Source: an uncultured Akkermansia sp.
GTDB lineage: Bacteria > Verrucomicrobiota > Verrucomicrobiia > Verrucomicrobiales > Akkermansiaceae
Assembly: GCA_947589345.1 (NCBI GenBank)
Contig: CANQAC010000002.1
Coordinates: 41,692-105,691 of the forward strand
Length of the DNA stretch: 64,000 nucleotides
Direction of reading: 5' to 3'
Every line of letters starts with the position of its first letter. Position 1 is the stretch's first letter. Below are positions 1 to 64,000 of this stretch, piece after piece. The notes under the pieces were generated by a model. The model saw nothing but the letters and a program-made list of their open reading frames with translations. It was not told the DNA's origin and did not search any database. Made by a program: the position numbers and the translations under genes.

Positions 1-1245
1 ATTAACCTTATTTCCAACAAAGATACACAGAGGCTTGGCAATGAGGAAGCGAGCCATTGCCTGGGGCGATTTTGCGTACAAGTAATGTTGCTGATAATAT
101 GCTAAGAGATTGGCACATAAATAGCAAAACAACTGATCTTCATCCCCATCATCCGGCAAATTGAGGATAAAGGATTCCTTGCCATAGCCATCTTCGTAGA
201 AATAGCGGTATGAATAATCAAATAAAATACTTTTCGCATATTCCTCTTTCATTTGGCTGGCTTGCTCCCCTGCTACAGCTTGCCCGAATGTCGCGGAGTA
301 CTCGAACGAAAAACCGTCTTTACACAACAATTCTCGAGTACGGCGATGTTCCCCATCTTCATTAGAACTTCCATGGTGTCCCTCATCTACAAGAACCAAA
401 TTTTTGCCTTCAAAACTTTGTGCATAAAAGCTCTTCTCTCCTTTCTTTTTTGTCGAATTATCTGATATGAGCTTACCGGAATCCACTACATACACAGCTT
501 CTGTGCCTTGCGCTTTAAACAATTCACTCTCGCTCATCCATTCTGCCCTGAGTCCGGACCGCTGCATCTCCCTAATATGTTGTTTCGCAAGCCCTTCGTT
601 CGGGGTCAACAAAATGATTCGATCGGGCAAAGCATGCGCCTTTTCCGCGTATTCAAGATACTGAAGCAAATTAACTTGCAGCATGAGCGTCTTCCCTGCC
701 CCCGTCGCCTCCCAATAAGCTATCTTCCGCAGCGAGTCCATGCTAAAAACGCTTGCCTGGCCGCCTTCTGTTCGGGTGAATGTGAGCATATTTTCCGGAT
801 GCTCTTCATTATACTTTTGAGCTTCTTGATTGAGTTCCTCAAGTAATGACTCCCGCTGGTTGAAATACCTATCCAGATACAATTCCGTTACCAGAAAAGT
901 AAGATACTGGAAATATTTCATCTCCATTCTCCGTCCCTCCTCGTTGCTGCGTCGCTCTGTTATTTTCTGCCAGTGACGTACAATATTCCCATCGTAGCGA
1001 CTAAACGTCTCCCGATCGACTTTGTTCAAATTAAAGAGGGTTGCATCCATCAATTCATGAAAGAAACGGGTCTGTCCCGTCTCCGAGTTGATCCCCTCCA
1101 ATTCCTCCCTGTTAAGCGCCCGTTGCAACGACCCAAAATTACTCCCCTGAAAGAAACTGCGCGCCCACCTTGCAAGAATCAACATGTCGTGAAATTCCTG
1201 CATGCCGATCTTCCTGCCTTTCTTGCCTCTCTGTACTTTCTTCAT
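1..1245 (-). CDS. Type III restriction Res-like DEAD helicase, partial (C-terminus outside window)
   Basis: Open reading frame of 415 codons without a stop, running off the left edge. I translated it by hand from the complement. It starts at an ATG that shares one base with the TGA of the upstream methyltransferase gene (TGATG), so the two are translationally coupled. It shows a Walker A motif ATGAGKT near residue 178, a DEGHH (DEAD-box-like) motif near residue 287 and an SAT motif (EYSATFG) shortly after. These are superfamily 2 helicase motifs as in Res subunits, preceded by about 170 residues that I do not recognise. Whether a PD-(D/E)xK nuclease domain follows cannot be seen. The likely role is ATP-dependent translocation and cleavage with the neighbouring Mod-like protein. 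The Res assignment rests on motifs plus the Mod neighbour. Confidence 0.8.
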   Translation of the reverse strand, partial: MKKVQRGKKGRKIGMQEFHDMLILARWARSFFQGSNFGSLQRALNREELEGINSETGQTRFFHELMDATLFNLNKVDRETFSRYDGNIVRHWQKITERRSNEEGRRMEMKYFQYLTFLVTELYLDRYFNQRESLLEELNQEAQKYNEEHPENMLTFTRTEGGQASVFSMDSLRKIAYWEATGAGKTLMLQVNLLQYLEYAEKAHALPDRIILLTPNEGLAKQHIREMQRSGLRAEWMSESELFKAQGTEAVYVVDSGKLISDNSTKKKGEKSFYAQSFEGKNLVLVDEGHHGSSNEDGEHRRTRELLCKDGFSFEYSATFGQAVAGEQASQMKEEYAKSILFDYSYRYFYEDGYGKESFILNLPDDGDEDQLFCYLCANLLAYYQQHYLYAKSPQAMARFLIAKPLCIFVGNKVN

Positions 1246-4226
1246 CACGTTTCTTCAAACATACGGGTCAAAAATTCTTCTTCCAGAGACCTTACCTTCA
1301 GTTCTTTCATTTCATCCCTTCCCAGTCTGCGACTCGCGATATTGTGATCTCCATTGACGTATATGAGATCAAATTCGCTGTCCCCTGGGCGTATCCTTTT
1401 TTTCTCCAGCAACTCATTCAATGCATCATTATTGATCTTGTCACAATCACGCCATACAATGAGCACTTTGGCGCCACCCCGCTCCCGTCCTTCCACCATG
1501 ACGTACCCCTTCTCAATACGCCTGTCCTGCGATACAACATGAATTCCTATGAGGTAATTAAACGTCTCCACCAAATCTATTTTATGTGGCTCGCTTGCGC
1601 CGCTTGAATCAACCGCTATCTTCAGACTGTAATCAAATGGATGCTGAAATGTATCCGTGTCAATGAGGGAGCCTCTGCTTTCAATGTCCAGCATATACCT
1701 GAGGAGGTACTCATCCTGCAGACGCAACTCTCCTGAGAGTTTGCCGCCGTTTTCCTCTAGCTCCAAGTTATTGAGCGTATCTTCGTAGCTTTCCAGTTTC
1801 ATGTACTTGATGCAATGGGAGATACCTTTGTCCGCAGTTACGGGTTTGGCGTCTTTCCAGTCTGGTGAATATACAATTTTTTTAAGACGAGGAAGCAAGA
1901 CTGTGTGGAAATGCTCTCCCATTTCAATTAAGATATATCTTCGTCGCCCCCCATCTTTCCTATTAAGAGATATGACGGCGTGTCCTGTTGTTCCTGAACC
2001 AGCAAAGAAATCTGCAATAATAGAATCAGCGGGCCTTGCCATAGCTTTAAGGAAATACTCGCTTCCCTTGACTGTTTTAGGATTTTTAAACGACAAGCCC
2101 ATTCCCTTCATCAAAGCGTCATCACTTCCTCCCATATAATAAACCGAGGGCATTGCTTCCGTCAGATTTTCTTTTAAAAGATATTTGCGCTGCGGTTGTG
2201 TTGTTTCATCTAAACCAAAAACAATTTTTTTATCATCCATAAGCTCCATCATACGAGGCCATGTATAACGCCATCCTTTCGCCGGCACTGGACAAGGCAG
2301 ACCGGAAACTGGGTGATTTAAAGGTGTGTGACAGCGCGACTCCGGTTTATCGGGTGCAGCCATCGATACAAGTCGGTAAATATTGCCTTGCTGGTCTATA
2401 TACTTGTACGCTTTCTCTCCTTCAGAGAAAGCACCAGCAGCGTCACTCTTCAGCCAACTTGCGAATTCTTTTTCGGCTTGCTCCATCGAACCCTTGCTTT
2501 TTTTTATAAGCTGTTCTGCCTTTGTAAGCATGGTTCCAGCATTCTGTTTATCTCTTACAAACGAGGAGTCTGTACTCTTCATAGTCTTTAAATCCTTCGT
2601 CGCAAAATGTACATATTCATGTTGAGCAGCAAGTCCAAAAACCTCGCCTTTGGGATTCCGCTTATCCCACACCAAGGGACCTAAATTCCCCTCCATAAAA
2701 ATTTCACTTAGCAGATGATCAAGGGATTGATGTTCGTGTTCATCTATATGGCAACCAAAAATGCCACTATCTTTTAACAAGTATGCTGCGATTTCTAGTC
2801 TATCTTTCATCATCGTAAGCCACGACGACGTCTGGTACTGATCCTTGTAGGGGAATCCATCATCTCCCGTATTATATGGAGGGTCAGTAAACACAGCTTT
2901 AATGGAATTATGATATTTGGAAGCTAATAGCTTTAATGCACCGTAATTTTCGGAATGAACCAACACCCCATCACATCTATCATCGATATCCTCCATAGCT
3001 CGAAGTAAGCGAGACTTGAAAGACTCGTCAAAAAACTTGGTATCCACCATGCGAGCGTCTGGGAGAAGAGAAGGTTCGGAAATATTGAGCTTCTCCCATT
3101 CTTCAAGCTGGCGAGGATTAGAAAGAACCTCATCGCGTAGTTCCCGAGGCACCAAATCCATGGTTATGCAATAATCACATTGCACAACAAACTTTTTCTT
3201 GAGCCACAATTTCCTTTGGAAGTTCTCAAGCTGCGCCATGAAGTCGATCAGGTCCGAGGAGATAGAACGAAACACCTGAATCTTGCGTAAACCAATTTCA
3301 ATTTGAGAGAAGGCATCGGCAGATTGAATGTCATCCAAGCGAAGCATTTCATTCTTGATATAGAAATCGAGTTCTCTGTTTAAGAAAGACTTAAGATCTT
3401 TGTGGATAAAATAATCGCTGGTATTCTTCGCCGTGAAGTCATCCAGATACTTCCGAAAAACGGTGCGAGACTTGTCCTTTTCAGTCGGCGCCGGATTGCC
3501 TAACTCATAAAATTCCCGATAAAGATTCGTGTCGGAACCGAGCAAGGACAAAAAGCGAGAAGTCGCTTCATCAGATTTCTCCTTTTGCTTAGTTCCCTTG
3601 GGGAAGCGGAGATATTGGAAATAGATATAAAGTTCCCCCTCTTTTTCTTCTATGGGGGAACTTGGAAGCTCAGAGTCTTCTCCCCCTTCATCTCTATGAG
3701 CTGAGGAAGGATCCCATAGAACATAGCAACGCACGGCATCATTGTCTTTGGCGTTATCCTTAGTCACTTCCGCCTTGAGGAGACGAAAGCGTACCCTAAC
3801 TCCGCTTGGTAGTGAAAAATCATAATTGGAAAAACTCTCGCCGGACTTAATATAATACTGATCCGCATTTGCCCAGTGTAATTTTACCTCCTCACCGTTG
3901 TATGGGATGGCATAGGTGTTGCCCTTGTACCTCCGGAGAGATATAAAGTCTCCCTTGTCATAATATCGAGAAAAAAACGTAAGCAAATGAGAATAGACAT
4001 CATCCTCTGTCTGAGGAGAAGATGCACCGGCAAAAGCAGACTGCACCTTTTCGGCTAATCTATTGTGCAAAAAATCCTCGATCTGTTTTCTCCGGGCAGC
4101 GAGTATCCGGTAAATGCCAAAATCCAGTTCTTGCTTGTCGATCTGGAATATTTCTTCCAGCTTCTCTATTAGTTCTTCAAAGTGTTGTGACATATGAGAA
4201 AAATTGGAGGTCAAATAATTTTCCAA
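1245..4226 (-). CDS. Site-specific adenine DNA methyltransferase, type III Mod-like, long N-terminus
   Basis: A 993-residue protein. The catalytic motif DPPYNT lies near residue 448 and the SAM-binding motif FFAGSGTTG near residue 738. This order (DPPY before FxGxG) is that of beta-class N6-adenine methyltransferases, which include type III Mod subunits. About 440 residues precede the catalytic part, much more than in a minimal methylase, so it may carry extra recognition or helicase-contact regions. The open frame begins at a TTG that overlaps the end of the SNF2 gene by 16 bp, with AAGGTG just upstream as a possible ribosome site. An internal ATG at 4193 is the alternative. Its 3' end overlaps the Res-like gene. 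Predicted role: host DNA modification in a three-gene system. Confidence 0.85.
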   Translation of the reverse strand: MENYLTSNFSHMSQHFEELIEKLEEIFQIDKQELDFGIYRILAARRKQIEDFLHNRLAEKVQSAFAGASSPQTEDDVYSHLLTFFSRYYDKGDFISLRRYKGNTYAIPYNGEEVKLHWANADQYYIKSGESFSNYDFSLPSGVRVRFRLLKAEVTKDNAKDNDAVRCYVLWDPSSAHRDEGGEDSELPSSPIEEKEGELYIYFQYLRFPKGTKQKEKSDEATSRFLSLLGSDTNLYREFYELGNPAPTEKDKSRTVFRKYLDDFTAKNTSDYFIHKDLKSFLNRELDFYIKNEMLRLDDIQSADAFSQIEIGLRKIQVFRSISSDLIDFMAQLENFQRKLWLKKKFVVQCDYCITMDLVPRELRDEVLSNPRQLEEWEKLNISEPSLLPDARMVDTKFFDESFKSRLLRAMEDIDDRCDGVLVHSENYGALKLLASKYHNSIKAVFTDPPYNTGDDGFPYKDQYQTSSWLTMMKDRLEIAAYLLKDSGIFGCHIDEHEHQSLDHLLSEIFMEGNLGPLVWDKRNPKGEVFGLAAQHEYVHFATKDLKTMKSTDSSFVRDKQNAGTMLTKAEQLIKKSKGSMEQAEKEFASWLKSDAAGAFSEGEKAYKYIDQQGNIYRLVSMAAPDKPESRCHTPLNHPVSGLPCPVPAKGWRYTWPRMMELMDDKKIVFGLDETTQPQRKYLLKENLTEAMPSVYYMGGSDDALMKGMGLSFKNPKTVKGSEYFLKAMARPADSIIADFFAGSGTTGHAVISLNRKDGGRRRYILIEMGEHFHTVLLPRLKKIVYSPDWKDAKPVTADKGISHCIKYMKLESYEDTLNNLELEENGGKLSGELRLQDEYLLRYMLDIESRGSLIDTDTFQHPFDYSLKIAVDSSGASEPHKIDLVETFNYLIGIHVVSQDRRIEKGYVMVEGRERGGAKVLIVWRDCDKINNDALNELLEKKRIRPGDSEFDLIYVNGDHNIASRRLGRDEMKELKVRSLEEEFLTRMFEET

Positions 4227-7102
4227 CGCACCTTGAATAAAGTTGTGCGTTCTGTTTCAGGGATCAGCTTTCGCTGCAAATCATCCAAAAGCCTGTTTTT
4301 CTTCCTATCCGCCTCATCTTCAACGTCATCCACGCTTTGTCGCGCTTTCCTCACCGCATGATTGACCTCATCCAGCTGTTTCTGTAGGGCCAAATTTTCT
4401 TCCAGAGTTTTTGTCTGTCGAATGGCCCTCTCAATCTCACGTTTTCTCGTTTTCAAATCATCCACGTTACGAGTTGCTGCCTCCACCTGATCATCCCTCC
4501 ATCGCTCTAATTTTTCGGAGGCTTCTTTAAAATGCTCGTTGTTAGATTCCCCCACTCTATTGACAGTCGCTTGGGCGCTCAAATCAGCATTTTTCGCGAG
4601 GATGACTTCAATATACTCCGGTATACCTGACGCCTCTCTTGCAGAAGCAAAGACTTCAAAGAACTTTTCTGCAACCTCAGCATCAAGGCTCGTACCATCA
4701 TCGAGCGTAGCGGAAAATAAGAGGAAGTCTTGGGCATCCAGACTTTTTAAGCATAAATGCTGAAGAATCAAATAGCCTGATTTTCCTCTATACTCATCAA
4801 GCGCGGAAATTTTTCCATGATATGCTGATACGTTGAAGACTACTTCGGAGTAGGGAGTTTCGGCTTTTTTCGCTTCGTTCAACACCCATTCAGCCAAGGG
4901 AGAGTTCAGGCGATACGGGATGTCTCTTATGCTGGTATCCGTGCGATCATAAGAGTAACGTCCGGTTGGGATATTCTTCGAGGGACTCTCCAACAAATCA
5001 AAGGCTTTCTGCTCAGGATAAAATCGGGCACAATTCCCTAAAATGTATTCCGTCAGTCTGATGAACCTTCTTTCTTCCTGGGAAAGGTAAGAACTTGCAT
5101 ATTCGGGATCAATCCTCAGATGTTCTCGAACCTCTTCATCGAGATTCTCTATAACAGCTTTGCATGTCGCTTGCTTTTGGGCTGTGATTTGGTCCTGCAG
5201 CTCGTTTTGCAATCGGTCAAACGCATCTTCAATCTCCTCTGTGGTACGACAAAGTCTTAGTATATCGTTGATACGCTGCTCAAAAGTCTGTCCCGCATCA
5301 TCCACAAACCCCAATATATCGTTGGAGGCGCCAAAAACTCCTTCAAACAAGTTGAATTTGTCGCGTAAGAGTTCAAAAACACGAACGTCGGCTGCATTGC
5401 GCTTATTGCAGAAATTAACAACAACGACATCATGCTTCTGCCCATATCGATGGCAGCGTCCGATTCGCTGTTCGACGCGTTGCGGATTCCACGGAAGGTC
5501 GTAATTGACCACCATGGAGCAGAATTGTAAATTGATGCCCTCGGCTCCGGCTTCCGTTGCAATGAGAATTTTAGCCTTATGCTCAAATGCGTCAATGAGG
5601 GCATGGCGCATCATGACATCTTTTGAAGAGGATTCATTCGGATGCGCTGCCTTATATTTTCGGTAAATTTCCGTGGATACGGCATCCTTTTTCCCGCCAC
5701 CGGAATAGCATACCACCTGTCCGGCGTAGCCGTTTTCCGCTAGAAAGTTTTTGAGAAAATCCATGGAACGGCGTGACTCTGTGAATATCACAGCCTTCTC
5801 TTCGGCTCCCAGTTCGTGCAATTTTTTCCAACCAGATTGTAAGGCGACGAGAAGTTGTTTTGTTTTCTCATCGGTCCCGATGCTTTGAGCCCGATGTATA
5901 AGCCCTTTGACCAACGTGATCTCCTGCTCTAATTTCGCAGGATCTATTTGGGGCTCCATTTCATCGTCCGCATCTTGTATCGACTCTGTATCGCATTCTG
6001 TCTCATCCTCTGCGATTTCGTCCAGTATATTCGGCTCAACTTTTACGATATTCTCCATGAGAATGCGCCCTTCTTTATCCTTCCCCTCCTTGAGAGATTG
6101 AAGCCGAGACAATATGCTTTCGAGAGTCCCCAGAAGAGCCGTTGTTGATGACGCCATGACTTTTCGCACAACAAGCGTCAGCATCGTCCTCTGTTGCGAG
6201 GGGAACGCGTAGGTCTGATCATCCTGCAGATAGGCAGAAACATCTTCGTACAGTTTATTTTCCTGATCCGAAGATTCGAAGGTCTGAGTAATCGGTATGC
6301 GCTGGGTGTATTTGATGTACGCTTGAACGTCTTTTCGAAGGGTACGATGGCAGAAATCCTTTAATCTTGCGCGCAACTCATCCGTATCTCCGCCTGAATT
6401 GACGTAACGAGAACGGAATGTCTTTAAGTCCCCGAACAGCGTCGGATCGAGGAGTGTGACTATACCATAGAGCTCAGTCAATGAATTTTGGAGAGGCGTG
6501 GCAGACAAAAGCAACTTACGCCGTCCCTCCAACGCCCAACGTAAACTTTGCCCGACGCGGTTCGACTCCTGGTAGGAGTTGCGTAGCTTGTGCGCCTCGT
6601 CAATTACTACACAATCCCAATCTATCGTCTTTAGGTGACCCTGCATGCGGGCCGCGTATTGGTACGAAGATATGGAAATGTACCTGCCATCGTAAGGATT
6701 GGACTTCCCCTTCTTGGCGTCTTCCTGCGAGGCTTTCTTATCGATAATTCTCGTAGGCAAATTAAATTTCTCTTCTAATTCACACTGCCATTGCTTCCTC
6801 AATGAAGCAGGGCATATAATGAGCAATTTCCGTTTTCTTCCGGCCCAAAGCTGGCATAGGACAAGACCTGCTTCGATGGTCTTCCCCAAGCCCACTTCAT
6901 CCGCAAGTAACACCCCCCGAGATATAGGGGAACGTAACGCAAACAGAGCTGCTTCCACTTGGTGCGGATTGAGGTCAACTGCTGCGCTCAAAAGGGACTG
7001 CGTCAAACCTTCAACACCCTGCCTGCCTTCCTGAGTAAAGGAATACGCGTAGTATTTTGCTTGATAGCTCGTTATACTGTTCATGATCTTATCGTGTTTC
7101 AT
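4211..7102 (-). CDS. SNF2-family DEAD/DEAH helicase of a defence-like operon
   Basis: A 963-residue protein, first gene of the operon. Motifs in order: Walker A DEVGLGKT near residue 67, DEAH near 166, SATPLQN (motif III), and a second RecA-like domain with QRIGRCHRYGQ (motif VI). This is the Snf2/RapA-type layout. The last ~130 residues are rich in Glu, Lys, Arg and Leu and look like a coiled coil. G+C is low: one 60-bp line at 6781 has 26 G or C. The order SNF2 helicase, Mod-like methylase, Res-like helicase suggests a combined restriction or DISARM-like system, but I see no DrmB (DUF1998) or PLD gene here, so I do not assign it to a named class. Confidence 0.85.
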   Translation of the reverse strand: MKHDKIMNSITSYQAKYYAYSFTQEGRQGVEGLTQSLLSAAVDLNPHQVEAALFALRSPISRGVLLADEVGLGKTIEAGLVLCQLWAGRKRKLLIICPASLRKQWQCELEEKFNLPTRIIDKKASQEDAKKGKSNPYDGRYISISSYQYAARMQGHLKTIDWDCVVIDEAHKLRNSYQESNRVGQSLRWALEGRRKLLLSATPLQNSLTELYGIVTLLDPTLFGDLKTFRSRYVNSGGDTDELRARLKDFCHRTLRKDVQAYIKYTQRIPITQTFESSDQENKLYEDVSAYLQDDQTYAFPSQQRTMLTLVVRKVMASSTTALLGTLESILSRLQSLKEGKDKEGRILMENIVKVEPNILDEIAEDETECDTESIQDADDEMEPQIDPAKLEQEITLVKGLIHRAQSIGTDEKTKQLLVALQSGWKKLHELGAEEKAVIFTESRRSMDFLKNFLAENGYAGQVVCYSGGGKKDAVSTEIYRKYKAAHPNESSSKDVMMRHALIDAFEHKAKILIATEAGAEGINLQFCSMVVNYDLPWNPQRVEQRIGRCHRYGQKHDVVVVNFCNKRNAADVRVFELLRDKFNLFEGVFGASNDILGFVDDAGQTFEQRINDILRLCRTTEEIEDAFDRLQNELQDQITAQKQATCKAVIENLDEEVREHLRIDPEYASSYLSQEERRFIRLTEYILGNCARFYPEQKAFDLLESPSKNIPTGRYSYDRTDTSIRDIPYRLNSPLAEWVLNEAKKAETPYSEVVFNVSAYHGKISALDEYRGKSGYLILQHLCLKSLDAQDFLLFSATLDDGTSLDAEVAEKFFEVFASAREASGIPEYIEVILAKNADLSAQATVNRVGESNNEHFKEASEKLERWRDDQVEAATRNVDDLKTRKREIERAIRQTKTLEENLALQKQLDEVNHAVRKARQSVDDVEDEADRKKNRLLDDLQRKLIPETERTTLFKVRWKII

Positions 7103-7452
7103 TCATAAATGACTCAATTTCAACGTATAATTAAAAATGAATACTCAGAAGTTCTTCCTATCTGTAACACATCTTATTCCTACGCGTGCCCCCTGACATT
7201 CAAAGTTATGGCAACTAAATTCACTCATGTATTTTTCACAACTTCCCGTGGGATTCTACCGAATTCATAATCCGTACCATTTCTGATTCTTTTTGTTGAT
7301 TATGAGTTAGTTTATTTCTGGCAAGCAAGGCATTTTATGGACTTTTGCAGATTGTATCTTTTTGGGGAAGACGCTCCCTAAACGTAGGTCTGGTAAATTT
7401 CGTTGGAGTGTCATATTTTAGGCTTGCACACGGATTATGAATACGTACCGAC
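7103..7452. other. AT-rich intergenic region between helicase operon and integrase
   Basis: No open frame that I can support. It holds the start regions of two divergent genes and the inverted repeat listed separately. No unambiguous promoter was found for either gene. Confidence 0.5.
7264..7441. repeat. 12-bp inverted repeat upstream of the recombinase gene
   Basis: TTCATAATCCGT at 7264-7275 and its exact complement ACGGATTATGAA at 7430-7441, 154 bp apart. The right copy ends 12 bp before the recombinase start codon. Such repeats can be arm-binding sites of a tyrosine recombinase or operators of its gene. Function is inferred only from position. Confidence 0.5.
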
Positions 7453-8454
7453 ATGAAAACGAAATCTGATAGAAAGACGGAGCTGGCGGCGATGGAGGTG
7501 CTGCGGCAGACGGGTGTAAATGTGCTGGGAGCGGCGTTGGTGGCCAAGAGGGCGCTGGAGGCGGGGAGGGGTCGCGTGAAGCGCGCCATGGCGTGCATTG
7601 CGGCGGGGGAGGAAGAGCTGCGACGCCGGGAAAAGACGGTCACCTTTGCCCGAGCGGTGGATGAGGCGTTGGAAGCGAGGAAGGACAGGCGGGCGCGGAC
7701 GTTGAGCGACTTCCGTGGCATCGCGAAGCGGTTCATGAAACGTTGCAAGGGTCTGGCGAATCGGCGTATGCGCAGCATCTCCGCCGAAGAATGTCGCGAT
7801 TACATCCGGGAAGCGTTCGACACACCGCGGCAGCGAAACAAAGCGAGACTCATCCTCAGCGGGGTGTTTACCACCGCCTGCAAGCGGGGGTGGTGCGCGG
7901 AAAACCCGGTGCGCAAAGTGGAGCCGGAACGCATTGAAGAAAAGCGCATCAGCATCCTGAACAAGGAGGAGATCGAGCGGTTGATGCGCACCGCCGAGAC
8001 CTTCGAAAACGGCGCCTGCCTCGCCGCGACCGCCATCATGCTCTATGCCGGTGTGCGCCCCAACGAAGTGGAGCGGTTGAGCTGGAGCGACATACGACTC
8101 GACGACGGCGTTATCTGCATCGCCCCGCACCACAGCAAGACCGGCGGCGCAAGGCACGTCACCATCTTCCCGCCCCTGGCACGCATCCTGCAACGCGTCC
8201 GGCGTCCCGGAGACGAGCGGATCTGTCCGCCGAACTGGCGACGACGACGCGCACGCCTGCACCGCGAGGCGGGCTTCATGAGTTGGCAACCGGACGTCCT
8301 ACGGCACACCTTTGCCACGCACCACCTGGCCACCTTCCGCAACTACGCCGAGCTTCAGCTGGAGATGGGCCATCGCTCGGCGGAGCTCCTGCGCACGCGC
8401 TACATCGCCATGGAGAGCGTGTACCGCCGCGCGGATTCCTTGCTGGTGTGCTGA
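7453..8454 (+). CDS. Tyrosine recombinase / phage-type integrase
   Basis: A 333-residue protein with a C-terminal tyrosine recombinase domain. The first catalytic Arg is in AGVRPNE (residue 202), Lys in SKTGG, the second Arg in LRHTF (residue 284), His in MGHRS and the nucleophile Tyr in TRYIAM (residue 317). The His usual three residues before the second Arg is replaced by Asp (PDVLRH). The N-terminal half contains the usual helical core-binding region. Base composition is strikingly high: 41 of 60 bases at 8101-8160 are G or C, against 26 of 60 in the adjacent helicase gene. It is likely the integration enzyme of a mobile island, perhaps the one carrying the defence-like operon, though the composition difference argues for separate origins. 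Confidence 0.85.
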   Translation: MKTKSDRKTELAAMEVLRQTGVNVLGAALVAKRALEAGRGRVKRAMACIAAGEEELRRREKTVTFARAVDEALEARKDRRARTLSDFRGIAKRFMKRCKGLANRRMRSISAEECRDYIREAFDTPRQRNKARLILSGVFTTACKRGWCAENPVRKVEPERIEEKRISILNKEEIERLMRTAETFENGACLAATAIMLYAGVRPNEVERLSWSDIRLDDGVICIAPHHSKTGGARHVTIFPPLARILQRVRRPGDERICPPNWRRRRARLHREAGFMSWQPDVLRHTFATHHLATFRNYAELQLEMGHRSAELLRTRYIAMESVYRRADSLLVC

Positions 8455-8640
8455 AGAAACGCAAAATTTTTCTTGACTCTGTTCTGCCACCGGGTTGGTT
8501 CTTGAGTGGGACAGGGGGCAATGAGGCATCCAAGTACCACGATTGGCTGACGAATCACTTTTATGCCAGCACGCGACTCATTTCAAAACACGGGGAAATG
8601 CTATGCTCTTGGGTGACTTTTTCTGAGGCGTTACGGACCT

Positions 8641-9267
8641 TCAAGCACCGATGTGATGCAGCTGCCCCTCATCATTCCGCAATGAAGAACGCAAGGAGAG
8701 GGCCGAGAGAAGAGCCTTGAAAAGTGTGTAATCATGCTCCCGCGAGGCGGACGGTAGGATAAATTGGTACTCCGAGCGACGAGCATCCTCCAAGGAAGCG
8801 TTATGAAGGCGAAGCTGAATGATCTCCTCACTGTCGGTGGAACGACCACGGAGCCGCGCCTCTACCTCAGTGCGAGCAAGGTAAATGTAAACATCTGCGT
8901 AAGCTCTGCGTATGATGGGATCCGGGCAAGCGCGTATTGAAGCAGCCCCTTGAACGTCAATGTCCATCACTACATTTTTTCCCTGCTCCAGATGGCGAGT
9001 GACCTCGCTACGCAACGTGCCGTAGCAATGACCATGCACACAAGCATGTTCGAGGAAGTCTCCCGAGCTCGCTCTGGCATCGAAGACCTTTTGCGTCAGG
9101 AAGTAATAATCCTTTCCATCGATTTCGCCAGCGCGCGGGGTCCTCGTGGTGCAGGAAATGGAATAGGTGGCAAGACCTTCCGCCTCGGCGCGGCGGCAAA
9201 GGGTGGTTTTACCGGAGCCACTAGGTCCGGATACGATCAGCAGAGTTCCGAGATTTTTATTCGACAT
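8641..9267 (-). CDS. gmk: Guanylate kinase
   Basis: Phosphorylates GMP to GDP with ATP. The P-loop GPSGSGKTT is near the N-terminus, followed by the SCTTRTPRAGEIDGKDYYF segment that binds GMP, and DIDVQGA in the middle. From the chosen ATG (MSNKNLGT) it is 208 residues, normal for the family. An upstream ATG at 9312 would add 15 Lys/Asn-rich residues inside yicC and is less likely. The start overlaps the yicC stop by 11 bp. It is the last gene of pheA-holB-yicC-gmk, and pairing of yicC with gmk is common in bacteria. Confidence 0.95.
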   Translation of the reverse strand: MSNKNLGTLLIVSGPSGSGKTTLCRRAEAEGLATYSISCTTRTPRAGEIDGKDYYFLTQKVFDARASSGDFLEHACVHGHCYGTLRSEVTRHLEQGKNVVMDIDVQGAASIRACPDPIIRRAYADVYIYLARTEVEARLRGRSTDSEEIIQLRLHNASLEDARRSEYQFILPSASREHDYTLFKALLSALSLRSSLRNDEGQLHHIGA

Positions 9268-10141
9268 TTTGGACTTGTTCGCGTATTTTTTCGAGTTCTG
9301 TTTTGGCAGCAACTACGAGTTGAGCTAATTCGGCGCTATTTGCTTTGGACCCCGTCGTATTCAGTTCACGAAAGATCTCCTGACAGAGGAAATCCAAGGG
9401 TCTTCCGACAGGTTCATCCGCACGCAAGATAAACTTCTCAAACTGTTGGAGATGAGAATGCAAGCGTGTCATTTCCTCACTTACATCACATTTATCCGCA
9501 AAAAGGGCGAGTTCCTTGACCAGCCTCTCATCCGGTTCATCCAACACCATCCCTTGCTCAATGAGCCGGCGCAGCAAAGCCTCGCGGTAATGGGCAGGTA
9601 CATCCGCCGCAGATCGGAGCATTTGCTGACGAAGTTCGCCCAGTTTCAGAATGCGTGCATTCAAATCCCGCGCCAAATTTTCTCCCTCCTGCGCTCGCAT
9701 CTGTAAAAATTGCTCCATGGCCAGCTGCAAAGCGGGTAACAAAGCATCTTTCCACACATGTTCCAGTGATTTTTCCTCCTCCACGGAGTCGGTCAATATC
9801 CCTAAACGCAACAGCGTATCCACCGAAAGCTGCACATCTCGTCCGCAGACTTCTCGCACCTCTTTGAGGTAATCATTGAGCGTTTTAAGTTTTTCGCGAT
9901 GAAGATGCAAGAGGCCTTTATCCGCTCCATCCGATGATTGAGAGAGCGCACAGACATTCACGCGGCCTCGTGAAACATGATGTGCCACATATTCTCGTAC
10001 CTGAGCTTCGAGCTCAGCCCAAGGGCGCGGCAGATTAATGGCGCATTCAAGCTGCTTACGATTAATGCCGCTGATCTCTACGCGCAACGAAGCGCCACAA
10101 AAGGGGACGGAAGCCGCCCCGAAACCGGTCATGCTGTTCAT
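9257..10141 (-). CDS. yicC: YicC-family endoribonuclease
   Basis: A 294-residue protein with the family's N-terminal signature MTGFG (here MNSMTGFGAA) and the C-terminal part with RPLDFLCQEIFRELNTTGSK, typical of the YicC/DUF1732 family. E. coli YicC is reported to be an endoribonuclease acting on small RNA. Its start overlaps the holB stop by 4 bp and its end overlaps gmk. The first or the fourth codon (both ATG) could be the start. Confidence 0.9.
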   Translation of the reverse strand: MNSMTGFGAASVPFCGASLRVEISGINRKQLECAINLPRPWAELEAQVREYVAHHVSRGRVNVCALSQSSDGADKGLLHLHREKLKTLNDYLKEVREVCGRDVQLSVDTLLRLGILTDSVEEEKSLEHVWKDALLPALQLAMEQFLQMRAQEGENLARDLNARILKLGELRQQMLRSAADVPAHYREALLRRLIEQGMVLDEPDERLVKELALFADKCDVSEEMTRLHSHLQQFEKFILRADEPVGRPLDFLCQEIFRELNTTGSKANSAELAQLVVAAKTELEKIREQVQNVE

Positions 10142-11115
10142 AAGGGGGAGGAACCTATAATTTGCGTAAAACGAACATCAAGCGTAAGCGCCTCTTGCAC
10201 ATTGTAAATGAGTTCCTTTTGAAGGTCATTCACAGCGTTCATGCGCGCGATTAAATTCGCTACAGAAAAATTGCCTGCTATCTTCTCGATCTCCGGCGCG
10301 ATCGGTTTCACATCCGGCGCATGCGAAGCAGTCAGCACCGCCTGCCCCAGGCAAAGCGTAAGCAACTCCAGCATCTGTGTGCGCCGTGCCAAGTATTCTG
10401 TCTCAATCATCGCGGCAGTTGCATCTTTCCGCTGCGCTTCCCAATCGCGCACATCAGTGCCCTCGGCGATATTTTTCGCCTCGGCCTTGAGAGCCGACGT
10501 TATTCTCTCCGTAATTTCTTCACGTTCAGATACTAATAAATCTTGAAAATCTGCCCGAAGCGCAAGAGCTGCCACATCTGAACCCAGATGAGCCAACGCG
10601 GTACGCACCGCGGGCAGGAAACGACGCTGCGCCTCGCTGATTCGCTCCCCCGCGTCCGGCACAGACAGATCCAAGCGGATGCAGCGCGAGCGGATAGTCG
10701 GCAACAAGCGGCTCGGCAGTTCGGAGATGAGTACAATAAGCGTCTGCGGGGGAGGTTCCTCCAGCGTCTTCAAAAAGGCGTTAGCCGAGTCGTCCGACAA
10801 GCGGTCAGCCTCAGACACAATGACGAGTTTCGTCTCGCCGGGAGGCAAACACATGGTCAGGAACGGTTCAATACTACGGATGGCGCTCATCGTAATGGTG
10901 CGGATCTTTGATCCGGGACGAATCACGCAGCAATTGGGGTGCATCAAATTCTCCAAAGTTTCGGCATGAGCGCCACATAAATAATGAGCCAAATCGAGCG
11001 CCAGCCGGTTTGTGCCAAACTCGGGGGCGCCGGTGATGAGCAAAGCATGCGGCATACGCCCGCTTGCGTGGGCGTGCTTCAACAATGCTAAGGCTTGGGC
11101 TGAAGAAAAAGGCAT
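10138..11115 (-). CDS. holB: DNA polymerase III delta' subunit, clamp-loader ATPase fold
   Basis: A 325-residue protein of the AAA+ clamp-loader family. The N-terminus (HALLITGAPEFGTNRLALDLA) occupies the Walker A position but lacks the GKT residues, as in delta' subunits that do not hydrolyse ATP. The zinc-binding Cys pattern is reduced to a single HPNCC. The sensor-like segment NAFLKTLEEPP and the SRC motif (TIRSRC), the arginine-finger region, are clear. Likely role: clamp loading at the replication fork. It is second in the pheA operon, 6 bp after pheA. Confidence 0.85.
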   Translation of the reverse strand: MPFSSAQALALLKHAHASGRMPHALLITGAPEFGTNRLALDLAHYLCGAHAETLENLMHPNCCVIRPGSKIRTITMSAIRSIEPFLTMCLPPGETKLVIVSEADRLSDDSANAFLKTLEEPPPQTLIVLISELPSRLLPTIRSRCIRLDLSVPDAGERISEAQRRFLPAVRTALAHLGSDVAALALRADFQDLLVSEREEITERITSALKAEAKNIAEGTDVRDWEAQRKDATAAMIETEYLARRTQMLELLTLCLGQAVLTASHAPDVKPIAPEIEKIAGNFSVANLIARMNAVNDLQKELIYNVQEALTLDVRFTQIIGSSPL

Positions 11116-11121
11116 AACCAG

Positions 11122-12192
11122 TTACAATTCCGGGTAGGAACCGAGCACCTTCAACATGGGGCTGCCGCGTCGCAGCTCCTCAATGCAACTTTGGAGCGGG
11201 CGGGCCAATTCATGCCCCTCGACATCCATGTAGAATAAATATTCCCATGAAATGTTGCGAGCCGGGCGTGAATCAATGCAGTAAATATTGATGTTGTGCT
11301 TTTTGAAGAGCAACAGCACGTCGGCAAGTGAACCGGGAACATGCGGGACACCGAAGCAAATCGTTGTGCGATCCTTTCCGGTCGGGCGAGTCAGCTGCTT
11401 GCCAACCACGGCAAAGCGAGTGGTGTTAGTCGCATTATCCTGAATGTTCGCTTCCTGTACCTGTAAGTCACACAATCTCCCGACCAGCCTGCTACCCAAA
11501 GCAGCGGCGCCCTTGTCAGCCTCGGCATGCGCCATCTTCGCCGCGGACGCTGTCGATGCTGTCGATATCTGCTCCGCGTTCGGGAAATTCTGCTGCAGCC
11601 ACAGCTTGCACTGTCCCAACACCTGAGGATGCGAATAGATGGTGCGAATATCCTCACGAGTACAGTTCGCCAACAAGCAATTCTGCACACTTTGCATGCA
11701 CTGGGCACAAATGCGCAGGGTGTTGCTGGCCATCAACAAATCCATTGTCTGCGTCACAAAACCAGCCGTATTATTTTCAATCGGGATCACCGCAAAATCC
11801 ACTTCGCCACGCTCTGCTGCATTGAATAAATGAGAGAACGACGGGAATGGCAGGAGCGTCACGCTCTCACCGAAACGAGCTAACGCCGCCTGATGACTCC
11901 AGGTACCCTCCGGCCCCAGATAGCCCACGCGCAACCCTCCCTCCAACAAGTACCCGCAGCTGATAATTTGACGGTAAATGCGCAGCAGCGCCTCTTCCGG
12001 CAGGACACCGCCATTCAGCTTAACCAATTTTTCACGTTGCGCACTCTCACGCTCCGGCACGAAAAGCGCTGACGCATCGGTTGCTTTAATTTCGCCGACG
12101 CGATGTACGTACTGCATGCGCTCTTTGAGCAACTCCACGATGGAGGCGTCCACACGGTCAATTTGTTCGCGCAACTGTTCTATCTCATCCAT
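11122..12192 (-). CDS. pheA: Bifunctional chorismate mutase / prephenate dehydratase (P-protein)
   Basis: Makes phenylpyruvate from chorismate for phenylalanine synthesis. The chosen start gives 356 residues: an AroQ-type mutase domain from residue 1 (LREQIDRVDASIVELLKER), a dehydratase domain from about residue 90 (YLGPEGTWSH, with ENNTAG and the TRFAVVG signature), and a C-terminal ACT domain (TTICFGVPHVPGSLADVLLLF) for phenylalanine feedback. The frame is open for 70 more codons upstream, but a promoter with its -10 element 8 bp before this ATG makes 12192 the natural start of a nearly leaderless mRNA. First gene of a four-gene operon. Confidence 0.93.
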   Translation of the reverse strand: MDEIEQLREQIDRVDASIVELLKERMQYVHRVGEIKATDASALFVPERESAQREKLVKLNGGVLPEEALLRIYRQIISCGYLLEGGLRVGYLGPEGTWSHQAALARFGESVTLLPFPSFSHLFNAAERGEVDFAVIPIENNTAGFVTQTMDLLMASNTLRICAQCMQSVQNCLLANCTREDIRTIYSHPQVLGQCKLWLQQNFPNAEQISTASTASAAKMAHAEADKGAAALGSRLVGRLCDLQVQEANIQDNATNTTRFAVVGKQLTRPTGKDRTTICFGVPHVPGSLADVLLLFKKHNINIYCIDSRPARNISWEYLFYMDVEGHELARPLQSCIEELRRGSPMLKVLGSYPEL

Positions 12193-12200
12193 GCGCGTGC

Positions 12201-12230
12201 ATTCTACCACAAAGTTAGCCCATTTGGCAA
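12201..12230 (-). promoter_or_regulatory. Sigma70-type promoter of the pheA operon
   Basis: TTGCCA (12225-12230), 18-bp spacer, TAGAAT (12201-12206) on the minus strand. The predicted transcription start is within about 2 nt of the pheA ATG. Confidence 0.65.
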
Positions 12231-12345
12231 GAGCAGACCAAGCAACGCCCCGACACCGCCAGAGGACAAAAATGAGAGCACCGAACCGGGAAAAAGGGGG
12301 TAAGGGATTTATCGTTTGGACAAAATAGGGTACCATAAAGTCTGT

Positions 12346-12489
12346 ATGGCAAACACAGACAAAGAACAAGAAGGTATTACGAGCATGATTGAGGCCCGCC
12401 ATAAGTACATGATACTACGCATGTTCCAAGGTCATGCGACGTTTTTCGGCCCGTTGTTCAAGAGCGGCCTGCTCTCCATCAAGCCGTAA
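12346..12489 (+). CDS. Possible 47-residue small protein
   Basis: A complete ATG-to-TAA frame (MANTDKEQEGITSM...) in the gap between pheA and the secreted-protein gene. It has no recognisable domain and no clear ribosome site. TTGGAC with a TACCATAAAGT stretch upstream could be a weak promoter. It overlaps another small frame on the opposite strand, so at most one is likely real. The rest of the 12193-12626 gap shows nothing else I can support. Confidence 0.2.
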   Translation: MANTDKEQEGITSMIEARHKYMILRMFQGHATFFGPLFKSGLLSIKP

Positions 12490-12528
12490 AAAATGCTCAT
12501 AGCGTTCTTGGGAAAGTATGCCGCTCAC
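12415..12528 (-). CDS. Possible 37-residue small protein or gene remnant
   Basis: GTG start with GAGG about 13 bp upstream. The peptide (SGILSQERYEHFLRLDGEQA, then a charged tail) has a charged, helical composition that looks more like real coding sequence than the opposite-strand frame. It could also be the C-terminal remnant of a larger lost gene. No homologue is recognised. Confidence 0.25.
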   Translation of the reverse strand: MSGILSQERYEHFLRLDGEQAALEQRAEKRRMTLEHA

Positions 12529-12626
12529 AAAAGGGGCGCCTCACGTGCGACACAACCGGCATCAGTGCGGTGGGAGCAACCGACAAAACGAAAGCAGAAG
12601 TAGATGAGTAGTCCTACTTTTTCCGC

Positions 12627-14786
12627 TTATTTTTTGTAGAAAGGCGATTTCTCATAGAAGGATCGCATGGCTTCCACGTCAGCCTTGAACTCGGCATTGA
12701 TCGCTTCGATACCTGCCACATCGGCGCAGCGGAAAAGCATGAGCCAATGTCTCCATCCTACATGACGCGCTGCGGGTTGAGAGATTTTGCCCTGCGGATT
12801 GTAGTACAGTTTACCCCCATAATTTACATTTGGTGAGTGTACCTTGAATCCATCTACAGAATCGATCTTCCCCTCCGGAGGATAGGCAGATTGACCATTC
12901 GGATCGAATATCAGATGATTCATCTCTGCGAACCATGAATGACGCGGAGTTTCCTCTATGGCTTTCAGGATGTGCGTAGCGGTTTGCACGGCAAGTTTTT
13001 TTAGCTCTTCTGTGAAGGGAGCCGCAACCTGTTCGTGCCCGACGGCGAGAGCTGCCTTGGTGGCCGTCACCCAATCGGGAGCCATTTTGTCGGTGGCTAT
13101 CTCCGAGAGCTTTCTCTCCTTCCCCTGCTCATCCACAAAGAGGGCGTTATCATTCGCGATATGGGGCGCCGTATAGGCGGGGGCATTGCTCTGCGCGTAG
13201 CAAAGACCCATATTTTCCGCCAACCAGGCGCGACGCAGTGCAGCAGGCATACGGCGTAAGGCTGCGATTCCCTCCTCGTACTGCGTATCTTTGGGCGAAG
13301 CGGCGGTCGTGCCTCCCATGGCGGTCTTTTGCGGTTCCTCGGAAGCGGTGTCCGGCTTCTCGTTTTCGTGGGCAGGTGGAATGAATTCAAGAAGTTCCTC
13401 AGTCCCTAAAATCCGCATGCAGAGCGCTACTTGCGCCATGGTACGCCCGTAATTTGACACAAATTGACTCTGAAGACTAAAAGGCTTGATTTCCCCAAAA
13501 GAATCGACGAAGTAGAGATCCTTTACATTTGGCCCGTTAAAGGTCCAATTGCGCATGAATGTGCGGAGCGTGAAGACTCTGTCGTCCTTCACGTCGGTTG
13601 CCGGCGAACCGTCCTTCTTGACAAATTTGCGGGCGACGTAAGCACGTTCGAGGTCGCGCAACAGGGGCGGCATCTCTTTGAAAAAGGCTTTGCCAAAGTG
13701 TCGTGCCATTTGGCAGATTGGCTCCTTATAGTGTTCCAGAATGACCTCCTGGGGGATTTGCTGCAGCTCACTGAGAAGTTGCCAAGTACGGCCGCTCACA
13801 CTGCGTCCATCCGGCATGTAAATTACCACATGGGGGTTCAGCCAACTGCAGGTATAATTGAACCCGTCATTATTACCCCCTCCATAATAAAGCCCCACGG
13901 AAATAGCTATCTGAGCGTACTTTTTCACAAGGAAGGTCGGTGGGCCGGAATGGTCGTCCTTGCCGGACTTAAATCGCTCCTCCAGCAGTTCAAACATGGA
14001 AGCGATAGCCTCTTCTTCCCGCTTTTTAATCTCCGCGATCTTCTGTTTATGAAATTGGCGCATCGCTTTCACCTCCTCCGGGAAAAGAGTGAGAATATCA
14101 TGAGCTCCAATGAGATCACCACATGCCAGTACAACATTGCCCCAACGCGTATAATCGATGCCTCCCTTCTTTCGAATAGCATCCCACGCCTTTTCTTCCT
14201 TTCCGTCTGCTCCCACAAAACAGCCCTCCCAATCTCCCGGCGCGCTATACTTATGGCCACTATCCAAGGTGATTGTACGCGACTGTTGTTTATGAGAGGC
14301 GCCTTTGACATCCGGATAGTAAAGCTTCTTATCCAGCGTGGCAAGAAGAGCCCAGCGAGCGTCATCCGGCATTTCTTTCAGCAAGTGCCTTGCCGTGTTT
14401 TTTACTACGCGGGTAACATCTTTCGCAAAATAATAGAGAGGGACTTCCAGTTTAAATTGGAGGGTTTTATTGTATATTTCGCCCCATCGACCTTCCTTGA
14501 CATTTCCGATGGCGTCCCCCAATGTCATTATTTTCTTCGTCCGTCCGATAAACAGCGCGTCGCCATAGGTAGCTGGTCGGTTATGATACTGTTTCATAGC
14601 GACGGAGCCATCCGCCTTAAAGAAAAGGCCTAATTGTTCGCATATATAGCAGTCTGCAGCTTGGGGCGGCAATTGCTTAATTTTTGTGACGAGATCCATG
14701 AGATCCTTGCGCTGTTTCCCCTTTATACCGGAAACATCAACCGGCTTGTACTCCGCCCATGCCGTATTCGCGATGCTCGCGAACAT
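12627..14786 (-). CDS. Unknown exported protein with three repeated modules; signal peptide frameshifted by a poly-C tract
   Basis: A 719-residue open frame of no family I recognise. It contains three diverged copies of a module of about 210-240 residues (roughly residues 35-265, 300-500 and 500-719). Each has a Leu-Gly-Leu-x-(Tyr/Phe) segment, a (L/Y)F(V/I)-x3-G-(K/R/E) strand, an amphipathic helix and a closing segment ending in M-(R)-x-F (MRQFHKQK, MRSFYEKS). The first ATG falls inside a signal peptide: the in-frame codons upstream read KRFIIFVASIVL before MFASIANTAWA, with no standard start. Joining the ATG at 14868 across the 10-C run (14846-14855) to this frame needs one C fewer. With nine Cs the product would have a complete signal peptide starting MTAFAPPLSLLLAYFKRF. 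As sequenced, that frame stops after 15 codons. Candidate phase-variable exported protein, or a homopolymer sequencing error. Confidence 0.7.
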   Translation of the reverse strand: MFASIANTAWAEYKPVDVSGIKGKQRKDLMDLVTKIKQLPPQAADCYICEQLGLFFKADGSVAMKQYHNRPATYGDALFIGRTKKIMTLGDAIGNVKEGRWGEIYNKTLQFKLEVPLYYFAKDVTRVVKNTARHLLKEMPDDARWALLATLDKKLYYPDVKGASHKQQSRTITLDSGHKYSAPGDWEGCFVGADGKEEKAWDAIRKKGGIDYTRWGNVVLACGDLIGAHDILTLFPEEVKAMRQFHKQKIAEIKKREEEAIASMFELLEERFKSGKDDHSGPPTFLVKKYAQIAISVGLYYGGGNNDGFNYTCSWLNPHVVIYMPDGRSVSGRTWQLLSELQQIPQEVILEHYKEPICQMARHFGKAFFKEMPPLLRDLERAYVARKFVKKDGSPATDVKDDRVFTLRTFMRNWTFNGPNVKDLYFVDSFGEIKPFSLQSQFVSNYGRTMAQVALCMRILGTEELLEFIPPAHENEKPDTASEEPQKTAMGGTTAASPKDTQYEEGIAALRRMPAALRRAWLAENMGLCYAQSNAPAYTAPHIANDNALFVDEQGKERKLSEIATDKMAPDWVTATKAALAVGHEQVAAPFTEELKKLAVQTATHILKAIEETPRHSWFAEMNHLIFDPNGQSAYPPEGKIDSVDGFKVHSPNVNYGGKLYYNPQGKISQPAARHVGWRHWLMLFRCADVAGIEAINAEFKADVEAMRSFYEKSPFYKK

Positions 14787-14845
14787 CAGAACAATTGACG
14801 CGACAAAAATTATAAAACGCTTAAAATAAGCTAATAACAGAGACA

Positions 14846-14855
14846 GGGGGGGGGG
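14846..14855. repeat. Homopolymer of 10 G (10 C on the coding strand), candidate phase-variation tract
   Basis: Ten identical bases between an upstream ATG (14868, minus strand) and the signal-peptide codons of the downstream gene. Ten Cs put the two out of frame; nine or twelve would join them. This is the arrangement of contingency loci controlled by slipped-strand mispairing. Confidence 0.7.
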
Positions 14856-15019
14856 CGAAGGCAGTCATAAAAAATAAAGGGAACAGGCTAAACCGTGAAG
14901 CACGTGCCAAATTTCGACATGAGATAACGAACTGTTGTCGATAAAGGCAAGAGCATTCTATTCTGTGCCACCTTACTAGTAAAGCTTTTTTTGCGCACTC
15001 GGACAAAATCCGGGATTAT

Positions 15020-15988
15020 TCATACCAACCCCACGGCGCGCCTCACCCGAGAAAGCGTTTTATTCGCCTCTTCACGAGCGCGTTCTGCGCCGGCGCTCAG
15101 CACATCATCTACATATTCCGGGTGTTCAAGCAGCCACTCACGCTTCTCACGGGCCTCACGGAAATACTCCCAATAAGCCTCAAAGAGTTGCTGTTTGAAC
15201 TGACCGTAACCAAAACCGCCGGAGCGATGTCGCTCCACCATGGTCTCATAATCCCGCGCGGAAGCAAAGAGTTTGTAGAGAGCCAGGATAACCGAGTTTT
15301 CAGTAGGTTTGGGTTGGTCCAACGGGGTTGTATCGGTAACGATCTTCTTGTTGATGAGCTTACGGGTTGTCTTCTCGTCTCCGAAGATAGGTAAAGCGTT
15401 CCCATAACTTTTGCTCATTTTCTGCCCATCCAATCCGGGGACGATGGCCGTGGATTCGCTGATAATCGGCTCCGGCAACTTGAAGAGCCCGGCCCCAAAA
15501 GCCTCGTTCATCTTACCGGCCAAGTCGCGAGTGACCTCCAAATGCTGCTTCTGGTCCTTGCCTACCGGAACAGCATCCGAACCATACAGCAAAATATCCG
15601 CAGCCATTAGAACCGGATACGCAAACAACGCGTGTGTCGACGCTATTCCACGTGCCATCTTTTCCTTGTAAGAGTGACAACGCTCCAGCAGCCCCATCGG
15701 GCATACTGAAGAGAGAATCCAAGCCAGCTCATTGACCTCAGGAACTGCTGATTGCTCAAAAAATACTGCCCGCTGCGGATCAAGTCCACATGCCAAAAAA
15801 TCTACCGCCAGCGACCGCGTATTTTCACGTAAAGCCTGCGGAGAGGACATGGTGGTCATTGCGTGGTAATTGGCAATAAAATAAAAGGCCTCTCCCTTGT
15901 ACTGAAGTTGCACGGCGGGGAGGATGGCGCCGAAATAATTACCGATGTGGAGTTGGCCACTGGGTTGAAGACCGGTGAGAAATCGCAT
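15020..15988 (-). CDS. trpS: Tryptophanyl-tRNA synthetase
   Basis: Class I aminoacyl-tRNA synthetase that charges tRNA-Trp. The HIGH-type motif is HIGN within PSGQLHIGNYFGA near the N-terminus and the KMSKS loop is KMSKSYGN. At 322 residues it has the normal length for a bacterial TrpS. It lies 15 bp after the thioredoxin-like gene and ends the six-gene minus-strand run that starts with the Sel1-repeat gene. Confidence 0.96.
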   Translation of the reverse strand: MRFLTGLQPSGQLHIGNYFGAILPAVQLQYKGEAFYFIANYHAMTTMSSPQALRENTRSLAVDFLACGLDPQRAVFFEQSAVPEVNELAWILSSVCPMGLLERCHSYKEKMARGIASTHALFAYPVLMAADILLYGSDAVPVGKDQKQHLEVTRDLAGKMNEAFGAGLFKLPEPIISESTAIVPGLDGQKMSKSYGNALPIFGDEKTTRKLINKKIVTDTTPLDQPKPTENSVILALYKLFASARDYETMVERHRSGGFGYGQFKQQLFEAYWEYFREAREKREWLLEHPEYVDDVLSAGAERAREEANKTLSRVRRAVGLV

Positions 15989-16002
15989 AAGGAGAGATAA
16001 GG

Positions 16003-16593
16003 TCAGGGGTTAGAAGGCAGTGCAGCGTCTGCGGGGGAAACTTGAGCGTCATCGTCACGGGTAAGCACTCGGTGCAAGTAGCGCTGCAAACTGGCAGCGT
16101 TGTAAGCTCCTTCAATTGTGCGTAACCTCACGCCCTCGGCGTACAAGATCGTAGTCGGCACTTTAGTAATCTGGAAATGTTCGGCCAGGGCCGGGTACGC
16201 ATCGGCATTCACGTCCACTACCTGTACGTTCCCTTTTTCCGCCTTAGCCAACTGTTGCAGCTCACGAATCATATCCGCGCTATGCGAACACCACGGCGCG
16301 GTGAAGCAAAGCCATAACGTGCGTCCAGACACGCCGGTGACCTGCCGAATATCCTGGCCGCTGTACTGACTATACAACTCATAGTGCGGAGTGGTCAGAA
16401 GCTCCGTAGGCACCGGGCCGAGGCCGGCGGAGCGTACGTGCAAAGACTCCTGATCCGGACACGGAGCAGGCCGCGAAATGGATGCGGGGATATCCTGAGC
16501 AACTGCTTGATCCTCATCCGAATCATCACAGCCGACCAGGAATACGCCTATCGCCGCTATGCTCAACTGCCATTTCTTCACAGACGTAATCAT
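16003..16593 (-). CDS. Thioredoxin-like lipoprotein with a CxxS active site
   Basis: A 196-residue protein with a lipoprotein signal peptide (hydrophobic stretch then LVGC, modified Cys near residue 22), so it is probably anchored in the periplasm. The thioredoxin fold is shown by LCFTAPWCSHSADMIREL and the cis-proline segment KVPTTILY. The second catalytic Cys is replaced by Ser (WCSHS), so it may act by a monothiol mechanism or bind rather than reduce substrates. It lies between the HU-like gene (4-bp spacing) and trpS. Confidence 0.8.
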   Translation of the reverse strand: MITSVKKWQLSIAAIGVFLVGCDDSDEDQAVAQDIPASISRPAPCPDQESLHVRSAGLGPVPTELLTTPHYELYSQYSGQDIRQVTGVSGRTLWLCFTAPWCSHSADMIRELQQLAKAEKGNVQVVDVNADAYPALAEHFQITKVPTTILYAEGVRLRTIEGAYNAASLQRYLHRVLTRDDDAQVSPADAALPSNP

Positions 16594-16596
16594 CGC

Positions 16597-16914
16597 TCAT
16601 TTCCGATCATTTTGGAAGCCGATAGTGTGTCCTACCCTCCGGTGTTCGCGAGAAAGACCGGGAGAAGGATGAAAACGCACCACAGCACGCTCCGGCAACA
16701 CCATCTCTTGCCCGGTTCGCGGAAGAAGCAGCCGGCGCGCTCGCACACGCTTATAACGAAAACTGCCGAATCTCGCCAGGCGCACCTCTCCATCCTCCAA
16801 CAAGCCGGCGCGCACGGCTCGCAACACGGCATTCAGCGCTACTTGGGCTGCCGAGGGCGTAGCTGTACCTCCGAGTTCACGGCGCACTTCCGCCAACAGG
16901 TCTGGATCATTCAT
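16597..16914 (-). CDS. HU/IHF-family DNA-binding protein
   Basis: A 105-residue basic protein. The central part (GEVRLARFGSFRYKRVRARR) matches the beta-arm region of HU/IHF proteins, where a GxFxxxxRxxRxxxNPxTG pattern is usual. Here the NPxTG is changed (LLLPRTGQEM). The N-terminal helices (DLLAEVRRELGG... AALNAVLRAV type) fit the dimerisation part. It is probably a divergent nucleoid or accessory DNA-bending protein, 18 bp after the zinc protease gene. The family assignment is good; the particular role is unknown. Confidence 0.75.
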   Translation of the reverse strand: MNDPDLLAEVRRELGGTATPSAAQVALNAVLRAVRAGLLEDGEVRLARFGSFRYKRVRARRLLLPRTGQEMVLPERAVVRFHPSPGLSREHRRVGHTIGFQNDRK

Positions 16915-16932
16915 GGCCGTTAAATTGAAAAG

Positions 16933-17739
16933 TCATCGTCGAGATCGAGACGCACTCGACAGCAAGTGGAGCGCGTAGTACACCAACATCGCAATGGAAG
17001 AAAGCGCAGCAGATACATACGTCATAGCCGCCCAACGCAAAGCGGACTGCGCTTGCCCATGAGCCGAGCACGTTGCCATGCCCGAATCTCGAAGCCACGC
17101 CAGTGCACGACGAGATGCATCAAACTCCACCGGCAAAGTCACTAACGCAAAAACTGTTGTGCTGGCAAACAGACCCAACCCAATCCATGCGACAAGCGTA
17201 CTGCCGCCGGCCGCAGCAAGCGCCAAACCGACCATCAGCACAATTTGACCAAGGCGCGAACCTATGTTTACCATCGGCACCAAGCGGGAACGCAACCCGA
17301 GCCATGCGTACGCTTTGGCATGCTGCACTGCGTGTCCGCACTCATGAGCTGCTACAGCCATAGCCGCGACCGTAGATTGAGAATACACCACATCGGAGAG
17401 GTTGACGGTACGATTGACGGGATTGTAGTGGTCAGTAAGCTGCCCCCGCACATGGGTGATCTGCACATCATCCAGCCCATGCGCATCCAACATGCGGCGA
17501 GCGACTTGAGCGCCGGTAAGCGAAATCTCCTCAGCCGAGAATCTTTTCATATTCGCCATCATGCGATTTTGGACAATGGAGCCGACGACACCAGCCAACC
17601 CAATCAGCACCAATCCAATGATCGAGGCGCTATCCAGACTACCCAAGCCCATGGAATTGGCACTCAGGCCCAATGAATCCGCGCCATCGTATTCAAAAGA
17701 GAATTGCGCCAGGCAAATCAATGTGTTTAGTATTGTCAT
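16933..17739 (-). CDS. Membrane zinc metallopeptidase, YugP-like family
   Basis: A 268-residue protein with one N-terminal hydrophobic segment (IIGLVLIGLAGVVGSIV), the zinc motif HECGH within AAHECGHAVQHA near residue 133, and two or three further membrane segments in the C-terminal half. The layout fits the neutral zinc metallopeptidase family (Zn_peptidase_2, YugP). Substrate unknown, probably membrane proteins. Its ATG overlaps the queG stop by 4 bp, so the two are co-translated. Confidence 0.85.
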   Translation of the reverse strand: MTILNTLICLAQFSFEYDGADSLGLSANSMGLGSLDSASIIGLVLIGLAGVVGSIVQNRMMANMKRFSAEEISLTGAQVARRMLDAHGLDDVQITHVRGQLTDHYNPVNRTVNLSDVVYSQSTVAAMAVAAHECGHAVQHAKAYAWLGLRSRLVPMVNIGSRLGQIVLMVGLALAAAGGSTLVAWIGLGLFASTTVFALVTLPVEFDASRRALAWLRDSGMATCSAHGQAQSALRWAAMTYVSAALSSIAMLVYYALHLLSSASRSRR

Positions 17740-18653
17740 GATTCAGATGTTACAGGTGAAAAAGCATGAATGTTGCGCCGCAAATGCTCTGCACCGGTGC
17801 GCCGCACCGGTGAATTGGCGAAAAGTTCCTCCCACTTTTCCCACGACAAATCCGCCATTTCCTCCGTGGTCATGCCCGCCACACGCGCAGGCATGAGCAG
17901 ATGCGGATCCACGCGACGAGGTGTTTCCTTTCGGTTCCACGGGCACACTTCCTGACAGACATCGCATCCGTACAATCTCCCGCGCAAAGCCTCCTGTATT
18001 TCCGGAGGAGCGGTCTCTTGCCTGGTCTCTATCGTCCAATATGCCAGACACCGTCGTGCATCGCACTGCCCGTGGCTCAAGGCGTGGGTGGGGCACGCCT
18101 TTTCACAGCGGTGACAGCTTCCGCAATGGTTAGCCATCGGTTGGTCCACCGGCAACTCCAGCGTCGTGAGAATACACGAAAGAAAACAGAATGAACCTCC
18201 CAGCGGCCGCACCAACAAACTGTGGCGACCAATCCATCCCAACCCGGCCATGGCGGCAAAAAAACGCTCGCTCACCGGCCCGGAATCGCTGAAGCAGCGT
18301 TGTCGCCCGCCGTACATCTGCAGTGTCTCGTCCAAATCGGCCAGCTTGGGGGCCAGCAACTTGTGGTAATCCTCCCCCTGTGCATACCGTGCCACAGAAC
18401 CAGTGGCACGCCGGGCATCCTGCCGCGGGTATTCATAGGTGAGCATAATCACACGCCGCACCCCGGGCAAGACTTTCGCCGGCTCTTGACGCAGGGGAAG
18501 ATGCCGCTCAAGCCAATCCATATCTGCATGACAACCAGCTTGCAGCCAACGGCTTAAAGAATCTCCCTGAGGCGCATCGGCAGCCGCCACCCCCACCGCT
18601 GAGAAACCCAGTTGCTCAGCTGCATAACTCACCGCTTGGCGTGCAGCCTTCAT
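17736..18653 (-). CDS. queG: Epoxyqueuosine reductase
   Basis: Catalyses the last step of queuosine formation in tRNA wobble position 34. A cobalamin-dependent reductase domain comes first (QLGFSAVGVA at the N-terminus), then two iron-sulfur cluster motifs, CGSCHRCEKACPTHA and CDVCQEVCPWN. The chosen ATG gives 305 residues, close to the usual catalytic length. The frame is open for 37 codons further but those lie inside the upstream gene. The start overlaps the Sel1 gene end by 4 bp. Confidence 0.93.
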   Translation of the reverse strand: MKAARQAVSYAAEQLGFSAVGVAAADAPQGDSLSRWLQAGCHADMDWLERHLPLRQEPAKVLPGVRRVIMLTYEYPRQDARRATGSVARYAQGEDYHKLLAPKLADLDETLQMYGGRQRCFSDSGPVSERFFAAMAGLGWIGRHSLLVRPLGGSFCFLSCILTTLELPVDQPMANHCGSCHRCEKACPTHALSHGQCDARRCLAYWTIETRQETAPPEIQEALRGRLYGCDVCQEVCPWNRKETPRRVDPHLLMPARVAGMTTEEMADLSWEKWEELFANSPVRRTGAEHLRRNIHAFSPVTSES

Positions 18654-19639
18654 AATTCTGTTGCTATTCGGCGCAGCGGCGCCTCTATCCAATCGTGCAA
18701 AAACGGAGCAATGGGAAGCGCCTGCACGACGCGTAGCGATGCACGAGCAACGCGCTGCTGCCATGTTCCCGACACGATAGCTTTGATGCGGTAGCCCATG
18801 CGCTGTTCATTGGTGGACGCTTCCCGACATCCGAGTTTGGAGGCCATTCGATAGTACGCCAATGCCTTGCCAACGTCCGGGGAGAGACCCCCCAAGCCAC
18901 GCTCATACATCATTGCCAAATTGTTAATGGCACGTGGATCCTTCCACTGCAATCCCTTGCGGTACAAAAAAAGAGCCGTTCTATAGTCCGGTCCCCCGTA
19001 TATTCCCATTCCTTTCATATGCATATACCCCGCATAAAAAAAGAGATTAGGCGTGTCAGGATGCTGGCGTGCAACAGATTTGAGGATGGCTAGTGCACCT
19101 TTTGGATCATGGCCCGTGCCGATGCCAAACATGAGATAGCGCGCCAATTCTACGCGCGCTTTCGGCAAGCCCATGCGCGCGGCCTCTTTCATGCGTGAAA
19201 AGGCATTTTTAAGCGAACTGCGCGTTGCCTTGCGCTCTTCATAACGGGCCGAGCGGTACTGGGCCTCCGCTGCCAAATGTCTATTGTCAGTCTCTCGTGC
19301 AATCAAATCAGCCCATTCAGCTGCTTTGCGCATGTTTGCCTCAATCCCCTTGCGACGGCCCTCGTACACATCCAACAAGAGTAAGCTGGCTTCCTCATGA
19401 CCGGCCAACGCGCATTGCTCAAGCATTTTCGGCACGGGGGTCACATTGCTCACCGCCTGATTATCCAGTATAGACCGTGCTTGTTCGTAAAGGATCTGCG
19501 CTTCAGGCAACGATAACTTGGGAGTAGCGGCGGTTAGTGATGTAGCTTGCATCGCATCCCTCTCCTTGTGCGTCCACACAGCGACCGTACCGCCAATGAG
19601 CAGTATCATCACAAGCAGCCCTATTATCTTCTTGCGCAT
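18650..19639 (-). CDS. Membrane-anchored Sel1-repeat protein
   Basis: From the chosen ATG (MRKKIIGLLVMILLIGG) the protein has 329 residues: an N-terminal membrane anchor or signal, then several Sel1/TPR-like repeats, for example ARVELARYLMFGIGTGHDP and AINNLAMMYERGLGGLSPD. Such repeats are protein-binding scaffolds. An open frame continues 47 codons upstream to 19780, but it would overlap the divergent mutS promoter. A promoter whose -10 element lies 8 bp before 19639 supports the shorter form. First gene of the six-gene operon through trpS. Confidence 0.8.
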   Translation of the reverse strand: MRKKIIGLLVMILLIGGTVAVWTHKERDAMQATSLTAATPKLSLPEAQILYEQARSILDNQAVSNVTPVPKMLEQCALAGHEEASLLLLDVYEGRRKGIEANMRKAAEWADLIARETDNRHLAAEAQYRSARYEERKATRSSLKNAFSRMKEAARMGLPKARVELARYLMFGIGTGHDPKGALAILKSVARQHPDTPNLFFYAGYMHMKGMGIYGGPDYRTALFLYRKGLQWKDPRAINNLAMMYERGLGGLSPDVGKALAYYRMASKLGCREASTNEQRMGYRIKAIVSGTWQQRVARASLRVVQALPIAPFLHDWIEAPLRRIATEL

Positions 19640-19647
19640 CCATGTTT

Positions 19648-19676
19648 CTTTTACCACATTTTGCTCGCCTTGTCCA
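19648..19676 (-). promoter_or_regulatory. Promoter of the Sel1-queG-...-trpS operon
   Basis: TGGACA (19671-19676), 17-bp spacer, TAAAAG (19648-19653), minus strand. Predicted transcription start is at or next to the ATG at 19639. Confidence 0.5.
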
Positions 19677-19732
19677 TGCCAAAGCATAGCGCTTCCCTGC
19701 TCCGCGGGCTGTTCATCCTTCGGTGAAAAGAC

Positions 19733-19761
19733 TTGAACAGCACCGGAATCGGGTATATAGT
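19733..19761 (+). promoter_or_regulatory. Promoter of mutS
   Basis: TTGAAC (19733-19738), 17-bp spacer, TATAGT (19756-19761). Predicted start near 19768, leaving an 11-nt leader before the mutS ATG. Confidence 0.7.
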
Positions 19762-19778
19762 GAGCGGGTACGCGCGTC

Positions 19779-22301
19779 ATGGCTGAGAGCAGCTCTATAA
19801 GCCCGATGATGGATCAGTATCTGCGCATGAAGCAGGCACTGCCGGACGATGTGTGGCTATTCTTCCGGCTGGGAGATTTCTATGAGATGTTCTTTGAGGA
19901 TGCGGTGGCTTGCTCGCAAGCGTTGGGCCTCACCCTCACCAAGCGGCAGAGCATCCCGATGTGCGGCGTCCCCTACCATGCGGCGGAAAATTACATCAGC
20001 AAAATTGTCGAGTTAGGAAAGCGGGTGGCTATTGCAGAGCAGATGACCACCCCCGTACCCGGCAAACTGGTGGAACGAGAAATCACTCATCTGATCTCCG
20101 CCGGGACATTGGCTGATATGAACTTGCTCGATGCCGGAGAGCACAACTATATCGCTGCATGTTACTGTGACAAAAAGGTTTGGGGGCTGGCCTGCGCCGA
20201 CCACAGCACCGGGGAATTTTCTGTGGCCGAGTATCCCTCGCTGGATGACCTGGCGGAAGAGGTAACTCTGCTTCGTCCGCGTGAATTGCTGGTAAGTGAA
20301 GAACAAGCCGACCTCTTCACAAGTCTTCCCGTCACGCTCAAGTACGATGGCTACACGTTTCTGCCGACGCTGGCGCGCGGGGCTTTGGAAACCCATTTCC
20401 GAGTTCATTCGCTGGAGGGCTTTGGCTGCGCTCACATGAGCGCTTCATTGGGAGCTGCCGCGGCCATTCTGCACTACTTAAAAAATCAGCTCAAACGCAG
20501 TACGGATCACCTGCTTCATCTTTCCTTGCGTCCCACAAAGCGAGTGGTCCTTATCGATGCTGCCAGCCGCCGAAATTTGGATTTAGTGGAAGCACGCGGC
20601 GGTGTCAAAAACACTTTGCTAGGTGTGCTGAACAACACCGGGACTCCCATGGGCGCCCGCCTTCTGCGCGAATGGCTTCTGCATCCCATCTGCGATCTCA
20701 AAGAACTGACGCGGCGGCAAGAACTCATCGCCTCCTTTCTGGCAGAACCATTTTTGATGAGTAAGTTACGCGATTCACTCAAAAAAGTGCGTGACTTAGA
20801 ACGCCTTTCCTCTCGGCTTTCCCAAGGCGCCGGCAACGCTCGAGACCTCCTTGGGCTCCATCTTTCTCTCTCCGTCCTGCCGGATGTGCTGGATGATCTG
20901 ACCTCCCTGAGCAAGAAGCAAGCTCAACCGGCCGCTATTGCGGCGCGCGTGAGCAACTTCACTGAGCTGACGCAACTGCTTGTGCGCGCGCTCGTGGAAG
21001 ATCCTCCCACCACAATCAAGGACGGCGGAATGATACGCGACGGTTATAATGCCCAGTTGGATGAATTACGGCACGCCTCGCACGATGGCAAAGTATGGCT
21101 TGCAGAGATGGAGGCGCGCGAGCGCAAAGCCACTGGTATTGATTCACTTAAAATCCGCTACAACAGTGTCTTTGGTTACTACATTGAAGTCACCAAAGCT
21201 AATCTTTCCAAAGTGCCGGAGCATTACCGCCGCAAACAGACACTCGCTAACGCAGAACGCTATATCACTGATGACCTCAAGAAGATGGAAAGCACCATCT
21301 TGGGAGCCGATGAGCGAGCCCAACAACTTGAGTATGAAATATTCTGCCAATTACGAGAAGCCGTCGCCGGGCATTTGAACAATATCCAGGAAACAGCGGC
21401 GGCGCTTGCTGAGCTGGATGTTCTGCTCAGTCTCGCTGAAACGGCCCGACTCCATAACTACTGTCGTCCTGTCCTGGATTCAAGCCGCTCCCTTCATATT
21501 GTGGACGGGCGCCATCCTGTCATCGAACAGGTTCAGGAGGGTACTTCATTCGTCCCCAACGACACCGAAATGGATGAGGAAACGAACCGCCTCGTTATAC
21601 TTACCGGACCCAATATGGCCGGTAAGTCCACTTATATCCGGCAAGTCGCTCTCATCGTCCTGATGGCCCAGATGGGGTCGTTCGTGCCGGCTAAACAAGC
21701 CCACATTGGCTTGGTGGATCGTATTTTTTGTCGAGTCGGCGCAAGTGATGATATCGCCGGAGGGCAGTCGACCTTCATGGTAGAAATGAGCGAGACTGCC
21801 CTTATCCTCAACAATGCCGATGAACGATCTCTGGTCATCCTTGATGAAATCGGTCGAGGCACTGCCACCTACGACGGTCTCTCCATTGCATGGGCCGTGG
21901 CTGAGCATCTGCACGATGTCATTGGCGCTCGCACGCTCTTTGCCACGCATTACCACGAAATGGTGGATCTGCAGACCACTCACCCCGCCATCGGGAATTG
22001 GCATGTCGAGGTGCGTGAATGGCATGATGAAATTATCTTTCTGCGCAAGGTATTGCCAGGCCCGGCCGATAAGTCGTATGGCATCCAAGTGGCACGACTG
22101 GCCGGGCTCCCAGCCTCCATCATTGAACGCGCTAAACGCATTCTCACTCACTTGGAAATGAGCGCCTCCATGCGGGAACCGTCACCGGAAAAGCAAGCTG
22201 CTCAGCGGAGCAAAAGAAGACCGACGAACCTGCCCAAAGCCGCTCCCCCTGCGGATGTAGCCCAGCTTGATCTTTTTGATAAACTTGACCCCGGCATCTA
22301 A
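19779..22301 (+). CDS. mutS: DNA mismatch repair protein MutS
   Basis: Recognises base mismatches and starts methyl- or nick-directed repair with MutL. At 840 residues it has the normal MutS1 length. The mismatch-contacting Phe-x-Glu is in GDFYEMF near residue 33. The ABC-type ATPase has Walker A GPNMAGKST, then STFMVEMSETA (signature region) and DEIGRGTATYDG (Walker B). The C-terminal QLDLFDKL resembles the beta-clamp or MutL contact region. It is a single-gene unit with its own short-leader promoter. Confidence 0.97.
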   Translation: MAESSSISPMMDQYLRMKQALPDDVWLFFRLGDFYEMFFEDAVACSQALGLTLTKRQSIPMCGVPYHAAENYISKIVELGKRVAIAEQMTTPVPGKLVEREITHLISAGTLADMNLLDAGEHNYIAACYCDKKVWGLACADHSTGEFSVAEYPSLDDLAEEVTLLRPRELLVSEEQADLFTSLPVTLKYDGYTFLPTLARGALETHFRVHSLEGFGCAHMSASLGAAAAILHYLKNQLKRSTDHLLHLSLRPTKRVVLIDAASRRNLDLVEARGGVKNTLLGVLNNTGTPMGARLLREWLLHPICDLKELTRRQELIASFLAEPFLMSKLRDSLKKVRDLERLSSRLSQGAGNARDLLGLHLSLSVLPDVLDDLTSLSKKQAQPAAIAARVSNFTELTQLLVRALVEDPPTTIKDGGMIRDGYNAQLDELRHASHDGKVWLAEMEARERKATGIDSLKIRYNSVFGYYIEVTKANLSKVPEHYRRKQTLANAERYITDDLKKMESTILGADERAQQLEYEIFCQLREAVAGHLNNIQETAAALAELDVLLSLAETARLHNYCRPVLDSSRSLHIVDGRHPVIEQVQEGTSFVPNDTEMDEETNRLVILTGPNMAGKSTYIRQVALIVLMAQMGSFVPAKQAHIGLVDRIFCRVGASDDIAGGQSTFMVEMSETALILNNADERSLVILDEIGRGTATYDGLSIAWAVAEHLHDVIGARTLFATHYHEMVDLQTTHPAIGNWHVEVREWHDEIIFLRKVLPGPADKSYGIQVARLAGLPASIIERAKRILTHLEMSASMREPSPEKQAAQRSKRRPTNLPKAAPPADVAQLDLFDKLDPGI

Positions 22302-22687
22302 GGCAGGTCCGTGAGGGTACAGTTCCACGAGCTTTTCGTCTCCTCATTTATCCCCTGATCAAGCGAGCTGACTTTCCCTCGCTCGTGTTCGTATTTCACC
22401 TTACCGCGCGAGTGTCCTGCAGGAGCAATCGTATGGGCAACCTCCCGTCTCCTGTGGAATGAAAGCTCCAAGACATGTAGTTTCCCCGTTCCGGTCATCA
22501 GAAAGGTCGCAGGATTGATTTAATCAACACCGGTGGAAAACCATTGCTTTCTCGTTCCCGCGGGTGTTTACCGACTGAAATTATCTTCTCAAGCAATTCA
22601 ATATCAACAATAATGAATAAAAACACTCCATCTCCGGCGGGTGGCACATGTTCCTACGCCATTGCCAGTTCTCACGTACACCGGAGC
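22302..22687. other. Intergenic region without a supported gene
   Basis: A minus-strand frame (22298-22498, 66 codons) reads as a charged peptide but has no recognisable family and no promoter. No clear terminator for mutS is visible. Confidence 0.4.
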
Positions 22688-22716
22688 TTGACAGAAAGTA
22701 CCCTCGGGCATACAAT
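22688..22716 (+). promoter_or_regulatory. Near-consensus promoter of kbl-sdaA
   Basis: TTGACA (22688-22693), 17-bp spacer, TACAAT (22711-22716). Predicted start near 22723, 24 nt before the chosen kbl ATG. This rules out the longer open frame that begins at 22648. Confidence 0.8.
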
Positions 22717-22746
22717 GACTTCTGCCCGTTAATGAGCCTTTTTACT

Positions 22747-23946
22747 ATGTACAACCCCGAATTCAAAAACCGTATCGTGGCAGATCTGAAAGGACTCCAG
22801 GCTGCCGGTCTCTACAAAGAAGAGCGCTATATCGACACACCCCAGTTCTCGGAGGTGGGATTGCAGGATGGAAGCAGGGTGATCAATATGTGCGCCAACA
22901 ACTATCTCGGTCTTGCCAATCATCCCGAGTTAGAAAAAGCGGCTAAGCAAGCCATCGATCGCTGGGGCTTTGGTATGGCGTCCGTGCGTTTTATCTGCGG
23001 CACCCAAACTTTGCACCGTGAACTTGAAGAGCGGCTGAGCGCTTTTCTGGGTACCGAAGCCACTATTCTGTTCGGCTCTTGTTTTGATGCCAATGGAGGT
23101 TTATTTGGGGCGCTGTTGGATAAGGAAGATGCGATCATTTCCGACTCGCTCAACCACGCCTCAATCATCGACGGAGTACGACTCTGCAAAGCAGCTCGTT
23201 ACCGCTACGCCAACAACGATATGGAGGATTTGGAGGCAAAACTCAAAGAAGCAAAAGCAGCGGGCGCTCGCACCATTATGATATCCACAGATGGCGTTTT
23301 CTCCATGGATGGGATTATTGCGCGCTTGGATAAAATTCACGAACTCGCCGAAAAATACGGTGCATTGGTACATTTTGACGAGTCTCACGCGACGGGTGTG
23401 CTGGGTAAACGCGGACGCGGCACGCACGAGCATTGTGGGCTGTTCGGCAAGATCGATATCACCACCGGAACCTTCGGGAAAGCTCTGGGCGGCGCGTCCG
23501 GCGGTTATGTTTCGGCGACTAAAGAGATCGTGGATGTACTGCGTCAGAAGGCTCGGCCTTACCTTTTCTCCAATAGCGTCATGCCAGCTATTGCCGCTAC
23601 CACCCTGAAAGTGCTTGACATGCTGGAATCCTCCACGGAACTCACTGAGCGAGTGCAGCACAACGCTGCATACTTCCGCAAAGGAATGGAGCAATGCGGC
23701 TTCAAGCTGGCGGGAGCAGGTCATGCTATTGTGCCGGTCATGATTGGTGATGCCGCGCTCTCCCAGCGCATGAGCAATCGACTTCTCGAACTGGGAGTGT
23801 ACGCCATGGGCTTCTTCTATCCCGTCGTTCCCAAAGAGCAGGCTCGTATTCGCACCCAACTCTCTGCCGCCCACACAGAAGAGCAGCTCGACCGCGCCAT
23901 TGCCGCTTTTGCACAAGCCGGTAAAGAACTCGGCGTTATCGGTTGA
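22747..23946 (+). CDS. kbl: Glycine C-acetyltransferase (2-amino-3-ketobutyrate CoA ligase)
   Basis: PLP enzyme of the alpha-oxoamine synthase family that cleaves 2-amino-3-oxobutyrate with CoA to glycine and acetyl-CoA. The chosen start ([17 protein letters not shown]) aligns with the N-terminus of E. coli Kbl, giving 399 residues. The substrate-loop [14 protein letters not shown], the [16 protein letters not shown] segment and the PLP lysine region [14 protein letters not shown] are present. An ATG at 22732 is an alternative start. No threonine dehydrogenase gene lies nearby. It forms an operon with sdaA, 8 bp downstream. Confidence 0.93.
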
Positions 23947-23954
23947 GACTCCCC

Positions 23955-25322
23955 ATGTATACGAGTTTCTTCGATGTCTTTTCCATCGGCATCGGCCCAT
24001 CCAGTTCGCACACGATGGGACCGATGCGTGCGGCGGCTCGCTTTGTGCAACTGCTGCGCGAGCGCTCACTCCTCTCGCGTGTTGCTCGGTTACACGTCCA
24101 TTTGTACGGGTCGCTGGCACTCACAGGGTACGGCCACGGCACCCTCTCCGCCGTGGCGTACGGACTCATGGGGCTGGATGCGGAAACCATGGAGAAGCCA
24201 CCTCCTATTTCGGAGACCCTCCTTTTAGGTAAGGAGCAGGCTATTCCTTTCCGCATAGCAGATGACATCATTGCAGAAGAAAAGCAATCTCTCCCGGAAC
24301 ATCCGAACGGTCTGCGCTTTTGCGCCTCAGATGCTCAGGGAGCTCTCATTTGCGAACAAGTTTACTTCTCTGTCGGCGGTGGCGCAGTGAAGTCACGCGA
24401 GGAAATGCACCTAGCCGAAAATGACCATGTCAGCCCTGCCGGACTTTGGGAATTTCACTCCTGCCATGAGCTGATGGATATTTGCGCACGGGAACACGTC
24501 TCCATCGCTCAACTCACGCGGCACAACGAGGCTACTCTGCGCTCCGCGCCGGAACTCAGCGCGCGGATCCGCTTGGTAGCAAAGGTCATGAACTCGGCCA
24601 TTGATCGTGGTATTGCCACTCCGGGGACTCTACCGGGCACGCTACACATGCAGCGACGTGCTCCCCAAATTTATGCCCGTTTGGAAGATCGTTTTCACCG
24701 CAATGAAACAGATGCTCTGACCATCATTGACTGGATCAATCTCTGGGCCTTTGCCGTGGCCGAGGAAAATGCCAGTGGTGGTCGGGTCGTCACCGCTCCG
24801 ACCATGGGTTCAGCCGGGGTGTTGCCCGCTGTGTTGCGCTATTACGAACGATACGGTTGCAAAGATTCCCCCTACTCTGCCGAAAAAGGAACAGAAATTC
24901 TACTCCTCACGGCATCGGCTGTTTGTAGCTTATATCGCGCGAATGCTTCCATCTCCGGCGCCGAGGTAGGTTGTCAGGGAGAGGTGGGGGTAGCTTGCTC
25001 CATGGCTGCCGCCGGGCTTGTCGCTGCCATGGGCGGCTCGAATCAGCAAGTTGAAAATGCCGCTGAAATTGCCATGGAACATAATCTCGGTCTCACCTGT
25101 GACCCCGTCTGTGGTCTCGTCCAAGTCCCGTGCATTGAACGCAATGCCATCGGCGCCGTCAAAGCCGTTAATGCCGCTCGGCTCGCCATGCGCGGCAATG
25201 GTTCCCATTTTGTGAGCCTCGACAGCGTGATAGCTACCATGTACGAAACAGGACGGCATCTGCACCCCAACTACCGCGAGACATCTTTGGCAGGTCTTGC
25301 GAAGAATGTTCCTGCCTGCTGA
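23955..25322 (+). CDS. sdaA: L-serine ammonia-lyase (L-serine dehydratase), iron-sulfur type
   Basis: Converts L-serine to pyruvate and ammonia using an oxygen-sensitive [4Fe-4S] cluster. A single-chain enzyme of 455 residues. The N-terminus [18 protein letters not shown] is the family signature, and Cys residues likely to hold the cluster occur in the C-terminal half ([31 protein letters not shown]). The open frame starts at a TTG four codons earlier that overlaps the kbl stop. The ATG fits the family N-terminus better. With kbl it would channel threonine-derived glycine and serine to pyruvate, assuming a glycine-serine link elsewhere. Confidence 0.94.
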
Positions 25323-25434
25323 TATGACCGCGGAGGAAAACTGCCGGCATAAAAATGATGCGAGGTGATTGAGCACCGTGGCAGATGCGGCAAATATTCC
25401 TGATTCATTTGCTTGAGATGGACATTTTTTAGAC

Positions 25435-25464
25435 TTGCAGGAGAAGTGAGCAAAATGCTACAAT
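25435..25464 (+). promoter_or_regulatory. Promoter of the RelE/ParE-like gene and ABC permease
   Basis: TTGCAG (25435-25440), 18-bp spacer, TACAAT (25459-25464). Predicted start falls at the GTG start codon at 25471, so the mRNA would be leaderless. Confidence 0.6.
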
Positions 25465-25470
25465 GCCGAC

Positions 25471-25842
25471 GTGCACCAGATCGTATTTAATGAGATAAGC
25501 GCATCCGAACTTTCAGCTATCCCAACGCTGGAACAGCTGGAACTCATCAACAGTTTCCAAGTCGATGTTGAGAAGGTGAAAAACAGCGAGGCAAAGGATA
25601 CTCCTTTCGGTGTGGTGGAAAGAGAGGGGCGCCGTATCTTTCGCTATCGCTCCAGGGACTACCGTATCTACTTTACAATGGAGGACGAAAAGTTGGTGGT
25701 CCAGCGTGTACTGCACACCAATTCGTTGCGTGATTTTCTCTTTCGCTCGGGCATGGGCAGCGGATCCGAAGACCAACGACTCGGAGAATCCCGCTCTTTT
25801 TGGCGACTTATCGACGAAGGTGAAAAAGCAGCCCGTCAATAA
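25471..25842 (+). CDS. Small protein with RelE/ParE-like toxin fold (tentative)
   Basis: A 123-residue protein beginning with GTG at the predicted transcription start. The segment from residue 50, with REGRRIFRYRSRDYRIYF followed by VVQRVLHTNSLRDFLFR, has the strand pattern and basic residues of the RelE/ParE superfamily core. There is no antitoxin-like gene next to it, and the ABC permease starts 4 bp downstream, so a housekeeping role for an orphan family member is possible. The family call is from pattern only. Confidence 0.4.
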   Translation: MHQIVFNEISASELSAIPTLEQLELINSFQVDVEKVKNSEAKDTPFGVVEREGRRIFRYRSRDYRIYFTMEDEKLVVQRVLHTNSLRDFLFRSGMGSGSEDQRLGESRSFWRLIDEGEKAARQ

Positions 25843-25845
25843 CTC

Positions 25846-26769
25846 ATGCCCGGTGTTCTCAGACACTTCCTGCGCATGCCGGGTCGCATTGCTGCCATAG
25901 CTGGGGTGACCTTCACCCAACTGGTGCGCATGCGTCTGTTTATGGCATTGGCGGCGTTTGCTGTCGGCTTCCTGGCTTTACAATTTCTACCTTATCAACA
26001 GAATTTGGGTGTGGAATTTGCGGGGGTGGGACAGCTGCAGCTCATTCAAGACGTCGCCACCGGGTGCATGCGACTCTTCGGAATGCTTTTCTGTGTAGCA
26101 GCGACAGCCTTGCTGATTCCGCGAGATAGCGAAGATCGTATTCTCTACACGATTCTTTCCAAGCCGGTTCCACGCTTTGATTATTTAGCGGGAAAGGCTC
26201 TCGGTGTATTGACTGTACTGGCCCTGATGCTCCTTATCATGGATGGCTTGATGGTGCTTTTACTGGGCATCCGGGAGCCCGGCATAACCGCCGAATTGCA
26301 AGCACAACTTGCGGCAGCAGGTTATTCCGAACAGGACATGCAACCCTACCTTCAGCAGGTACGCACCGTCGGCAACTCTCTGTACACGCAAGTCAGTATC
26401 TTCGCCATGTTTTTAGGACTTGCGGTACTTACGACTTTTACCCTGCTCATCTCCTGTGTTACCAGCGGCACCATTGTGAGTATCGTCTTTGCCTTGGGCG
26501 CCTACTTTATCGGCATGTTCCAGGCTCAACTCTTTAATAGCATCTACGCAGCCGTCAATCAAACTGGCGTTAATGCTACCATGCAGTGTTTGCAACAGAT
26601 TTTCGCTTTGGTGGTGCCAGATTTCAGTCTTTTCTCGTTGACGGATGAATTAGGTGACGGAAACCCCTTGGAATTTGGGCTCATAGGCAGCTTAGCTGCT
26701 GTAGCTCTGGGATATATGCTGCTGCACTTACTAACGGCTGCCTGGGTTATCCTGCGTAAGGAGTTTTGA
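25846..26769 (+). CDS. ABC transporter permease, ABC-2 type
   Basis: A 307-residue hydrophobic protein with about six membrane segments, for example LFMALAAFAVGFLALQFL near the N-terminus, and a conserved-looking cytoplasmic stretch RDSEDRILYTILSKPVPR typical of ABC-2 permeases of the NatB or gliding-export type. A periplasmic loop lies around residues 135-180. No ATPase gene is adjacent, so its partner must be elsewhere. Substrate unknown. It follows the RelE/ParE-like gene by 3 bp and probably shares its promoter. Confidence 0.75.
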   Translation: MPGVLRHFLRMPGRIAAIAGVTFTQLVRMRLFMALAAFAVGFLALQFLPYQQNLGVEFAGVGQLQLIQDVATGCMRLFGMLFCVAATALLIPRDSEDRILYTILSKPVPRFDYLAGKALGVLTVLALMLLIMDGLMVLLLGIREPGITAELQAQLAAAGYSEQDMQPYLQQVRTVGNSLYTQVSIFAMFLGLAVLTTFTLLISCVTSGTIVSIVFALGAYFIGMFQAQLFNSIYAAVNQTGVNATMQCLQQIFALVVPDFSLFSLTDELGDGNPLEFGLIGSLAAVALGYMLLHLLTAAWVILRKEF

Positions 26770-26853
26770 ATACTCCCATTCCCGAATACTACCGTCCCGT
26801 GGTTATTCTGACGTTGTCGGCTGATTTTTTGTGTCATAATTGTAAAAATTGAG

Positions 26854-26881
26854 TTGACAGAAACGTTTTGGATAGTAACAT
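26854..26881 (+). promoter_or_regulatory. Promoter of rpoD
   Basis: TTGACA (26854-26859), 16-bp spacer, TAACAT (26876-26881). Predicted start near 26888, giving a leader of about 60 nt, longer than most in this window. Confidence 0.6.
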
Positions 26882-26949
26882 GCTTTCACGTGTGCCGCCA
26901 CCCTTGACAAAGCGAGTAGAGGGTGGAGTATACCTACGTCCCTACCATC

Positions 26950-29730
26950 ATGTCATCCAAGAAAAAGCCGACACCGACCAAGGTCGCTAAAAATACGAAG
27001 CAAAGTCCTGCTAAGAAAGGTACGTCAAAACCTACTGCCAAGAAGGCTGTAGGAAAAGTTGCAAGCAGAAACCATGCTGCCAAGGCGATCGCTAAAAAGA
27101 CCACCAAGTCAGGGCTTGGGAAACCAGCTCAACCAAAAACACCCTCGAAATCACAGGCGAAACAAAAACCCTCGACCGTAAAAGCGCCGAATAAAAGACA
27201 GGGCAAACCCACCACAAAGTCCGACGGGAAAAAGGTACAGCCGAAGAAGGGAAAATCTCCGGCAACGAAAAAACCGGTGACTCGCAACATTGTTGCCGCT
27301 AAGCCCACCATCAAAAAAACAGCCAAAAAGACGGCTGCTAAACCTCAACCCAAGAACTTGCCGACGAAAAAACAATCTTCCAAACAAGTCGTCAAAAAAC
27401 CGGCGCTCAAGAAACCAGCTATTAAGTCAAAAAATCTGCCTGCCAAAAAAACGACCACCAAAGGTGACGGCAGAAAATCAACGCCCACGACTTCTGGAAA
27501 GTCAGTCAAAAAACCTGAATTAAGAAAGGCAAAAGTTCCTAAGGCGACACCAAAGCAAGTCTCTTCCCATAAAAAACAAGCGACGTCTGTTGCCAACAAA
27601 CTGACTGACAAGAAAGCAAGCTCTCAAAAGCCAATAAATTCATCAAAATCGGCTACAAGGAAGGATTTGTCAAAACCTTCCGTCCAACACGGCAGTAACA
27701 TGCCTGCCGCAAAAAAGCCAGATACTGCCCAAGCATCTACACTCGGCTCTGAGAAACTTCAGACTGGAAAGGTGAAAATCAAATCGGGCTTGACAACACC
27801 AACCCCCACCGGCAAAAAGAGGGGCCACACCACGGTAAACATCAAGATAACTGCCGCTCTTCTCCAAGAGTATTTCCCCGATGACCTTACCCTGAAGAAT
27901 GCGTTTAAAAATCTTGTCGTCCTCGCCAAAAAGAATGGCGGGTACGTAACCGATGACGACATTATCTCTTCCCTCCCATCTGAAGGATTCGAGGAGCAGG
28001 ACACGGAACGTTTGTTTGAAAGGCTGCACTCCTGTGGCATTGAAGTGCTTGAAGAACCCACGGGGGCCGACTCTCTCACTGCTGATGATCTGAAAGCCCT
28101 TTCCGGTAACATGCACGGTAATCTCATTGAGAATCCCGTGGTGCAAGGACGTCTGCGCCAACTTGTCCTACAGGCCAATGATCAGGGTTTCTTAACCTAC
28201 GACGACATCAATGAAGTGCTTCCGGCGGAAGTTATAGACCCGGAAGATCACGAAAAGATCATGGACTGCCTGCGCAGCATGAACTTCAAAATCATTGATT
28301 CCTCAGAAATGGGAGAAGTGGCGACTCCTGCTCAAGAAGACACACCCCAGGAGCAGGATGAGAGTGAAAAAATGGCCGATTTGGATGATCCGGTGCGCAT
28401 GTATCTCAAACAAATGGGGCAGAAAGAGTTGCTCAAGCGGGAGGAGGAAGTGCAGCTCTCGCGTAAAATTGACCAAGCGGAAACAGCCCTTCAGAGAAGT
28501 CTGCACATGCTCGGTGTCGTTGCCACTTATTACCAGGATCTCGCCATTAAGCTGCTACAAAATAAAGAACGCTTTGACCGCGTCGTCATTGATAAAAATA
28601 TCGACCATCGGGATCAATATTTCCGCACCTTGCAAGCGGCTCTTACCAAACTGCAAGAGCTGTATGAAAATACAAATCTTTCGTACAGTCGCTTGCGTAA
28701 AGCTCGCAAGCGACGCAGAGGCGTAGAAGCGGCTCAGCTGGAGTTTAAATCTTACATTACGAAACTGCATGAACTTTATAAGCGGTTTTCTTTCAAATCA
28801 AAAATTTACGAAGACTTCGTAGAATACCTCAAAGAAATCCGCCAACGTATCCTGAAAACTCGCCGACAGTTGGAGATTCAACCCGACAACCGCGAGTACC
28901 AAGATAACCTCTCCGAGTTGGAGATGCAACTCTGGATGCCTATTGATGATTTCCTAGAGCATTATCAAGTCATGCGCTCGCACATGAAACAGGCAAAGGA
29001 GTCTAAGGGAGAAATGATTGAGGCTAATCTGCGCCTCGTCATATCCATCGCCAAAAAATACACCAATCGTGGTCTCGCTTTCCTAGACCTCATCCAGGAA
29101 GGCAACATGGGACTCATGAAAGCTGTCGAGAAGTTTGAATACCGCCGAGGCTATAAGTTCTCCACTTATGCGACGTGGTGGATTCGCCAAGCCATCACGC
29201 GTTCTATCGCTGATCAGGCGCGTACTATCCGCATCCCTGTGCATATGATTGAGACCATTAACAAGCTCATGCGGGTGCAGAAAAAACTAGTTCAGGATTT
29301 GGGACGTGAACCCACTCCGGAAGAAATCTCCGCCCAGTGCAGCATGTCGGTGGATCGTGTTCGCAGCGTTCTCAAAATGGCTCAGCAGCCTATTTCTATG
29401 CAGCAGCCTGTGGGTGACTCTGACGATACCTCATTCGGAGATTTTCTGGAAGATAAAAGCGCAGAAAATCCCATGGATGGTGCAGCGTTTAATTCCCTGC
29501 GCGAGAAACTCTCTGTGGTACTCAATACGCTCAATGAACGCGAGCGAGCTGTCATTGAACAACGCTTTGGTCTGCGTGATGGTAATCCCCGAACTCTTGA
29601 AGAAGTCGGCCGTCAATTCAATGTGACGCGTGAACGCATTCGACAAATAGAAGCAAAAGCACTTCGAAAGTTGCGCCACCCCTCGCGCATTCAGAAAATT
29701 AAAGGCTTTTTGGATACGACAAATTCCTGA
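26950..29730 (+). CDS. rpoD: Primary sigma factor RpoD (sigma70) with lysine-rich extension and two region-1.1-like domains
   Basis: Directs RNA polymerase to housekeeping promoters. From [10 protein letters not shown] it has 926 residues, about 300 more than E. coli RpoD. Residues 1-290 are Lys, Pro, Ala, Thr and Ser-rich, resembling a histone H1 tail. Two similar segments follow, about residues 295-372 ([17 protein letters not shown]) and 380-452 ([16 protein letters not shown]), each like sigma region 1.1. Region 1.2 is [17 protein letters not shown] near residue 478, region 2 is near 691 ([39 protein letters not shown]) and region 4 is near 860 ([20 protein letters not shown]). A GTG nine codons upstream is a less likely start. 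Confidence 0.96.
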
Positions 29731-29867
29731 CGCCACTGAGCAACGCTCACCTGCGTGGAGATCGCGCTTCGTTCTGACACCGCTCGAAGGGTCGCCGTCT
29801 TCAGACGCGACGCCTCTTTCCTTCCCCACCAGTGTTTCCAACTTCGAAGCTGCAATCGAGATTCGTC

Positions 29868-29896
29868 TTGCCAAGTCATTTCACGCGTGCTACCAT
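29868..29896 (+). promoter_or_regulatory. Promoter of fba
   Basis: TTGCCA (29868-29873), 17-bp spacer, TACCAT (29891-29896). The leader of about 50 nt contains a short hairpin (TGGGTT at 29908 pairing with AACCCA). Confidence 0.55.
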
Positions 29897-29953
29897 AGGC
29901 GCACGCGATGGGTTTCATAACCCACCCGCACAATTCTAACCCAATTCAGTACC

Positions 29954-30979
29954 ATGCCAGTACCAACCCAAGAACAATATATTAAAATGCTCAACACGGC
30001 AAAAAAGGAGGGCTATGCCTACCCCGCCGTGAATGTTACCACTATTGAAGTGATTAACGGCGCCCTTAAAGCTTTTGCCGAGGCTAAATCTGATGGTATC
30101 ATCCAGATTTCGCTGGGTGGTGGTCAATTTGCCTCTGGCACGGCCGTGAAAGATTCTGCTACTGGTGCCATCGTACTGGCTGAGGCTGTACACCGTCTCG
30201 CTGAAAAGTATGATGTGCTGGTGGCTTTGCATACAGACCATTGCCAAGCTGATAAAATTGATACTTTCCTACGCCCTCTCATTGTTGAGTCCAAGAAGCG
30301 CATTGCTGAAGGAAAGGGACCTTTGTTCAATTCACACATGCTGGATGCCAGTGCGCTGCCCATGGCTGAAAACCTCAAAATTTCTAAACAGATGCTCCAA
30401 GAATGCGCCGAGGTAGGTATTGTCCTCGAAATTGAGATCGGCGTAGTTGGCGGTGAAGAAGATGGTGTAGACAACAGTGGTCAGCATGCTGCTAAACTTT
30501 ATACCTCCCCGGCGGATATGTTACTGACATATGAAACCCTGCACGGACTAGGAGAGTTTATGCTGGCAGCCACTTTCGGCAATGTGCATGGTGTATACAA
30601 ACCCGGTGCAGTAAAGCTCGAACCAAAAATTTTGCGCGATGGGCAAAAGGCTGTGATGGAAAAGCACGGTGAAGATATGCGCCTGGTATTCCACGGCGGA
30701 TCTGGTTCTGACCTGTGCGATATCCGGGAAGCGATTTCTTACGGCGTGGTGAAGATGAACATCGACACCGATACTCAGTACGCTTTCTCCAAGCCCATCG
30801 TGATGCATATGTGCCAAAACATTGATGGCATGCTCAAAATTGATGGCGAAGTGGGTAATAAGAAGGTGTACGACCCACGCTCTTATCTTAAAAAAGGTGA
30901 GCAAGGCATCTGCGAGCGTCTGAAAGTCGCTACATCGGACTTGCTTTCTGAGGGTAAGTCTTTGTTTGGTAAGATCTAA
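29954..30979 (+). CDS. fba: Fructose-bisphosphate aldolase, class II
   Basis: Zinc-dependent cleavage of fructose 1,6-bisphosphate in glycolysis and the reverse in gluconeogenesis. The 341-residue protein carries the class IIa features: zinc ligands in VALHTDHCQADK and EIGVVGGEEDGVDN, TFGNVHGVYKPG, and the phosphate-binding FHGGSGS and NIDTDTQYAF. It aligns along its length with FbaA-type enzymes. It is a single transcription unit between the promoter at 29868 and the terminator at 31006. Confidence 0.96.
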   Translation: MPVPTQEQYIKMLNTAKKEGYAYPAVNVTTIEVINGALKAFAEAKSDGIIQISLGGGQFASGTAVKDSATGAIVLAEAVHRLAEKYDVLVALHTDHCQADKIDTFLRPLIVESKKRIAEGKGPLFNSHMLDASALPMAENLKISKQMLQECAEVGIVLEIEIGVVGGEEDGVDNSGQHAAKLYTSPADMLLTYETLHGLGEFMLAATFGNVHGVYKPGAVKLEPKILRDGQKAVMEKHGEDMRLVFHGGSGSDLCDIREAISYGVVKMNIDTDTQYAFSKPIVMHMCQNIDGMLKIDGEVGNKKVYDPRSYLKKGEQGICERLKVATSDLLSEGKSLFGKI

Positions 30980-31005
30980 ACCTGCTGGACACCGTTTTGT
31001 TCTTC

Positions 31006-31039
31006 TCCCACCGTCGATTCTTTCGGCGGTGGGATTTTT
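31006..31039 (+). terminator. Rho-independent terminator of fba
   Basis: Stem TCCCACCG (31006-31013) with CGGTGGGA (31027-31034), followed by TTTTT. Confidence 0.85.
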
Positions 31040-31061
31040 GGAATGTGCATTTTGGCATGTC

Positions 31062-31090
31062 TTGCCAAGCACGGTCTGAGCTGTTAAAAT
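31062..31090 (+). promoter_or_regulatory. Promoter of pyrC-DUF3820-menA
   Basis: TTGCCA (31062-31067), 17-bp spacer, TAAAAT (31085-31090). Predicted start about 3 nt before the pyrC ATG. Confidence 0.7.
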
Positions 31091-31099
31091 ACGTCTCGT

Positions 31100-32119
31100 A
31101 TGGAGATTACGTTGACGAGTCCACTGGACATGCATCTGCATGTCAGGGATGGTGAGATGATGCGGCTTGTAGCACCATTGAGTGCGCAGTACTTTGCCGG
31201 GGCAGTCATCATGCCGAACTTGGTACCGCCCGTGGTGGATGAGCAGAGTTTACGAGCCTACGCGGCACGAGTAAAAAATGCTGCAGATGATGCTTCATTT
31301 TTGCCGTTGATGACTCTCTTTTTTCGTAACTACAGCGAATCGGATTTGAGGGTGGCAAAAACCATTCCCGGTTTTTTCGCCGTCAAACTCTACCCTGCCG
31401 GGGTGACCACAAATAGCGATATGGGTGTGCAAAGCTTGCGAACCGCAGAACCTACCCTGCGTTCCATGGAAGAACTAGATATTCCTTTGCTCGTACACGG
31501 TGAAAGTCACGGTTTCGTCATGGATCGCGAGGCAGAGTTCCTTCCTGCGTACCGTTACCTGGCAGAGCAGTTCCCCAAGCTGCGTATCTGTATGGAACAT
31601 ATCACAACGGCTGCTGCCGCACATGTGCTGGATGAGTATGAAAATTTGAGCGCTACCATCACTCTGCACCACTTGGAATTCACGTTGGATGACGTGCTGG
31701 GTACTGCTATGAAACCCCACCTTTTCTGCAAACCAATCGCTAAACGTGAAGAAGATCGAGAAGCCCTCCTGCAATTAGCTCTTAGCGCTCATCCTCGCGT
31801 GATGTTCGGTAGTGATTCGGCACCACATCCACAACATAGAAAAGAATGTTATGACTGCTCAGCGGGCGTATTCAGCGCACCTGTAGCACTGGCAGGTTTA
31901 GCTAAAATTTTTGCGAGGCACCGTGCTCTGGACAAATTACAAGCTTTTGTGTGCGACAATGCATGTCGCCTTTACGGACTCCATCCACCGACGAAAACGG
32001 TGTTGCTGCGCGATACACCGCTACACGTACCGATGCAATATTGCAGTTATGGACAAAGTGTTGTTCCTCTCTACGCCGGGGAACAAATCCCTTGGAGCGC
32101 CAGCATTGTACGGGAGTAA
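31100..32119 (+). CDS. pyrC: Dihydroorotase, PyrC type
   Basis: Zinc amidohydrolase that closes carbamoyl-aspartate to dihydroorotate in pyrimidine synthesis. At 339 residues it belongs to the short E. coli-type class. The metal site starts with DMHLHVRDGEMM. The lysine to be carboxylated lies in FFAVKLYPAGVTTNS. LVHGESH, CMEHITT and the final FGSDSAPHP supply the remaining ligands and the catalytic Asp. Its TAA overlaps the next gene's ATG (TAATG). Confidence 0.95.
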   Translation: MEITLTSPLDMHLHVRDGEMMRLVAPLSAQYFAGAVIMPNLVPPVVDEQSLRAYAARVKNAADDASFLPLMTLFFRNYSESDLRVAKTIPGFFAVKLYPAGVTTNSDMGVQSLRTAEPTLRSMEELDIPLLVHGESHGFVMDREAEFLPAYRYLAEQFPKLRICMEHITTAAAAHVLDEYENLSATITLHHLEFTLDDVLGTAMKPHLFCKPIAKREEDREALLQLALSAHPRVMFGSDSAPHPQHRKECYDCSAGVFSAPVALAGLAKIFARHRALDKLQAFVCDNACRLYGLHPPTKTVLLRDTPLHVPMQYCSYGQSVVPLYAGEQIPWSASIVRE

Positions 32120-32415
32120 TGGAAAATATCCAGATACCGAGCGCTGATGAATTGCGCGATCTGCTGGTACAAATTGCAGAAATGTATATGCCGTTCGGCA
32201 TGTATGGTCCTGCCAAATTTCCTCCGAAAGGATGCCCTATTTCCGACCTGCCATCGGAATACTTGGATTGGTTTGCACAGCGCGGTTGGCCAAAAGGAAA
32301 ACTCGGTTATCTCATGCAGCAGACCTTCCTTATCAAAAACAGTGGACTCGACCATCTTTTCAATCCTTTTCGAAATGCCCGCGGGGGCTTCTGCAAATAC
32401 CCAAAAAAATCATGA
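32119..32415 (+). CDS. DUF3820 family protein
   Basis: A 98-residue protein. The core MPFGMYGPAKFPPKGCPISD followed by LPSEYLDWFAQRGWPKGKLG matches the DUF3820 pattern (MPFGKYKG...I.DLP..YL.WF), a small domain also found next to exonucleases. Function unknown. It overlaps pyrC upstream by one base and menA downstream by 4 bp, so it is translated between them. The start ATG was chosen from this overlap. Confidence 0.8.
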   Translation: MENIQIPSADELRDLLVQIAEMYMPFGMYGPAKFPPKGCPISDLPSEYLDWFAQRGWPKGKLGYLMQQTFLIKNSGLDHLFNPFRNARGGFCKYPKKS

Positions 32416-33326
32416 TTCACGCTCTTCATTCCATTCTTCTGGCAACACGTCCCAAAACTCTACCAGCTGGCTTGGTGGCGGTGGTGGCAGGCTGCGTGGT
32501 TGTACATAAATTTTCTGTCACTTTCCCACAGCTGCATATCTCAGTGAATTATCAACTAGCCGTTTTCACTGCCATAAGCTGCATGTGTATCCAGATTGCT
32601 TGCAACCTCTTTAATGACGCTTTGGATGCCGGGCATCACGCCGACACTGCCCATCGCCAGGGGCCGCTACGCATTACAGCCGGCGGTCGTATGAGCGCGA
32701 GATCCGTCAAAACCTGGGCTGCCTTTTTTTTAATACTGGCGAGTACAGCGGCTATTCCGCTAGTTCAAGCACAAGGTATGAGTGTCATCCTTATCGGCAT
32801 TCCTTGTCTCATCTGTGCTTATACTTACACTGGCGGTCCCTACCCCATCGCATACCACGGGCTGGGTGAACTTTTTGTCTTTCTCTTTTTTGGGTTAGTG
32901 GCCGTTATAGGTACTGTCTTTGTACAAATCGGATGGCAATCGGGCTATGAAATCATCTATATCGCCGCCACAATGGTAGGTGCTATTTGCGGATTACTTT
33001 CCTGCGTCCTGATCGAGGTGAATAATATCCGAGATCGTGCAGAGGACGCCACGACGGGCAAGTGTACCTTAGCTGTGCGTTTGGGAGATAAACGTGCGCG
33101 GGGACTTGCTATGGCTTTTCTTGTAGCACCCTATGCTGTGTTGCATCAATTATCGCGCGTACTGCCTGGCGTTGGATGGAATTGGTTTTGGGTGGCGGCT
33201 CTATTAACGGGCGGCATCATTTTGCATCGCCTCATGCATACTCCGGCAGATAAACGAATGAATGTATTGCTCGGTCTGTCTTCTCTGCATCTTGCGCTCT
33301 ATATTTCAGCACTCATGCTTGGTTAA
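32412..33326 (+). CDS. menA: 1,4-dihydroxy-2-naphthoate polyprenyltransferase
   Basis: UbiA-family membrane enzyme that attaches the isoprenoid chain in menaquinone synthesis. From MIHALHSILLATRPKTLPAG it has 304 residues with eight or nine membrane segments. The first Asp-rich prenyl-diphosphate motif is NLFNDALDAGHHADT near residue 65, the second EVNNIRDRAEDATTGK near residue 200. TRPKTL at the N-terminus is typical of MenA. The open frame extends 60 codons upstream within the DUF3820 gene, but the ATGA overlap supports this start. Confidence 0.9.
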   Translation: MIHALHSILLATRPKTLPAGLVAVVAGCVVVHKFSVTFPQLHISVNYQLAVFTAISCMCIQIACNLFNDALDAGHHADTAHRQGPLRITAGGRMSARSVKTWAAFFLILASTAAIPLVQAQGMSVILIGIPCLICAYTYTGGPYPIAYHGLGELFVFLFFGLVAVIGTVFVQIGWQSGYEIIYIAATMVGAICGLLSCVLIEVNNIRDRAEDATTGKCTLAVRLGDKRARGLAMAFLVAPYAVLHQLSRVLPGVGWNWFWVAALLTGGIILHRLMHTPADKRMNVLLGLSSLHLALYISALMLG

Positions 33327-33421
33327 TGGAATTCCTCGGATGTTGGCATGCCTTGGTATGGCCGCACGATTTCGTTAGTATAGGATTTGTGGATAGACTC
33401 CCACTCCTTCATTGGAAAAGG

Positions 33422-34366
33422 CTATAATCGTTTCCAATCTTGAGCCTCAAGGAGACCATTAAATCCCAGGCCGGTGCCGGCAGGGACGTGAAATTCCGGC
33501 GTAATGTCCAGACCTAATTGCTCAGAAAAAACATTAGGTTGATACACATGCTGGGTTACCAGCCCACAGACCGGTACTTGCTCAACCGGTTTATCTGAGT
33601 AAAACACGGCGGCGCTGTACGCTGCCCAACATTGACCTAGCGGGTGATCCAAGTTTGTGGTAAATACGGGTTGACCAGAGTTACTGTGGTGACGAACAGG
33701 CTTCACAATGCGCATCATCGGGTGACTTGTGCGCTGCGGTATATTTTTCTCGTTACGCAGCGGAGTATCGTAGCCAAGGGGAATGCCCGCATCCTGCAGT
33801 GTTTGCCACTCGTGTACATTGTAATAGCATGGATCCTCAATAAAATCGATGCGCTCCTTGAGTGCCTCAGGCAGCATATCCCAAAATTTCAACGTTTCTT
33901 CCATAGTCAGCGTGCAATCAAAATCCACACGCCATTTCCATTCCGGAACCATAGCGGCTAAATTAGTGAGACGTTCCACTGTGGAGGCGAGCTTCGGTAT
34001 CACCTTGATTTTACCCATTCGAAATCCTTTTTGATGCAAACTGTACACTTGTGAAGGTGTTACGCTTACTGTCAACGTGGCATGGCTGCGCGGCACTTTC
34101 AATCCGGCAAACAGGTTCACTCCCTTGGAACGAGCTGCCCCATCGAGTTCCATACATTTCATGGCTCGTTCACCCAGCAGCAATGGAGTTCCATCTCTGA
34201 GCGCATCCAACTCATACTCAAGCGGCGAATCTCCCAATTCCGGCCAACATTGTAAACATGCATATCCTCCATTATCTCCCTTCAGCAATACCCCCTCCCT
34301 TGGTTGCGCTGCTGCACGAGCACTCAATGCTCCCACCGGGTAAAGCTTATAACGCGAATAGTACAT
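33422..34366 (-). CDS. menC: o-Succinylbenzoate synthase (enolase superfamily)
   Basis: Dehydrates SHCHC to o-succinylbenzoate in menaquinone synthesis. The 314-residue protein shows the MLE-subgroup layout: KIK (MGKIKVIPK) as the first catalytic lysines, metal ligands in WRVDFD and DFIEDP, and a later lysine in RIVKPVRHH. It is convergent with menA, which supports the pathway. Enolase-superfamily members can have other activities, such as N-acylamino acid racemase, so the assignment rests partly on context. The promoter is immediately upstream with almost no leader. Confidence 0.8.
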   Translation of the reverse strand: MYYSRYKLYPVGALSARAAAQPREGVLLKGDNGGYACLQCWPELGDSPLEYELDALRDGTPLLLGERAMKCMELDGAARSKGVNLFAGLKVPRSHATLTVSVTPSQVYSLHQKGFRMGKIKVIPKLASTVERLTNLAAMVPEWKWRVDFDCTLTMEETLKFWDMLPEALKERIDFIEDPCYYNVHEWQTLQDAGIPLGYDTPLRNEKNIPQRTSHPMMRIVKPVRHHSNSGQPVFTTNLDHPLGQCWAAYSAAVFYSDKPVEQVPVCGLVTQHVYQPNVFSEQLGLDITPEFHVPAGTGLGFNGLLEAQDWKRL

Positions 34367-34372
34367 GACCTC

Positions 34373-34400
34373 ATTCTACCATTTTTCTCCTATTTAGCAA
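34373..34400 (-). promoter_or_regulatory. Promoter of menC
   Basis: TTGCTA (34395-34400), 16-bp spacer, TAGAAT (34373-34378), minus strand. Predicted transcription starts at the ATG. Confidence 0.65.
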
Positions 34401-34603
34401 GGTTGCTGTCATATTTCAAAGACAAGGCCTTTGAGCAAGTCTTGAAAAGGAAAACTTTCTTGATGACTGATCTCGCCTGTTTTCATCGGCGATTTTTACG
34501 CTTAATTTTACTATGCCAAAACAATCATCTCATGAAATGAAGCAGTGAAAAATAATCCATCAAATTTTTTGAACACTTTTTGATAACTAAAAGAGAAGCA
34601 GAC

Positions 34604-34633
34604 TTGACAACTGAGCATCAGATTTGGTACGCT
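34604..34633 (+). promoter_or_regulatory. Promoter of the lipoprotein gene at 34640
   Basis: TTGACA (34604-34609), 18-bp spacer, TACGCT (34628-34633). Predicted start coincides with the GTG at 34640. Confidence 0.65.
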
Positions 34634-34639
34634 GGCCGG

Positions 34640-35266
34640 GTGAAATGGTTGCTACGATTCGCGGCGCTATCAGCGTTGTTTGTGCTGAATTCATGTGCAT
34701 ACATGCAAACGCATAAAAACGTGGAAGAGCTTGGATCATACTATGAAGGGTATGTATTAAACTGTCAAGATCTCCGTGTCTATCATAACCCGACAATAAA
34801 AAAGTGGTACATTAATGCTCATCCTGCCCATCTGAAGTTGCATTATCCAAGCATACACGATTCTGTTTTCCGACGGTCAGATAACCTATCATCTTTCCGG
34901 GAAATTCAGGTCATGCCAGACTTTGTTTATTTCCCCATTAGTGAATCGACTGCTCAAGTTTTACTCAGAAAAGATGGTTATATCCAGATAGAAGTACTTG
35001 CCGATGAAATTCAAAAATCCTTTGGAAGTGTCGTGGAAAAAAACAGTACTCTAAAGTCACATTCTATTCTCGCTCAGATAGATGGCAACAAGTCTTTCCA
35101 AATTTCCTCCGGTATTCGCGTTCCGTCTCAAAAAAATCTCATCAATCAGGTCTTAAGCAAGGTTGACTTGATTCTTGTGGATGTACCGGGTACCCTCGCT
35201 TACAATGTTGCTATTCCTTTCGTTGCGCCTTTTGTTTTCTTCAACAGCTTTCTGAGAGAAAATTAA
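34640..35266 (+). CDS. Putative lipoprotein of unknown function
   Basis: From the GTG start it is 208 residues, with a signal peptide VKWLLRFAALSALFVLNSC whose last five residues form a lipobox (modified Cys near residue 19). The promoter places transcription at this GTG, so I prefer it to an ATG 20 codons upstream. The mature part shows no family I recognise. It is moderately AT-rich and ends with a hydrophobic Phe-rich tail (AYNVAIPFVAPFVFFNSF), perhaps a second membrane contact. It borders the DnaA-box cluster. Confidence 0.7.
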   Translation: MKWLLRFAALSALFVLNSCAYMQTHKNVEELGSYYEGYVLNCQDLRVYHNPTIKKWYINAHPAHLKLHYPSIHDSVFRRSDNLSSFREIQVMPDFVYFPISESTAQVLLRKDGYIQIEVLADEIQKSFGSVVEKNSTLKSHSILAQIDGNKSFQISSGIRVPSQKNLINQVLSKVDLILVDVPGTLAYNVAIPFVAPFVFFNSFLREN

Positions 35267-35287
35267 ATCTTCATGTCAGTGTTTTGG

Positions 35288-35430
35288 TTTTCACAATGTG
35301 TGTGAATAAGTCTGTGAATAAGACGTTGACAAGTGTGAATAAATCGATTTCTTCACGGAAGTTTTTTTGTTATTCTCCTTGTTATCCACAAGACCTATCT
35401 TTTCTAATAATCACATATTACAACGCTCAC
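35288..35430. other. oriC: Candidate replication origin: DnaA-box cluster with AT-rich stretch
   Basis: Four perfect matches to the DnaA box TTATNCACA lie within 90 bp: TGTGAATAA at 35301-35309, 35313-35321 and 35334-35342 (complement orientation) and TTATCCACA at 35382-35390. A weaker TTTTCACAA is at 35288. An AT-rich run, ATCTTTTCTAATAATCACAT and beyond, follows to about 35430 and could be the unwinding element. It is intergenic between the lipoprotein gene and ribD. Two parS sites lie 11-13 kb to the right. dnaA and dnaN are not in the window. A DnaA-regulated promoter or a DnaA-titration site is the alternative. Confidence 0.65.
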
Positions 35431-35458
35431 GAAAGTTACTCACTTTTTCACCACGTAG

Positions 35459-36547
35459 ATGAAGAAGAATGAAAAGATATTTAAAATGATAAACATCGAA
35501 AACCAAAAAGAGGACGTTCAACGTATGAAAGCAGCTTTGCTTTTAGCTGCCAAAGGTGTTGGAACCACGAGTCCTAATCCTCCTGTTGGTGCTGTTTTAT
35601 ATCAAGGTGATCAATTGATTGGTATGGGATACCACGAAAAGGCGGGGGAATCTCATGCTGAGAGGCGCGCCATTCAAAATGCTATAGAACAAGGGTTTGC
35701 AAATAAACTTAAGGATTCTGTTTTATATGTGACTCTCGAACCATGCTCAAGTTATGGAAAAACTCCGCCATGTACTTCTGCCATTTTGGAGGCGGGAATA
35801 GGTCGTGTTGTTTATGGAATGAATGACCCTGATAAACGCCACAGGGGGCGCGCACGCGCCGTTTTAGAGGCCGGAGGAGTAAAAGTACAGTGCGGAGTCT
35901 ATGAGGAAGCTTGCAAGGCTTTTTTAAGACCTTGGGAGTATAGCATAAGAACCGGCTTGCCTTGGGTAACTGCGAAAGTAGCGTGTACATTGGACAGCCG
36001 CATGTCGCGTGGTAAAGAACGATGGATTAGTTGTCCTGAGTCGTTAAAATATGCACATGAACTTCGACTTCAAAGTGATGCAATTTTAACAGGAGGCGTT
36101 ACTGTAAGAACAGACAATCCAGCATTTACCATTCGTGAGCCGCTCAGTAAAATGCCGATTTGTAAGCAGCAGCCTTGGCGTGTGATACTCACCCGAAACC
36201 GCGCTTTACTCCCGAATGATGCGCAAATTTTCACAGATGCGTTTGCAGATCGGACTATAATTTATGAAAAAGTCGAATGTTTGAAAGACGTCCTACGAGA
36301 GTTGAACGAACGTTATGGAGTGATCAGACTCCTTCTGGAATGCGGAGGCAATTTATTGCGCCAATTTTTGGAACAAGGTCTTGTGCAAGAATGGGTTCAA
36401 GATATTGCTCCGATTATAGGCGGTGGCACTAATTTGATGATTCCCGGTAACTTTTTGCCGCGTGAAATCCGCCTGCGTGAAGTCACCGTGCAGCAAGCAG
36501 ATGTCGATTACATTTTGCGTGGTATTTTAGAAGCCTCGGAGGATTGA
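35459..36547 (+). CDS. ribD: Bifunctional riboflavin biosynthesis deaminase/reductase RibD
   Basis: Performs the second and third steps of riboflavin synthesis. The N-terminal deaminase domain has the zinc motifs HAERRAIQNA and VTLEPCSSYGKTPPC. The C-terminal reductase domain (residues about 155-362) starts with WVTAKVACTLDSRMS and includes SDAILTGGVTVRTDNP. At 362 residues it is full length. Codons 10 (ATG) and 23 (ATG) are alternative starts. No FMN riboswitch is visible upstream. Composition is AT-richer than flanking housekeeping genes, as is the whole 33.4-36.5 kb stretch. Confidence 0.95.
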   Translation: MKKNEKIFKMINIENQKEDVQRMKAALLLAAKGVGTTSPNPPVGAVLYQGDQLIGMGYHEKAGESHAERRAIQNAIEQGFANKLKDSVLYVTLEPCSSYGKTPPCTSAILEAGIGRVVYGMNDPDKRHRGRARAVLEAGGVKVQCGVYEEACKAFLRPWEYSIRTGLPWVTAKVACTLDSRMSRGKERWISCPESLKYAHELRLQSDAILTGGVTVRTDNPAFTIREPLSKMPICKQQPWRVILTRNRALLPNDAQIFTDAFADRTIIYEKVECLKDVLRELNERYGVIRLLLECGGNLLRQFLEQGLVQEWVQDIAPIIGGGTNLMIPGNFLPREIRLREVTVQQADVDYILRGILEASED

Positions 36548-38520
36548 TAAGTGTACGTTTGCCTTGTTCCTGGTTGTGGACTATAGCGATGCTGTACCGC
36601 TGGTTGGGCTAAATCAGGTTTAAGGTCTGTTTTCAAATAGAATGATTTCAGTGGTTTATAACCCAACCTCTCCATCAATTGATTCCAATTCTTTGGGAGT
36701 GTTATTTTGATAGTTGTAAAAGCTCCGCCTGGCAAACACATTATTTTATTACGATTTTTATCACCGGTAACCAAAAAAGCTGACTTACCAAATTGCATTG
36801 CAGGTACTGTTTGAAGGGCTTTTTTCTCACACCATGATAACCACATAGGCGTAGACGTATTTTCAGCTTGCTCCGTACGAGCGATTTTTGAAGTATGCAT
36901 ACTCAACGGATATGTACTTGGATTGAAAGAACTTCCAGGATTGGCGTAGTAATTTGCGGCGGCGCGTTGTTGCACGGGTATACGTGCTGCATCTACTAAC
37001 GCTGCTTCCAGAGCCCTTTTTGTCTTGTACTTTTGTGATAAATCGCGAGCAACATATTCAGTGATCAGAAACGTCCGATAAACACAAGGTGTACCGCTTC
37101 CAATGGCAAATTGCTGTTTTTCTGTGGCATCCCACGCCATGAGTTGCATAATGGTGTCTGCATCCGACGAAGCCGGTGCGAGATTATTCCCCCAATTTAA
37201 AGCGGAAGCCGCTGTCAGGGTATTCTCGTTCACCTCGTAGCCTTGCTGCATATGGAAAGGAAGCCAACCAAGTTGAAGTGCAACCGTTTCATCTTCTGCC
37301 AAACACCAAGGCATCAAGTATCCAAATGTCCCCATGCGGTTTTGTTGAATATAATACCCGCCAAAATTAAGCATCGCCAAGTTGAAAAAACGGCCAATGG
37401 CCATATGACGTTGCGCTGAAATTTCCCCTTGATCACAGTGGAACTCCAGCTGCCGCGCTATCGGTCCATTGATCCAGCAGTATGGCGTCCATCCATGAGT
37501 ACTAGAAAGTGTGCGCCTGAAAGCACCATGGGTCATTGCTTTGGTGATCGCTACGAGTATCGGCATGAACTCTGGTTGGCAACCGGCCATCACTCCGTTA
37601 ACTGCCACGTGCTGCAGAGTTACAGCACGCCGCGACGGAGGTACAATCGCCACCACAGTCTCGGGTGCTTCATCGCAAAACTTCATAAACTCAGATACAG
37701 CCTCTCTTGTTGGCGGAATAACAGGCAAACCATCTGTCCACCCTTGTTGGGCAAAATAAGCATTAACCTGTTGCAGTGAACCACTAAAGACTACGTTATC
37801 ACGCTTTGCATGATTTGTATGCGTTGACATTTCACTTTGAGAGACAGGCTCTGTAAGGGCTTTTACAATTTGTGGCCACAATACTTTGCGCGTATTCTCT
37901 TTCAGTTCTTCGGGTGTATGTGCTGAAAAAGCTCCAGGGTATTCCGCTACTCGTGCGACCGCTACGCCCGCTGCACGGGCGACAGACTTCGCCTGCTCCG
38001 TAAAACCCGGAGCCGCTATCATTACAGCCGGTAACCCACAATATTCTGCGGCGATGCAGGATCCCATTTCTTTCGGTGTACAAAGTCCGCATCCTCCGTT
38101 GCCAGATATCACCGCATCCACGTGCATGGATTTTAACTTAGCTATAAATTCATCTTTTTGCGGTCGAACTATCCCTGGTCCTGGCCATGGCCCAGCGGCC
38201 CCAATTTCGCCAAGCATGATTACCTTTGCAGTTGGGTAGTGCTTCAAGATGAGTCGCTTGATTTCCGGGTGTGTGACATACGCCATAAAGCTTCCACCAA
38301 CAATCGCAATGGTTTTTCCATCCAGGGTATTGAGACGATTCCCCTGTTGTATCATTTTTACGGTGCTTTCTCCTACCGGGCATAGCACGGAATAGGCATC
38401 ACCTGTTTGAGTGTTCAAGCCACAGGTGGAACCGTCGCAGGTGACTTCTTTTGCAGGCGTCATCGTACAGACGATGGACATGGCTAACGCTATTGTTGAG
38501 AAAGCGGCGGTCAATTTCAT
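36508..38520 (-). CDS. Exported UGSC-family protein, Cys variant, fused to its usual partner domain
   Basis: A 670-residue protein with a signal peptide (MKLTAAFSTIALAMSIVC). Residues about 60-240 match the UGSC family of (seleno)proteins: where selenoprotein members have a U-G-S-C-T motif, this one has CGLCT in SGNGGCGLCTPKEMGSC. From residue 260 a second domain begins with GWTDGLPVIPPTREAV and contains VAVNGVMAGCQPEFMPI. From memory, this domain is more often a separate neighbouring protein. Function unknown, likely redox. Its 3' end overlaps that of ribD by 40 bp on the opposite strand, a convergent overlap. Confidence 0.65.
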   Translation of the reverse strand: MKLTAAFSTIALAMSIVCTMTPAKEVTCDGSTCGLNTQTGDAYSVLCPVGESTVKMIQQGNRLNTLDGKTIAIVGGSFMAYVTHPEIKRLILKHYPTAKVIMLGEIGAAGPWPGPGIVRPQKDEFIAKLKSMHVDAVISGNGGCGLCTPKEMGSCIAAEYCGLPAVMIAAPGFTEQAKSVARAAGVAVARVAEYPGAFSAHTPEELKENTRKVLWPQIVKALTEPVSQSEMSTHTNHAKRDNVVFSGSLQQVNAYFAQQGWTDGLPVIPPTREAVSEFMKFCDEAPETVVAIVPPSRRAVTLQHVAVNGVMAGCQPEFMPILVAITKAMTHGAFRRTLSSTHGWTPYCWINGPIARQLEFHCDQGEISAQRHMAIGRFFNLAMLNFGGYYIQQNRMGTFGYLMPWCLAEDETVALQLGWLPFHMQQGYEVNENTLTAASALNWGNNLAPASSDADTIMQLMAWDATEKQQFAIGSGTPCVYRTFLITEYVARDLSQKYKTKRALEAALVDAARIPVQQRAAANYYANPGSSFNPSTYPLSMHTSKIARTEQAENTSTPMWLSWCEKKALQTVPAMQFGKSAFLVTGDKNRNKIMCLPGGAFTTIKITLPKNWNQLMERLGYKPLKSFYLKTDLKPDLAQPAVQHRYSPQPGTRQTYTYQSSEASKIPRKM

Positions 38521-38578
38521 TGCAAGTTTATAGTACGAATTTTAGACACTCTTTCTACAAGTGATTCGTATTTTCGCA

Positions 38579-41500
38579 TTATAACTTGGCAAGCATATTA
38601 TACACTTCATCGAGCTGCTCCGCTGGTCCCCTTGTTTTCAAGCGAGGGAAGCGCTTGTTTTCCAAAATGTATTCGTTGTTCCGTGTGAGCAAAAGTTTTT
38701 GTTCGCTGATTTCCACCATACTGATGTTAAGTCGAGTTGCGAGAATACGTATACGTTGAATCTTAAGCAGGTTCAATACTTCTTGAGGGAGTGGGCCATA
38801 GCGGTCTCTCCATTCACGGCTTAGCTGGTCAGTTTCCTCTATGCTATTGGTTTGAGCCAGACCAGTATAGCATTCCATGCGTGCCCGAGTCGAGTTTACA
38901 TAGGAGGAGGGAATGAACGCACGCAGCACTGTTGGATCAGCCATGGCTGCCGAGGCCTCGCTCATGCACAAAAAATTGGCTTTTACACATGCGTCTGCTC
39001 GTCGTACAGGTGCTTTGCCTCGAAGTCGGTCGATACTTTGCCTCAACATCTGGCAATATAAATCAAACCCGATGGCCGCTATATGTCCGCTTTGCTGAGT
39101 TCCGAGTAAATTGCCGGCTCCTCGTATTTCTAAATCACGCATGGCTATTTTGAACCCACTTCCTAAAGCGGTATATTGGCGAATAGCTGATACGCGCCGC
39201 CGCGCATCACCCGTTGCTAATTCTTTTTCTGGCAACAAAAGGTACGCGTATGCTCGCTCATGACTCCGCCCTACACGCCCCCGCAGTTGGTACAAATCGG
39301 CCAGCCCAAAACGGTCGGCACGATCAATAATAATAGTGTTAGCATTGGGTATATCAATACCACTTTCGATGATGGTCGTAGAGAGAAGTATATCGGCTTT
39401 ACCTTCTACAAAGGTACGCATAATCTGCTCCAAATCTGCTTTATCCATTTGACCATGGCCAGTGACGATGCGAGCTTGGGGAGCCAAACGATGCAGGATG
39501 CTCTCCATATGTGTGATGGTGCGTACTCGGTTATGCAGAAAAAAAATCTGACCTTTGCGTTCCAACTCACGCTCTATGGCTCGCTTAATGAGTTCTTCAC
39601 TATATGGGCAGACAGATGTCTGCACGGGTAAACGGTTCGGTGGCGGTGTATCAATGGTGCTCATATCACGTGCCCCCATAAGCGCCACGTACAGGGTACG
39701 TGGAATAGGTGTAGCGGAGAGTGTGAGCATGTCTACCATGTGGAACATGCGCTTGAACTGTTCCTTGTGGCGTACACCAAAACGTTGCTCCTCGTCAATA
39801 ATCGCCAATCCAAGGTTGTGAAACGTCACATCATTGGAAAGTAGACGATGTGTGCCGATGACAATATCCACGCTCCCATTTTTCAGGTCCGAAAGTACCT
39901 CCGCAATGCGCTTACCGGGTGTGAAGCGGCTGAGCAACTCAATACGAATCGGATATTCGCTCATACGCTCCTTAAAAGTGCGGTAATGTTGATCCGCTAG
40001 TACGGTAGTGGGAGCCAACATAACAGCCTGCCGACCACCTGTCACACACTTAAATGCCGCGCGCAATGCTACTTCTGTCTTACCAAAACCCACATCGCCG
40101 CATATTAACCGATCCATCGGTCGCGTGGATTCCATATCCATTTTGGTCTGTTGAATGGCACGCAGCTGATCAGGTGTTTCGCGAAAGGGGAAGGATGCTT
40201 CAAATTGCCACATCCATGATGAATCTCCCGGGTGCGCATATCCGGGATTGCTCTCGCGCTCAGCTTGTACTTCGAGTAATTGCGCTGCATAATCCTGAAT
40301 GGCTCGTTCAGCTGCCTTGCGTGCCCGTTGCCAGCGCGCATCACCCATGTGGTTAAGCGGTGGTGTTTTTGTACCTAGCCCTACGTATTTGGAGACGAGG
40401 TGGGCTTGACTAAGCGGCAAACGCAACAGCACATCCCCGGCGTATTGAATATGCAGTTCTTCTTCCCCCGTATCTTCAGAGCGTACAATGCCGATAAAAC
40501 GTCCCAGTCCGTGAGATGCGTGAATGACGAGGTCACCAGGTTGAATTTCCTGAAGAGGGCTTTGAGATTGAGCTGCACGCAGGCGTGTTTCACGAGTAGC
40601 GATGGTTCTTCGTCGTGCTGCCGAATGACGCCCAAAAATTTCCGCCGCAGAAAGAACAGCCAACTGAGCGCTTGGTACTGTAAATCCGCAGGGCAATTCG
40701 CCTATGCGTGGCTGTACGGTATTCCAAGTTGTGTCGTCTCCGCATATTTCTTCAAAGCGCTTTTTCTCGCTTTCGTGGTAAAAATACATCACAACACGCC
40801 AATGATTATCCTTCCATTTTGTGAGAATATCCTGTACGTAGGCTCGTCGAGCTTCCTGCATCACAAAGTCCCCACTTTCAAAATTCCCCAGTGGAGCAGG
40901 ATCAAAATTCAGGTCATCGCGTTGCAGCGCTTTGTAGAGTGGATGATCCGGGGTGATGCCGTTTGGTACACCTTCGAGGATAAGGACATCTCCCATCACT
41001 CCGCTTCCAGGTAAGGATATGGTAATATCTTGTGGCCGCATCCATGCGCGCAACGTGCGGGTCATTGTTGGTTCTTCCACGAGGAGATCTGCTTCTGATA
41101 TTTTATTGAAGGATAGTTGAGAGTCCACATTAAAGGTTCGGATGCTCTCGATTGTGTCATCGAAAAACTCAATACGCAGAGGTGTAGCGGTCTGCAGTGG
41201 AAAAACATCTAAAATACCGCCCCGAAGACTCCATTGATTACGAGCCGCCACTTGATCTACACGTTCAAATCCATGTTCATTCAAATATTCAATGAGTAGT
41301 TCCGGAGGATAGGTATTACTGCCGATTTGAAGATGGAGGGCTACGGGAGTTTCCATATCTGGCACGGGATCATTCAAGCCGGCAACGGTCGTTACCACAA
41401 TTTGCGTTTTTTCGTGTGCCATGGTGAGACGATAGAAAGCATCCAACCGCTCCGCCGTCACATCCGGGTCGCTGATAGATTGTCCCATCTTCCACTCCTG

Positions 41501-41785
41501 CTCCGGCAAAAATAAGCACGAGTGATTGCTCCATAGCGGGAATTCTGCACACACACGCTCTTGCGCAGGCAATGAATCCGCTACCACCCACACTCGTTTG
41601 CTGCGCGGCATTTCGTTGGCCACCATTGCTACGACGAAAGCGACCGCCGCCGGACACGTACTGGGAAATACCAACGGTTTTTCTATTTTTTCTCCGCGAC
41701 GCAACCCAACGAGCTCCTGCGCAAATTGTCGGGAGCTTGCAACAAGCTCTGTAAGTAGCTCGGCTATACCCGACCAGTTTAACAA
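38579..41785 (-). CDS. mfd: Transcription-repair coupling factor Mfd
   Basis: Removes RNA polymerase stalled at DNA lesions and recruits UvrA. The 1068-residue protein has a degenerate UvrB-like N-terminus (GGILDVFPLQTATPLRIEFF), an RNA-polymerase interaction domain (GDLVIHASHGLGRFIGI), the SF2 translocase with LICGDVGFGKTEVALRAAF, IIDEEQRFG and SATPIPRT, the RGRVGRSHERAYAYLL TRG motif, and a C-terminal regulatory domain. The frame starts at TTG. A good promoter (TTGACA-17-TAAACT) predicts transcription starting about 16 nt inside it, so the true start is uncertain and may lie a few codons downstream. Confidence 0.95.
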   Translation of the reverse strand: MLNWSGIAELLTELVASSRQFAQELVGLRRGEKIEKPLVFPSTCPAAVAFVVAMVANEMPRSKRVWVVADSLPAQERVCAEFPLWSNHSCLFLPEQEWKMGQSISDPDVTAERLDAFYRLTMAHEKTQIVVTTVAGLNDPVPDMETPVALHLQIGSNTYPPELLIEYLNEHGFERVDQVAARNQWSLRGGILDVFPLQTATPLRIEFFDDTIESIRTFNVDSQLSFNKISEADLLVEEPTMTRTLRAWMRPQDITISLPGSGVMGDVLILEGVPNGITPDHPLYKALQRDDLNFDPAPLGNFESGDFVMQEARRAYVQDILTKWKDNHWRVVMYFYHESEKKRFEEICGDDTTWNTVQPRIGELPCGFTVPSAQLAVLSAAEIFGRHSAARRRTIATRETRLRAAQSQSPLQEIQPGDLVIHASHGLGRFIGIVRSEDTGEEELHIQYAGDVLLRLPLSQAHLVSKYVGLGTKTPPLNHMGDARWQRARKAAERAIQDYAAQLLEVQAERESNPGYAHPGDSSWMWQFEASFPFRETPDQLRAIQQTKMDMESTRPMDRLICGDVGFGKTEVALRAAFKCVTGGRQAVMLAPTTVLADQHYRTFKERMSEYPIRIELLSRFTPGKRIAEVLSDLKNGSVDIVIGTHRLLSNDVTFHNLGLAIIDEEQRFGVRHKEQFKRMFHMVDMLTLSATPIPRTLYVALMGARDMSTIDTPPPNRLPVQTSVCPYSEELIKRAIERELERKGQIFFLHNRVRTITHMESILHRLAPQARIVTGHGQMDKADLEQIMRTFVEGKADILLSTTIIESGIDIPNANTIIIDRADRFGLADLYQLRGRVGRSHERAYAYLLLPEKELATGDARRRVSAIRQYTALGSGFKIAMRDLEIRGAGNLLGTQQSGHIAAIGFDLYCQMLRQSIDRLRGKAPVRRADACVKANFLCMSEASAAMADPTVLRAFIPSSYVNSTRARMECYTGLAQTNSIEETDQLSREWRDRYGPLPQEVLNLLKIQRIRILATRLNISMVEISEQKLLLTRNNEYILENKRFPRLKTRGPAEQLDEVYNMLAKL

Positions 41786-41804
41786 GTCGCCCGGAAATTG
41801 TCAA
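41776..41804 (-). promoter_or_regulatory. Promoter of mfd
   Basis: TTGACA (41799-41804), 17-bp spacer, TAAACT (41776-41781), minus strand. Predicted start near 41769, inside the longest mfd frame. Confidence 0.6.
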
Positions 41805-41952
41805 CTGGGTCCACCGGGCAACAAATTTCGGCTTGTAATTTTCGATCATTTTGTCCACCGTACCGTGATGCCGTGAATGTGCATGCGGAGAGAGACGACA
41901 ATTTTCATCGCCGGATGGTGCCTATTTGCTATTAAAATGACCGGATAATAAC

Positions 41953-41981
41953 TTGACCTTTGGTCTTTTGTAGGGCATGAT
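41953..41981 (+). promoter_or_regulatory. Promoter of bamA
   Basis: TTGACC (41953-41958), 17-bp spacer, CATGAT (41976-41981). The bamA ATG follows the -10 element by 8 bp, so the leader is about 2 nt. Confidence 0.55.
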
Positions 41982-41989
41982 AAAGAGGT

Positions 41990-44605
41990 ATGAATGCGTG
42001 TCCCCTGCATACACATGCCCAGTTGCTTACTTTTTTGTCACTGCCGCTGCTGATTTTACCTCTTCATGCTCAGGAATCAACGGACGATCCATTTTTGGAT
42101 GCAATGCTTAATGATAGCAAGACAGATTCCAGCACCACCGTAACGACGGCGCCGGTTTCTTCCCAGACGGCACAATCCGATACGAATTCTTCTGCCGCCC
42201 TCGCACCTCAGCAATCCTCACCTGTTCGGCCCAGCGGTCTTATTAAAACATCCACGGATACGCAGCTTATTGACAATGAGATGGCGATGCGTGAGTTGGG
42301 GGAGGCCACCGGATTGGGTATTTTCAATGATGCTACGGTGTATGAGGGAAAGAGGGTGACGGGTGTAAATATACGCTACTTGTCCGGTCATCCCACAGTA
42401 CCTGAAAGACGTTTGTTGGACGTGATCCAAACTGCACCTGGGTCCAAATACTCTACGGCTCGGGTAAATGATGACTTGGAACGCCTGCTACAGAAAGGGC
42501 TTGTGGGTAACAACGCCCGTGTTGCAGTGGAACCAGGCGGGGGCGGTGTACGAGTCGTGTTTGAGGTAGAACCAGCTGGTGTGATGGGTGGCGTCGGTTT
42601 CACGGGTAACCATCGTTATGGTGCAAAGAAATTACGGGAAGTGACCAAGTTATCATCGGGTCGCGTCATAAATGACCACGACCTTTCCCGTGCTCGTGCC
42701 GAAATTATTAAACTGTATCAGGATGCCGGTTATCCAGACGTTAAAGTGAGTTGGCGTCATCATAAGACGGCACGTCAGGGGTATCAGGACGTCATCTTTG
42801 ACATTCAGGAGGGTCGTCAAGTCCGCCTGCAACACATACGCTTCGTCGGCAACCATCAGTTTGATACTCGCCAGCTGCGCCAGATGATGAAAACAAAGCA
42901 GCGCAACATCTTCCATTGGATTGATGATTCGGGTAACGTTAACCGCGAACAGTTGGATGATGATTTGCAAGAGATCATCCGCCATTATCGCAACTACGGT
43001 TATCTTCGCGCTGCTGTCACCAAGGTTGATTATTCTTCTCCTAGTGGCCAACTCGGTCCTCAGGATCTCAACATGCTCATTCATATTTACGAAGGTCCTC
43101 GCTACCGAGTGCGTCACGTTTCCTTCAAGGGCAATACAGTTTATACATCCAAGCAGCTTGAGCCTGGAATGAGCATGCTGGATGGCGATATATACTCCTT
43201 GCAGAAAGTATCGGACGATACAACAATGATCCGCAAATACTATGGTGCCAAAGGATATGCTGATGCTGACGCTCGCCCGGATATCAATGAGGTTGGTGTA
43301 GAAAAAGATGGTACGCGCGTTGTAGACATCTGCTACGAGATTACAGAAGGAAGTAGGTACCGTGTTGGTCGCGTCAATGTACGTGGCAACACGAAGACCA
43401 AGCCATATGTGATTCTGCGCGAGTTACCCCTCAAATCCGGGCAGAATTTCAATTCGGTGGACTTGGAAACTGCCAAACGCCGCATCGAAAACCTCGGGTA
43501 TTTCGATGGTGTAGATGTGTCACCTTCCGCGTCCACGTTCCCCGGGTACCGTGATATTAACATCAACGTGCATGAACGTATGACCGGGAACCTTACCTTT
43601 GGCATAGCATTTTCTTCAGTTGAAAATGTTTATCTATACGCTAACGTTGTGCAATCGAATTTTGATATTCGCGGACTATTCGGACGCGGCTCAGTAGTGG
43701 GCGGCGGCCAACGCCTCAGTATTCAAGGTAAACTCGGCTGGGATTATCAAAGTGCCAGTATCAACCTCACTGAGCCATGGTTCCTTGATCGCAAATTGGA
43801 ATTGTCTAATGAGCTCTATTTCTCCAATTCTTCTTACATGAGTGACTATTATACGCAGAAGAACTACGGGTATGGTATTTCCCTGCGCCGTGCTATCAGC
43901 GACAAACAATCTGTTCGTCTCGCATACCGCATTGAAAAATACGAACTTGATCCGCAAGGGTATGCACCCGATTTCTTCCTGTGGAGTTGCGGCGATTACA
44001 CGCGGAGCAACCTCACTCTGAGCTATGAATATGATACGCGCGATGATATGATTACTCCGCGTAAAGGTGGTAATGTGGAGGTACATGGCTCTTATAGCGG
44101 CCCGGGAAGTACGGTAGAAACGTACAGCTTCGGCGCCAATGCCTCGGTTTACTACAATGCCATCTGGGATTCTATTTTTAGCCTCAACTTTGGTATCGAG
44201 ACGATAGATACTGTGGATAAGGATGAAGAGGTACCCATCTTTGAGCGTTGCTACCTGGGTGGTCCGGCAAACTTGAGAGGATTCCGCTTCCGCGATGTAG
44301 GTATGGTGGATGAACGCCTTGCCGGAGATGAGACGATGGGCGGTAACTCTTCGGTCTTTGTGCAGGCAGAGGTAACCATACCACTGGCGGATATGGCGCG
44401 GTTGGCATTCTTCGTGGACGCCGGTTTTGTACATGCCGATTCATTCGACTTCCAACTTAAAGATTTCTGTGCGGATTATGGCATAGGGCTTCGCCTCAAT
44501 TTGCCGATAGGCCCCTTGGCAGTGGACTATGCCATTCCGTTCAAGACAGCTAATGCCATTGATCGTTCGGGCCAGTTCCAGTTTTACGCGAACTACAAAT
44601 ACTAA
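41990..44605 (+). CDS. bamA: Outer-membrane protein assembly factor BamA (Omp85)
   Basis: Inserts beta-barrel proteins into the outer membrane. The 871-residue protein has a signal peptide (LLTFLSLPLLILPLHA), then a Ser/Thr-rich low-complexity linker of about 60 residues, five POTRA-like repeats (about 115-500, each with a V/I-x-GN motif such as FVGNHQFDTRQL and VRGNTKTKPYV), and a C-terminal barrel with the conserved RGF loop (GGPANLRGFRFRDVG). It ends in FYANYKY, an aromatic beta-signal. The acidic linker between signal and first POTRA is longer than in E. coli BamA. Confidence 0.94.
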   Translation: MNACPLHTHAQLLTFLSLPLLILPLHAQESTDDPFLDAMLNDSKTDSSTTVTTAPVSSQTAQSDTNSSAALAPQQSSPVRPSGLIKTSTDTQLIDNEMAMRELGEATGLGIFNDATVYEGKRVTGVNIRYLSGHPTVPERRLLDVIQTAPGSKYSTARVNDDLERLLQKGLVGNNARVAVEPGGGGVRVVFEVEPAGVMGGVGFTGNHRYGAKKLREVTKLSSGRVINDHDLSRARAEIIKLYQDAGYPDVKVSWRHHKTARQGYQDVIFDIQEGRQVRLQHIRFVGNHQFDTRQLRQMMKTKQRNIFHWIDDSGNVNREQLDDDLQEIIRHYRNYGYLRAAVTKVDYSSPSGQLGPQDLNMLIHIYEGPRYRVRHVSFKGNTVYTSKQLEPGMSMLDGDIYSLQKVSDDTTMIRKYYGAKGYADADARPDINEVGVEKDGTRVVDICYEITEGSRYRVGRVNVRGNTKTKPYVILRELPLKSGQNFNSVDLETAKRRIENLGYFDGVDVSPSASTFPGYRDININVHERMTGNLTFGIAFSSVENVYLYANVVQSNFDIRGLFGRGSVVGGGQRLSIQGKLGWDYQSASINLTEPWFLDRKLELSNELYFSNSSYMSDYYTQKNYGYGISLRRAISDKQSVRLAYRIEKYELDPQGYAPDFFLWSCGDYTRSNLTLSYEYDTRDDMITPRKGGNVEVHGSYSGPGSTVETYSFGANASVYYNAIWDSIFSLNFGIETIDTVDKDEEVPIFERCYLGGPANLRGFRFRDVGMVDERLAGDETMGGNSSVFVQAEVTIPLADMARLAFFVDAGFVHADSFDFQLKDFCADYGIGLRLNLPIGPLAVDYAIPFKTANAIDRSGQFQFYANYKY

Positions 44606-44635
44606 CCTGATTACTTAGCACGAACGCGTCAAATC

Positions 44636-45535
44636 ATGAGTGACACGCTGTTGCCATTTAATTCGCCAGGTGAGGCGGATGCGTCATGGCTACGTGCATA
44701 TACTGAGCAATCGCTGGGCAGCGATTGCGCGGCAGTGAATATCATTCTCTTACGGGAGAAATACCACACTACTGTGGCGACTCACGATGGCTTCCTCTTT
44801 CGGCATTATGACCAGAATCCGCGCTTGCTCGGCTACGCTTTCCCCGTTGGGAGTGGCGACGTGCAAAAGGCTATTCTCTGCCTTCGGCAAGACGCTGCTG
44901 CTCGTGGACGCGAATTGCGTTTTTGCTTGCTAACTGCAGAACAGCGCGATGTACTCCAAAGCATCTGCCCGGGCGAGTTTCGGTATATGACTGACCGCGG
45001 CGACGCCGATTACCTGTATCGTCGCACACAGCTTGTGGATCTGCCCGGAACTCTCTACCATGGTAAACGCAACCACATCGCCCAATTTTCTCGTGCTTAC
45101 CCAGAGTGGTACACTCGTCCGCTGAGCCGAGATACGGTGCAGGATGCACTACGCGTTGCGCGCGCTTGGCAGGAAGCTCAAGAGCCCTCCCTCGCCCTGC
45201 AGCATGAGGCTCGGGCCATTCGGCAAGCTATGCAGTGTTTGGAGTTATTCCGTCTCTTTGGGTTGGTGCTTTATGCGGACAAACAGCCGGTGGCCATGAC
45301 TGTCGGTTCGCTCATATCCCCATTTGTGGCAGATATTCACTATGAAAAATGCTTGCCCGATTTTCGCCGGGCCTATGCTGTGATCAATCGTGAGTTTGCC
45401 CGTGCTTTGCCTGACTCATGCACCTTTATAAATCGTGAGGAAGATCTGAACTTTCCCGGCTTGCGCCAAGCTAAGCTGTCTTACCATCCAGATCTGGTTC
45501 TTGAGAAGTATTTTGCCATCCCGCTAAATCCGTAA
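44636..45535 (+). CDS. DUF2156 protein (LPG-synthase C-terminal domain-like acyltransferase fold)
   Basis: A 299-residue protein. The segments YHGKRNHIAQF and INREEDLNFPGLRQAKLSYHP are the signature of DUF2156, related to the GNAT-like aminoacyl-transfer domain of phosphatidylglycerol lysyltransferase. No membrane segments are present, so it is a soluble stand-alone version. It might transfer an amino-acid or acyl group to a lipid or peptide, but the substrate is unknown. It follows bamA by 30 bp and precedes the YkgJ-like gene by 18 bp. Confidence 0.8.
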   Translation: MSDTLLPFNSPGEADASWLRAYTEQSLGSDCAAVNIILLREKYHTTVATHDGFLFRHYDQNPRLLGYAFPVGSGDVQKAILCLRQDAAARGRELRFCLLTAEQRDVLQSICPGEFRYMTDRGDADYLYRRTQLVDLPGTLYHGKRNHIAQFSRAYPEWYTRPLSRDTVQDALRVARAWQEAQEPSLALQHEARAIRQAMQCLELFRLFGLVLYADKQPVAMTVGSLISPFVADIHYEKCLPDFRRAYAVINREFARALPDSCTFINREEDLNFPGLRQAKLSYHPDLVLEKYFAIPLNP

Positions 45536-45553
45536 TTTCTCCCCTGCTCTGCC

Positions 45554-46045
45554 GTGCTTACGCATTTCATTAGTCCCGGTCAGTGTGCCTGTTGCCGCCT
45601 TTGCTGCAATTTCCAACGCAGCTCCGCGTGGGAAACGCCTGCGCTTACTCCGGATCTTGTTCAGATTATGCGGCAGCGTAATGTTGCGTTGCGACAACGG
45701 GCGGACGGTTCTACAACTTTTTCCCTGTGTTTTCCGGATGACGCTCCCGAGGACTATTGTGCTATCTGTCCCGTACTCGATCCCAGCAGCGGTTGCATTT
45801 TGTCTCGCGAACAACGCCCGCTAGAATGTCGACTTTGGCCTCTGCGCCTCATGCGATCTCCTTCTGGTCAACTCTGCGTTGCTCTTTACTCTGCCTGCCC
45901 TGCTCTCACCCCCGCCACTCGCGAGCAAATTACTGCGTACGCTGCCGGTGGTTTGCGTCATACGCTCCTGCGTCTTGCCAATGAACAACCTCTTTCTATT
46001 CGCTCTTTCAATTCTGCCTACACAGTGCTGTTTTATCTGGATTAG
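45554..46045 (+). CDS. YkgJ-type cysteine-cluster protein
   Basis: A 163-residue protein starting with GTG. Paired cysteines CACCRLCC near residue 11, CAICPVLDPSSGC near 70 and CRLW after RPLEC near 92 match the zinc- or iron-chelating UPF0153/YkgJ family (CxxCxxCC...C...C). The function of the family is not established. It probably shares a transcript with the DUF2156 gene. Confidence 0.8.
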   Translation: MLTHFISPGQCACCRLCCNFQRSSAWETPALTPDLVQIMRQRNVALRQRADGSTTFSLCFPDDAPEDYCAICPVLDPSSGCILSREQRPLECRLWPLRLMRSPSGQLCVALYSACPALTPATREQITAYAAGGLRHTLLRLANEQPLSIRSFNSAYTVLFYLD

Positions 46046-46159
46046 ACTTTCCCTTTCGGGTGTACGTTTTCTACTTTCGAATTCTGTTCTGAAGTTTTCC
46101 GGAGTTATAGTTTTTCCTGTCATATTTTGAGATGTGCTTGTGTTTCTCCCTCACAACGC

Positions 46160-46188
46160 TTGCGTTGATGGCGTATTTGTGGTATAAA
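46160..46188 (+). promoter_or_regulatory. Promoter of the 6S-like RNA
   Basis: TTGCGT (46160-46165), 17-bp spacer, TATAAA (46183-46188). Predicted start near 46195. Confidence 0.65.
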
Positions 46189-46194
46189 TACCAC

Positions 46195-46376
46195 CGCTGC
46201 TGCACTCGTGACGCGCGGACACTAAAGCCCGGACCGTTAGACTATACCAAGGGAGCATCAAGGAAAAGGGTTTCATGTTCCGTCCCTTAGTGGATACCTC
46301 AGGTAAACCCGACCTCGCACCCACCTGAACTTAGGGAACGTGGCTTCCTCACCGCCGACGGTGCAGCGGCTTTTTC
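46195..46376 (+). ncRNA. ssrS: Probable 6S RNA
   Basis: An intergenic transcript of about 182 nt, the usual 6S length. Its 5' end (GCTGCAC at 46197) pairs with the 3' end (GTGCAGC at 46361), giving the closing stem before TTTTTCTTTC. The middle folds into a long arm (AAGGGA with TCCCTT around 46249-46288). On the 3' side, CACCTGAACTTAGGGAACGT resembles the CCTTGAACCAAGGGTTCAAG hairpin of E. coli 6S RNA. 6S RNA mimics an open promoter and binds sigma70 RNA polymerase. The call is from structure and partial motif similarity only. Confidence 0.55.
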
Positions 46377-46407
46377 TTTCTACCGTTGCGATTTTTTGCA
46401 ATTTACA

Positions 46408-46423
46408 TGTTCCACGTGGAACA
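46408..46423. promoter_or_regulatory. parS: parS centromere site
   Basis: TGTTCCACGTGGAACA, a perfect 16-bp palindrome identical to ParB-binding parS sites described in Pseudomonas and close to the B. subtilis consensus. It lies between the 6S-like RNA and the argS promoter. Confidence 0.8.
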
Positions 46424-46441
46424 ATATGAAGTGGTTTGAGA

Positions 46442-46470
46442 TTGACAAATAGGAGGACGACGTGTATAAG
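46442..46470 (+). promoter_or_regulatory. Promoter of argS
   Basis: TTGACA (46442-46447), 17-bp spacer, TATAAG (46465-46470). Predicted start about 3 nt before the ATG at 46480. The GTG at 46462 lies between the two promoter elements and so cannot be the start from this promoter. Confidence 0.7.
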
Positions 46471-46479
46471 GACGGCGCA

Positions 46480-48252
46480 ATGATAACACTACCTGGACAG
46501 ATAGCAAAAAAATTGACTAAGGCTTTGCGTGATGAGTTGGGCGATGCATTGCCGAGAGATTTTTGCGCCACGGTGACGGTGAGTCAGGACTTGCGGTATG
46601 GGGATTATCAGAGTAATGAGGCAATGGTGCTGGCGAAGGTGGCGCGGAGAAATCCACGAGAGTTAGCACAGGCAGTGGTTGCTAAACTGGGAGACATGAC
46701 AGAAGCCGAGGTGAGTTTAGCTGGTCCCGGTTTTATTAATTTTCGTATTAAATCTGAAAAATATGTTGAGTGCTTGATGGACATGCTGAGAGATGAACGT
46801 CTCGGTGTACCATTAGTTGAGTGCCCCCAAAAAATTGTCATTGATTTTTCAGCGCCGAATGTAGCAAAGCCCATGCACGTCGGTCATATTCGTTCCACAA
46901 TCATTGGCGATACACTAGCGCGGCTGGCGCGTTTCATGGGTCATACCGTCATTACTGATAACCACATAGGCGATTGGGGTACCCAATTTGGCATGATTCT
47001 CTGGGGATGGAAAAACTTGGTTGATCAAGCTGCACTGGAGCAACATCCCATAGAGGTTCTCCTCACCACCTACAAGGAGGTAAACAAGCGTTGTAAGGAG
47101 CAGCCGGAGTTGCTTGAAGCATGCAAATCTGAACTTGTGCGCTTGCAGAGCGGCGATCCCGATAATCTGGCTATTTGGAAACGCTGCATTGAGGTTACTA
47201 AAACCGGCTTAAAAAAGATTTATGATCAACTTGACATCCACTTCGACTATTGGCTTGGAGAAAGTTTCTATAATGATGCACTCGCGCCATTGGTGAAGGA
47301 TTTGATGGCACGAGGCATTGCTCGAGAGAGTGAGGGCGCTGTTTGTGTGTTTTCCGACGGGTTTCATGCTCCCCAGGATGATCCTTTCCTCGTGAATAAG
47401 GATGGGGAGTGGCAGCCTGTGCCGGCGATTATTCGTAAGGCAGATGGAGGGTTCTTGTATGCCACCACGGATCTCGCTACACTTGATTACCGAATCCGTG
47501 AGTTCCAAGCAGATTCCATCTGGTATGTTGTCGGGGCGCCGCAGGAAAAACATTTTAAACAGATTTTTGATATTGCCCGAATGCGCGACATTACCGGTGA
47601 TTTCCGTCATGTTGCGTTCGGCTCTATCCTCGGTAAAGACCGGCGCCCATTTAAAACGCGAGATGGAGAAACCGTGAGTCTTCAAGATGTCATTGATGAA
47701 GCGATAGAGCGTGCCGCTCGCGTGGTTCAAGAGAAAAGTCCTGATATGCCGACAGATGAAAAAGATGCTGTGGCAGAAGCGGTCGGCATCGGAGCTATTA
47801 AGTTCGCAGAACTTTCTCAAAACCGTCTTAGCGATTATATCTTTGACTGGGATAAAATGCTTTCCCTTTCCGGAGATACCGCCCCTTACCTTCAAAATTC
47901 CTACGTCCGAGTTCGAGCTATTGAACGCAAGAGCGGAATTCCTGATTTTTCCGTTTTTCTTTCTGACAGAGCTTGTATACGCCTCTCTGAGGACCGTGAA
48001 ATAAATCTCGCACACGCACTTTGCCGCTTCGCGGAGGTGGTGCCGGCCACGCTGGATGACTGTCGCCCCAATTTATTGACGGCTTACCTCTATGACCTTG
48101 CTCGAGCCTTTCATAGTTTTTACGAGGCGTGTCCTGTGTTGCGCAGTGAAGATTCCGTGCGCTTCTCTCGCCTCGCTCTCTGTGAACTCACAGCGCGTGT
48201 CCTTAAGCTTGGCATGAGTTTATTGGGCATCCGCATGCTCGAACGAATGTAA
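46480..48252 (+). CDS. argS: Arginyl-tRNA synthetase
   Basis: Class I synthetase that charges tRNA-Arg. The chosen ATG (MITLPGQIAKKL) gives 590 residues. The HIGH-type motif is MHVGHIRSTIIGD within FSAPNVAKPMHVGH near residue 125. The N-terminal ArgS-specific tRNA-binding domain (YGDYQSNEAMVLAK) and the C-terminal anticodon-binding helices ending in LGIRMLERM are complete. GKDRRPFKTRDGE stands at the KMSKS-loop position, which is degenerate in ArgS. It is flanked on both sides by parS sites. Confidence 0.96.
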   Translation: MITLPGQIAKKLTKALRDELGDALPRDFCATVTVSQDLRYGDYQSNEAMVLAKVARRNPRELAQAVVAKLGDMTEAEVSLAGPGFINFRIKSEKYVECLMDMLRDERLGVPLVECPQKIVIDFSAPNVAKPMHVGHIRSTIIGDTLARLARFMGHTVITDNHIGDWGTQFGMILWGWKNLVDQAALEQHPIEVLLTTYKEVNKRCKEQPELLEACKSELVRLQSGDPDNLAIWKRCIEVTKTGLKKIYDQLDIHFDYWLGESFYNDALAPLVKDLMARGIARESEGAVCVFSDGFHAPQDDPFLVNKDGEWQPVPAIIRKADGGFLYATTDLATLDYRIREFQADSIWYVVGAPQEKHFKQIFDIARMRDITGDFRHVAFGSILGKDRRPFKTRDGETVSLQDVIDEAIERAARVVQEKSPDMPTDEKDAVAEAVGIGAIKFAELSQNRLSDYIFDWDKMLSLSGDTAPYLQNSYVRVRAIERKSGIPDFSVFLSDRACIRLSEDREINLAHALCRFAEVVPATLDDCRPNLLTAYLYDLARAFHSFYEACPVLRSEDSVRFSRLALCELTARVLKLGMSLLGIRMLERM

Positions 48253-48254
48253 AT

Positions 48255-48280
48255 GGAATTGTTCCACGTGGAACAATTCC
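48255..48280. promoter_or_regulatory. parS: Second parS site within a 26-bp palindrome
   Basis: TGTTCCACGTGGAACA at 48260-48275, extended by GGAAT/ATTCC arms to a perfect 26-bp palindrome (48255-48280). It begins 2 bp after the argS stop. Confidence 0.8.
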
Positions 48281-48442
48281 GGTTCGAGCACTTCCTTTTT
48301 GTTATCCTGCCTCGCAGTTCTTTATTGACTGAATTTCACAAGGAGTTGCCGTCTATCTTCCCGTCCTTCCTCCACCTCTCTGCCATTACTCAAGATTATT
48401 ACCGAGTGGGGCAGGGGAGGGGAGGAAGAGCAGAAGGACGGA

Positions 48443-49090
48443 TTAGAAATCGTAGGTCATACCTGCACGCACACTATGGTAGAGCTGTTCGCGGCCATGG
48501 GCAACCGTGCGGTCTGTGCCGTTTAACCCGGGTTCGGCTGTCGAGCCGAAAAATTGATAAGCGAGGAACACGTCAAAGTGGCGCGAAATACGATAGCGTA
48601 ATCCGGCTTCAGCTGAGTAGGCAAAGCCGTATTCTGAACCATGTTCACGCCACGAACCTAAACCATCGGTCAGTTTCAACTTTAAACTTTCATTGATCAC
48701 GCCCACATTCACTCCTATGAATCCCGATACGTATTCACCCATGCGGTGAGTGTAGCGGTAACCCGGCATCAGGAAAAAATTGTTGACCCGGGCGTCGAGT
48801 TTTGCAATGTCGTCATAGTGCGTATCATCTGATCCGGTGGCAAAACCAAATCGAAGATTGAATGAGGAGTTTTCGTTGACGGTATAAACACCAGTGAGAT
48901 CCACACCCAGGGTATCCACTTTGGGTGAACTATTGACTCCGTCCACGTGCAGTACATTCCGCGGAGCGAAGTTGTAGCCCACTCCCAACTCCATGGAGTA
49001 TGGGTTGACAGGTTCAACGACGGTGTAGGTGGTGCCGGCCATGACAGGTGCGGCGACAACGGCGGCTAAGGCAAATAATGCTGTTTTCAT
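48443..49090 (-). CDS. Small outer-membrane beta-barrel protein
   Basis: A 215-residue protein with a clear signal peptide (MKTALFALAAVVAAPVMAG). The mature part has alternating hydrophobic strands rich in Gly, Tyr and Phe, such as YSMELGVGYNF, SSFNLRFGFATG and GFIGVNVGVI, and ends in VRAGMTYDF with a terminal Phe as in outer-membrane barrels. It resembles eight-stranded OmpA/OmpW-like barrels. No function can be assigned. The gene has its own promoter and a leader of about 60 nt with a GC-rich hairpin (GCGCCC with GGGCGC). Confidence 0.75.
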   Translation of the reverse strand: MKTALFALAAVVAAPVMAGTTYTVVEPVNPYSMELGVGYNFAPRNVLHVDGVNSSPKVDTLGVDLTGVYTVNENSSFNLRFGFATGSDDTHYDDIAKLDARVNNFFLMPGYRYTHRMGEYVSGFIGVNVGVINESLKLKLTDGLGSWREHGSEYGFAYSAEAGLRYRISRHFDVFLAYQFFGSTAEPGLNGTDRTVAHGREQLYHSVRAGMTYDF

Positions 49091-49155
49091 GATTTTATTT
49101 TTGTTTCAGGCGCCCACGGGCGCAGCAAGCGGATGCCGTCCCCTGAGGCAGCGTG

Positions 49156-49185
49156 ATTGTAGCTGCAAGTTCATTTATTTGTCAA
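49156..49185 (-). promoter_or_regulatory. Promoter of the outer-membrane barrel gene
   Basis: TTGACA (49180-49185), 18-bp spacer, TACAAT (49156-49161), minus strand. Confidence 0.75.
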
Positions 49186-49467
49186 GGGGGCTCAATCCAA
49201 TAGTTATTTATTATCTATCAATGTGTTAGATGCTTTAATTTTAAGCGCTTGTCCCCGATAACGACGTCATACACAGCGCGGGAGAGCCAGGTAATTGTTG
49301 GTAAATTATACAGGGAGAAGAAAGAGGGATAAGCATTTGGCTCAAGTATGTTGAATTTTTTTGCTTTTATTGGGAGAAAGAATATGGTAAAATCCGCCAG
49401 CGTTCTGCGGATTTGAGGGTAGGGTGAAAGCCCATAATCGGTCTTGCAGGGACGAATTACATGATCT
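49186..49467. other. Intergenic region upstream of the sodium-pump operon
   Basis: AT-rich, no supported gene. TAAAAT at 49388-49393 with TTTATT 16 bp upstream is a possible operon promoter, followed by a small hairpin (CCGC with GCGG) in a leader of about 70 nt. Confidence 0.4.
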
Positions 49468-51033
49468 ATGGCTATTGACCCAAAATTGTTGGAAGAGTTG
49501 GATGAGCGCCGCAGCAAAATTATGCAATCCGGCGGGCGGGAGAAGATTGACAAACGGCATGCAGCCGGGGATCAGACGGCTCGGGAACGGCTCGAGGCTT
49601 TATTTGATCCGGGGTCTTTCACGGAATTTGGCATGCACACCCGTCATCATTGTCACAACTTTGGCATGGATAAGAAGAATATTCCGGCAGAGGGTATTGT
49701 GGTGGGCACTGGCTTAGTGAACGGTCGCCCGGTAGCTGCATCTTCTGCAGACTTTATGGCGCAGGGAGGCTCGTTGGGGTACATGCATGCCATGAAGATT
49801 TGCGATGCGCAGCAGTACGCGCTTAAAGCAGGTATTCCTGTTATTCAGATCAACGATTCTGGCGGCGCTCGTTTGCAGGAAGGGGTGGAGGCACTTTCCG
49901 GGTTTGCACACGTGTTCTACAACAACGTGGCGGCGAGCGGTGTGGTACCGCAGATTTCTCTTATTCTTGGTCCCTGCGCAGGTGGAGCTGCGTATTCCCC
50001 GGCACTTACTGATTTCATTATCATTCGTCAGGGTGGGGCTGCAGGCATGTACATTACCGGTCCCAAGGTTATTGAGCAGGTCACTTTCGAGCAGTGTACC
50101 ATGGATGAAATCGGCTCAGCCGCCGTGCATGCAACCGTCTCCGGTAATGCGCATTTTGTGGCGCAGAGCGATGAAGAAGCTGTGAATATTGCGAAGCGCT
50201 TGCTTACTTACCTGCCGCCCAATAATACGCAAGATCCGCCGCATGAACTTAGTACTCCGCTGGACGTAGCGGATGATGAGGCTATGAACGATATCATCCC
50301 GGCGGAGAATAGCACACCCCTGGATATGCAGAAGGTGATTGCCCATCTGGTAGATGAGGGCAGTTTCATGGAGGTGCATGCTGGTTTTGCCGGGAATGTG
50401 ATCGTTGGATTTGCTCGCATTTGTGGTGTTGTAGTGGGGCTTATCGCCAATCAGCCTGCTGTGAAAGCCGGCTGCTTAGACATTGATGCTTCCGATAAGG
50501 CGGCACGTTTTATCCGCTGCTGTGATTGTTTCAACGTTCCCGTGGTTAACCTTGTGGATGTTCCTGGCTTCCTGCCTGGTAAGCAGCAAGAGCGCGGCGG
50601 CATTATTCGCCACGGAGCCAAGATGATTTTTGCGTACTCCGCCGCTACTGTCCCGAAAGTGACCGTGATTCTGCGCAAGGCCTATGGCGGTGCCTACATT
50701 GCTATGTGTTGCAAAGATCTGGGCGCAGATGTCGTGTTCGCTTGGCCTTGTGCCGAAATAGCCGTGATGGGCGCTCAAGGGGCTATCCCCATCCTTTACG
50801 GGCGTGAGCTTAAAGGAATTGAGGATGAAAAGGCACGCGACGCCCGGCGTCGAGAACTCCTGAACGATTATACGAAAGCTTTCTACAACCCCTATGCCGC
50901 CGCTGAGGTGGGGCAGGTAACTGAAATCATCAACCCTGCTCAAACCCGTGCTAAAATCGCCCTTGCTCTGCGCACTTTACTCAGCAAGCGCGAAACTCGC
51001 CCTGCCAAGAAACATGGCAACATGCCACTTTGA
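49468..51033 (+). CDS. mmdA: Methylmalonyl-CoA decarboxylase alpha subunit (carboxyltransferase)
   Basis: Biotin-dependent carboxyltransferase of the crotonase fold, 521 residues, close to MmdA and propionyl-CoA carboxylase beta chains (about 510) and shorter than glutaconyl-CoA decarboxylase alpha. It moves CO2 from methylmalonyl-CoA to biotin on the carrier subunit. The acyl-CoA site shows NDSGGARLQEGVEAL and GPCAGGAAYSPAL; the carboxybiotin site shows YSAATVPKVTVILRKAYGG. It is the first gene of a four-gene sodium-pump operon. Propionyl-CoA carboxylase beta is excluded by the neighbours rather than by sequence. Confidence 0.88.
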   Translation: MAIDPKLLEELDERRSKIMQSGGREKIDKRHAAGDQTARERLEALFDPGSFTEFGMHTRHHCHNFGMDKKNIPAEGIVVGTGLVNGRPVAASSADFMAQGGSLGYMHAMKICDAQQYALKAGIPVIQINDSGGARLQEGVEALSGFAHVFYNNVAASGVVPQISLILGPCAGGAAYSPALTDFIIIRQGGAAGMYITGPKVIEQVTFEQCTMDEIGSAAVHATVSGNAHFVAQSDEEAVNIAKRLLTYLPPNNTQDPPHELSTPLDVADDEAMNDIIPAENSTPLDMQKVIAHLVDEGSFMEVHAGFAGNVIVGFARICGVVVGLIANQPAVKAGCLDIDASDKAARFIRCCDCFNVPVVNLVDVPGFLPGKQQERGGIIRHGAKMIFAYSAATVPKVTVILRKAYGGAYIAMCCKDLGADVVFAWPCAEIAVMGAQGAIPILYGRELKGIEDEKARDARRRELLNDYTKAFYNPYAAAEVGQVTEIINPAQTRAKIALALRTLLSKRETRPAKKHGNMPL

Positions 51034-51045
51034 TCCTTTCCCCTT

Positions 51046-51501
51046 ATGAGCACGATTTTTACCATTCTCGCCGACATTGGTAATCTGAACATGGAGGCTG
51101 TCACATACCAAGTCACAGGTATGTTGGTCGTGTTTTGCTGTCTTGGGTTCCTCAGCCTTATTCTGTCGATTTCCGGTAGTGTGGCCGTGCGCGTAGAAGA
51201 AAAACGTAAAACGACGCAAGCTGCCGCTGCCCAAGCGCTTCGGGCGTCTACTTCTCCAACGCCCACGGTGGCGACGGCAACTGCCGAACCTACCCCTGCG
51301 CAGGTGGCTGCTTTGGCCGCCAGCATCTATGATGCAGCCGCTTCTTCCCTTACCCCGCAACTTATAGCTGTCCTCGCTGCCGCTGTGCGCGAGGAAGTCG
51401 GACACGATGCGCGCATTCTCTCTATTAACCCCGTGCAGGGCAGCTATGCACAGAGCGGCCGTATCTCCATTATGAACTCTCACACGCCTCTGCGTAATTG
51501 A
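51046..51501 (+). CDS. mmdD: Sodium pump decarboxylase gamma/delta subunit (OadG/MmdD-like)
   Basis: A 151-residue protein with one N-terminal membrane helix (YQVTGMLVVFCCLGFLSLIL), an Ala/Thr/Pro-rich linker and a small C-terminal domain (LTPQLIAVLAAAVREEVG). This matches OadG-type subunits, which anchor the carboxyltransferase to the membrane subunit and tether the biotin carrier. It starts 12 bp after mmdA. Confidence 0.8.
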   Translation: MSTIFTILADIGNLNMEAVTYQVTGMLVVFCCLGFLSLILSISGSVAVRVEEKRKTTQAAAAQALRASTSPTPTVATATAEPTPAQVAALAASIYDAAASSLTPQLIAVLAAAVREEVGHDARILSINPVQGSYAQSGRISIMNSHTPLRN

Positions 51502-51534
51502 TTCTTATATTTCACTCAAACTCACCATCATACC

Positions 51535-51936
51535 ATGAAACAGCTCCGTATCACTGTAGCAGGTCAAACCTTTGATGTAACCGTGGAAACTCTCGGCGGC
51601 AGCAATGCTCCGGCTTCCACACCAGCGCCTGTGGCGGCTCCTGCGCCGACCCCTGTGGCTGCCCCAGCGCCCGTTGCGGCAACTGCGGCTCCTGCAGTTG
51701 CCCCCGCTCCTGCCTCCGGTGGCGGCACTCCTATTCCCAGCCCCTTGGCAGGCAAGGTGGTGAGCTTAGATGTGAAGCCTGGCACCGCCGTGAAGGAGGG
51801 GGATCAAGTACTCACGCTTGAGGCCATGAAGATGAACACCGTCATTTATGCTCCGGCTGCCGGTACTATCGCTTCCTTCAGTGTGAATCCCGGCGATACA
51901 GTAGCGGAGGGACAGGTGCTTGCTACGCTTGCTTGA
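51535..51936 (+). CDS. mmdC: Biotin carboxyl carrier subunit
   Basis: A 133-residue protein: a short N-terminal strand region (KQLRITVAGQTFDVTVE), a flexible Ala/Pro linker of about 45 residues with APAPVAAP repeats, and a biotinyl domain. The biotin-accepting lysine is in EAMKMNT near residue 99. It carries CO2 from the carboxyltransferase MmdA to the membrane decarboxylase MmdB. Gene order (alpha, delta, gamma, beta) is that of methylmalonyl-CoA decarboxylase operons. Confidence 0.93.
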   Translation: MKQLRITVAGQTFDVTVETLGGSNAPASTPAPVAAPAPTPVAAPAPVAATAAPAVAPAPASGGGTPIPSPLAGKVVSLDVKPGTAVKEGDQVLTLEAMKMNTVIYAPAAGTIASFSVNPGDTVAEGQVLATLA

Positions 51937-51994
51937 GCCCTTCCGAAGGAAGGCGGCGCTTGCTTCTCCTCATGATTCCGCTTTATTTACCAAT

Positions 51995-53413
51995 ATGCAG
52001 GAACTTATCCAATCTTTCACAGACTTCATCTCCGGTATGGGTATATTTGCCATGACATGGCAGATGTATACGATGTGGGCGGTGGTGGTCGTGTTACTGT
52101 ACTTCGGTGTGGTCAAGCAATTTGAGCCGTTGCTACTGGTGCCCATCGCCTTTGGCGCGCTCATTGCCAATATCCCTGATAACGGTATGGTCATCACGCA
52201 GGCTCAGCGTCAGATCGTTTCCATTTCCAAAGACAATACAGTACAAACATCGACCATTAACGATGTGGGCTTCATATCGGGGACTGCGGCGCCCTATGCG
52301 GATTCTTCTCCTGTGATGCAGGATACATCTCGCCTCTCCCCTGAGGAAAAAGCCAAGTACGAGGTAGCCATGAACGAACCGATGGTGGTTGCTCCGTTGG
52401 TCAAGGATGGCAAGGTCGTGAAGGGGGCAGTGAAGGTGACCGGGCAGAAGCCGCAAAAGTTCATGATTGTGGGCTTTAACTCCGGACTGTTTGATTTCCT
52501 GGGGCAAGGGATTAAGTGTGAGATATTCCCGGCGCTTATTTTTATGGGTGTAGGAGCGCTCACAGATTTCGGCCCTCTGCTGGCTTCGCCGAAGGCGCTT
52601 CTCCTTGGCGCTGCGGCGCAGGGAGGCGTCGCCTTCACCTTCTTGGCGGCAATGGCGCTTGGCTTTACCAAAGGAGAGGCCTCAGCTATTGGCATCATTG
52701 GTGGTGCTGACGGTCCAACTTCAATTTTCCTGGCCAGCAAGTTGGCGCCCCACCTCTTGGGCGCTATCGCCGTTGCAGCCTACACATACATGGCTCTTGT
52801 GCCGCTCATTCAGCCCCCCTTCATGAAGCTCTTTACCACCGAAAAGCAGCGCAAAATCAAGATGAAGAGTTTGCGTCAGGTGTCGCGTGGTGAAAAGCTG
52901 TTCTTCTGCTTTGTAGTGACGATTGTAACCATCCTTATCTGTCCGGATGCGGCGCCATTGCTTGGTATGTTGATGCTTGGCAATTTCTTGCGCGAGTGCA
53001 AGGTCACGGAGCGCCTCGTCTCTTGTGCCCAAAATGAGCTCATGAACATCACCACCATTTTATTGGGTGTTTCAGTGGGGCTTACGATGCAGGGTGGACG
53101 CTTTTTACAGGTGGAAACGCTGCTTATCATCGGTTTAGGCGTTGTAGCCTTTGCCGTGGCCACGGTGTGCGGGTTACTCTGCGCGCAGGTTATGAATCTC
53201 ATTCCTGGTTGGAGCAGGAATCCCGTAAATCCGCTCATCGGCTCGGCGGGTGTTTCGGCCGTACCCATGGCAGCGCGCGTTTCGCACAATGTGGGTCAAC
53301 AAGCTGACCGTACGAACTTCCTTCTTATGCACGCTATGGGACCGAATGTGGCGGGTGTTATCGGTACGGCCGTGATCGCCGGATACTACATTACCACCCT
53401 CAGCGGACATTGA
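51995..53413 (+). CDS. mmdB: Sodium-translocating decarboxylase beta subunit
   Basis: Integral membrane subunit that decarboxylates carboxybiotin and exports sodium ions. From MQELIQSFTDFISGMG it has 472 residues with about nine to eleven membrane segments. Signatures include FMGVGALTDFGPLLASP, GFTKGEASAIGIIGGADGPT and the final NPVNPLIGSAGVSAVPMAAR. Compared with typical family members (about 375-430 residues) it carries an insertion of roughly 80 polar residues (about 75-155, including DTSRLSPEEKAKYEVAMNEP). The longer frame from 51920 overlaps the biotin-carrier gene and is unlikely. Confidence 0.9.
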   Translation: MQELIQSFTDFISGMGIFAMTWQMYTMWAVVVVLLYFGVVKQFEPLLLVPIAFGALIANIPDNGMVITQAQRQIVSISKDNTVQTSTINDVGFISGTAAPYADSSPVMQDTSRLSPEEKAKYEVAMNEPMVVAPLVKDGKVVKGAVKVTGQKPQKFMIVGFNSGLFDFLGQGIKCEIFPALIFMGVGALTDFGPLLASPKALLLGAAAQGGVAFTFLAAMALGFTKGEASAIGIIGGADGPTSIFLASKLAPHLLGAIAVAAYTYMALVPLIQPPFMKLFTTEKQRKIKMKSLRQVSRGEKLFFCFVVTIVTILICPDAAPLLGMLMLGNFLRECKVTERLVSCAQNELMNITTILLGVSVGLTMQGGRFLQVETLLIIGLGVVAFAVATVCGLLCAQVMNLIPGWSRNPVNPLIGSAGVSAVPMAARVSHNVGQQADRTNFLLMHAMGPNVAGVIGTAVIAGYYITTLSGH

Positions 53414-53870
53414 CGAACGACCACAGTCTCGTTCGACTTGGCAGGAATCTGAGCTGCCTGCTTCCTGTGTTCATCGGCACATAGAGCTTCTCTGTGGATA
53501 ATCCTTTTTCATTTCAGCATATTGTATTAAGCAGCGGATTTGTGTCGGGATTTTGACACGCCTTGCACCGGCAGCCCGGAGAGTTGCGCCGTGGTTTTGT
53601 CTTGTATGATAAGTCAACGTAAGCATTGACACGTCGCCATCGTTTTCATATTGCAAACGAAGGCTGGCTTTATTCAATTGTCCTTCGTTTGAGTTCTCGA
53701 GGGGAGGGTGTTCCATAGTCCATTTTTCTGGTAATGCGGCGTTTCGGGATACGTGCAACGTATTTGAAATACGTATGTCAAGCCATCAATCATAAAAAAT
53801 GATCTTTTCTTTTCAGGGACTTACAAAGGGTAGTCATCGCCTTTGGTAAAAAAGAACGACATGTTGTCGA
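53414..53870. other. Intergenic region after the sodium-pump operon
   Basis: CGAACGA (53414-53420) pairs with TCGTTCG (53429-53435) directly after the mmdB stop, but no T run follows, so it is at best a weak terminator. A 95-codon minus-strand frame (53471-53758) has no recognisable domain or promoter and is not called. Confidence 0.4.
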
Positions 53871-53898
53871 TTGACGGTCGCTTCATTATGAATATGAT
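53871..53898 (+). promoter_or_regulatory. Promoter of the SPFH-TM2 cluster
   Basis: TTGACG (53871-53876), 16-bp spacer, TATGAT (53893-53898). Leader about 70 nt to the chosen ATG. Confidence 0.6.
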
Positions 53899-53973
53899 AC
53901 GCTCAAAAGTGTGCGTATTTCAAATGCGTACACTTCATGCAGGTGTTTTTCTAACGAGAATATCCAACACAAC

Positions 53974-55044
53974 ATGTCAATAATAGATGTAGTAAAGTGG
54001 GATGCTATGCCAGGCGTCTTAGCTTGGAAGTACCCGTCGGATAATCTTTCCACGTGGACTCAGCTGATTGTTTCTACCGGGCAGGAAGCATTTCTGGTTA
54101 AAGAAGGAAAAGTGGTGGGTCCCTTTGGACCCGGCAAGCACACCTTGGACACTCAGAACTATCCGGTATTTGCTAAACTTCTGAACCTGCCGTTCTCTCG
54201 TTCTCCGTTCACGGCCGAGGTCTGGTTTATCCGCAAGTCCTTTTCGCTGGACATCAAATGGGGAACAGTCGACCCTATTCAGCTCGAGGATCCTGAATAC
54301 CGAGTCATGATGCCCGTGCGGGCATTCGGCGCCTTTGGATTAAGCGTTACCAACAGCGAACTGTTCCTCAACAAATTAATCGGAACCCTGCCGGCCTTTA
54401 CCGAAAAGACGCTTTCGGAGCATTTTAAGGGCACCTTGGTTCAGGAAGTCAAGGTTCAGATTGCCAAATATATTCGAGAAAATAACACTTCCCTTCTCAA
54501 ACTGGCGCCTTATACCGGGCAGATTGCAGAAGCCATTGAGGCCCGACTGGTGGAACGCCTTTCCGAATTCGGCGTCACCATTACACACTTTGCCGTCAAC
54601 TCCATTTCGACGGATGAAACAAACCCGGCGGTAGCTCGCCTGCGACGTGCTCTGGCCGAACGCGCGGAAATGGAAATTCTCGGATTCAATTACCAGCAGA
54701 AACGCTCGTTTGACGTGCTGCAAAGTGCAGCATCCAACGAAGGAGCGGGTAATGTGCAATCTGCCGCCATTGGCGCAGGAATGGGCATGGCTATGGGTGT
54801 TGGCATGGGTCAGGGTATGAGCGGTCCTATGCAGCAAACTGTAGGCATGATGTCCACCAATGGCAAGACGTGCCCGAACTGCCATGCACAGAATACCGCC
54901 AATGCGCGTTTCTGCGCCTCCTGTGGTACAGATTTACAAGCGATCTCCACGCCCACCCCGGCACAGAACAAGTTCTGCACCTCCTGCGGCGCACAAAATG
55001 CCGCAACAGCGCGCTTCTGCTGCGGCTGCGGTTCTCCCCTGTGA
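53974..55044 (+). CDS. SPFH-domain protein with C-terminal zinc ribbons (YdjI/virion-core-protein-like)
   Basis: From MSIIDVVKWDAMPGVLAW it has 356 residues. The N-terminal two thirds is an SPFH/Band-7-like domain of the YdjI type (AEVWFIRKSFSLDIKWGT, VEERLSEFGVTITHF-like core). A Gly/Met-rich spacer (GAGMGMAMGVGMGQGMSG) follows, then two zinc ribbons, CPNCHAQNTANARFCASC and CTSCGAQNAATARFCCGC. Related B. subtilis YdjI works with PspA-type membrane-stress proteins; no pspA is seen here. It heads a cluster of membrane proteins with the same ribbon or TM2 domains. Confidence 0.8.
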   Translation: MSIIDVVKWDAMPGVLAWKYPSDNLSTWTQLIVSTGQEAFLVKEGKVVGPFGPGKHTLDTQNYPVFAKLLNLPFSRSPFTAEVWFIRKSFSLDIKWGTVDPIQLEDPEYRVMMPVRAFGAFGLSVTNSELFLNKLIGTLPAFTEKTLSEHFKGTLVQEVKVQIAKYIRENNTSLLKLAPYTGQIAEAIEARLVERLSEFGVTITHFAVNSISTDETNPAVARLRRALAERAEMEILGFNYQQKRSFDVLQSAASNEGAGNVQSAAIGAGMGMAMGVGMGQGMSGPMQQTVGMMSTNGKTCPNCHAQNTANARFCASCGTDLQAISTPTPAQNKFCTSCGAQNAATARFCCGCGSPL

Positions 55045-55077
55045 CACAAAGCGACATCCTTTATCATGTAACAGATT

Positions 55078-55764
55078 ATGATTTATATTCTCATACTTGC
55101 CAGCATTGTGCTGGCTCTTACTTGGACATCAGCTTGTCTGCTGATTCCGGCGTGGCCGGCGTTTGCGCTGGTCTGGGCCTCCGTGGTCATTTTCACCCTT
55201 GCGGTGTTGATACTCTTTGGCGGGCTTGTCATGCTTTCTACATTTGTCAAGGACGAGAACCGCAAGAATCCGGCGGTCATGTATCCCCTGAGCGGATATG
55301 TGGCATTCTGCTTCCTGGCGATCTTCATCTCACAGCTGCTGAGCTCCTATTCGGCTCTGTTCATCCTGCACCTGTTTGGCATTCTGTTAGCCTGCGTAGG
55401 GGGCTTCGTCATGCGCTCAGCATGGAAGAAAAGCGCCAAATTTGCGGCAGAACACAAAGCTGATAAAAAGATAGCCTTTCATCGAGCCGAAACTCTCAGC
55501 GAAATCTGCAATTCCCTGAAAATGCGCCAGCAGCCGGAACTTGGGCCGCACATTTCCAAGATTCATCTTTTCTCTGAAAAATTACGTTACGCCGCCGGCG
55601 TGGTCGACAGCAAATGTGACGCGGATCTCGATGAACTCATCCGTAAATTGGAGGAATTTACAGCAGATGCTCCCTCCTCTGAGGATTTGCAGGAGAAACT
55701 TCCCGTCCTGCTTCAAAAAATCGAAAACCAGCTGGCCAAGAGAGAACGGCTGGCCGTACTCTGA
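55078..55764 (+). CDS. Membrane protein of unknown function with cytoplasmic helical tail
   Basis: A 228-residue protein. The first 125 residues hold four hydrophobic helices (MIYILILASIVLALTW, FALVWASVVIFTLAVLIL, YVAFCFLAIFISQLL, ALFILHLFGILLACVGGF). The remaining 100 residues are charged and helical and end in KRERLAVL, probably a cytoplasmic bundle. It shows no family I recognise. It lies 33 bp after the SPFH gene and its stop overlaps the first possible start of the TM2 gene (TGATG). Confidence 0.7.
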   Translation: MIYILILASIVLALTWTSACLLIPAWPAFALVWASVVIFTLAVLILFGGLVMLSTFVKDENRKNPAVMYPLSGYVAFCFLAIFISQLLSSYSALFILHLFGILLACVGGFVMRSAWKKSAKFAAEHKADKKIAFHRAETLSEICNSLKMRQQPELGPHISKIHLFSEKLRYAAGVVDSKCDADLDELIRKLEEFTADAPSSEDLQEKLPVLLQKIENQLAKRERLAVL

Positions 55765-55799
55765 TGCTTTCTCATCTCTTCACTCCAACCCCAAACCAA

Positions 55800-56192
55800 A
55801 TGAAATGCGAATACTGCAATAATGAAGTACAGCCCGGTGCAGCTAACTGCCCGGCCTGTGGTGCCCCGGTTCCTGCCGTGAATGTAACACCTGCTGCTGC
55901 CCCTGCACCCCGGCAGGCTCCTGTTCACGCTGCTTCCGTTCAGCCTCAATATCAACAACAATACTCGACTCCTCCAAAACGCCGTCTTGTTTACATCCTG
56001 TTGGCTGTTTTCATTGGTGAATTCGGCGTACATAATTTCTACGCCGGTTACACCAAACGCGGTCTGCTCCAATTGCTTATTGGACTTCTCGGCCTACCCT
56101 TTGTTATAGGACCACTCATAACCGCCGTGTGGGCTATCATCGAGGCCTTCACTGTCACGCAAAGTGCCGACGGACGGGAAATGCTCAGTTGA
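55800..56192 (+). CDS. TM2-domain protein with N-terminal zinc ribbon
   Basis: From MKCEYCNNEVQPGAANCPAC the protein has 130 residues: a zinc ribbon (CEYC...CPAC), a Pro/Ala/Gln linker, and a TM2 domain with RRLVYILLAVFIGEFGVHNF and the characteristic YAGYTKRGLLQLLIG turn between two membrane helices. An ATG at 55764 that overlaps the previous stop would add 12 residues and is the alternative start. The same ribbon-plus-membrane design as the SPFH protein suggests a shared complex. Confidence 0.85.
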   Translation: MKCEYCNNEVQPGAANCPACGAPVPAVNVTPAAAPAPRQAPVHAASVQPQYQQQYSTPPKRRLVYILLAVFIGEFGVHNFYAGYTKRGLLQLLIGLLGLPFVIGPLITAVWAIIEAFTVTQSADGREMLS

Positions 56193-56233
56193 TTATTCCT
56201 TCTCCCTAATTATAAACCCATACAACATACACC

Positions 56234-56437
56234 ATGAAAAAAAGAGTAGTATACGTATTGCTGGCGGTATTCCTCGGCTACTTTGGCATACATAATTTCT
56301 ATGCTGGATATACAGGTCGTGCGATTGCCCAGCTCATCCTTGGCCTCACCGTAATCGGTTTGGTTGTCACCGGACCGTGGTCACTCATTGAGGCGCTCGT
56401 TGTCAACAAGCTCCCCGATGGTCAGCTTATGAGCTAA
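56234..56437 (+). CDS. Small TM2-domain protein
   Basis: A 67-residue protein that is essentially one TM2 domain: KKRVVYVLLAVFLGYFGIHN, FYAGYTGRAIAQLIL and a final helix with SLIEALVVNK. It closely resembles the TM2 part of the preceding protein and is probably a duplicate without the zinc ribbon. It is last in the cluster, 20 bp before a strong terminator. Confidence 0.88.
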   Translation: MKKRVVYVLLAVFLGYFGIHNFYAGYTGRAIAQLILGLTVIGLVVTGPWSLIEALVVNKLPDGQLMS

Positions 56438-56456
56438 TTTTAGGTTCGTACACTCA

Positions 56457-56492
56457 GCCTCATTCTCTTATGAAGAGAGAATGAGGCTTTTT
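56457..56492 (+). terminator. Rho-independent terminator of the SPFH-TM2 cluster
   Basis: Stem GCCTCATTCTC (56457-56467) with GAGAATGAGGC (56477-56487), 9-nt loop, then TTTTT. Confidence 0.95.
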
Positions 56493-56632
56493 CCTCTTTC
56501 AAGGGAGATGCAGCCGCCTTGCGATGGGTAAGAGCAGTCTACCCCCCTGCTAGGCCTGTCCCGGATGGTTTTTGGGGAGGCGTAAATAACGCGGAATGGG
56601 CGACAGCAAAACTGCCTCGGAATTCAACGGAT

Positions 56633-57619
56633 TCAAAGGTAGGGATCGGGTCTGTTAAGAAAGTCGAGGACGTAAGAGGTAACACCGTCCTCGAGAGGAG
56701 TCATGGGTTTGTCATAACCGACGGCGCGGAGCTTGGTGAGGTCGGCCTGAGTGAAGTATTGGTATTTGCCACGCAGGGATTCGGGCATATCGACGTACAC
56801 GATGCGCGGTTCTTTGCCGAGGGCGTGCCAGGTGGCAGCAGCGAGGTCGTAGAAAGAGCGCGCCTCTCCAGCGCCCACGTTGAAGAGACCGCTTACCGCA
56901 GGGTGTTCCAGCAACCAGAGGATGACGGATACAATGTCGCCCACCCACACAAAGTCACGCAGCTGCCAACCATCTTTATATTTTGGATTGTAGGATTTAA
57001 AGAGCTTAACTTCGCGATCGTGCAGCACATCCGGGAAGATGTGAGCGACTACGCTTTTCTGGCCTCCTTTGTGGTACTCGTTGGGACCGTAGACATTGAA
57101 GAACTTGAGACCGACATGTTGGGGCGGAGCAGGGTGTTCGGAAGCGAGTTCACGGGCAACCCAGCGGTCGAAGAGAGCCTTGCTCCATCCGTAGGGATTC
57201 AGTGGGCGAAGCGCGTTAAGGTGTTCCAGACTATCATCATCCTTAAATCCCAGAGAACCATCGCCATAAGTGGCAGCAGACGAGGCGTAAATGAAGGGAA
57301 TCCGGATATCGGCGCAGAATTTCCAAAGTTCTTGGGAGAGCGTGAAGTTAGAACGGACAATGAGGTCGGCATCGGTCTCCGTTGTGGTGGAAATAGCACC
57401 CATGTGAATGATGGCTTGAATCTTCTCGGCGTGTTCGGCGAGGAAGCTGCGGAGGTGCGGGGGTGCCACAATGGCTGACAGTTCGCGTTTTGCGATGTTT
57501 TTCCATTTATCATCTGTTCCCAGCTGATCCACCACCACGAGTTCCGGATCACTTTTCCGCTGAAGAGCAGCCAAGATATTAGAACCGATAAAGCCGGCTC
57601 CGCCTGTCACAATAATCAT
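56633..57619 (-). CDS. hldD: ADP-L-glycero-D-manno-heptose 6-epimerase
   Basis: Last step of ADP-heptose formation for the lipopolysaccharide core. A short-chain dehydrogenase-type epimerase of 328 residues with the Rossmann motif TGGAGFIGSNI at residue 5, IHMGAISTTTETDADL (substrate loop), the catalytic YGWSK and NVYGPNEYHK. It is last in the four-gene heptose operon. Its ATG overlaps the gmhB stop by 4 bp (ATGA). Confidence 0.94.
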   Translation of the reverse strand: MIIVTGGAGFIGSNILAALQRKSDPELVVVDQLGTDDKWKNIAKRELSAIVAPPHLRSFLAEHAEKIQAIIHMGAISTTTETDADLIVRSNFTLSQELWKFCADIRIPFIYASSAATYGDGSLGFKDDDSLEHLNALRPLNPYGWSKALFDRWVARELASEHPAPPQHVGLKFFNVYGPNEYHKGGQKSVVAHIFPDVLHDREVKLFKSYNPKYKDGWQLRDFVWVGDIVSVILWLLEHPAVSGLFNVGAGEARSFYDLAAATWHALGKEPRIVYVDMPESLRGKYQYFTQADLTKLRAVGYDKPMTPLEDGVTSYVLDFLNRPDPYL

Positions 57620-58077
57620 AGCGCTTGAATAATGGGTTGAAAGTTACCTTGAAAGAGGAAATTCTGCGTGCAACCAGCGGCGGCAGCAGCTTCAATGTCT
57701 CGTTGTTTGTCCCCTACGCTCACGCAGGCCGCCATGTCCAGTTGGTGCTTATCGCGCGCCGCGAGGAACATGCCCGGCGCCGGTTTGCGCATAGGACCGG
57801 AAAGAAAGGGGCAATGGAACACATCGGCAATACGGATGCCGCGTGCCGAAAACTCGTTCACCATGTGTTCGGTGACGGCTTGATAATCGGCTTCGGTGTA
57901 ATAACCGCGCTCAATGCCGGACTGATTGGTGATGACGATGATAAGATAGCCTAGCTCCTGCGCGCGTGTACACAGATCGAAGATACCCGGAATAAAGCAA
58001 AAGTCCTCCCGGCGGCACACGTAACCGTGGTCCACGTTGATTGTGCCGTCGCGATCCAGGAATAGAGCCTTAGGCAT
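57616..58077 (-). CDS. gmhB: D-glycero-beta-D-manno-heptose 1,7-bisphosphate 7-phosphatase
   Basis: HAD-family phosphatase of about 153 residues. The nucleophile motif is FLDRDGTINVDHGY at the N-terminus, then TNQSGIERG (motif II region), RKPAPGM (catalytic Lys) and SVGDKQRDIEAA (metal-binding acids). Cysteine and His residues after YCxxD-type positions are reduced here (DVFHCPFLSGP). The chosen ATG overlaps the gmhA stop by 8 bp. A TTG at 58092 is the longer alternative. Confidence 0.93.
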   Translation of the reverse strand: MPKALFLDRDGTINVDHGYVCRREDFCFIPGIFDLCTRAQELGYLIIVITNQSGIERGYYTEADYQAVTEHMVNEFSARGIRIADVFHCPFLSGPMRKPAPGMFLAARDKHQLDMAACVSVGDKQRDIEAAAAAGCTQNFLFQGNFQPIIQAL

Positions 58078-58645
58078 ACAGAGAAGACTCAATCAAATCG
58101 CAAATCAAGTGCCCCACGGCGATGTGCAACTCCTGGATGTGGGCGGACGTATTTGCAGGCATCGTCAGTGCCAAATCCGCCATGTGCTGCATTTCTCCAC
58201 CTGGAGTTCCCACTAACGCGATGGTACGCACACCCATTTTTTTGGCCTGTTTTATGGCTAGTACTACATTAGGCGAATTGCCAGATGTGGACAACCCAAT
58301 CAGCACGTCTCCAGTCCTCCCCACACCTTCAAGTTGGCGTGCAAAAATTTGGTCGTACGAGTAATCATTGGCAATGGCGGTGATGTTGGAAGTATCAACG
58401 GTGAGTGAAAGGGCAGGCAGAGCCGGACGATTGAGCTTGTATCGCCCCACCAATTCAGCTGCTAAATGCTGGGATTGCGCTGCACTGCCCCCATTGCCGC
58501 AGAAAATAATTTTATGACCTTCTCGCAGAGCCTGCAGACACAGCTGCGCGGCTTGCTCTATACTCGGCGCCAGTGCGCAGAGTGCCCTTGCCGCGTCAGA
58601 GAGCTGCTGTAGTTGATCAACGATGTAATTTTTCATAGGAGTCAT
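58070..58645 (-). CDS. gmhA: Sedoheptulose 7-phosphate isomerase
   Basis: First step of heptose synthesis. A SIS-domain protein of 191 residues with the phosphosugar-binding segments FCGNGGSAAQSQHLAAELVG and IGLSTSGNSPNV, and the zinc-binding His near the C-terminus (HIQELHIAVGHLICDLIE). The ATG overlaps the hldE stop (ATGA). A second ATG three codons later is possible. Confidence 0.95.
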   Translation of the reverse strand: MTPMKNYIVDQLQQLSDAARALCALAPSIEQAAQLCLQALREGHKIIFCGNGGSAAQSQHLAAELVGRYKLNRPALPALSLTVDTSNITAIANDYSYDQIFARQLEGVGRTGDVLIGLSTSGNSPNVVLAIKQAKKMGVRTIALVGTPGGEMQHMADLALTMPANTSAHIQELHIAVGHLICDLIESSLYA

Positions 58646-60138
58646 TTCATCTTATGAACGAGATTGGATGTAGAGTAGCCTTCCACTCGGGGTAAAGTGA
58701 CGACTTGTCCACCGTAAGATTGAACAAATTGAGCTTCTGGCCAATTGTCAACCGTATATCCTTCTTTAGCCAGCACATCCGGCCTCAGCCGTTGCACGAC
58801 ATTCATCGCTGTGTCGTCGTCAAATATAATCACGTAATCCACGTATTCCAGCGAGGCGACTATAAGCGATCGAGTAGCTTCATCTTGTACGGGGCGGGTT
58901 TCCCCTTTAAGTCGTCGGACAGAGGCATCGGAGTTGATGGCGACAACCAGGGCATCGCACAACTTGCGCGCTGCCATAAAGGAACGCAAATGTCCCATGT
59001 GACAGCAATCAAAAGCTCCGTTTGTGAACCCCACGCGTTTCCCGGCGTGCTGGAGACGGCGGATAACAGCCTCTGCGGCGTCGAGTGAGAGGATTTTGCG
59101 TTCTGGGAGAAGCAGAGTATCGCTTATTGCCGATTCGATCTTCCCTTCTTTTGGTAGGGCTTGCAGCAGTTCTTCGCACGATACGGTGGCGGTACCCAGC
59201 TTGGCTACCACCAGGCCGGATGCAATGTTAGCCAGACGCATGGCAGAGTCCAGCGGTGTTTGACAGCCCAACGCCGCGCCTAGAACCGCCAGCGACGTAT
59301 CACCGGCGCCAGATACGTCATACACCTCTTTGGCTTGTGTGGGTATGCGTAGCAGAGGCGGCGTGATGTCAGGGGAGACGAGCGCCATCCCATGTTCCCC
59401 CAACGTAATGATGAGACTCCCAAATTCATGCTTCTTGATTAGGCTGATTGCAAGCTCGGTGAGGCGGGGTAAAAAAGCGTCGCTCCGCGGATCAGGAAGG
59501 GTGGAGCCGGTGGCTTGCACAAACTCCTTGAGGTTGGGCTTGACAAGCATCGCTCCGTGATATTTTGCGTAATCCTTCCCCTTAGGATCCACGATAACTT
59601 TCTTGTTTTGTTCTCGGCAGATATCAATGAAAATTCGTGTCGTTTGTTCTGTAAGCAATCCTTTGCTGTAGTCTGATAACAACACGATGTCCACCTGCTG
59701 TACCAAACGACGAAAGATATTACCGACACGAGGGAGTACCTTTTTCAAGATGGGCAGGGGTTCTTCGCGGTCTACACGCGATAGGTGGCTGCCGGAGGCG
59801 ATCAGTCGCATTTTCACAATAGTTGGGAAGCCTTCCGGTCTGAAAAGAATCGGTTTAGCTCCACAGTCGCGCAGCAGTTGCTCGACCAGATCGCCATCGG
59901 CATCTCGTCCCACGAGGCCAACCACGGATACTTCACAGCCTAATGAACGCAGGTTGGCTGCCACGTTGCCTGCACCACCAAGCATCTCTTTTTGTTCGCG
60001 TATCTGGAAGACAGGTACCGGGGCCTCTGGCGATATACGCTCCACTTTTCCGTAGGTAAATCGATCCAACATCAAATCGCCCAATACAAGAACCCGTACG
60101 GACGAAAAGCTACGCAGAGAATCAATCAGGGAGACCAT
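58642..60138 (-). CDS. hldE: Bifunctional heptose 7-phosphate kinase / heptose 1-phosphate adenylyltransferase
   Basis: Carries out the second and fourth steps of ADP-heptose synthesis. From MVSLIDSLRSF it has 498 residues. The N-terminal ribokinase-like domain has RISPEAPVPVF, GGAGNVAANLRSLG and DVSGAGDTSLAVLG. The C-terminal nucleotidyltransferase domain has FTNGAFDCCHMGHLRSF with the HxGH motif, and EGYSTSNLVHKM near the end. The open frame extends 46 codons upstream, but the promoter between 60152 and 60180 sets this start. First gene of hldE-gmhA-gmhB-hldD. Confidence 0.95.
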   Translation of the reverse strand: MVSLIDSLRSFSSVRVLVLGDLMLDRFTYGKVERISPEAPVPVFQIREQKEMLGGAGNVAANLRSLGCEVSVVGLVGRDADGDLVEQLLRDCGAKPILFRPEGFPTIVKMRLIASGSHLSRVDREEPLPILKKVLPRVGNIFRRLVQQVDIVLLSDYSKGLLTEQTTRIFIDICREQNKKVIVDPKGKDYAKYHGAMLVKPNLKEFVQATGSTLPDPRSDAFLPRLTELAISLIKKHEFGSLIITLGEHGMALVSPDITPPLLRIPTQAKEVYDVSGAGDTSLAVLGAALGCQTPLDSAMRLANIASGLVVAKLGTATVSCEELLQALPKEGKIESAISDTLLLPERKILSLDAAEAVIRRLQHAGKRVGFTNGAFDCCHMGHLRSFMAARKLCDALVVAINSDASVRRLKGETRPVQDEATRSLIVASLEYVDYVIIFDDDTAMNVVQRLRPDVLAKEGYTVDNWPEAQFVQSYGGQVVTLPRVEGYSTSNLVHKMK

Positions 60139-60151
60139 GTGAATGCTGGTT

Positions 60152-60180
60152 ATTATACAGCCACATACCTGAGATGGCAA
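60152..60180 (-). promoter_or_regulatory. Promoter of the heptose operon
   Basis: TTGCCA (60175-60180), 17-bp spacer, perfect TATAAT (60152-60157), minus strand. Leader about 7 nt. The 300-bp divergent region 60139-60438 otherwise holds only the heptosyltransferase promoter. Confidence 0.8.
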
Positions 60181-60396
60181 GCGGAAAGAGCAACCGCTCA
60201 AGAAAACCTGTTTAACCGGGTTGTGGCGTAAAATGAAAGGGCTGGGATGAAGTATCCCATTGATTTCTGAAGACAAAAAGTGACAAGAGCATGGCTTGCG
60301 GTGTGAGTGAAATTGTCAAACGCTCCTTCGTCGTATGATGGTGCTGGGCACGACCAATTCGTTGATGTACCTGTTTGGAGCGACAGCGGAAAAGTC

Positions 60397-60425
60397 TTGC
60401 TATGTCAGGCGCAATCTGGTACATT
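60397..60425 (+). promoter_or_regulatory. Promoter of the heptosyltransferase gene
   Basis: TTGCTA (60397-60402), 17-bp spacer, TACATT (60420-60425). Predicted start near 60432, about 7 nt before the ATG. Confidence 0.6.
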
Positions 60426-60438
60426 CGTACGAGAGGCA

Positions 60439-61359
60439 ATGGAGAAAATTTTGATCATTAAGCATGGTGCGCTTGGGGATCTGGTTCTGGCTTTGGGTAC
60501 CATGCAGGTTATCAAGCGTGATCACCCACGGGCGGAGTTTTGGTTGCTCACCACGCCGGGATTGGTTTCCATTGCCAGACAATTCGGTATCTTTTCCGGG
60601 TTCATTGAAGACAAGCGAGGCGGTTTGTACAGCAGCATAAAGGTGCTGCTGCGCGTGCTTCATTTGCGCTTTTCCAGAATATATGATTTTCAGCAGACGC
60701 AGCGCAGCCATACCTATCGCAACATACTGCGCGTGATGTTTCCCGCCGGGGTCTACGAGTGGGTGGAGGCTACGAAGAACGCCGCTACGCAGCATACGTT
60801 CACCAAAAAGATGTCGTTGAGTCTCGGTCATTGTTCATCCTGCGCGATCCGCTTGGTGTGGGAAAAAACAGACCTGTGTTGCATGCGCGGGGAGGGAAAA
60901 TATTTCGACCGGCTACCCGAAAAATACGTCTTGCTCATTCCCGGTTGTTCGGCCAAGAATGCGTACAAGCGCTGGCCGGCGGCAAACTATGGTGAAGTAG
61001 CGGATCGCCTCGCTAAGATGGGAATACATTCTGTCGTTCTCGGTACACAAGCAGAGGCTGCCGAAGGCGAGGAGATTTCTTCCGGTCGAGAATATGTCGT
61101 CAATATGATCGGATTGACGAGTTTACAAGACGTTCCCCAGGTTGCGATGCGTTCCTTAGCGGTGTTAGGCAATGATACGGGACCGACTCACATGGCTGCC
61201 ATGAGCGGAGTGTTCACGATTGGATTATTTGACCATCGCAATGCCGCCAGTGTGTTGTTAGGCGATAAAAGCGTGAGCATGGTTTCGGAAGGTACAGTCG
61301 ACCAGATCGCTGTCAATGAGGTGTGGGAAAAACTACTCCCGGTTGTGGAGAGGAGTTGA
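60439..61359 (+). CDS. Glycosyltransferase family 9 (heptosyltransferase-like)
   Basis: From MEKILIIKHGALGDLVLALG it has 306 residues, the usual start of ADP-heptose transferases (ILIIKxGxLGD). The C-terminal nucleotide-sugar domain has LLIPGCSAKNAYKRWPAANY, SVVLGTQAEAAEG and the GNDTGPTHMAAMSG motif. It probably adds heptose or another core sugar to lipid A-Kdo on the inner membrane, which agrees with the divergent ADP-heptose operon. The exact acceptor cannot be told. The frame extends 44 codons upstream through the promoter and is not used. Confidence 0.88.
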   Translation: MEKILIIKHGALGDLVLALGTMQVIKRDHPRAEFWLLTTPGLVSIARQFGIFSGFIEDKRGGLYSSIKVLLRVLHLRFSRIYDFQQTQRSHTYRNILRVMFPAGVYEWVEATKNAATQHTFTKKMSLSLGHCSSCAIRLVWEKTDLCCMRGEGKYFDRLPEKYVLLIPGCSAKNAYKRWPAANYGEVADRLAKMGIHSVVLGTQAEAAEGEEISSGREYVVNMIGLTSLQDVPQVAMRSLAVLGNDTGPTHMAAMSGVFTIGLFDHRNAASVLLGDKSVSMVSEGTVDQIAVNEVWEKLLPVVERS

Positions 61360-61360
61360 T

Positions 61361-63310
61361 TCACTGATTTGTTTTGTCAGATGAATCGATTTGCTCGCTC
61401 AGTTCGATCCAGCGCGAGTAGAGAGATTCACTTTCCTGGTCAAGTTGTTGGTATTCTTCAGAGAGGGCGTGTAACCTTTTCGCGTCAGCGACTACATCCG
61501 GGTCGACCAGCAGCTTGGCGATTTCCGCTCTCCGCTCCTCCCGTAACGCGATAGCATTTTCTGTCTTTTGCAGTTCAATTTTAGCGGGATTAATGGTACG
61601 TGCCCGACGCTCGCGTTCCTGAGCTCGTTCTCGCCGCAAAGCTCGCCGATTTTTCTCATTTGTTCGAGGAGTTGAGGCAGGTAGAACGTCACAAATTTTC
61701 TCGCCTTCGATTTTCTCAAGATATTGACTCACGTTGCCATAGAAGAGACGTGGGTTATGTCCCGGACGAAACTCCAGTACTTTATTGACGAGCGGGTCCA
61801 AGAAGCTTCGGTTATGGGAAACGATGCAAAAAGAACCCGGGTACTCGGCCAGTGCTCGTTGCAGAACGTCTTGACTTTCAAAGTCCAGATGGTTGGTCGG
61901 TTCATCCATGATCAGGAAGTTTGCCGGGCGTAGCAGCATGCAAACCAGCGCTACGCGTGACTTCTCTCCGCCAGAGAGGATGCTGATGCGTTTGAAAACG
62001 TCATCTCCACGAAATAAGAAGCAACCCAGTATGTTACGCGCGATGGGGAGCGTTTCTCGCGAAGCTGCCTTTTCAACGCATTCCAATACGGTCTGCTTGG
62101 GATCCAGTACATCTGCATGTGTTTGCGAGAAAAAGGCGGCTTGCGTATGGTGACCAAACCTCACCTCACCTGAATCAACTTCTTCTGTCATAGATATCAA
62201 CCTTGTAAATGTTGATTTACCGGCACCGTTCACGCCGACAATGGCGATGCGGTCGCCCTTTTCCATACGGAAGTCGAAATCTCTGAGCAGGTGTACCTGT
62301 CCGTACGACTTGCATGCTTTTTGCATCTCAACCACTGTGGCGCCGCCAAGCGGCGCCGGAGGAAACCGAAAAGACATAATATCTTCCTCAGTTTCTTCTT
62401 CAATTAGTTCAATTTTTTCGAGCTGTTTAAGGCGACTTTGGGCTTGGGCGGCCTTGCTGGCTTTGTAACGAAAGCGGTCGACGAAAGCCCGTGCTTTTTC
62501 AATTTCTCTCTTCTGATTTTTAGCAGCTCTCTTTTGAGCCTCGCGGCGGGCTGCACTTTCCTTCAGGTAGTACGAAAAATTGCCGGCATATTGCTCGGCG
62601 CGGCCGTGGTGCAGAGCAAGGGTACGAGATACGAGTGCATCCAGCAAGGCCACATCATGCGAGATGATGCAAATTGCTCCGCGATAGCCACGGAGGTATT
62701 GTTCCATCCACCGCTGGCTCGGCAGATCCAGGTGGTTGGTCGGTTCGTCAAGCAGCAACACTTCCGGCTCCTGAAGTAACAATTTCCCCAGTGCAATGCG
62801 CATTTGCCAACCACCGGAAAACTCTCCACAATCGCGTGCAAAATCTTCTTCCTCAAAGCCTAAGCCGCGAAGAATCGTTTCTGCCCGCGGTCGTAACGAG
62901 TGGGCATCACAATCGTGCAAAATCAGTTCTAAGCGTCCCAATTCTTCCACAATGTCGCGATAGCCGGGATGATCTGGTTTAATTTTTTGAAGGTCTGCGG
63001 ATAATACATCAATCTGCTGGGTTAGCTGTGCAATATTGTTTGCTGAATTGAGCAGCTCTTGTAACAACGACGTGCCTGAAATGTGGATGCCTTCCTGAGG
63101 CAGGTAGCCCACGCGCGTATGGTGTGGCAAAATAATTCGACCTGCATCTGGCTGCATGTGGCCGATGATGCACTTCATGAGCGTAGATTTACCTGCGCCA
63201 TTATGGCCGGCAAAAGCTACACGCTCCCCCCGCTTTACCACAAAGGAGAGCTCATCAAACAGAATCCTTGAGCCAAAGGCTACGCGAAGTCCCTGTACGG
63301 CAAATTCCAT
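61361..63310 (-). CDS. ABC-F family ATPase
   Basis: A soluble tandem ATP-binding protein of 649 residues. Domain 1 has Walker A GHNGAGKST, signature FSGGWQMRIALGKLL and LLLDEPTNHLDLPS. A charged linker (residues about 245-310) follows. Domain 2 has GVNGAGKST, LSGGEKSRVALVCML and LIMDEPTNHLDFES. The C-terminal 100 residues are a charged coiled coil, as in Uup or YdiF-type members. ABC-F proteins act on ribosomes, relieving stalls or antibiotic blocks. It follows the PPIase gene by 3 bp. Confidence 0.92.
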   Translation of the reverse strand: MEFAVQGLRVAFGSRILFDELSFVVKRGERVAFAGHNGAGKSTLMKCIIGHMQPDAGRIILPHHTRVGYLPQEGIHISGTSLLQELLNSANNIAQLTQQIDVLSADLQKIKPDHPGYRDIVEELGRLELILHDCDAHSLRPRAETILRGLGFEEEDFARDCGEFSGGWQMRIALGKLLLQEPEVLLLDEPTNHLDLPSQRWMEQYLRGYRGAICIISHDVALLDALVSRTLALHHGRAEQYAGNFSYYLKESAARREAQKRAAKNQKREIEKARAFVDRFRYKASKAAQAQSRLKQLEKIELIEEETEEDIMSFRFPPAPLGGATVVEMQKACKSYGQVHLLRDFDFRMEKGDRIAIVGVNGAGKSTFTRLISMTEEVDSGEVRFGHHTQAAFFSQTHADVLDPKQTVLECVEKAASRETLPIARNILGCFLFRGDDVFKRISILSGGEKSRVALVCMLLRPANFLIMDEPTNHLDFESQDVLQRALAEYPGSFCIVSHNRSFLDPLVNKVLEFRPGHNPRLFYGNVSQYLEKIEGEKICDVLPASTPRTNEKNRRALRRERAQERERRARTINPAKIELQKTENAIALREERRAEIAKLLVDPDVVADAKRLHALSEEYQQLDQESESLYSRWIELSEQIDSSDKTNQ

Positions 63311-63313
63311 GCC

Positions 63314-63841
63314 TTACCTAGCATCAAGCGCAGCATTCCAAGTGCTGATGTTTTTCTCTTGCTCAGTGAAAAGGTCTGAACAATCATCGTGAATCTCAAT
63401 GGCGATGATTTTATCCCCTTGAGTCACAGCGTTTACCACATCTTGATCCCGCGTACTCTCGATCGAGCCGAAGATAGTATGCTTGCCGTTAAGCCATTCT
63501 GTGGGTACGTGAGTGATAAAAAATTGAGAGCCGTTGGTGCCATGCCCCATCCAATCCAGTCCTGCATTGGCCATGGCCAGTAATCCGGGCCTATCAAATT
63601 TAAGCGAGGGGAGGCATTCGTCATCAAACTTATACCCCGGTCCACCGCACCCTGTTCCTTCCGGATCACCCCCTTGAATCATGAAATCTGCTATGACGCG
63701 GTGAAAGGTTAATCCATCATAGAATCCGCGCTTCGCCAGGTTCAAGAAGTTCGCCGCTGTCACTGGAGTCCGGGATGCAAATACCGTGAGGTGGATGTCT
63801 CCCTTGCTCGTCCTCAGGGTGATATGTTTGTCAGTTGCCAT
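63314..63841 (-). CDS. Cyclophilin-type peptidyl-prolyl cis-trans isomerase
   Basis: From [20 protein letters not shown] it has 175 residues, the size of small cytoplasmic cyclophilins. The catalytic core is [19 protein letters not shown], followed by [17 protein letters not shown] and LNGKHTIFG. It has no signal peptide with this start. The open frame extends 32 codons upstream through its own promoter (63848-63876), so the shorter form is preferred. It forms an operon with the ABC-F gene. Confidence 0.93.
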
Positions 63842-63847
63842 GCCTGC

Positions 63848-63876
63848 AGCATACCAGCCTTGGAAAGCCTTGACAA
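63848..63876 (-). promoter_or_regulatory. Promoter of the PPIase-ABC-F operon
   Basis: TTGTCA (63871-63876), 17-bp spacer, TATGCT (63848-63853), minus strand. Predicted transcription starts at the ATG (63841). Confidence 0.65.
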
Positions 63877-63982
63877 GCCAAAAAGCGTGATTCCTAGGGC
63901 AACTCTGCCTCAGCATGCTCGTCCAGGGCAAACGCATTAGAAAAATGGATTCATTTTAAGGGAGGAGACAAGAGGGTCACTG

Positions 63983-64000
63983 ATGTCCCAAATCGTTGCC
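63983..64000 (+). CDS. Start of a gene cut by the window edge
   Basis: ATG followed by SQIVA, with AGAGGG 6 bp upstream as a ribosome-binding site and a second purine-rich run at 63960. Only six codons are visible, so no identity can be given. Confidence 0.3.

Follow-up and report, generated by a model that had tools for sequence, protein, structure and literature searches.

The DNA analysed here, a 64-kb window from the genome of an uncultured Akkermansia (2.25 Mb in 102 contigs), carries on its minus strand a 719-codon frame that opens at ATG 14786 and runs down to 12627, with no ATG, GTG or TTG in frame ahead of 14786. Read along that strand, ATGACTGCCTTCG is followed by ten Cs, then by TGTCTCTGTTATTAGC and then by the 719-codon frame itself. 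The features of the locus, all on the minus strand, are:

14955..14983, minus strand: promoter-like pair TTTACT - 17 nt - TAGAAT, a putative promoter about 90 nt 5' of the ATG
14866..14868, minus strand: start codon ATG of the candidate switchable frame; in the comparison with other copies an open ATG precedes the tract in 99/99 tract-bearing copies
14846..14855, minus strand: poly-C tract, C10 and OFF as assembled, from the sequence and its translation over tract lengths
14812..14840, minus strand: conserved leader core CTGTTATTAGCTTATTTTAAGCGTTTTAT, the first signal-peptide codons past the tract, from leader comparisons
14754..14868, minus strand: stretch read in the ON frame as leader plus signal peptide, with ANTAWA at its end and EYKP next, the junction being the probable cleavage site
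12627..14786, minus strand: 719-codon frame of a predicted exported protein, the mature part beginning near 14753

When the tract was translated in silico at every length from 6 to 16 Cs, the ATG frame stopped after 15 codons with ten Cs and after 12 codons with eleven, and with nine (also with 6, 12 or 15) it gave MTAFAPPLSLLLAYFKRFIIFVASIVLMFASIANTAWA-EYKP... in frame, joining the signal peptide to the 719-codon frame. An earlier, sequence-only reading of the locus had placed an ATG and ten Cs upstream of a long frame that lacks a normal start before 14786, and had calculated that ten Cs end the ATG frame after 15 codons and nine carry it through the signal peptide and the whole protein; the coordinates hold on the minus strand and the calculation agrees with the translations.

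The C10 is the sole C or G run of at least 8 within the window, where shuffled windows hold a mean of 0.07 such runs and 5 of 100 shuffles reach a C10; the whole genome contains 11 runs that are at least 10 long. By itself the tract is only mildly improbable, and what makes it significant is that roughly a hundred related loci have it in a conserved position. The window also contains, at 19779-22301, an intact-looking mutS with five MutS domains, so the tract need not reflect a loss of mutS repair.

The protein belongs to a family with four members in the source genome, and its named relatives all come from uncultured Akkermansia MAGs labelled Lapin, a French word that suggests they originate from rabbits. 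No significant match was found in Pfam, NCBIfam, the PDB sequences or, with Foldseek, the PDB folds, and DUF730 was rejected as its identity as the match falls under the cut-off of that family. The AlphaFold prediction, whose confidence is mixed (mean pLDDT 81, pTM 0.47), has helices and strands in a pattern that recurs along the chain, with no match in the PDB.

The leader and its copies in Akkermansia

A search with the 5' region of the window matched many places in relatives, which have in common an ATG, a run of Cs and codons resembling TTGTTATTAGCTTATTnTAAGCGTTTTAT. A sequence-model search then gave 117 leader matches, confined to 12 of the 76 Akkermansia genomes, each of which has between 1 and 17, the source genome five. 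Judged by these alignments, the putative promoter, the ATG, the poly-C tract and the first signal-peptide codons together constitute a dispersed leader. The genes found 3' of its copies encode ankyrin-repeat proteins, Sel1 proteins, outer-membrane beta-barrel proteins and members of the window family. The window protein has no similarity to the ankyrin protein, and the match between barrel and ankyrin proteins lies mainly at the leader, which on this comparison is a repeated module common to unrelated genes, a point that the sequence-only reading had missed. That Akkermansia exports ankyrin proteins has been remarked on before (PMC10540074).

The promoter-like pair occurs in 46 of 50 leaders, compared with 14% in shuffles, and its -10 element mostly lies 30-43 nt ahead of the ATG, the site in the window being at a greater distance from its ATG than in other copies; a homologous leader in genome G014 has TGTACT - 17 nt - TAGAAT. 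The exact leader core is absent from viral contigs, the leader has no match among phages and the window protein none among plasmids, so that nothing points to carriage by a phage or plasmid.

Frame state and tract length of the copies

All of the tract-bearing copies examined have their open ATG 11-27 nt 5' of the tract, where the shuffle expectation is 19% per copy (estimated from the first 52 copies), and the distance from ATG to tract equals 1 mod 3 in 94 of the 99. As assembled 15 of these 99 are in frame, a few of the in-frame and OFF calls coming from copies at contig ends or with short frames. The sequence-only reading had named the tract in relatives as a point on which its proposal would stand or fall; the tract is kept in most leader copies, at lengths of 5-14, and among the nine copies that lack it 7 are in frame from the same ATG, one is in frame from a second ATG and one is not in frame (7/9 against 15/99, Fisher p=0.0002). 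The five leader copies in the source genome are all OFF as assembled, and the only further leader in the window family that carries a tract, at L053 (C14), is OFF too.

Taking tract lengths as the assemblies give them, with a homopolymer accuracy that may vary, the number of Cs is unequal in 7 of 10 close pairs, these being comparisons between genomes and paralogs rather than along a strain series of one species. The copy at G008:C34 has C9 and is OFF whereas that at G014:C46 has C10 and is ON, with 99% identity over 300 gap-free flanking bases. As in SSR translational phase variation, a repeat at the 5' end has ON and OFF length classes, and its length varies among close relatives with the flanks constant. 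The dN/dS between copies, most of them OFF, is 0.15-0.40, which argues against decay and indicates that the coding regions are under purifying selection.

It is therefore highly probable, on these comparisons, that the window locus is one of a multi-locus phase-variable set of genes with a common leader module, switched by slipped-strand mispairing. Transcription would start at the upstream promoter, and translation very probably begins at the ATG just 5' of the poly-C run, a start strongly supported by the comparison. Slipped-strand mispairing during replication would then alter the number of Cs, as the length differences of near-identical copies suggest, and since one length class in three fuses the ATG to the signal peptide the protein would be made and exported only in that class; the rate of switching, like the biological role of the proteins, is something that we infer rather than observe. 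The leader genes are probably each switchable ON and OFF independently, so that with a separate tract for each copy the mix of ankyrin-repeat, Sel1, beta-barrel and window-family proteins that a population exports may shift. The proposal of the sequence-only reading, that of an exported protein switched by slippage and OFF as assembled, is on the frames, the conserved ATG and the tract-length differences the best-supported account of the locus.

A simple switch model leaves one feature unexplained, as the ON share of 15% is below the one third expected without bias (p=6e-5). It is possible that this OFF excess reflects a cost of expression, the sampling of populations that are mostly OFF, or slippage by RNA polymerase or the ribosome. 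Such slippage on the C run could also stand as an explanation in its own right, in which OFF templates give a low and steady amount of protein, the tract setting a leak instead of an inherited switch, and it would help to account for so few tract-bearing copies being in frame; but near-identical copies differ in length at the level of DNA, as replication slippage predicts, and whilst both processes may act together the leak is a very improbable substitute for the switch.

The genomes are short-read assemblies, and the OFF state of the five copies in the source genome is in each case that of the assembly, thus the true tract could have nine Cs, or the gene could be broken by a fixed frameshift, with no switching in either case. 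This would leave it unclear why, across 12 genomes, tract-bearing copies are usually out of frame and tract-less ones mostly in frame, why the coding regions are under purifying selection, or why near-identical copies have unequal tract lengths, and such an error or lesion is given scarcely any weight.

Codons 2-9 of the leader core are almost invariant, synonymous positions included, to an extent that exceeds the rest of the signal peptide, although this synonymous conservation is partly an effect of ascertainment as the copies measured had been retrieved with the core. The window gene also looks chimeric, with a body that has 92% identity to one paralog in G086:C42 and a leader that has a 78% match to the leader of the adjoining tract-less paralog there; body and leader match different paralogs, which supports an exchange of leaders between genes in this one case. 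Both observations would fit conservation of the core as a site in DNA or RNA, either an anchor for recombination or the target of a regulator, with the tract as a by-product. In place of the switch this has just as little credence as an assembly error or broken gene, for besides the bias in the measure it leaves the ATG and the frame pattern unexplained, but it may hold in addition. It is quite possible, if somewhat short of probable, that the leader is a portable switch module, with promoter, start codon, poly-C and the opening codons of the signal peptide copied by recombination before new exported proteins; unrelated families would then share one kind of ON/OFF control, biased so that most copies stay OFF.

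The least probable alternative is a start at ATG 14786, where the annotated frame opens, or at a TTG or CTG right after the tract (TTG is the first core codon in 40 of 50 copies), either of which would make the tract irrelevant to expression; a start at ATG 14786 would leave the signal peptide largely untranslated, the copies without TTG have CTG (as in the window), TCA, TCG or CCG as their first core codon, and the upstream ATG, which no tract-bearing copy lacks, is in frame in most copies once the tract is lost.

Known systems and other tracts

The nearest design is that of the multi-locus opa genes of Neisseria, in which CTCTT repeats in the region of the leader peptide shift the frame by slipped-strand mispairing (PMC3960869). 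In both a 5' leader repeat sets, or here would set, the reading frame of exported surface proteins at many loci; opa has CTCTT and one protein family, whereas here a single leader with a C run precedes several unrelated families, and with a C run as its repeat the Akkermansia system would work like opa but is not opa.

Within the genus, Amuc_1413 of A. muciniphila undergoes a G9 to G10 frameshift, called phase variation by the authors, with loss of mucin binding (PMC13055324). There too a homopolymer of nine gains one base, but that tract lies at about codon 55 of a single exopolysaccharide gene, with no signal-peptide leader and no repeated module. The cps1 inverton of A. muciniphila also gives phase variation of a surface structure (PMC13343947), yet by DNA inversion rather than tract length. 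The 2011 genome paper on A. muciniphila found that long mononucleotide repeats are over-represented at gene termini and proposed slippage (PMC3048395); the portion of its text that was found describes no shared leader. In the open-access literature, to which the search was confined, no account of a poly-C leader shared between genes was found. Poly-G phase variation has thus already been reported in A. muciniphila, and it is the leader shared by several families that appears to be new.

If the switching is real, these gut symbionts, with up to 17 loci per genome, could vary their exported proteins in a great many combinations, a strategy known above all from pathogens. The system would offer a test case for why a commensal living in mucus varies ankyrin-repeat, Sel1 and barrel proteins, with phage, antibody and host ligands as candidate reasons, and for how one switch leader spreads over unrelated genes.

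Other tracts were seen in the family and in the genome. A second type of leader is found in the window-family paralogs L004, L006, L009, L033, L037, L039, L040, L047 and L050 (for example L040:2338), with an ATG 29 nt before a C8 or C9 that is followed by about TGTTGACCGCAATATATTGATATTGC. This gives a short leader frame whose end is set by the number of Cs, and the main gene begins with a separate ATG and signal peptide, 88-129 nt past the tract. The source genome has several further C or G tracts of at least 8 close to gene starts. At L181 (G000:C45:5267) a 500-codon frame, which on inspection by eye could encode an acyltransferase, has a G9 close to its 5' end, and the ATG frame there opens at eight Gs. 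The frame just past a run of 21 Cs at L023 (G000:C6:73695-73715) is, again by eye, similar to an ECF sigma factor.
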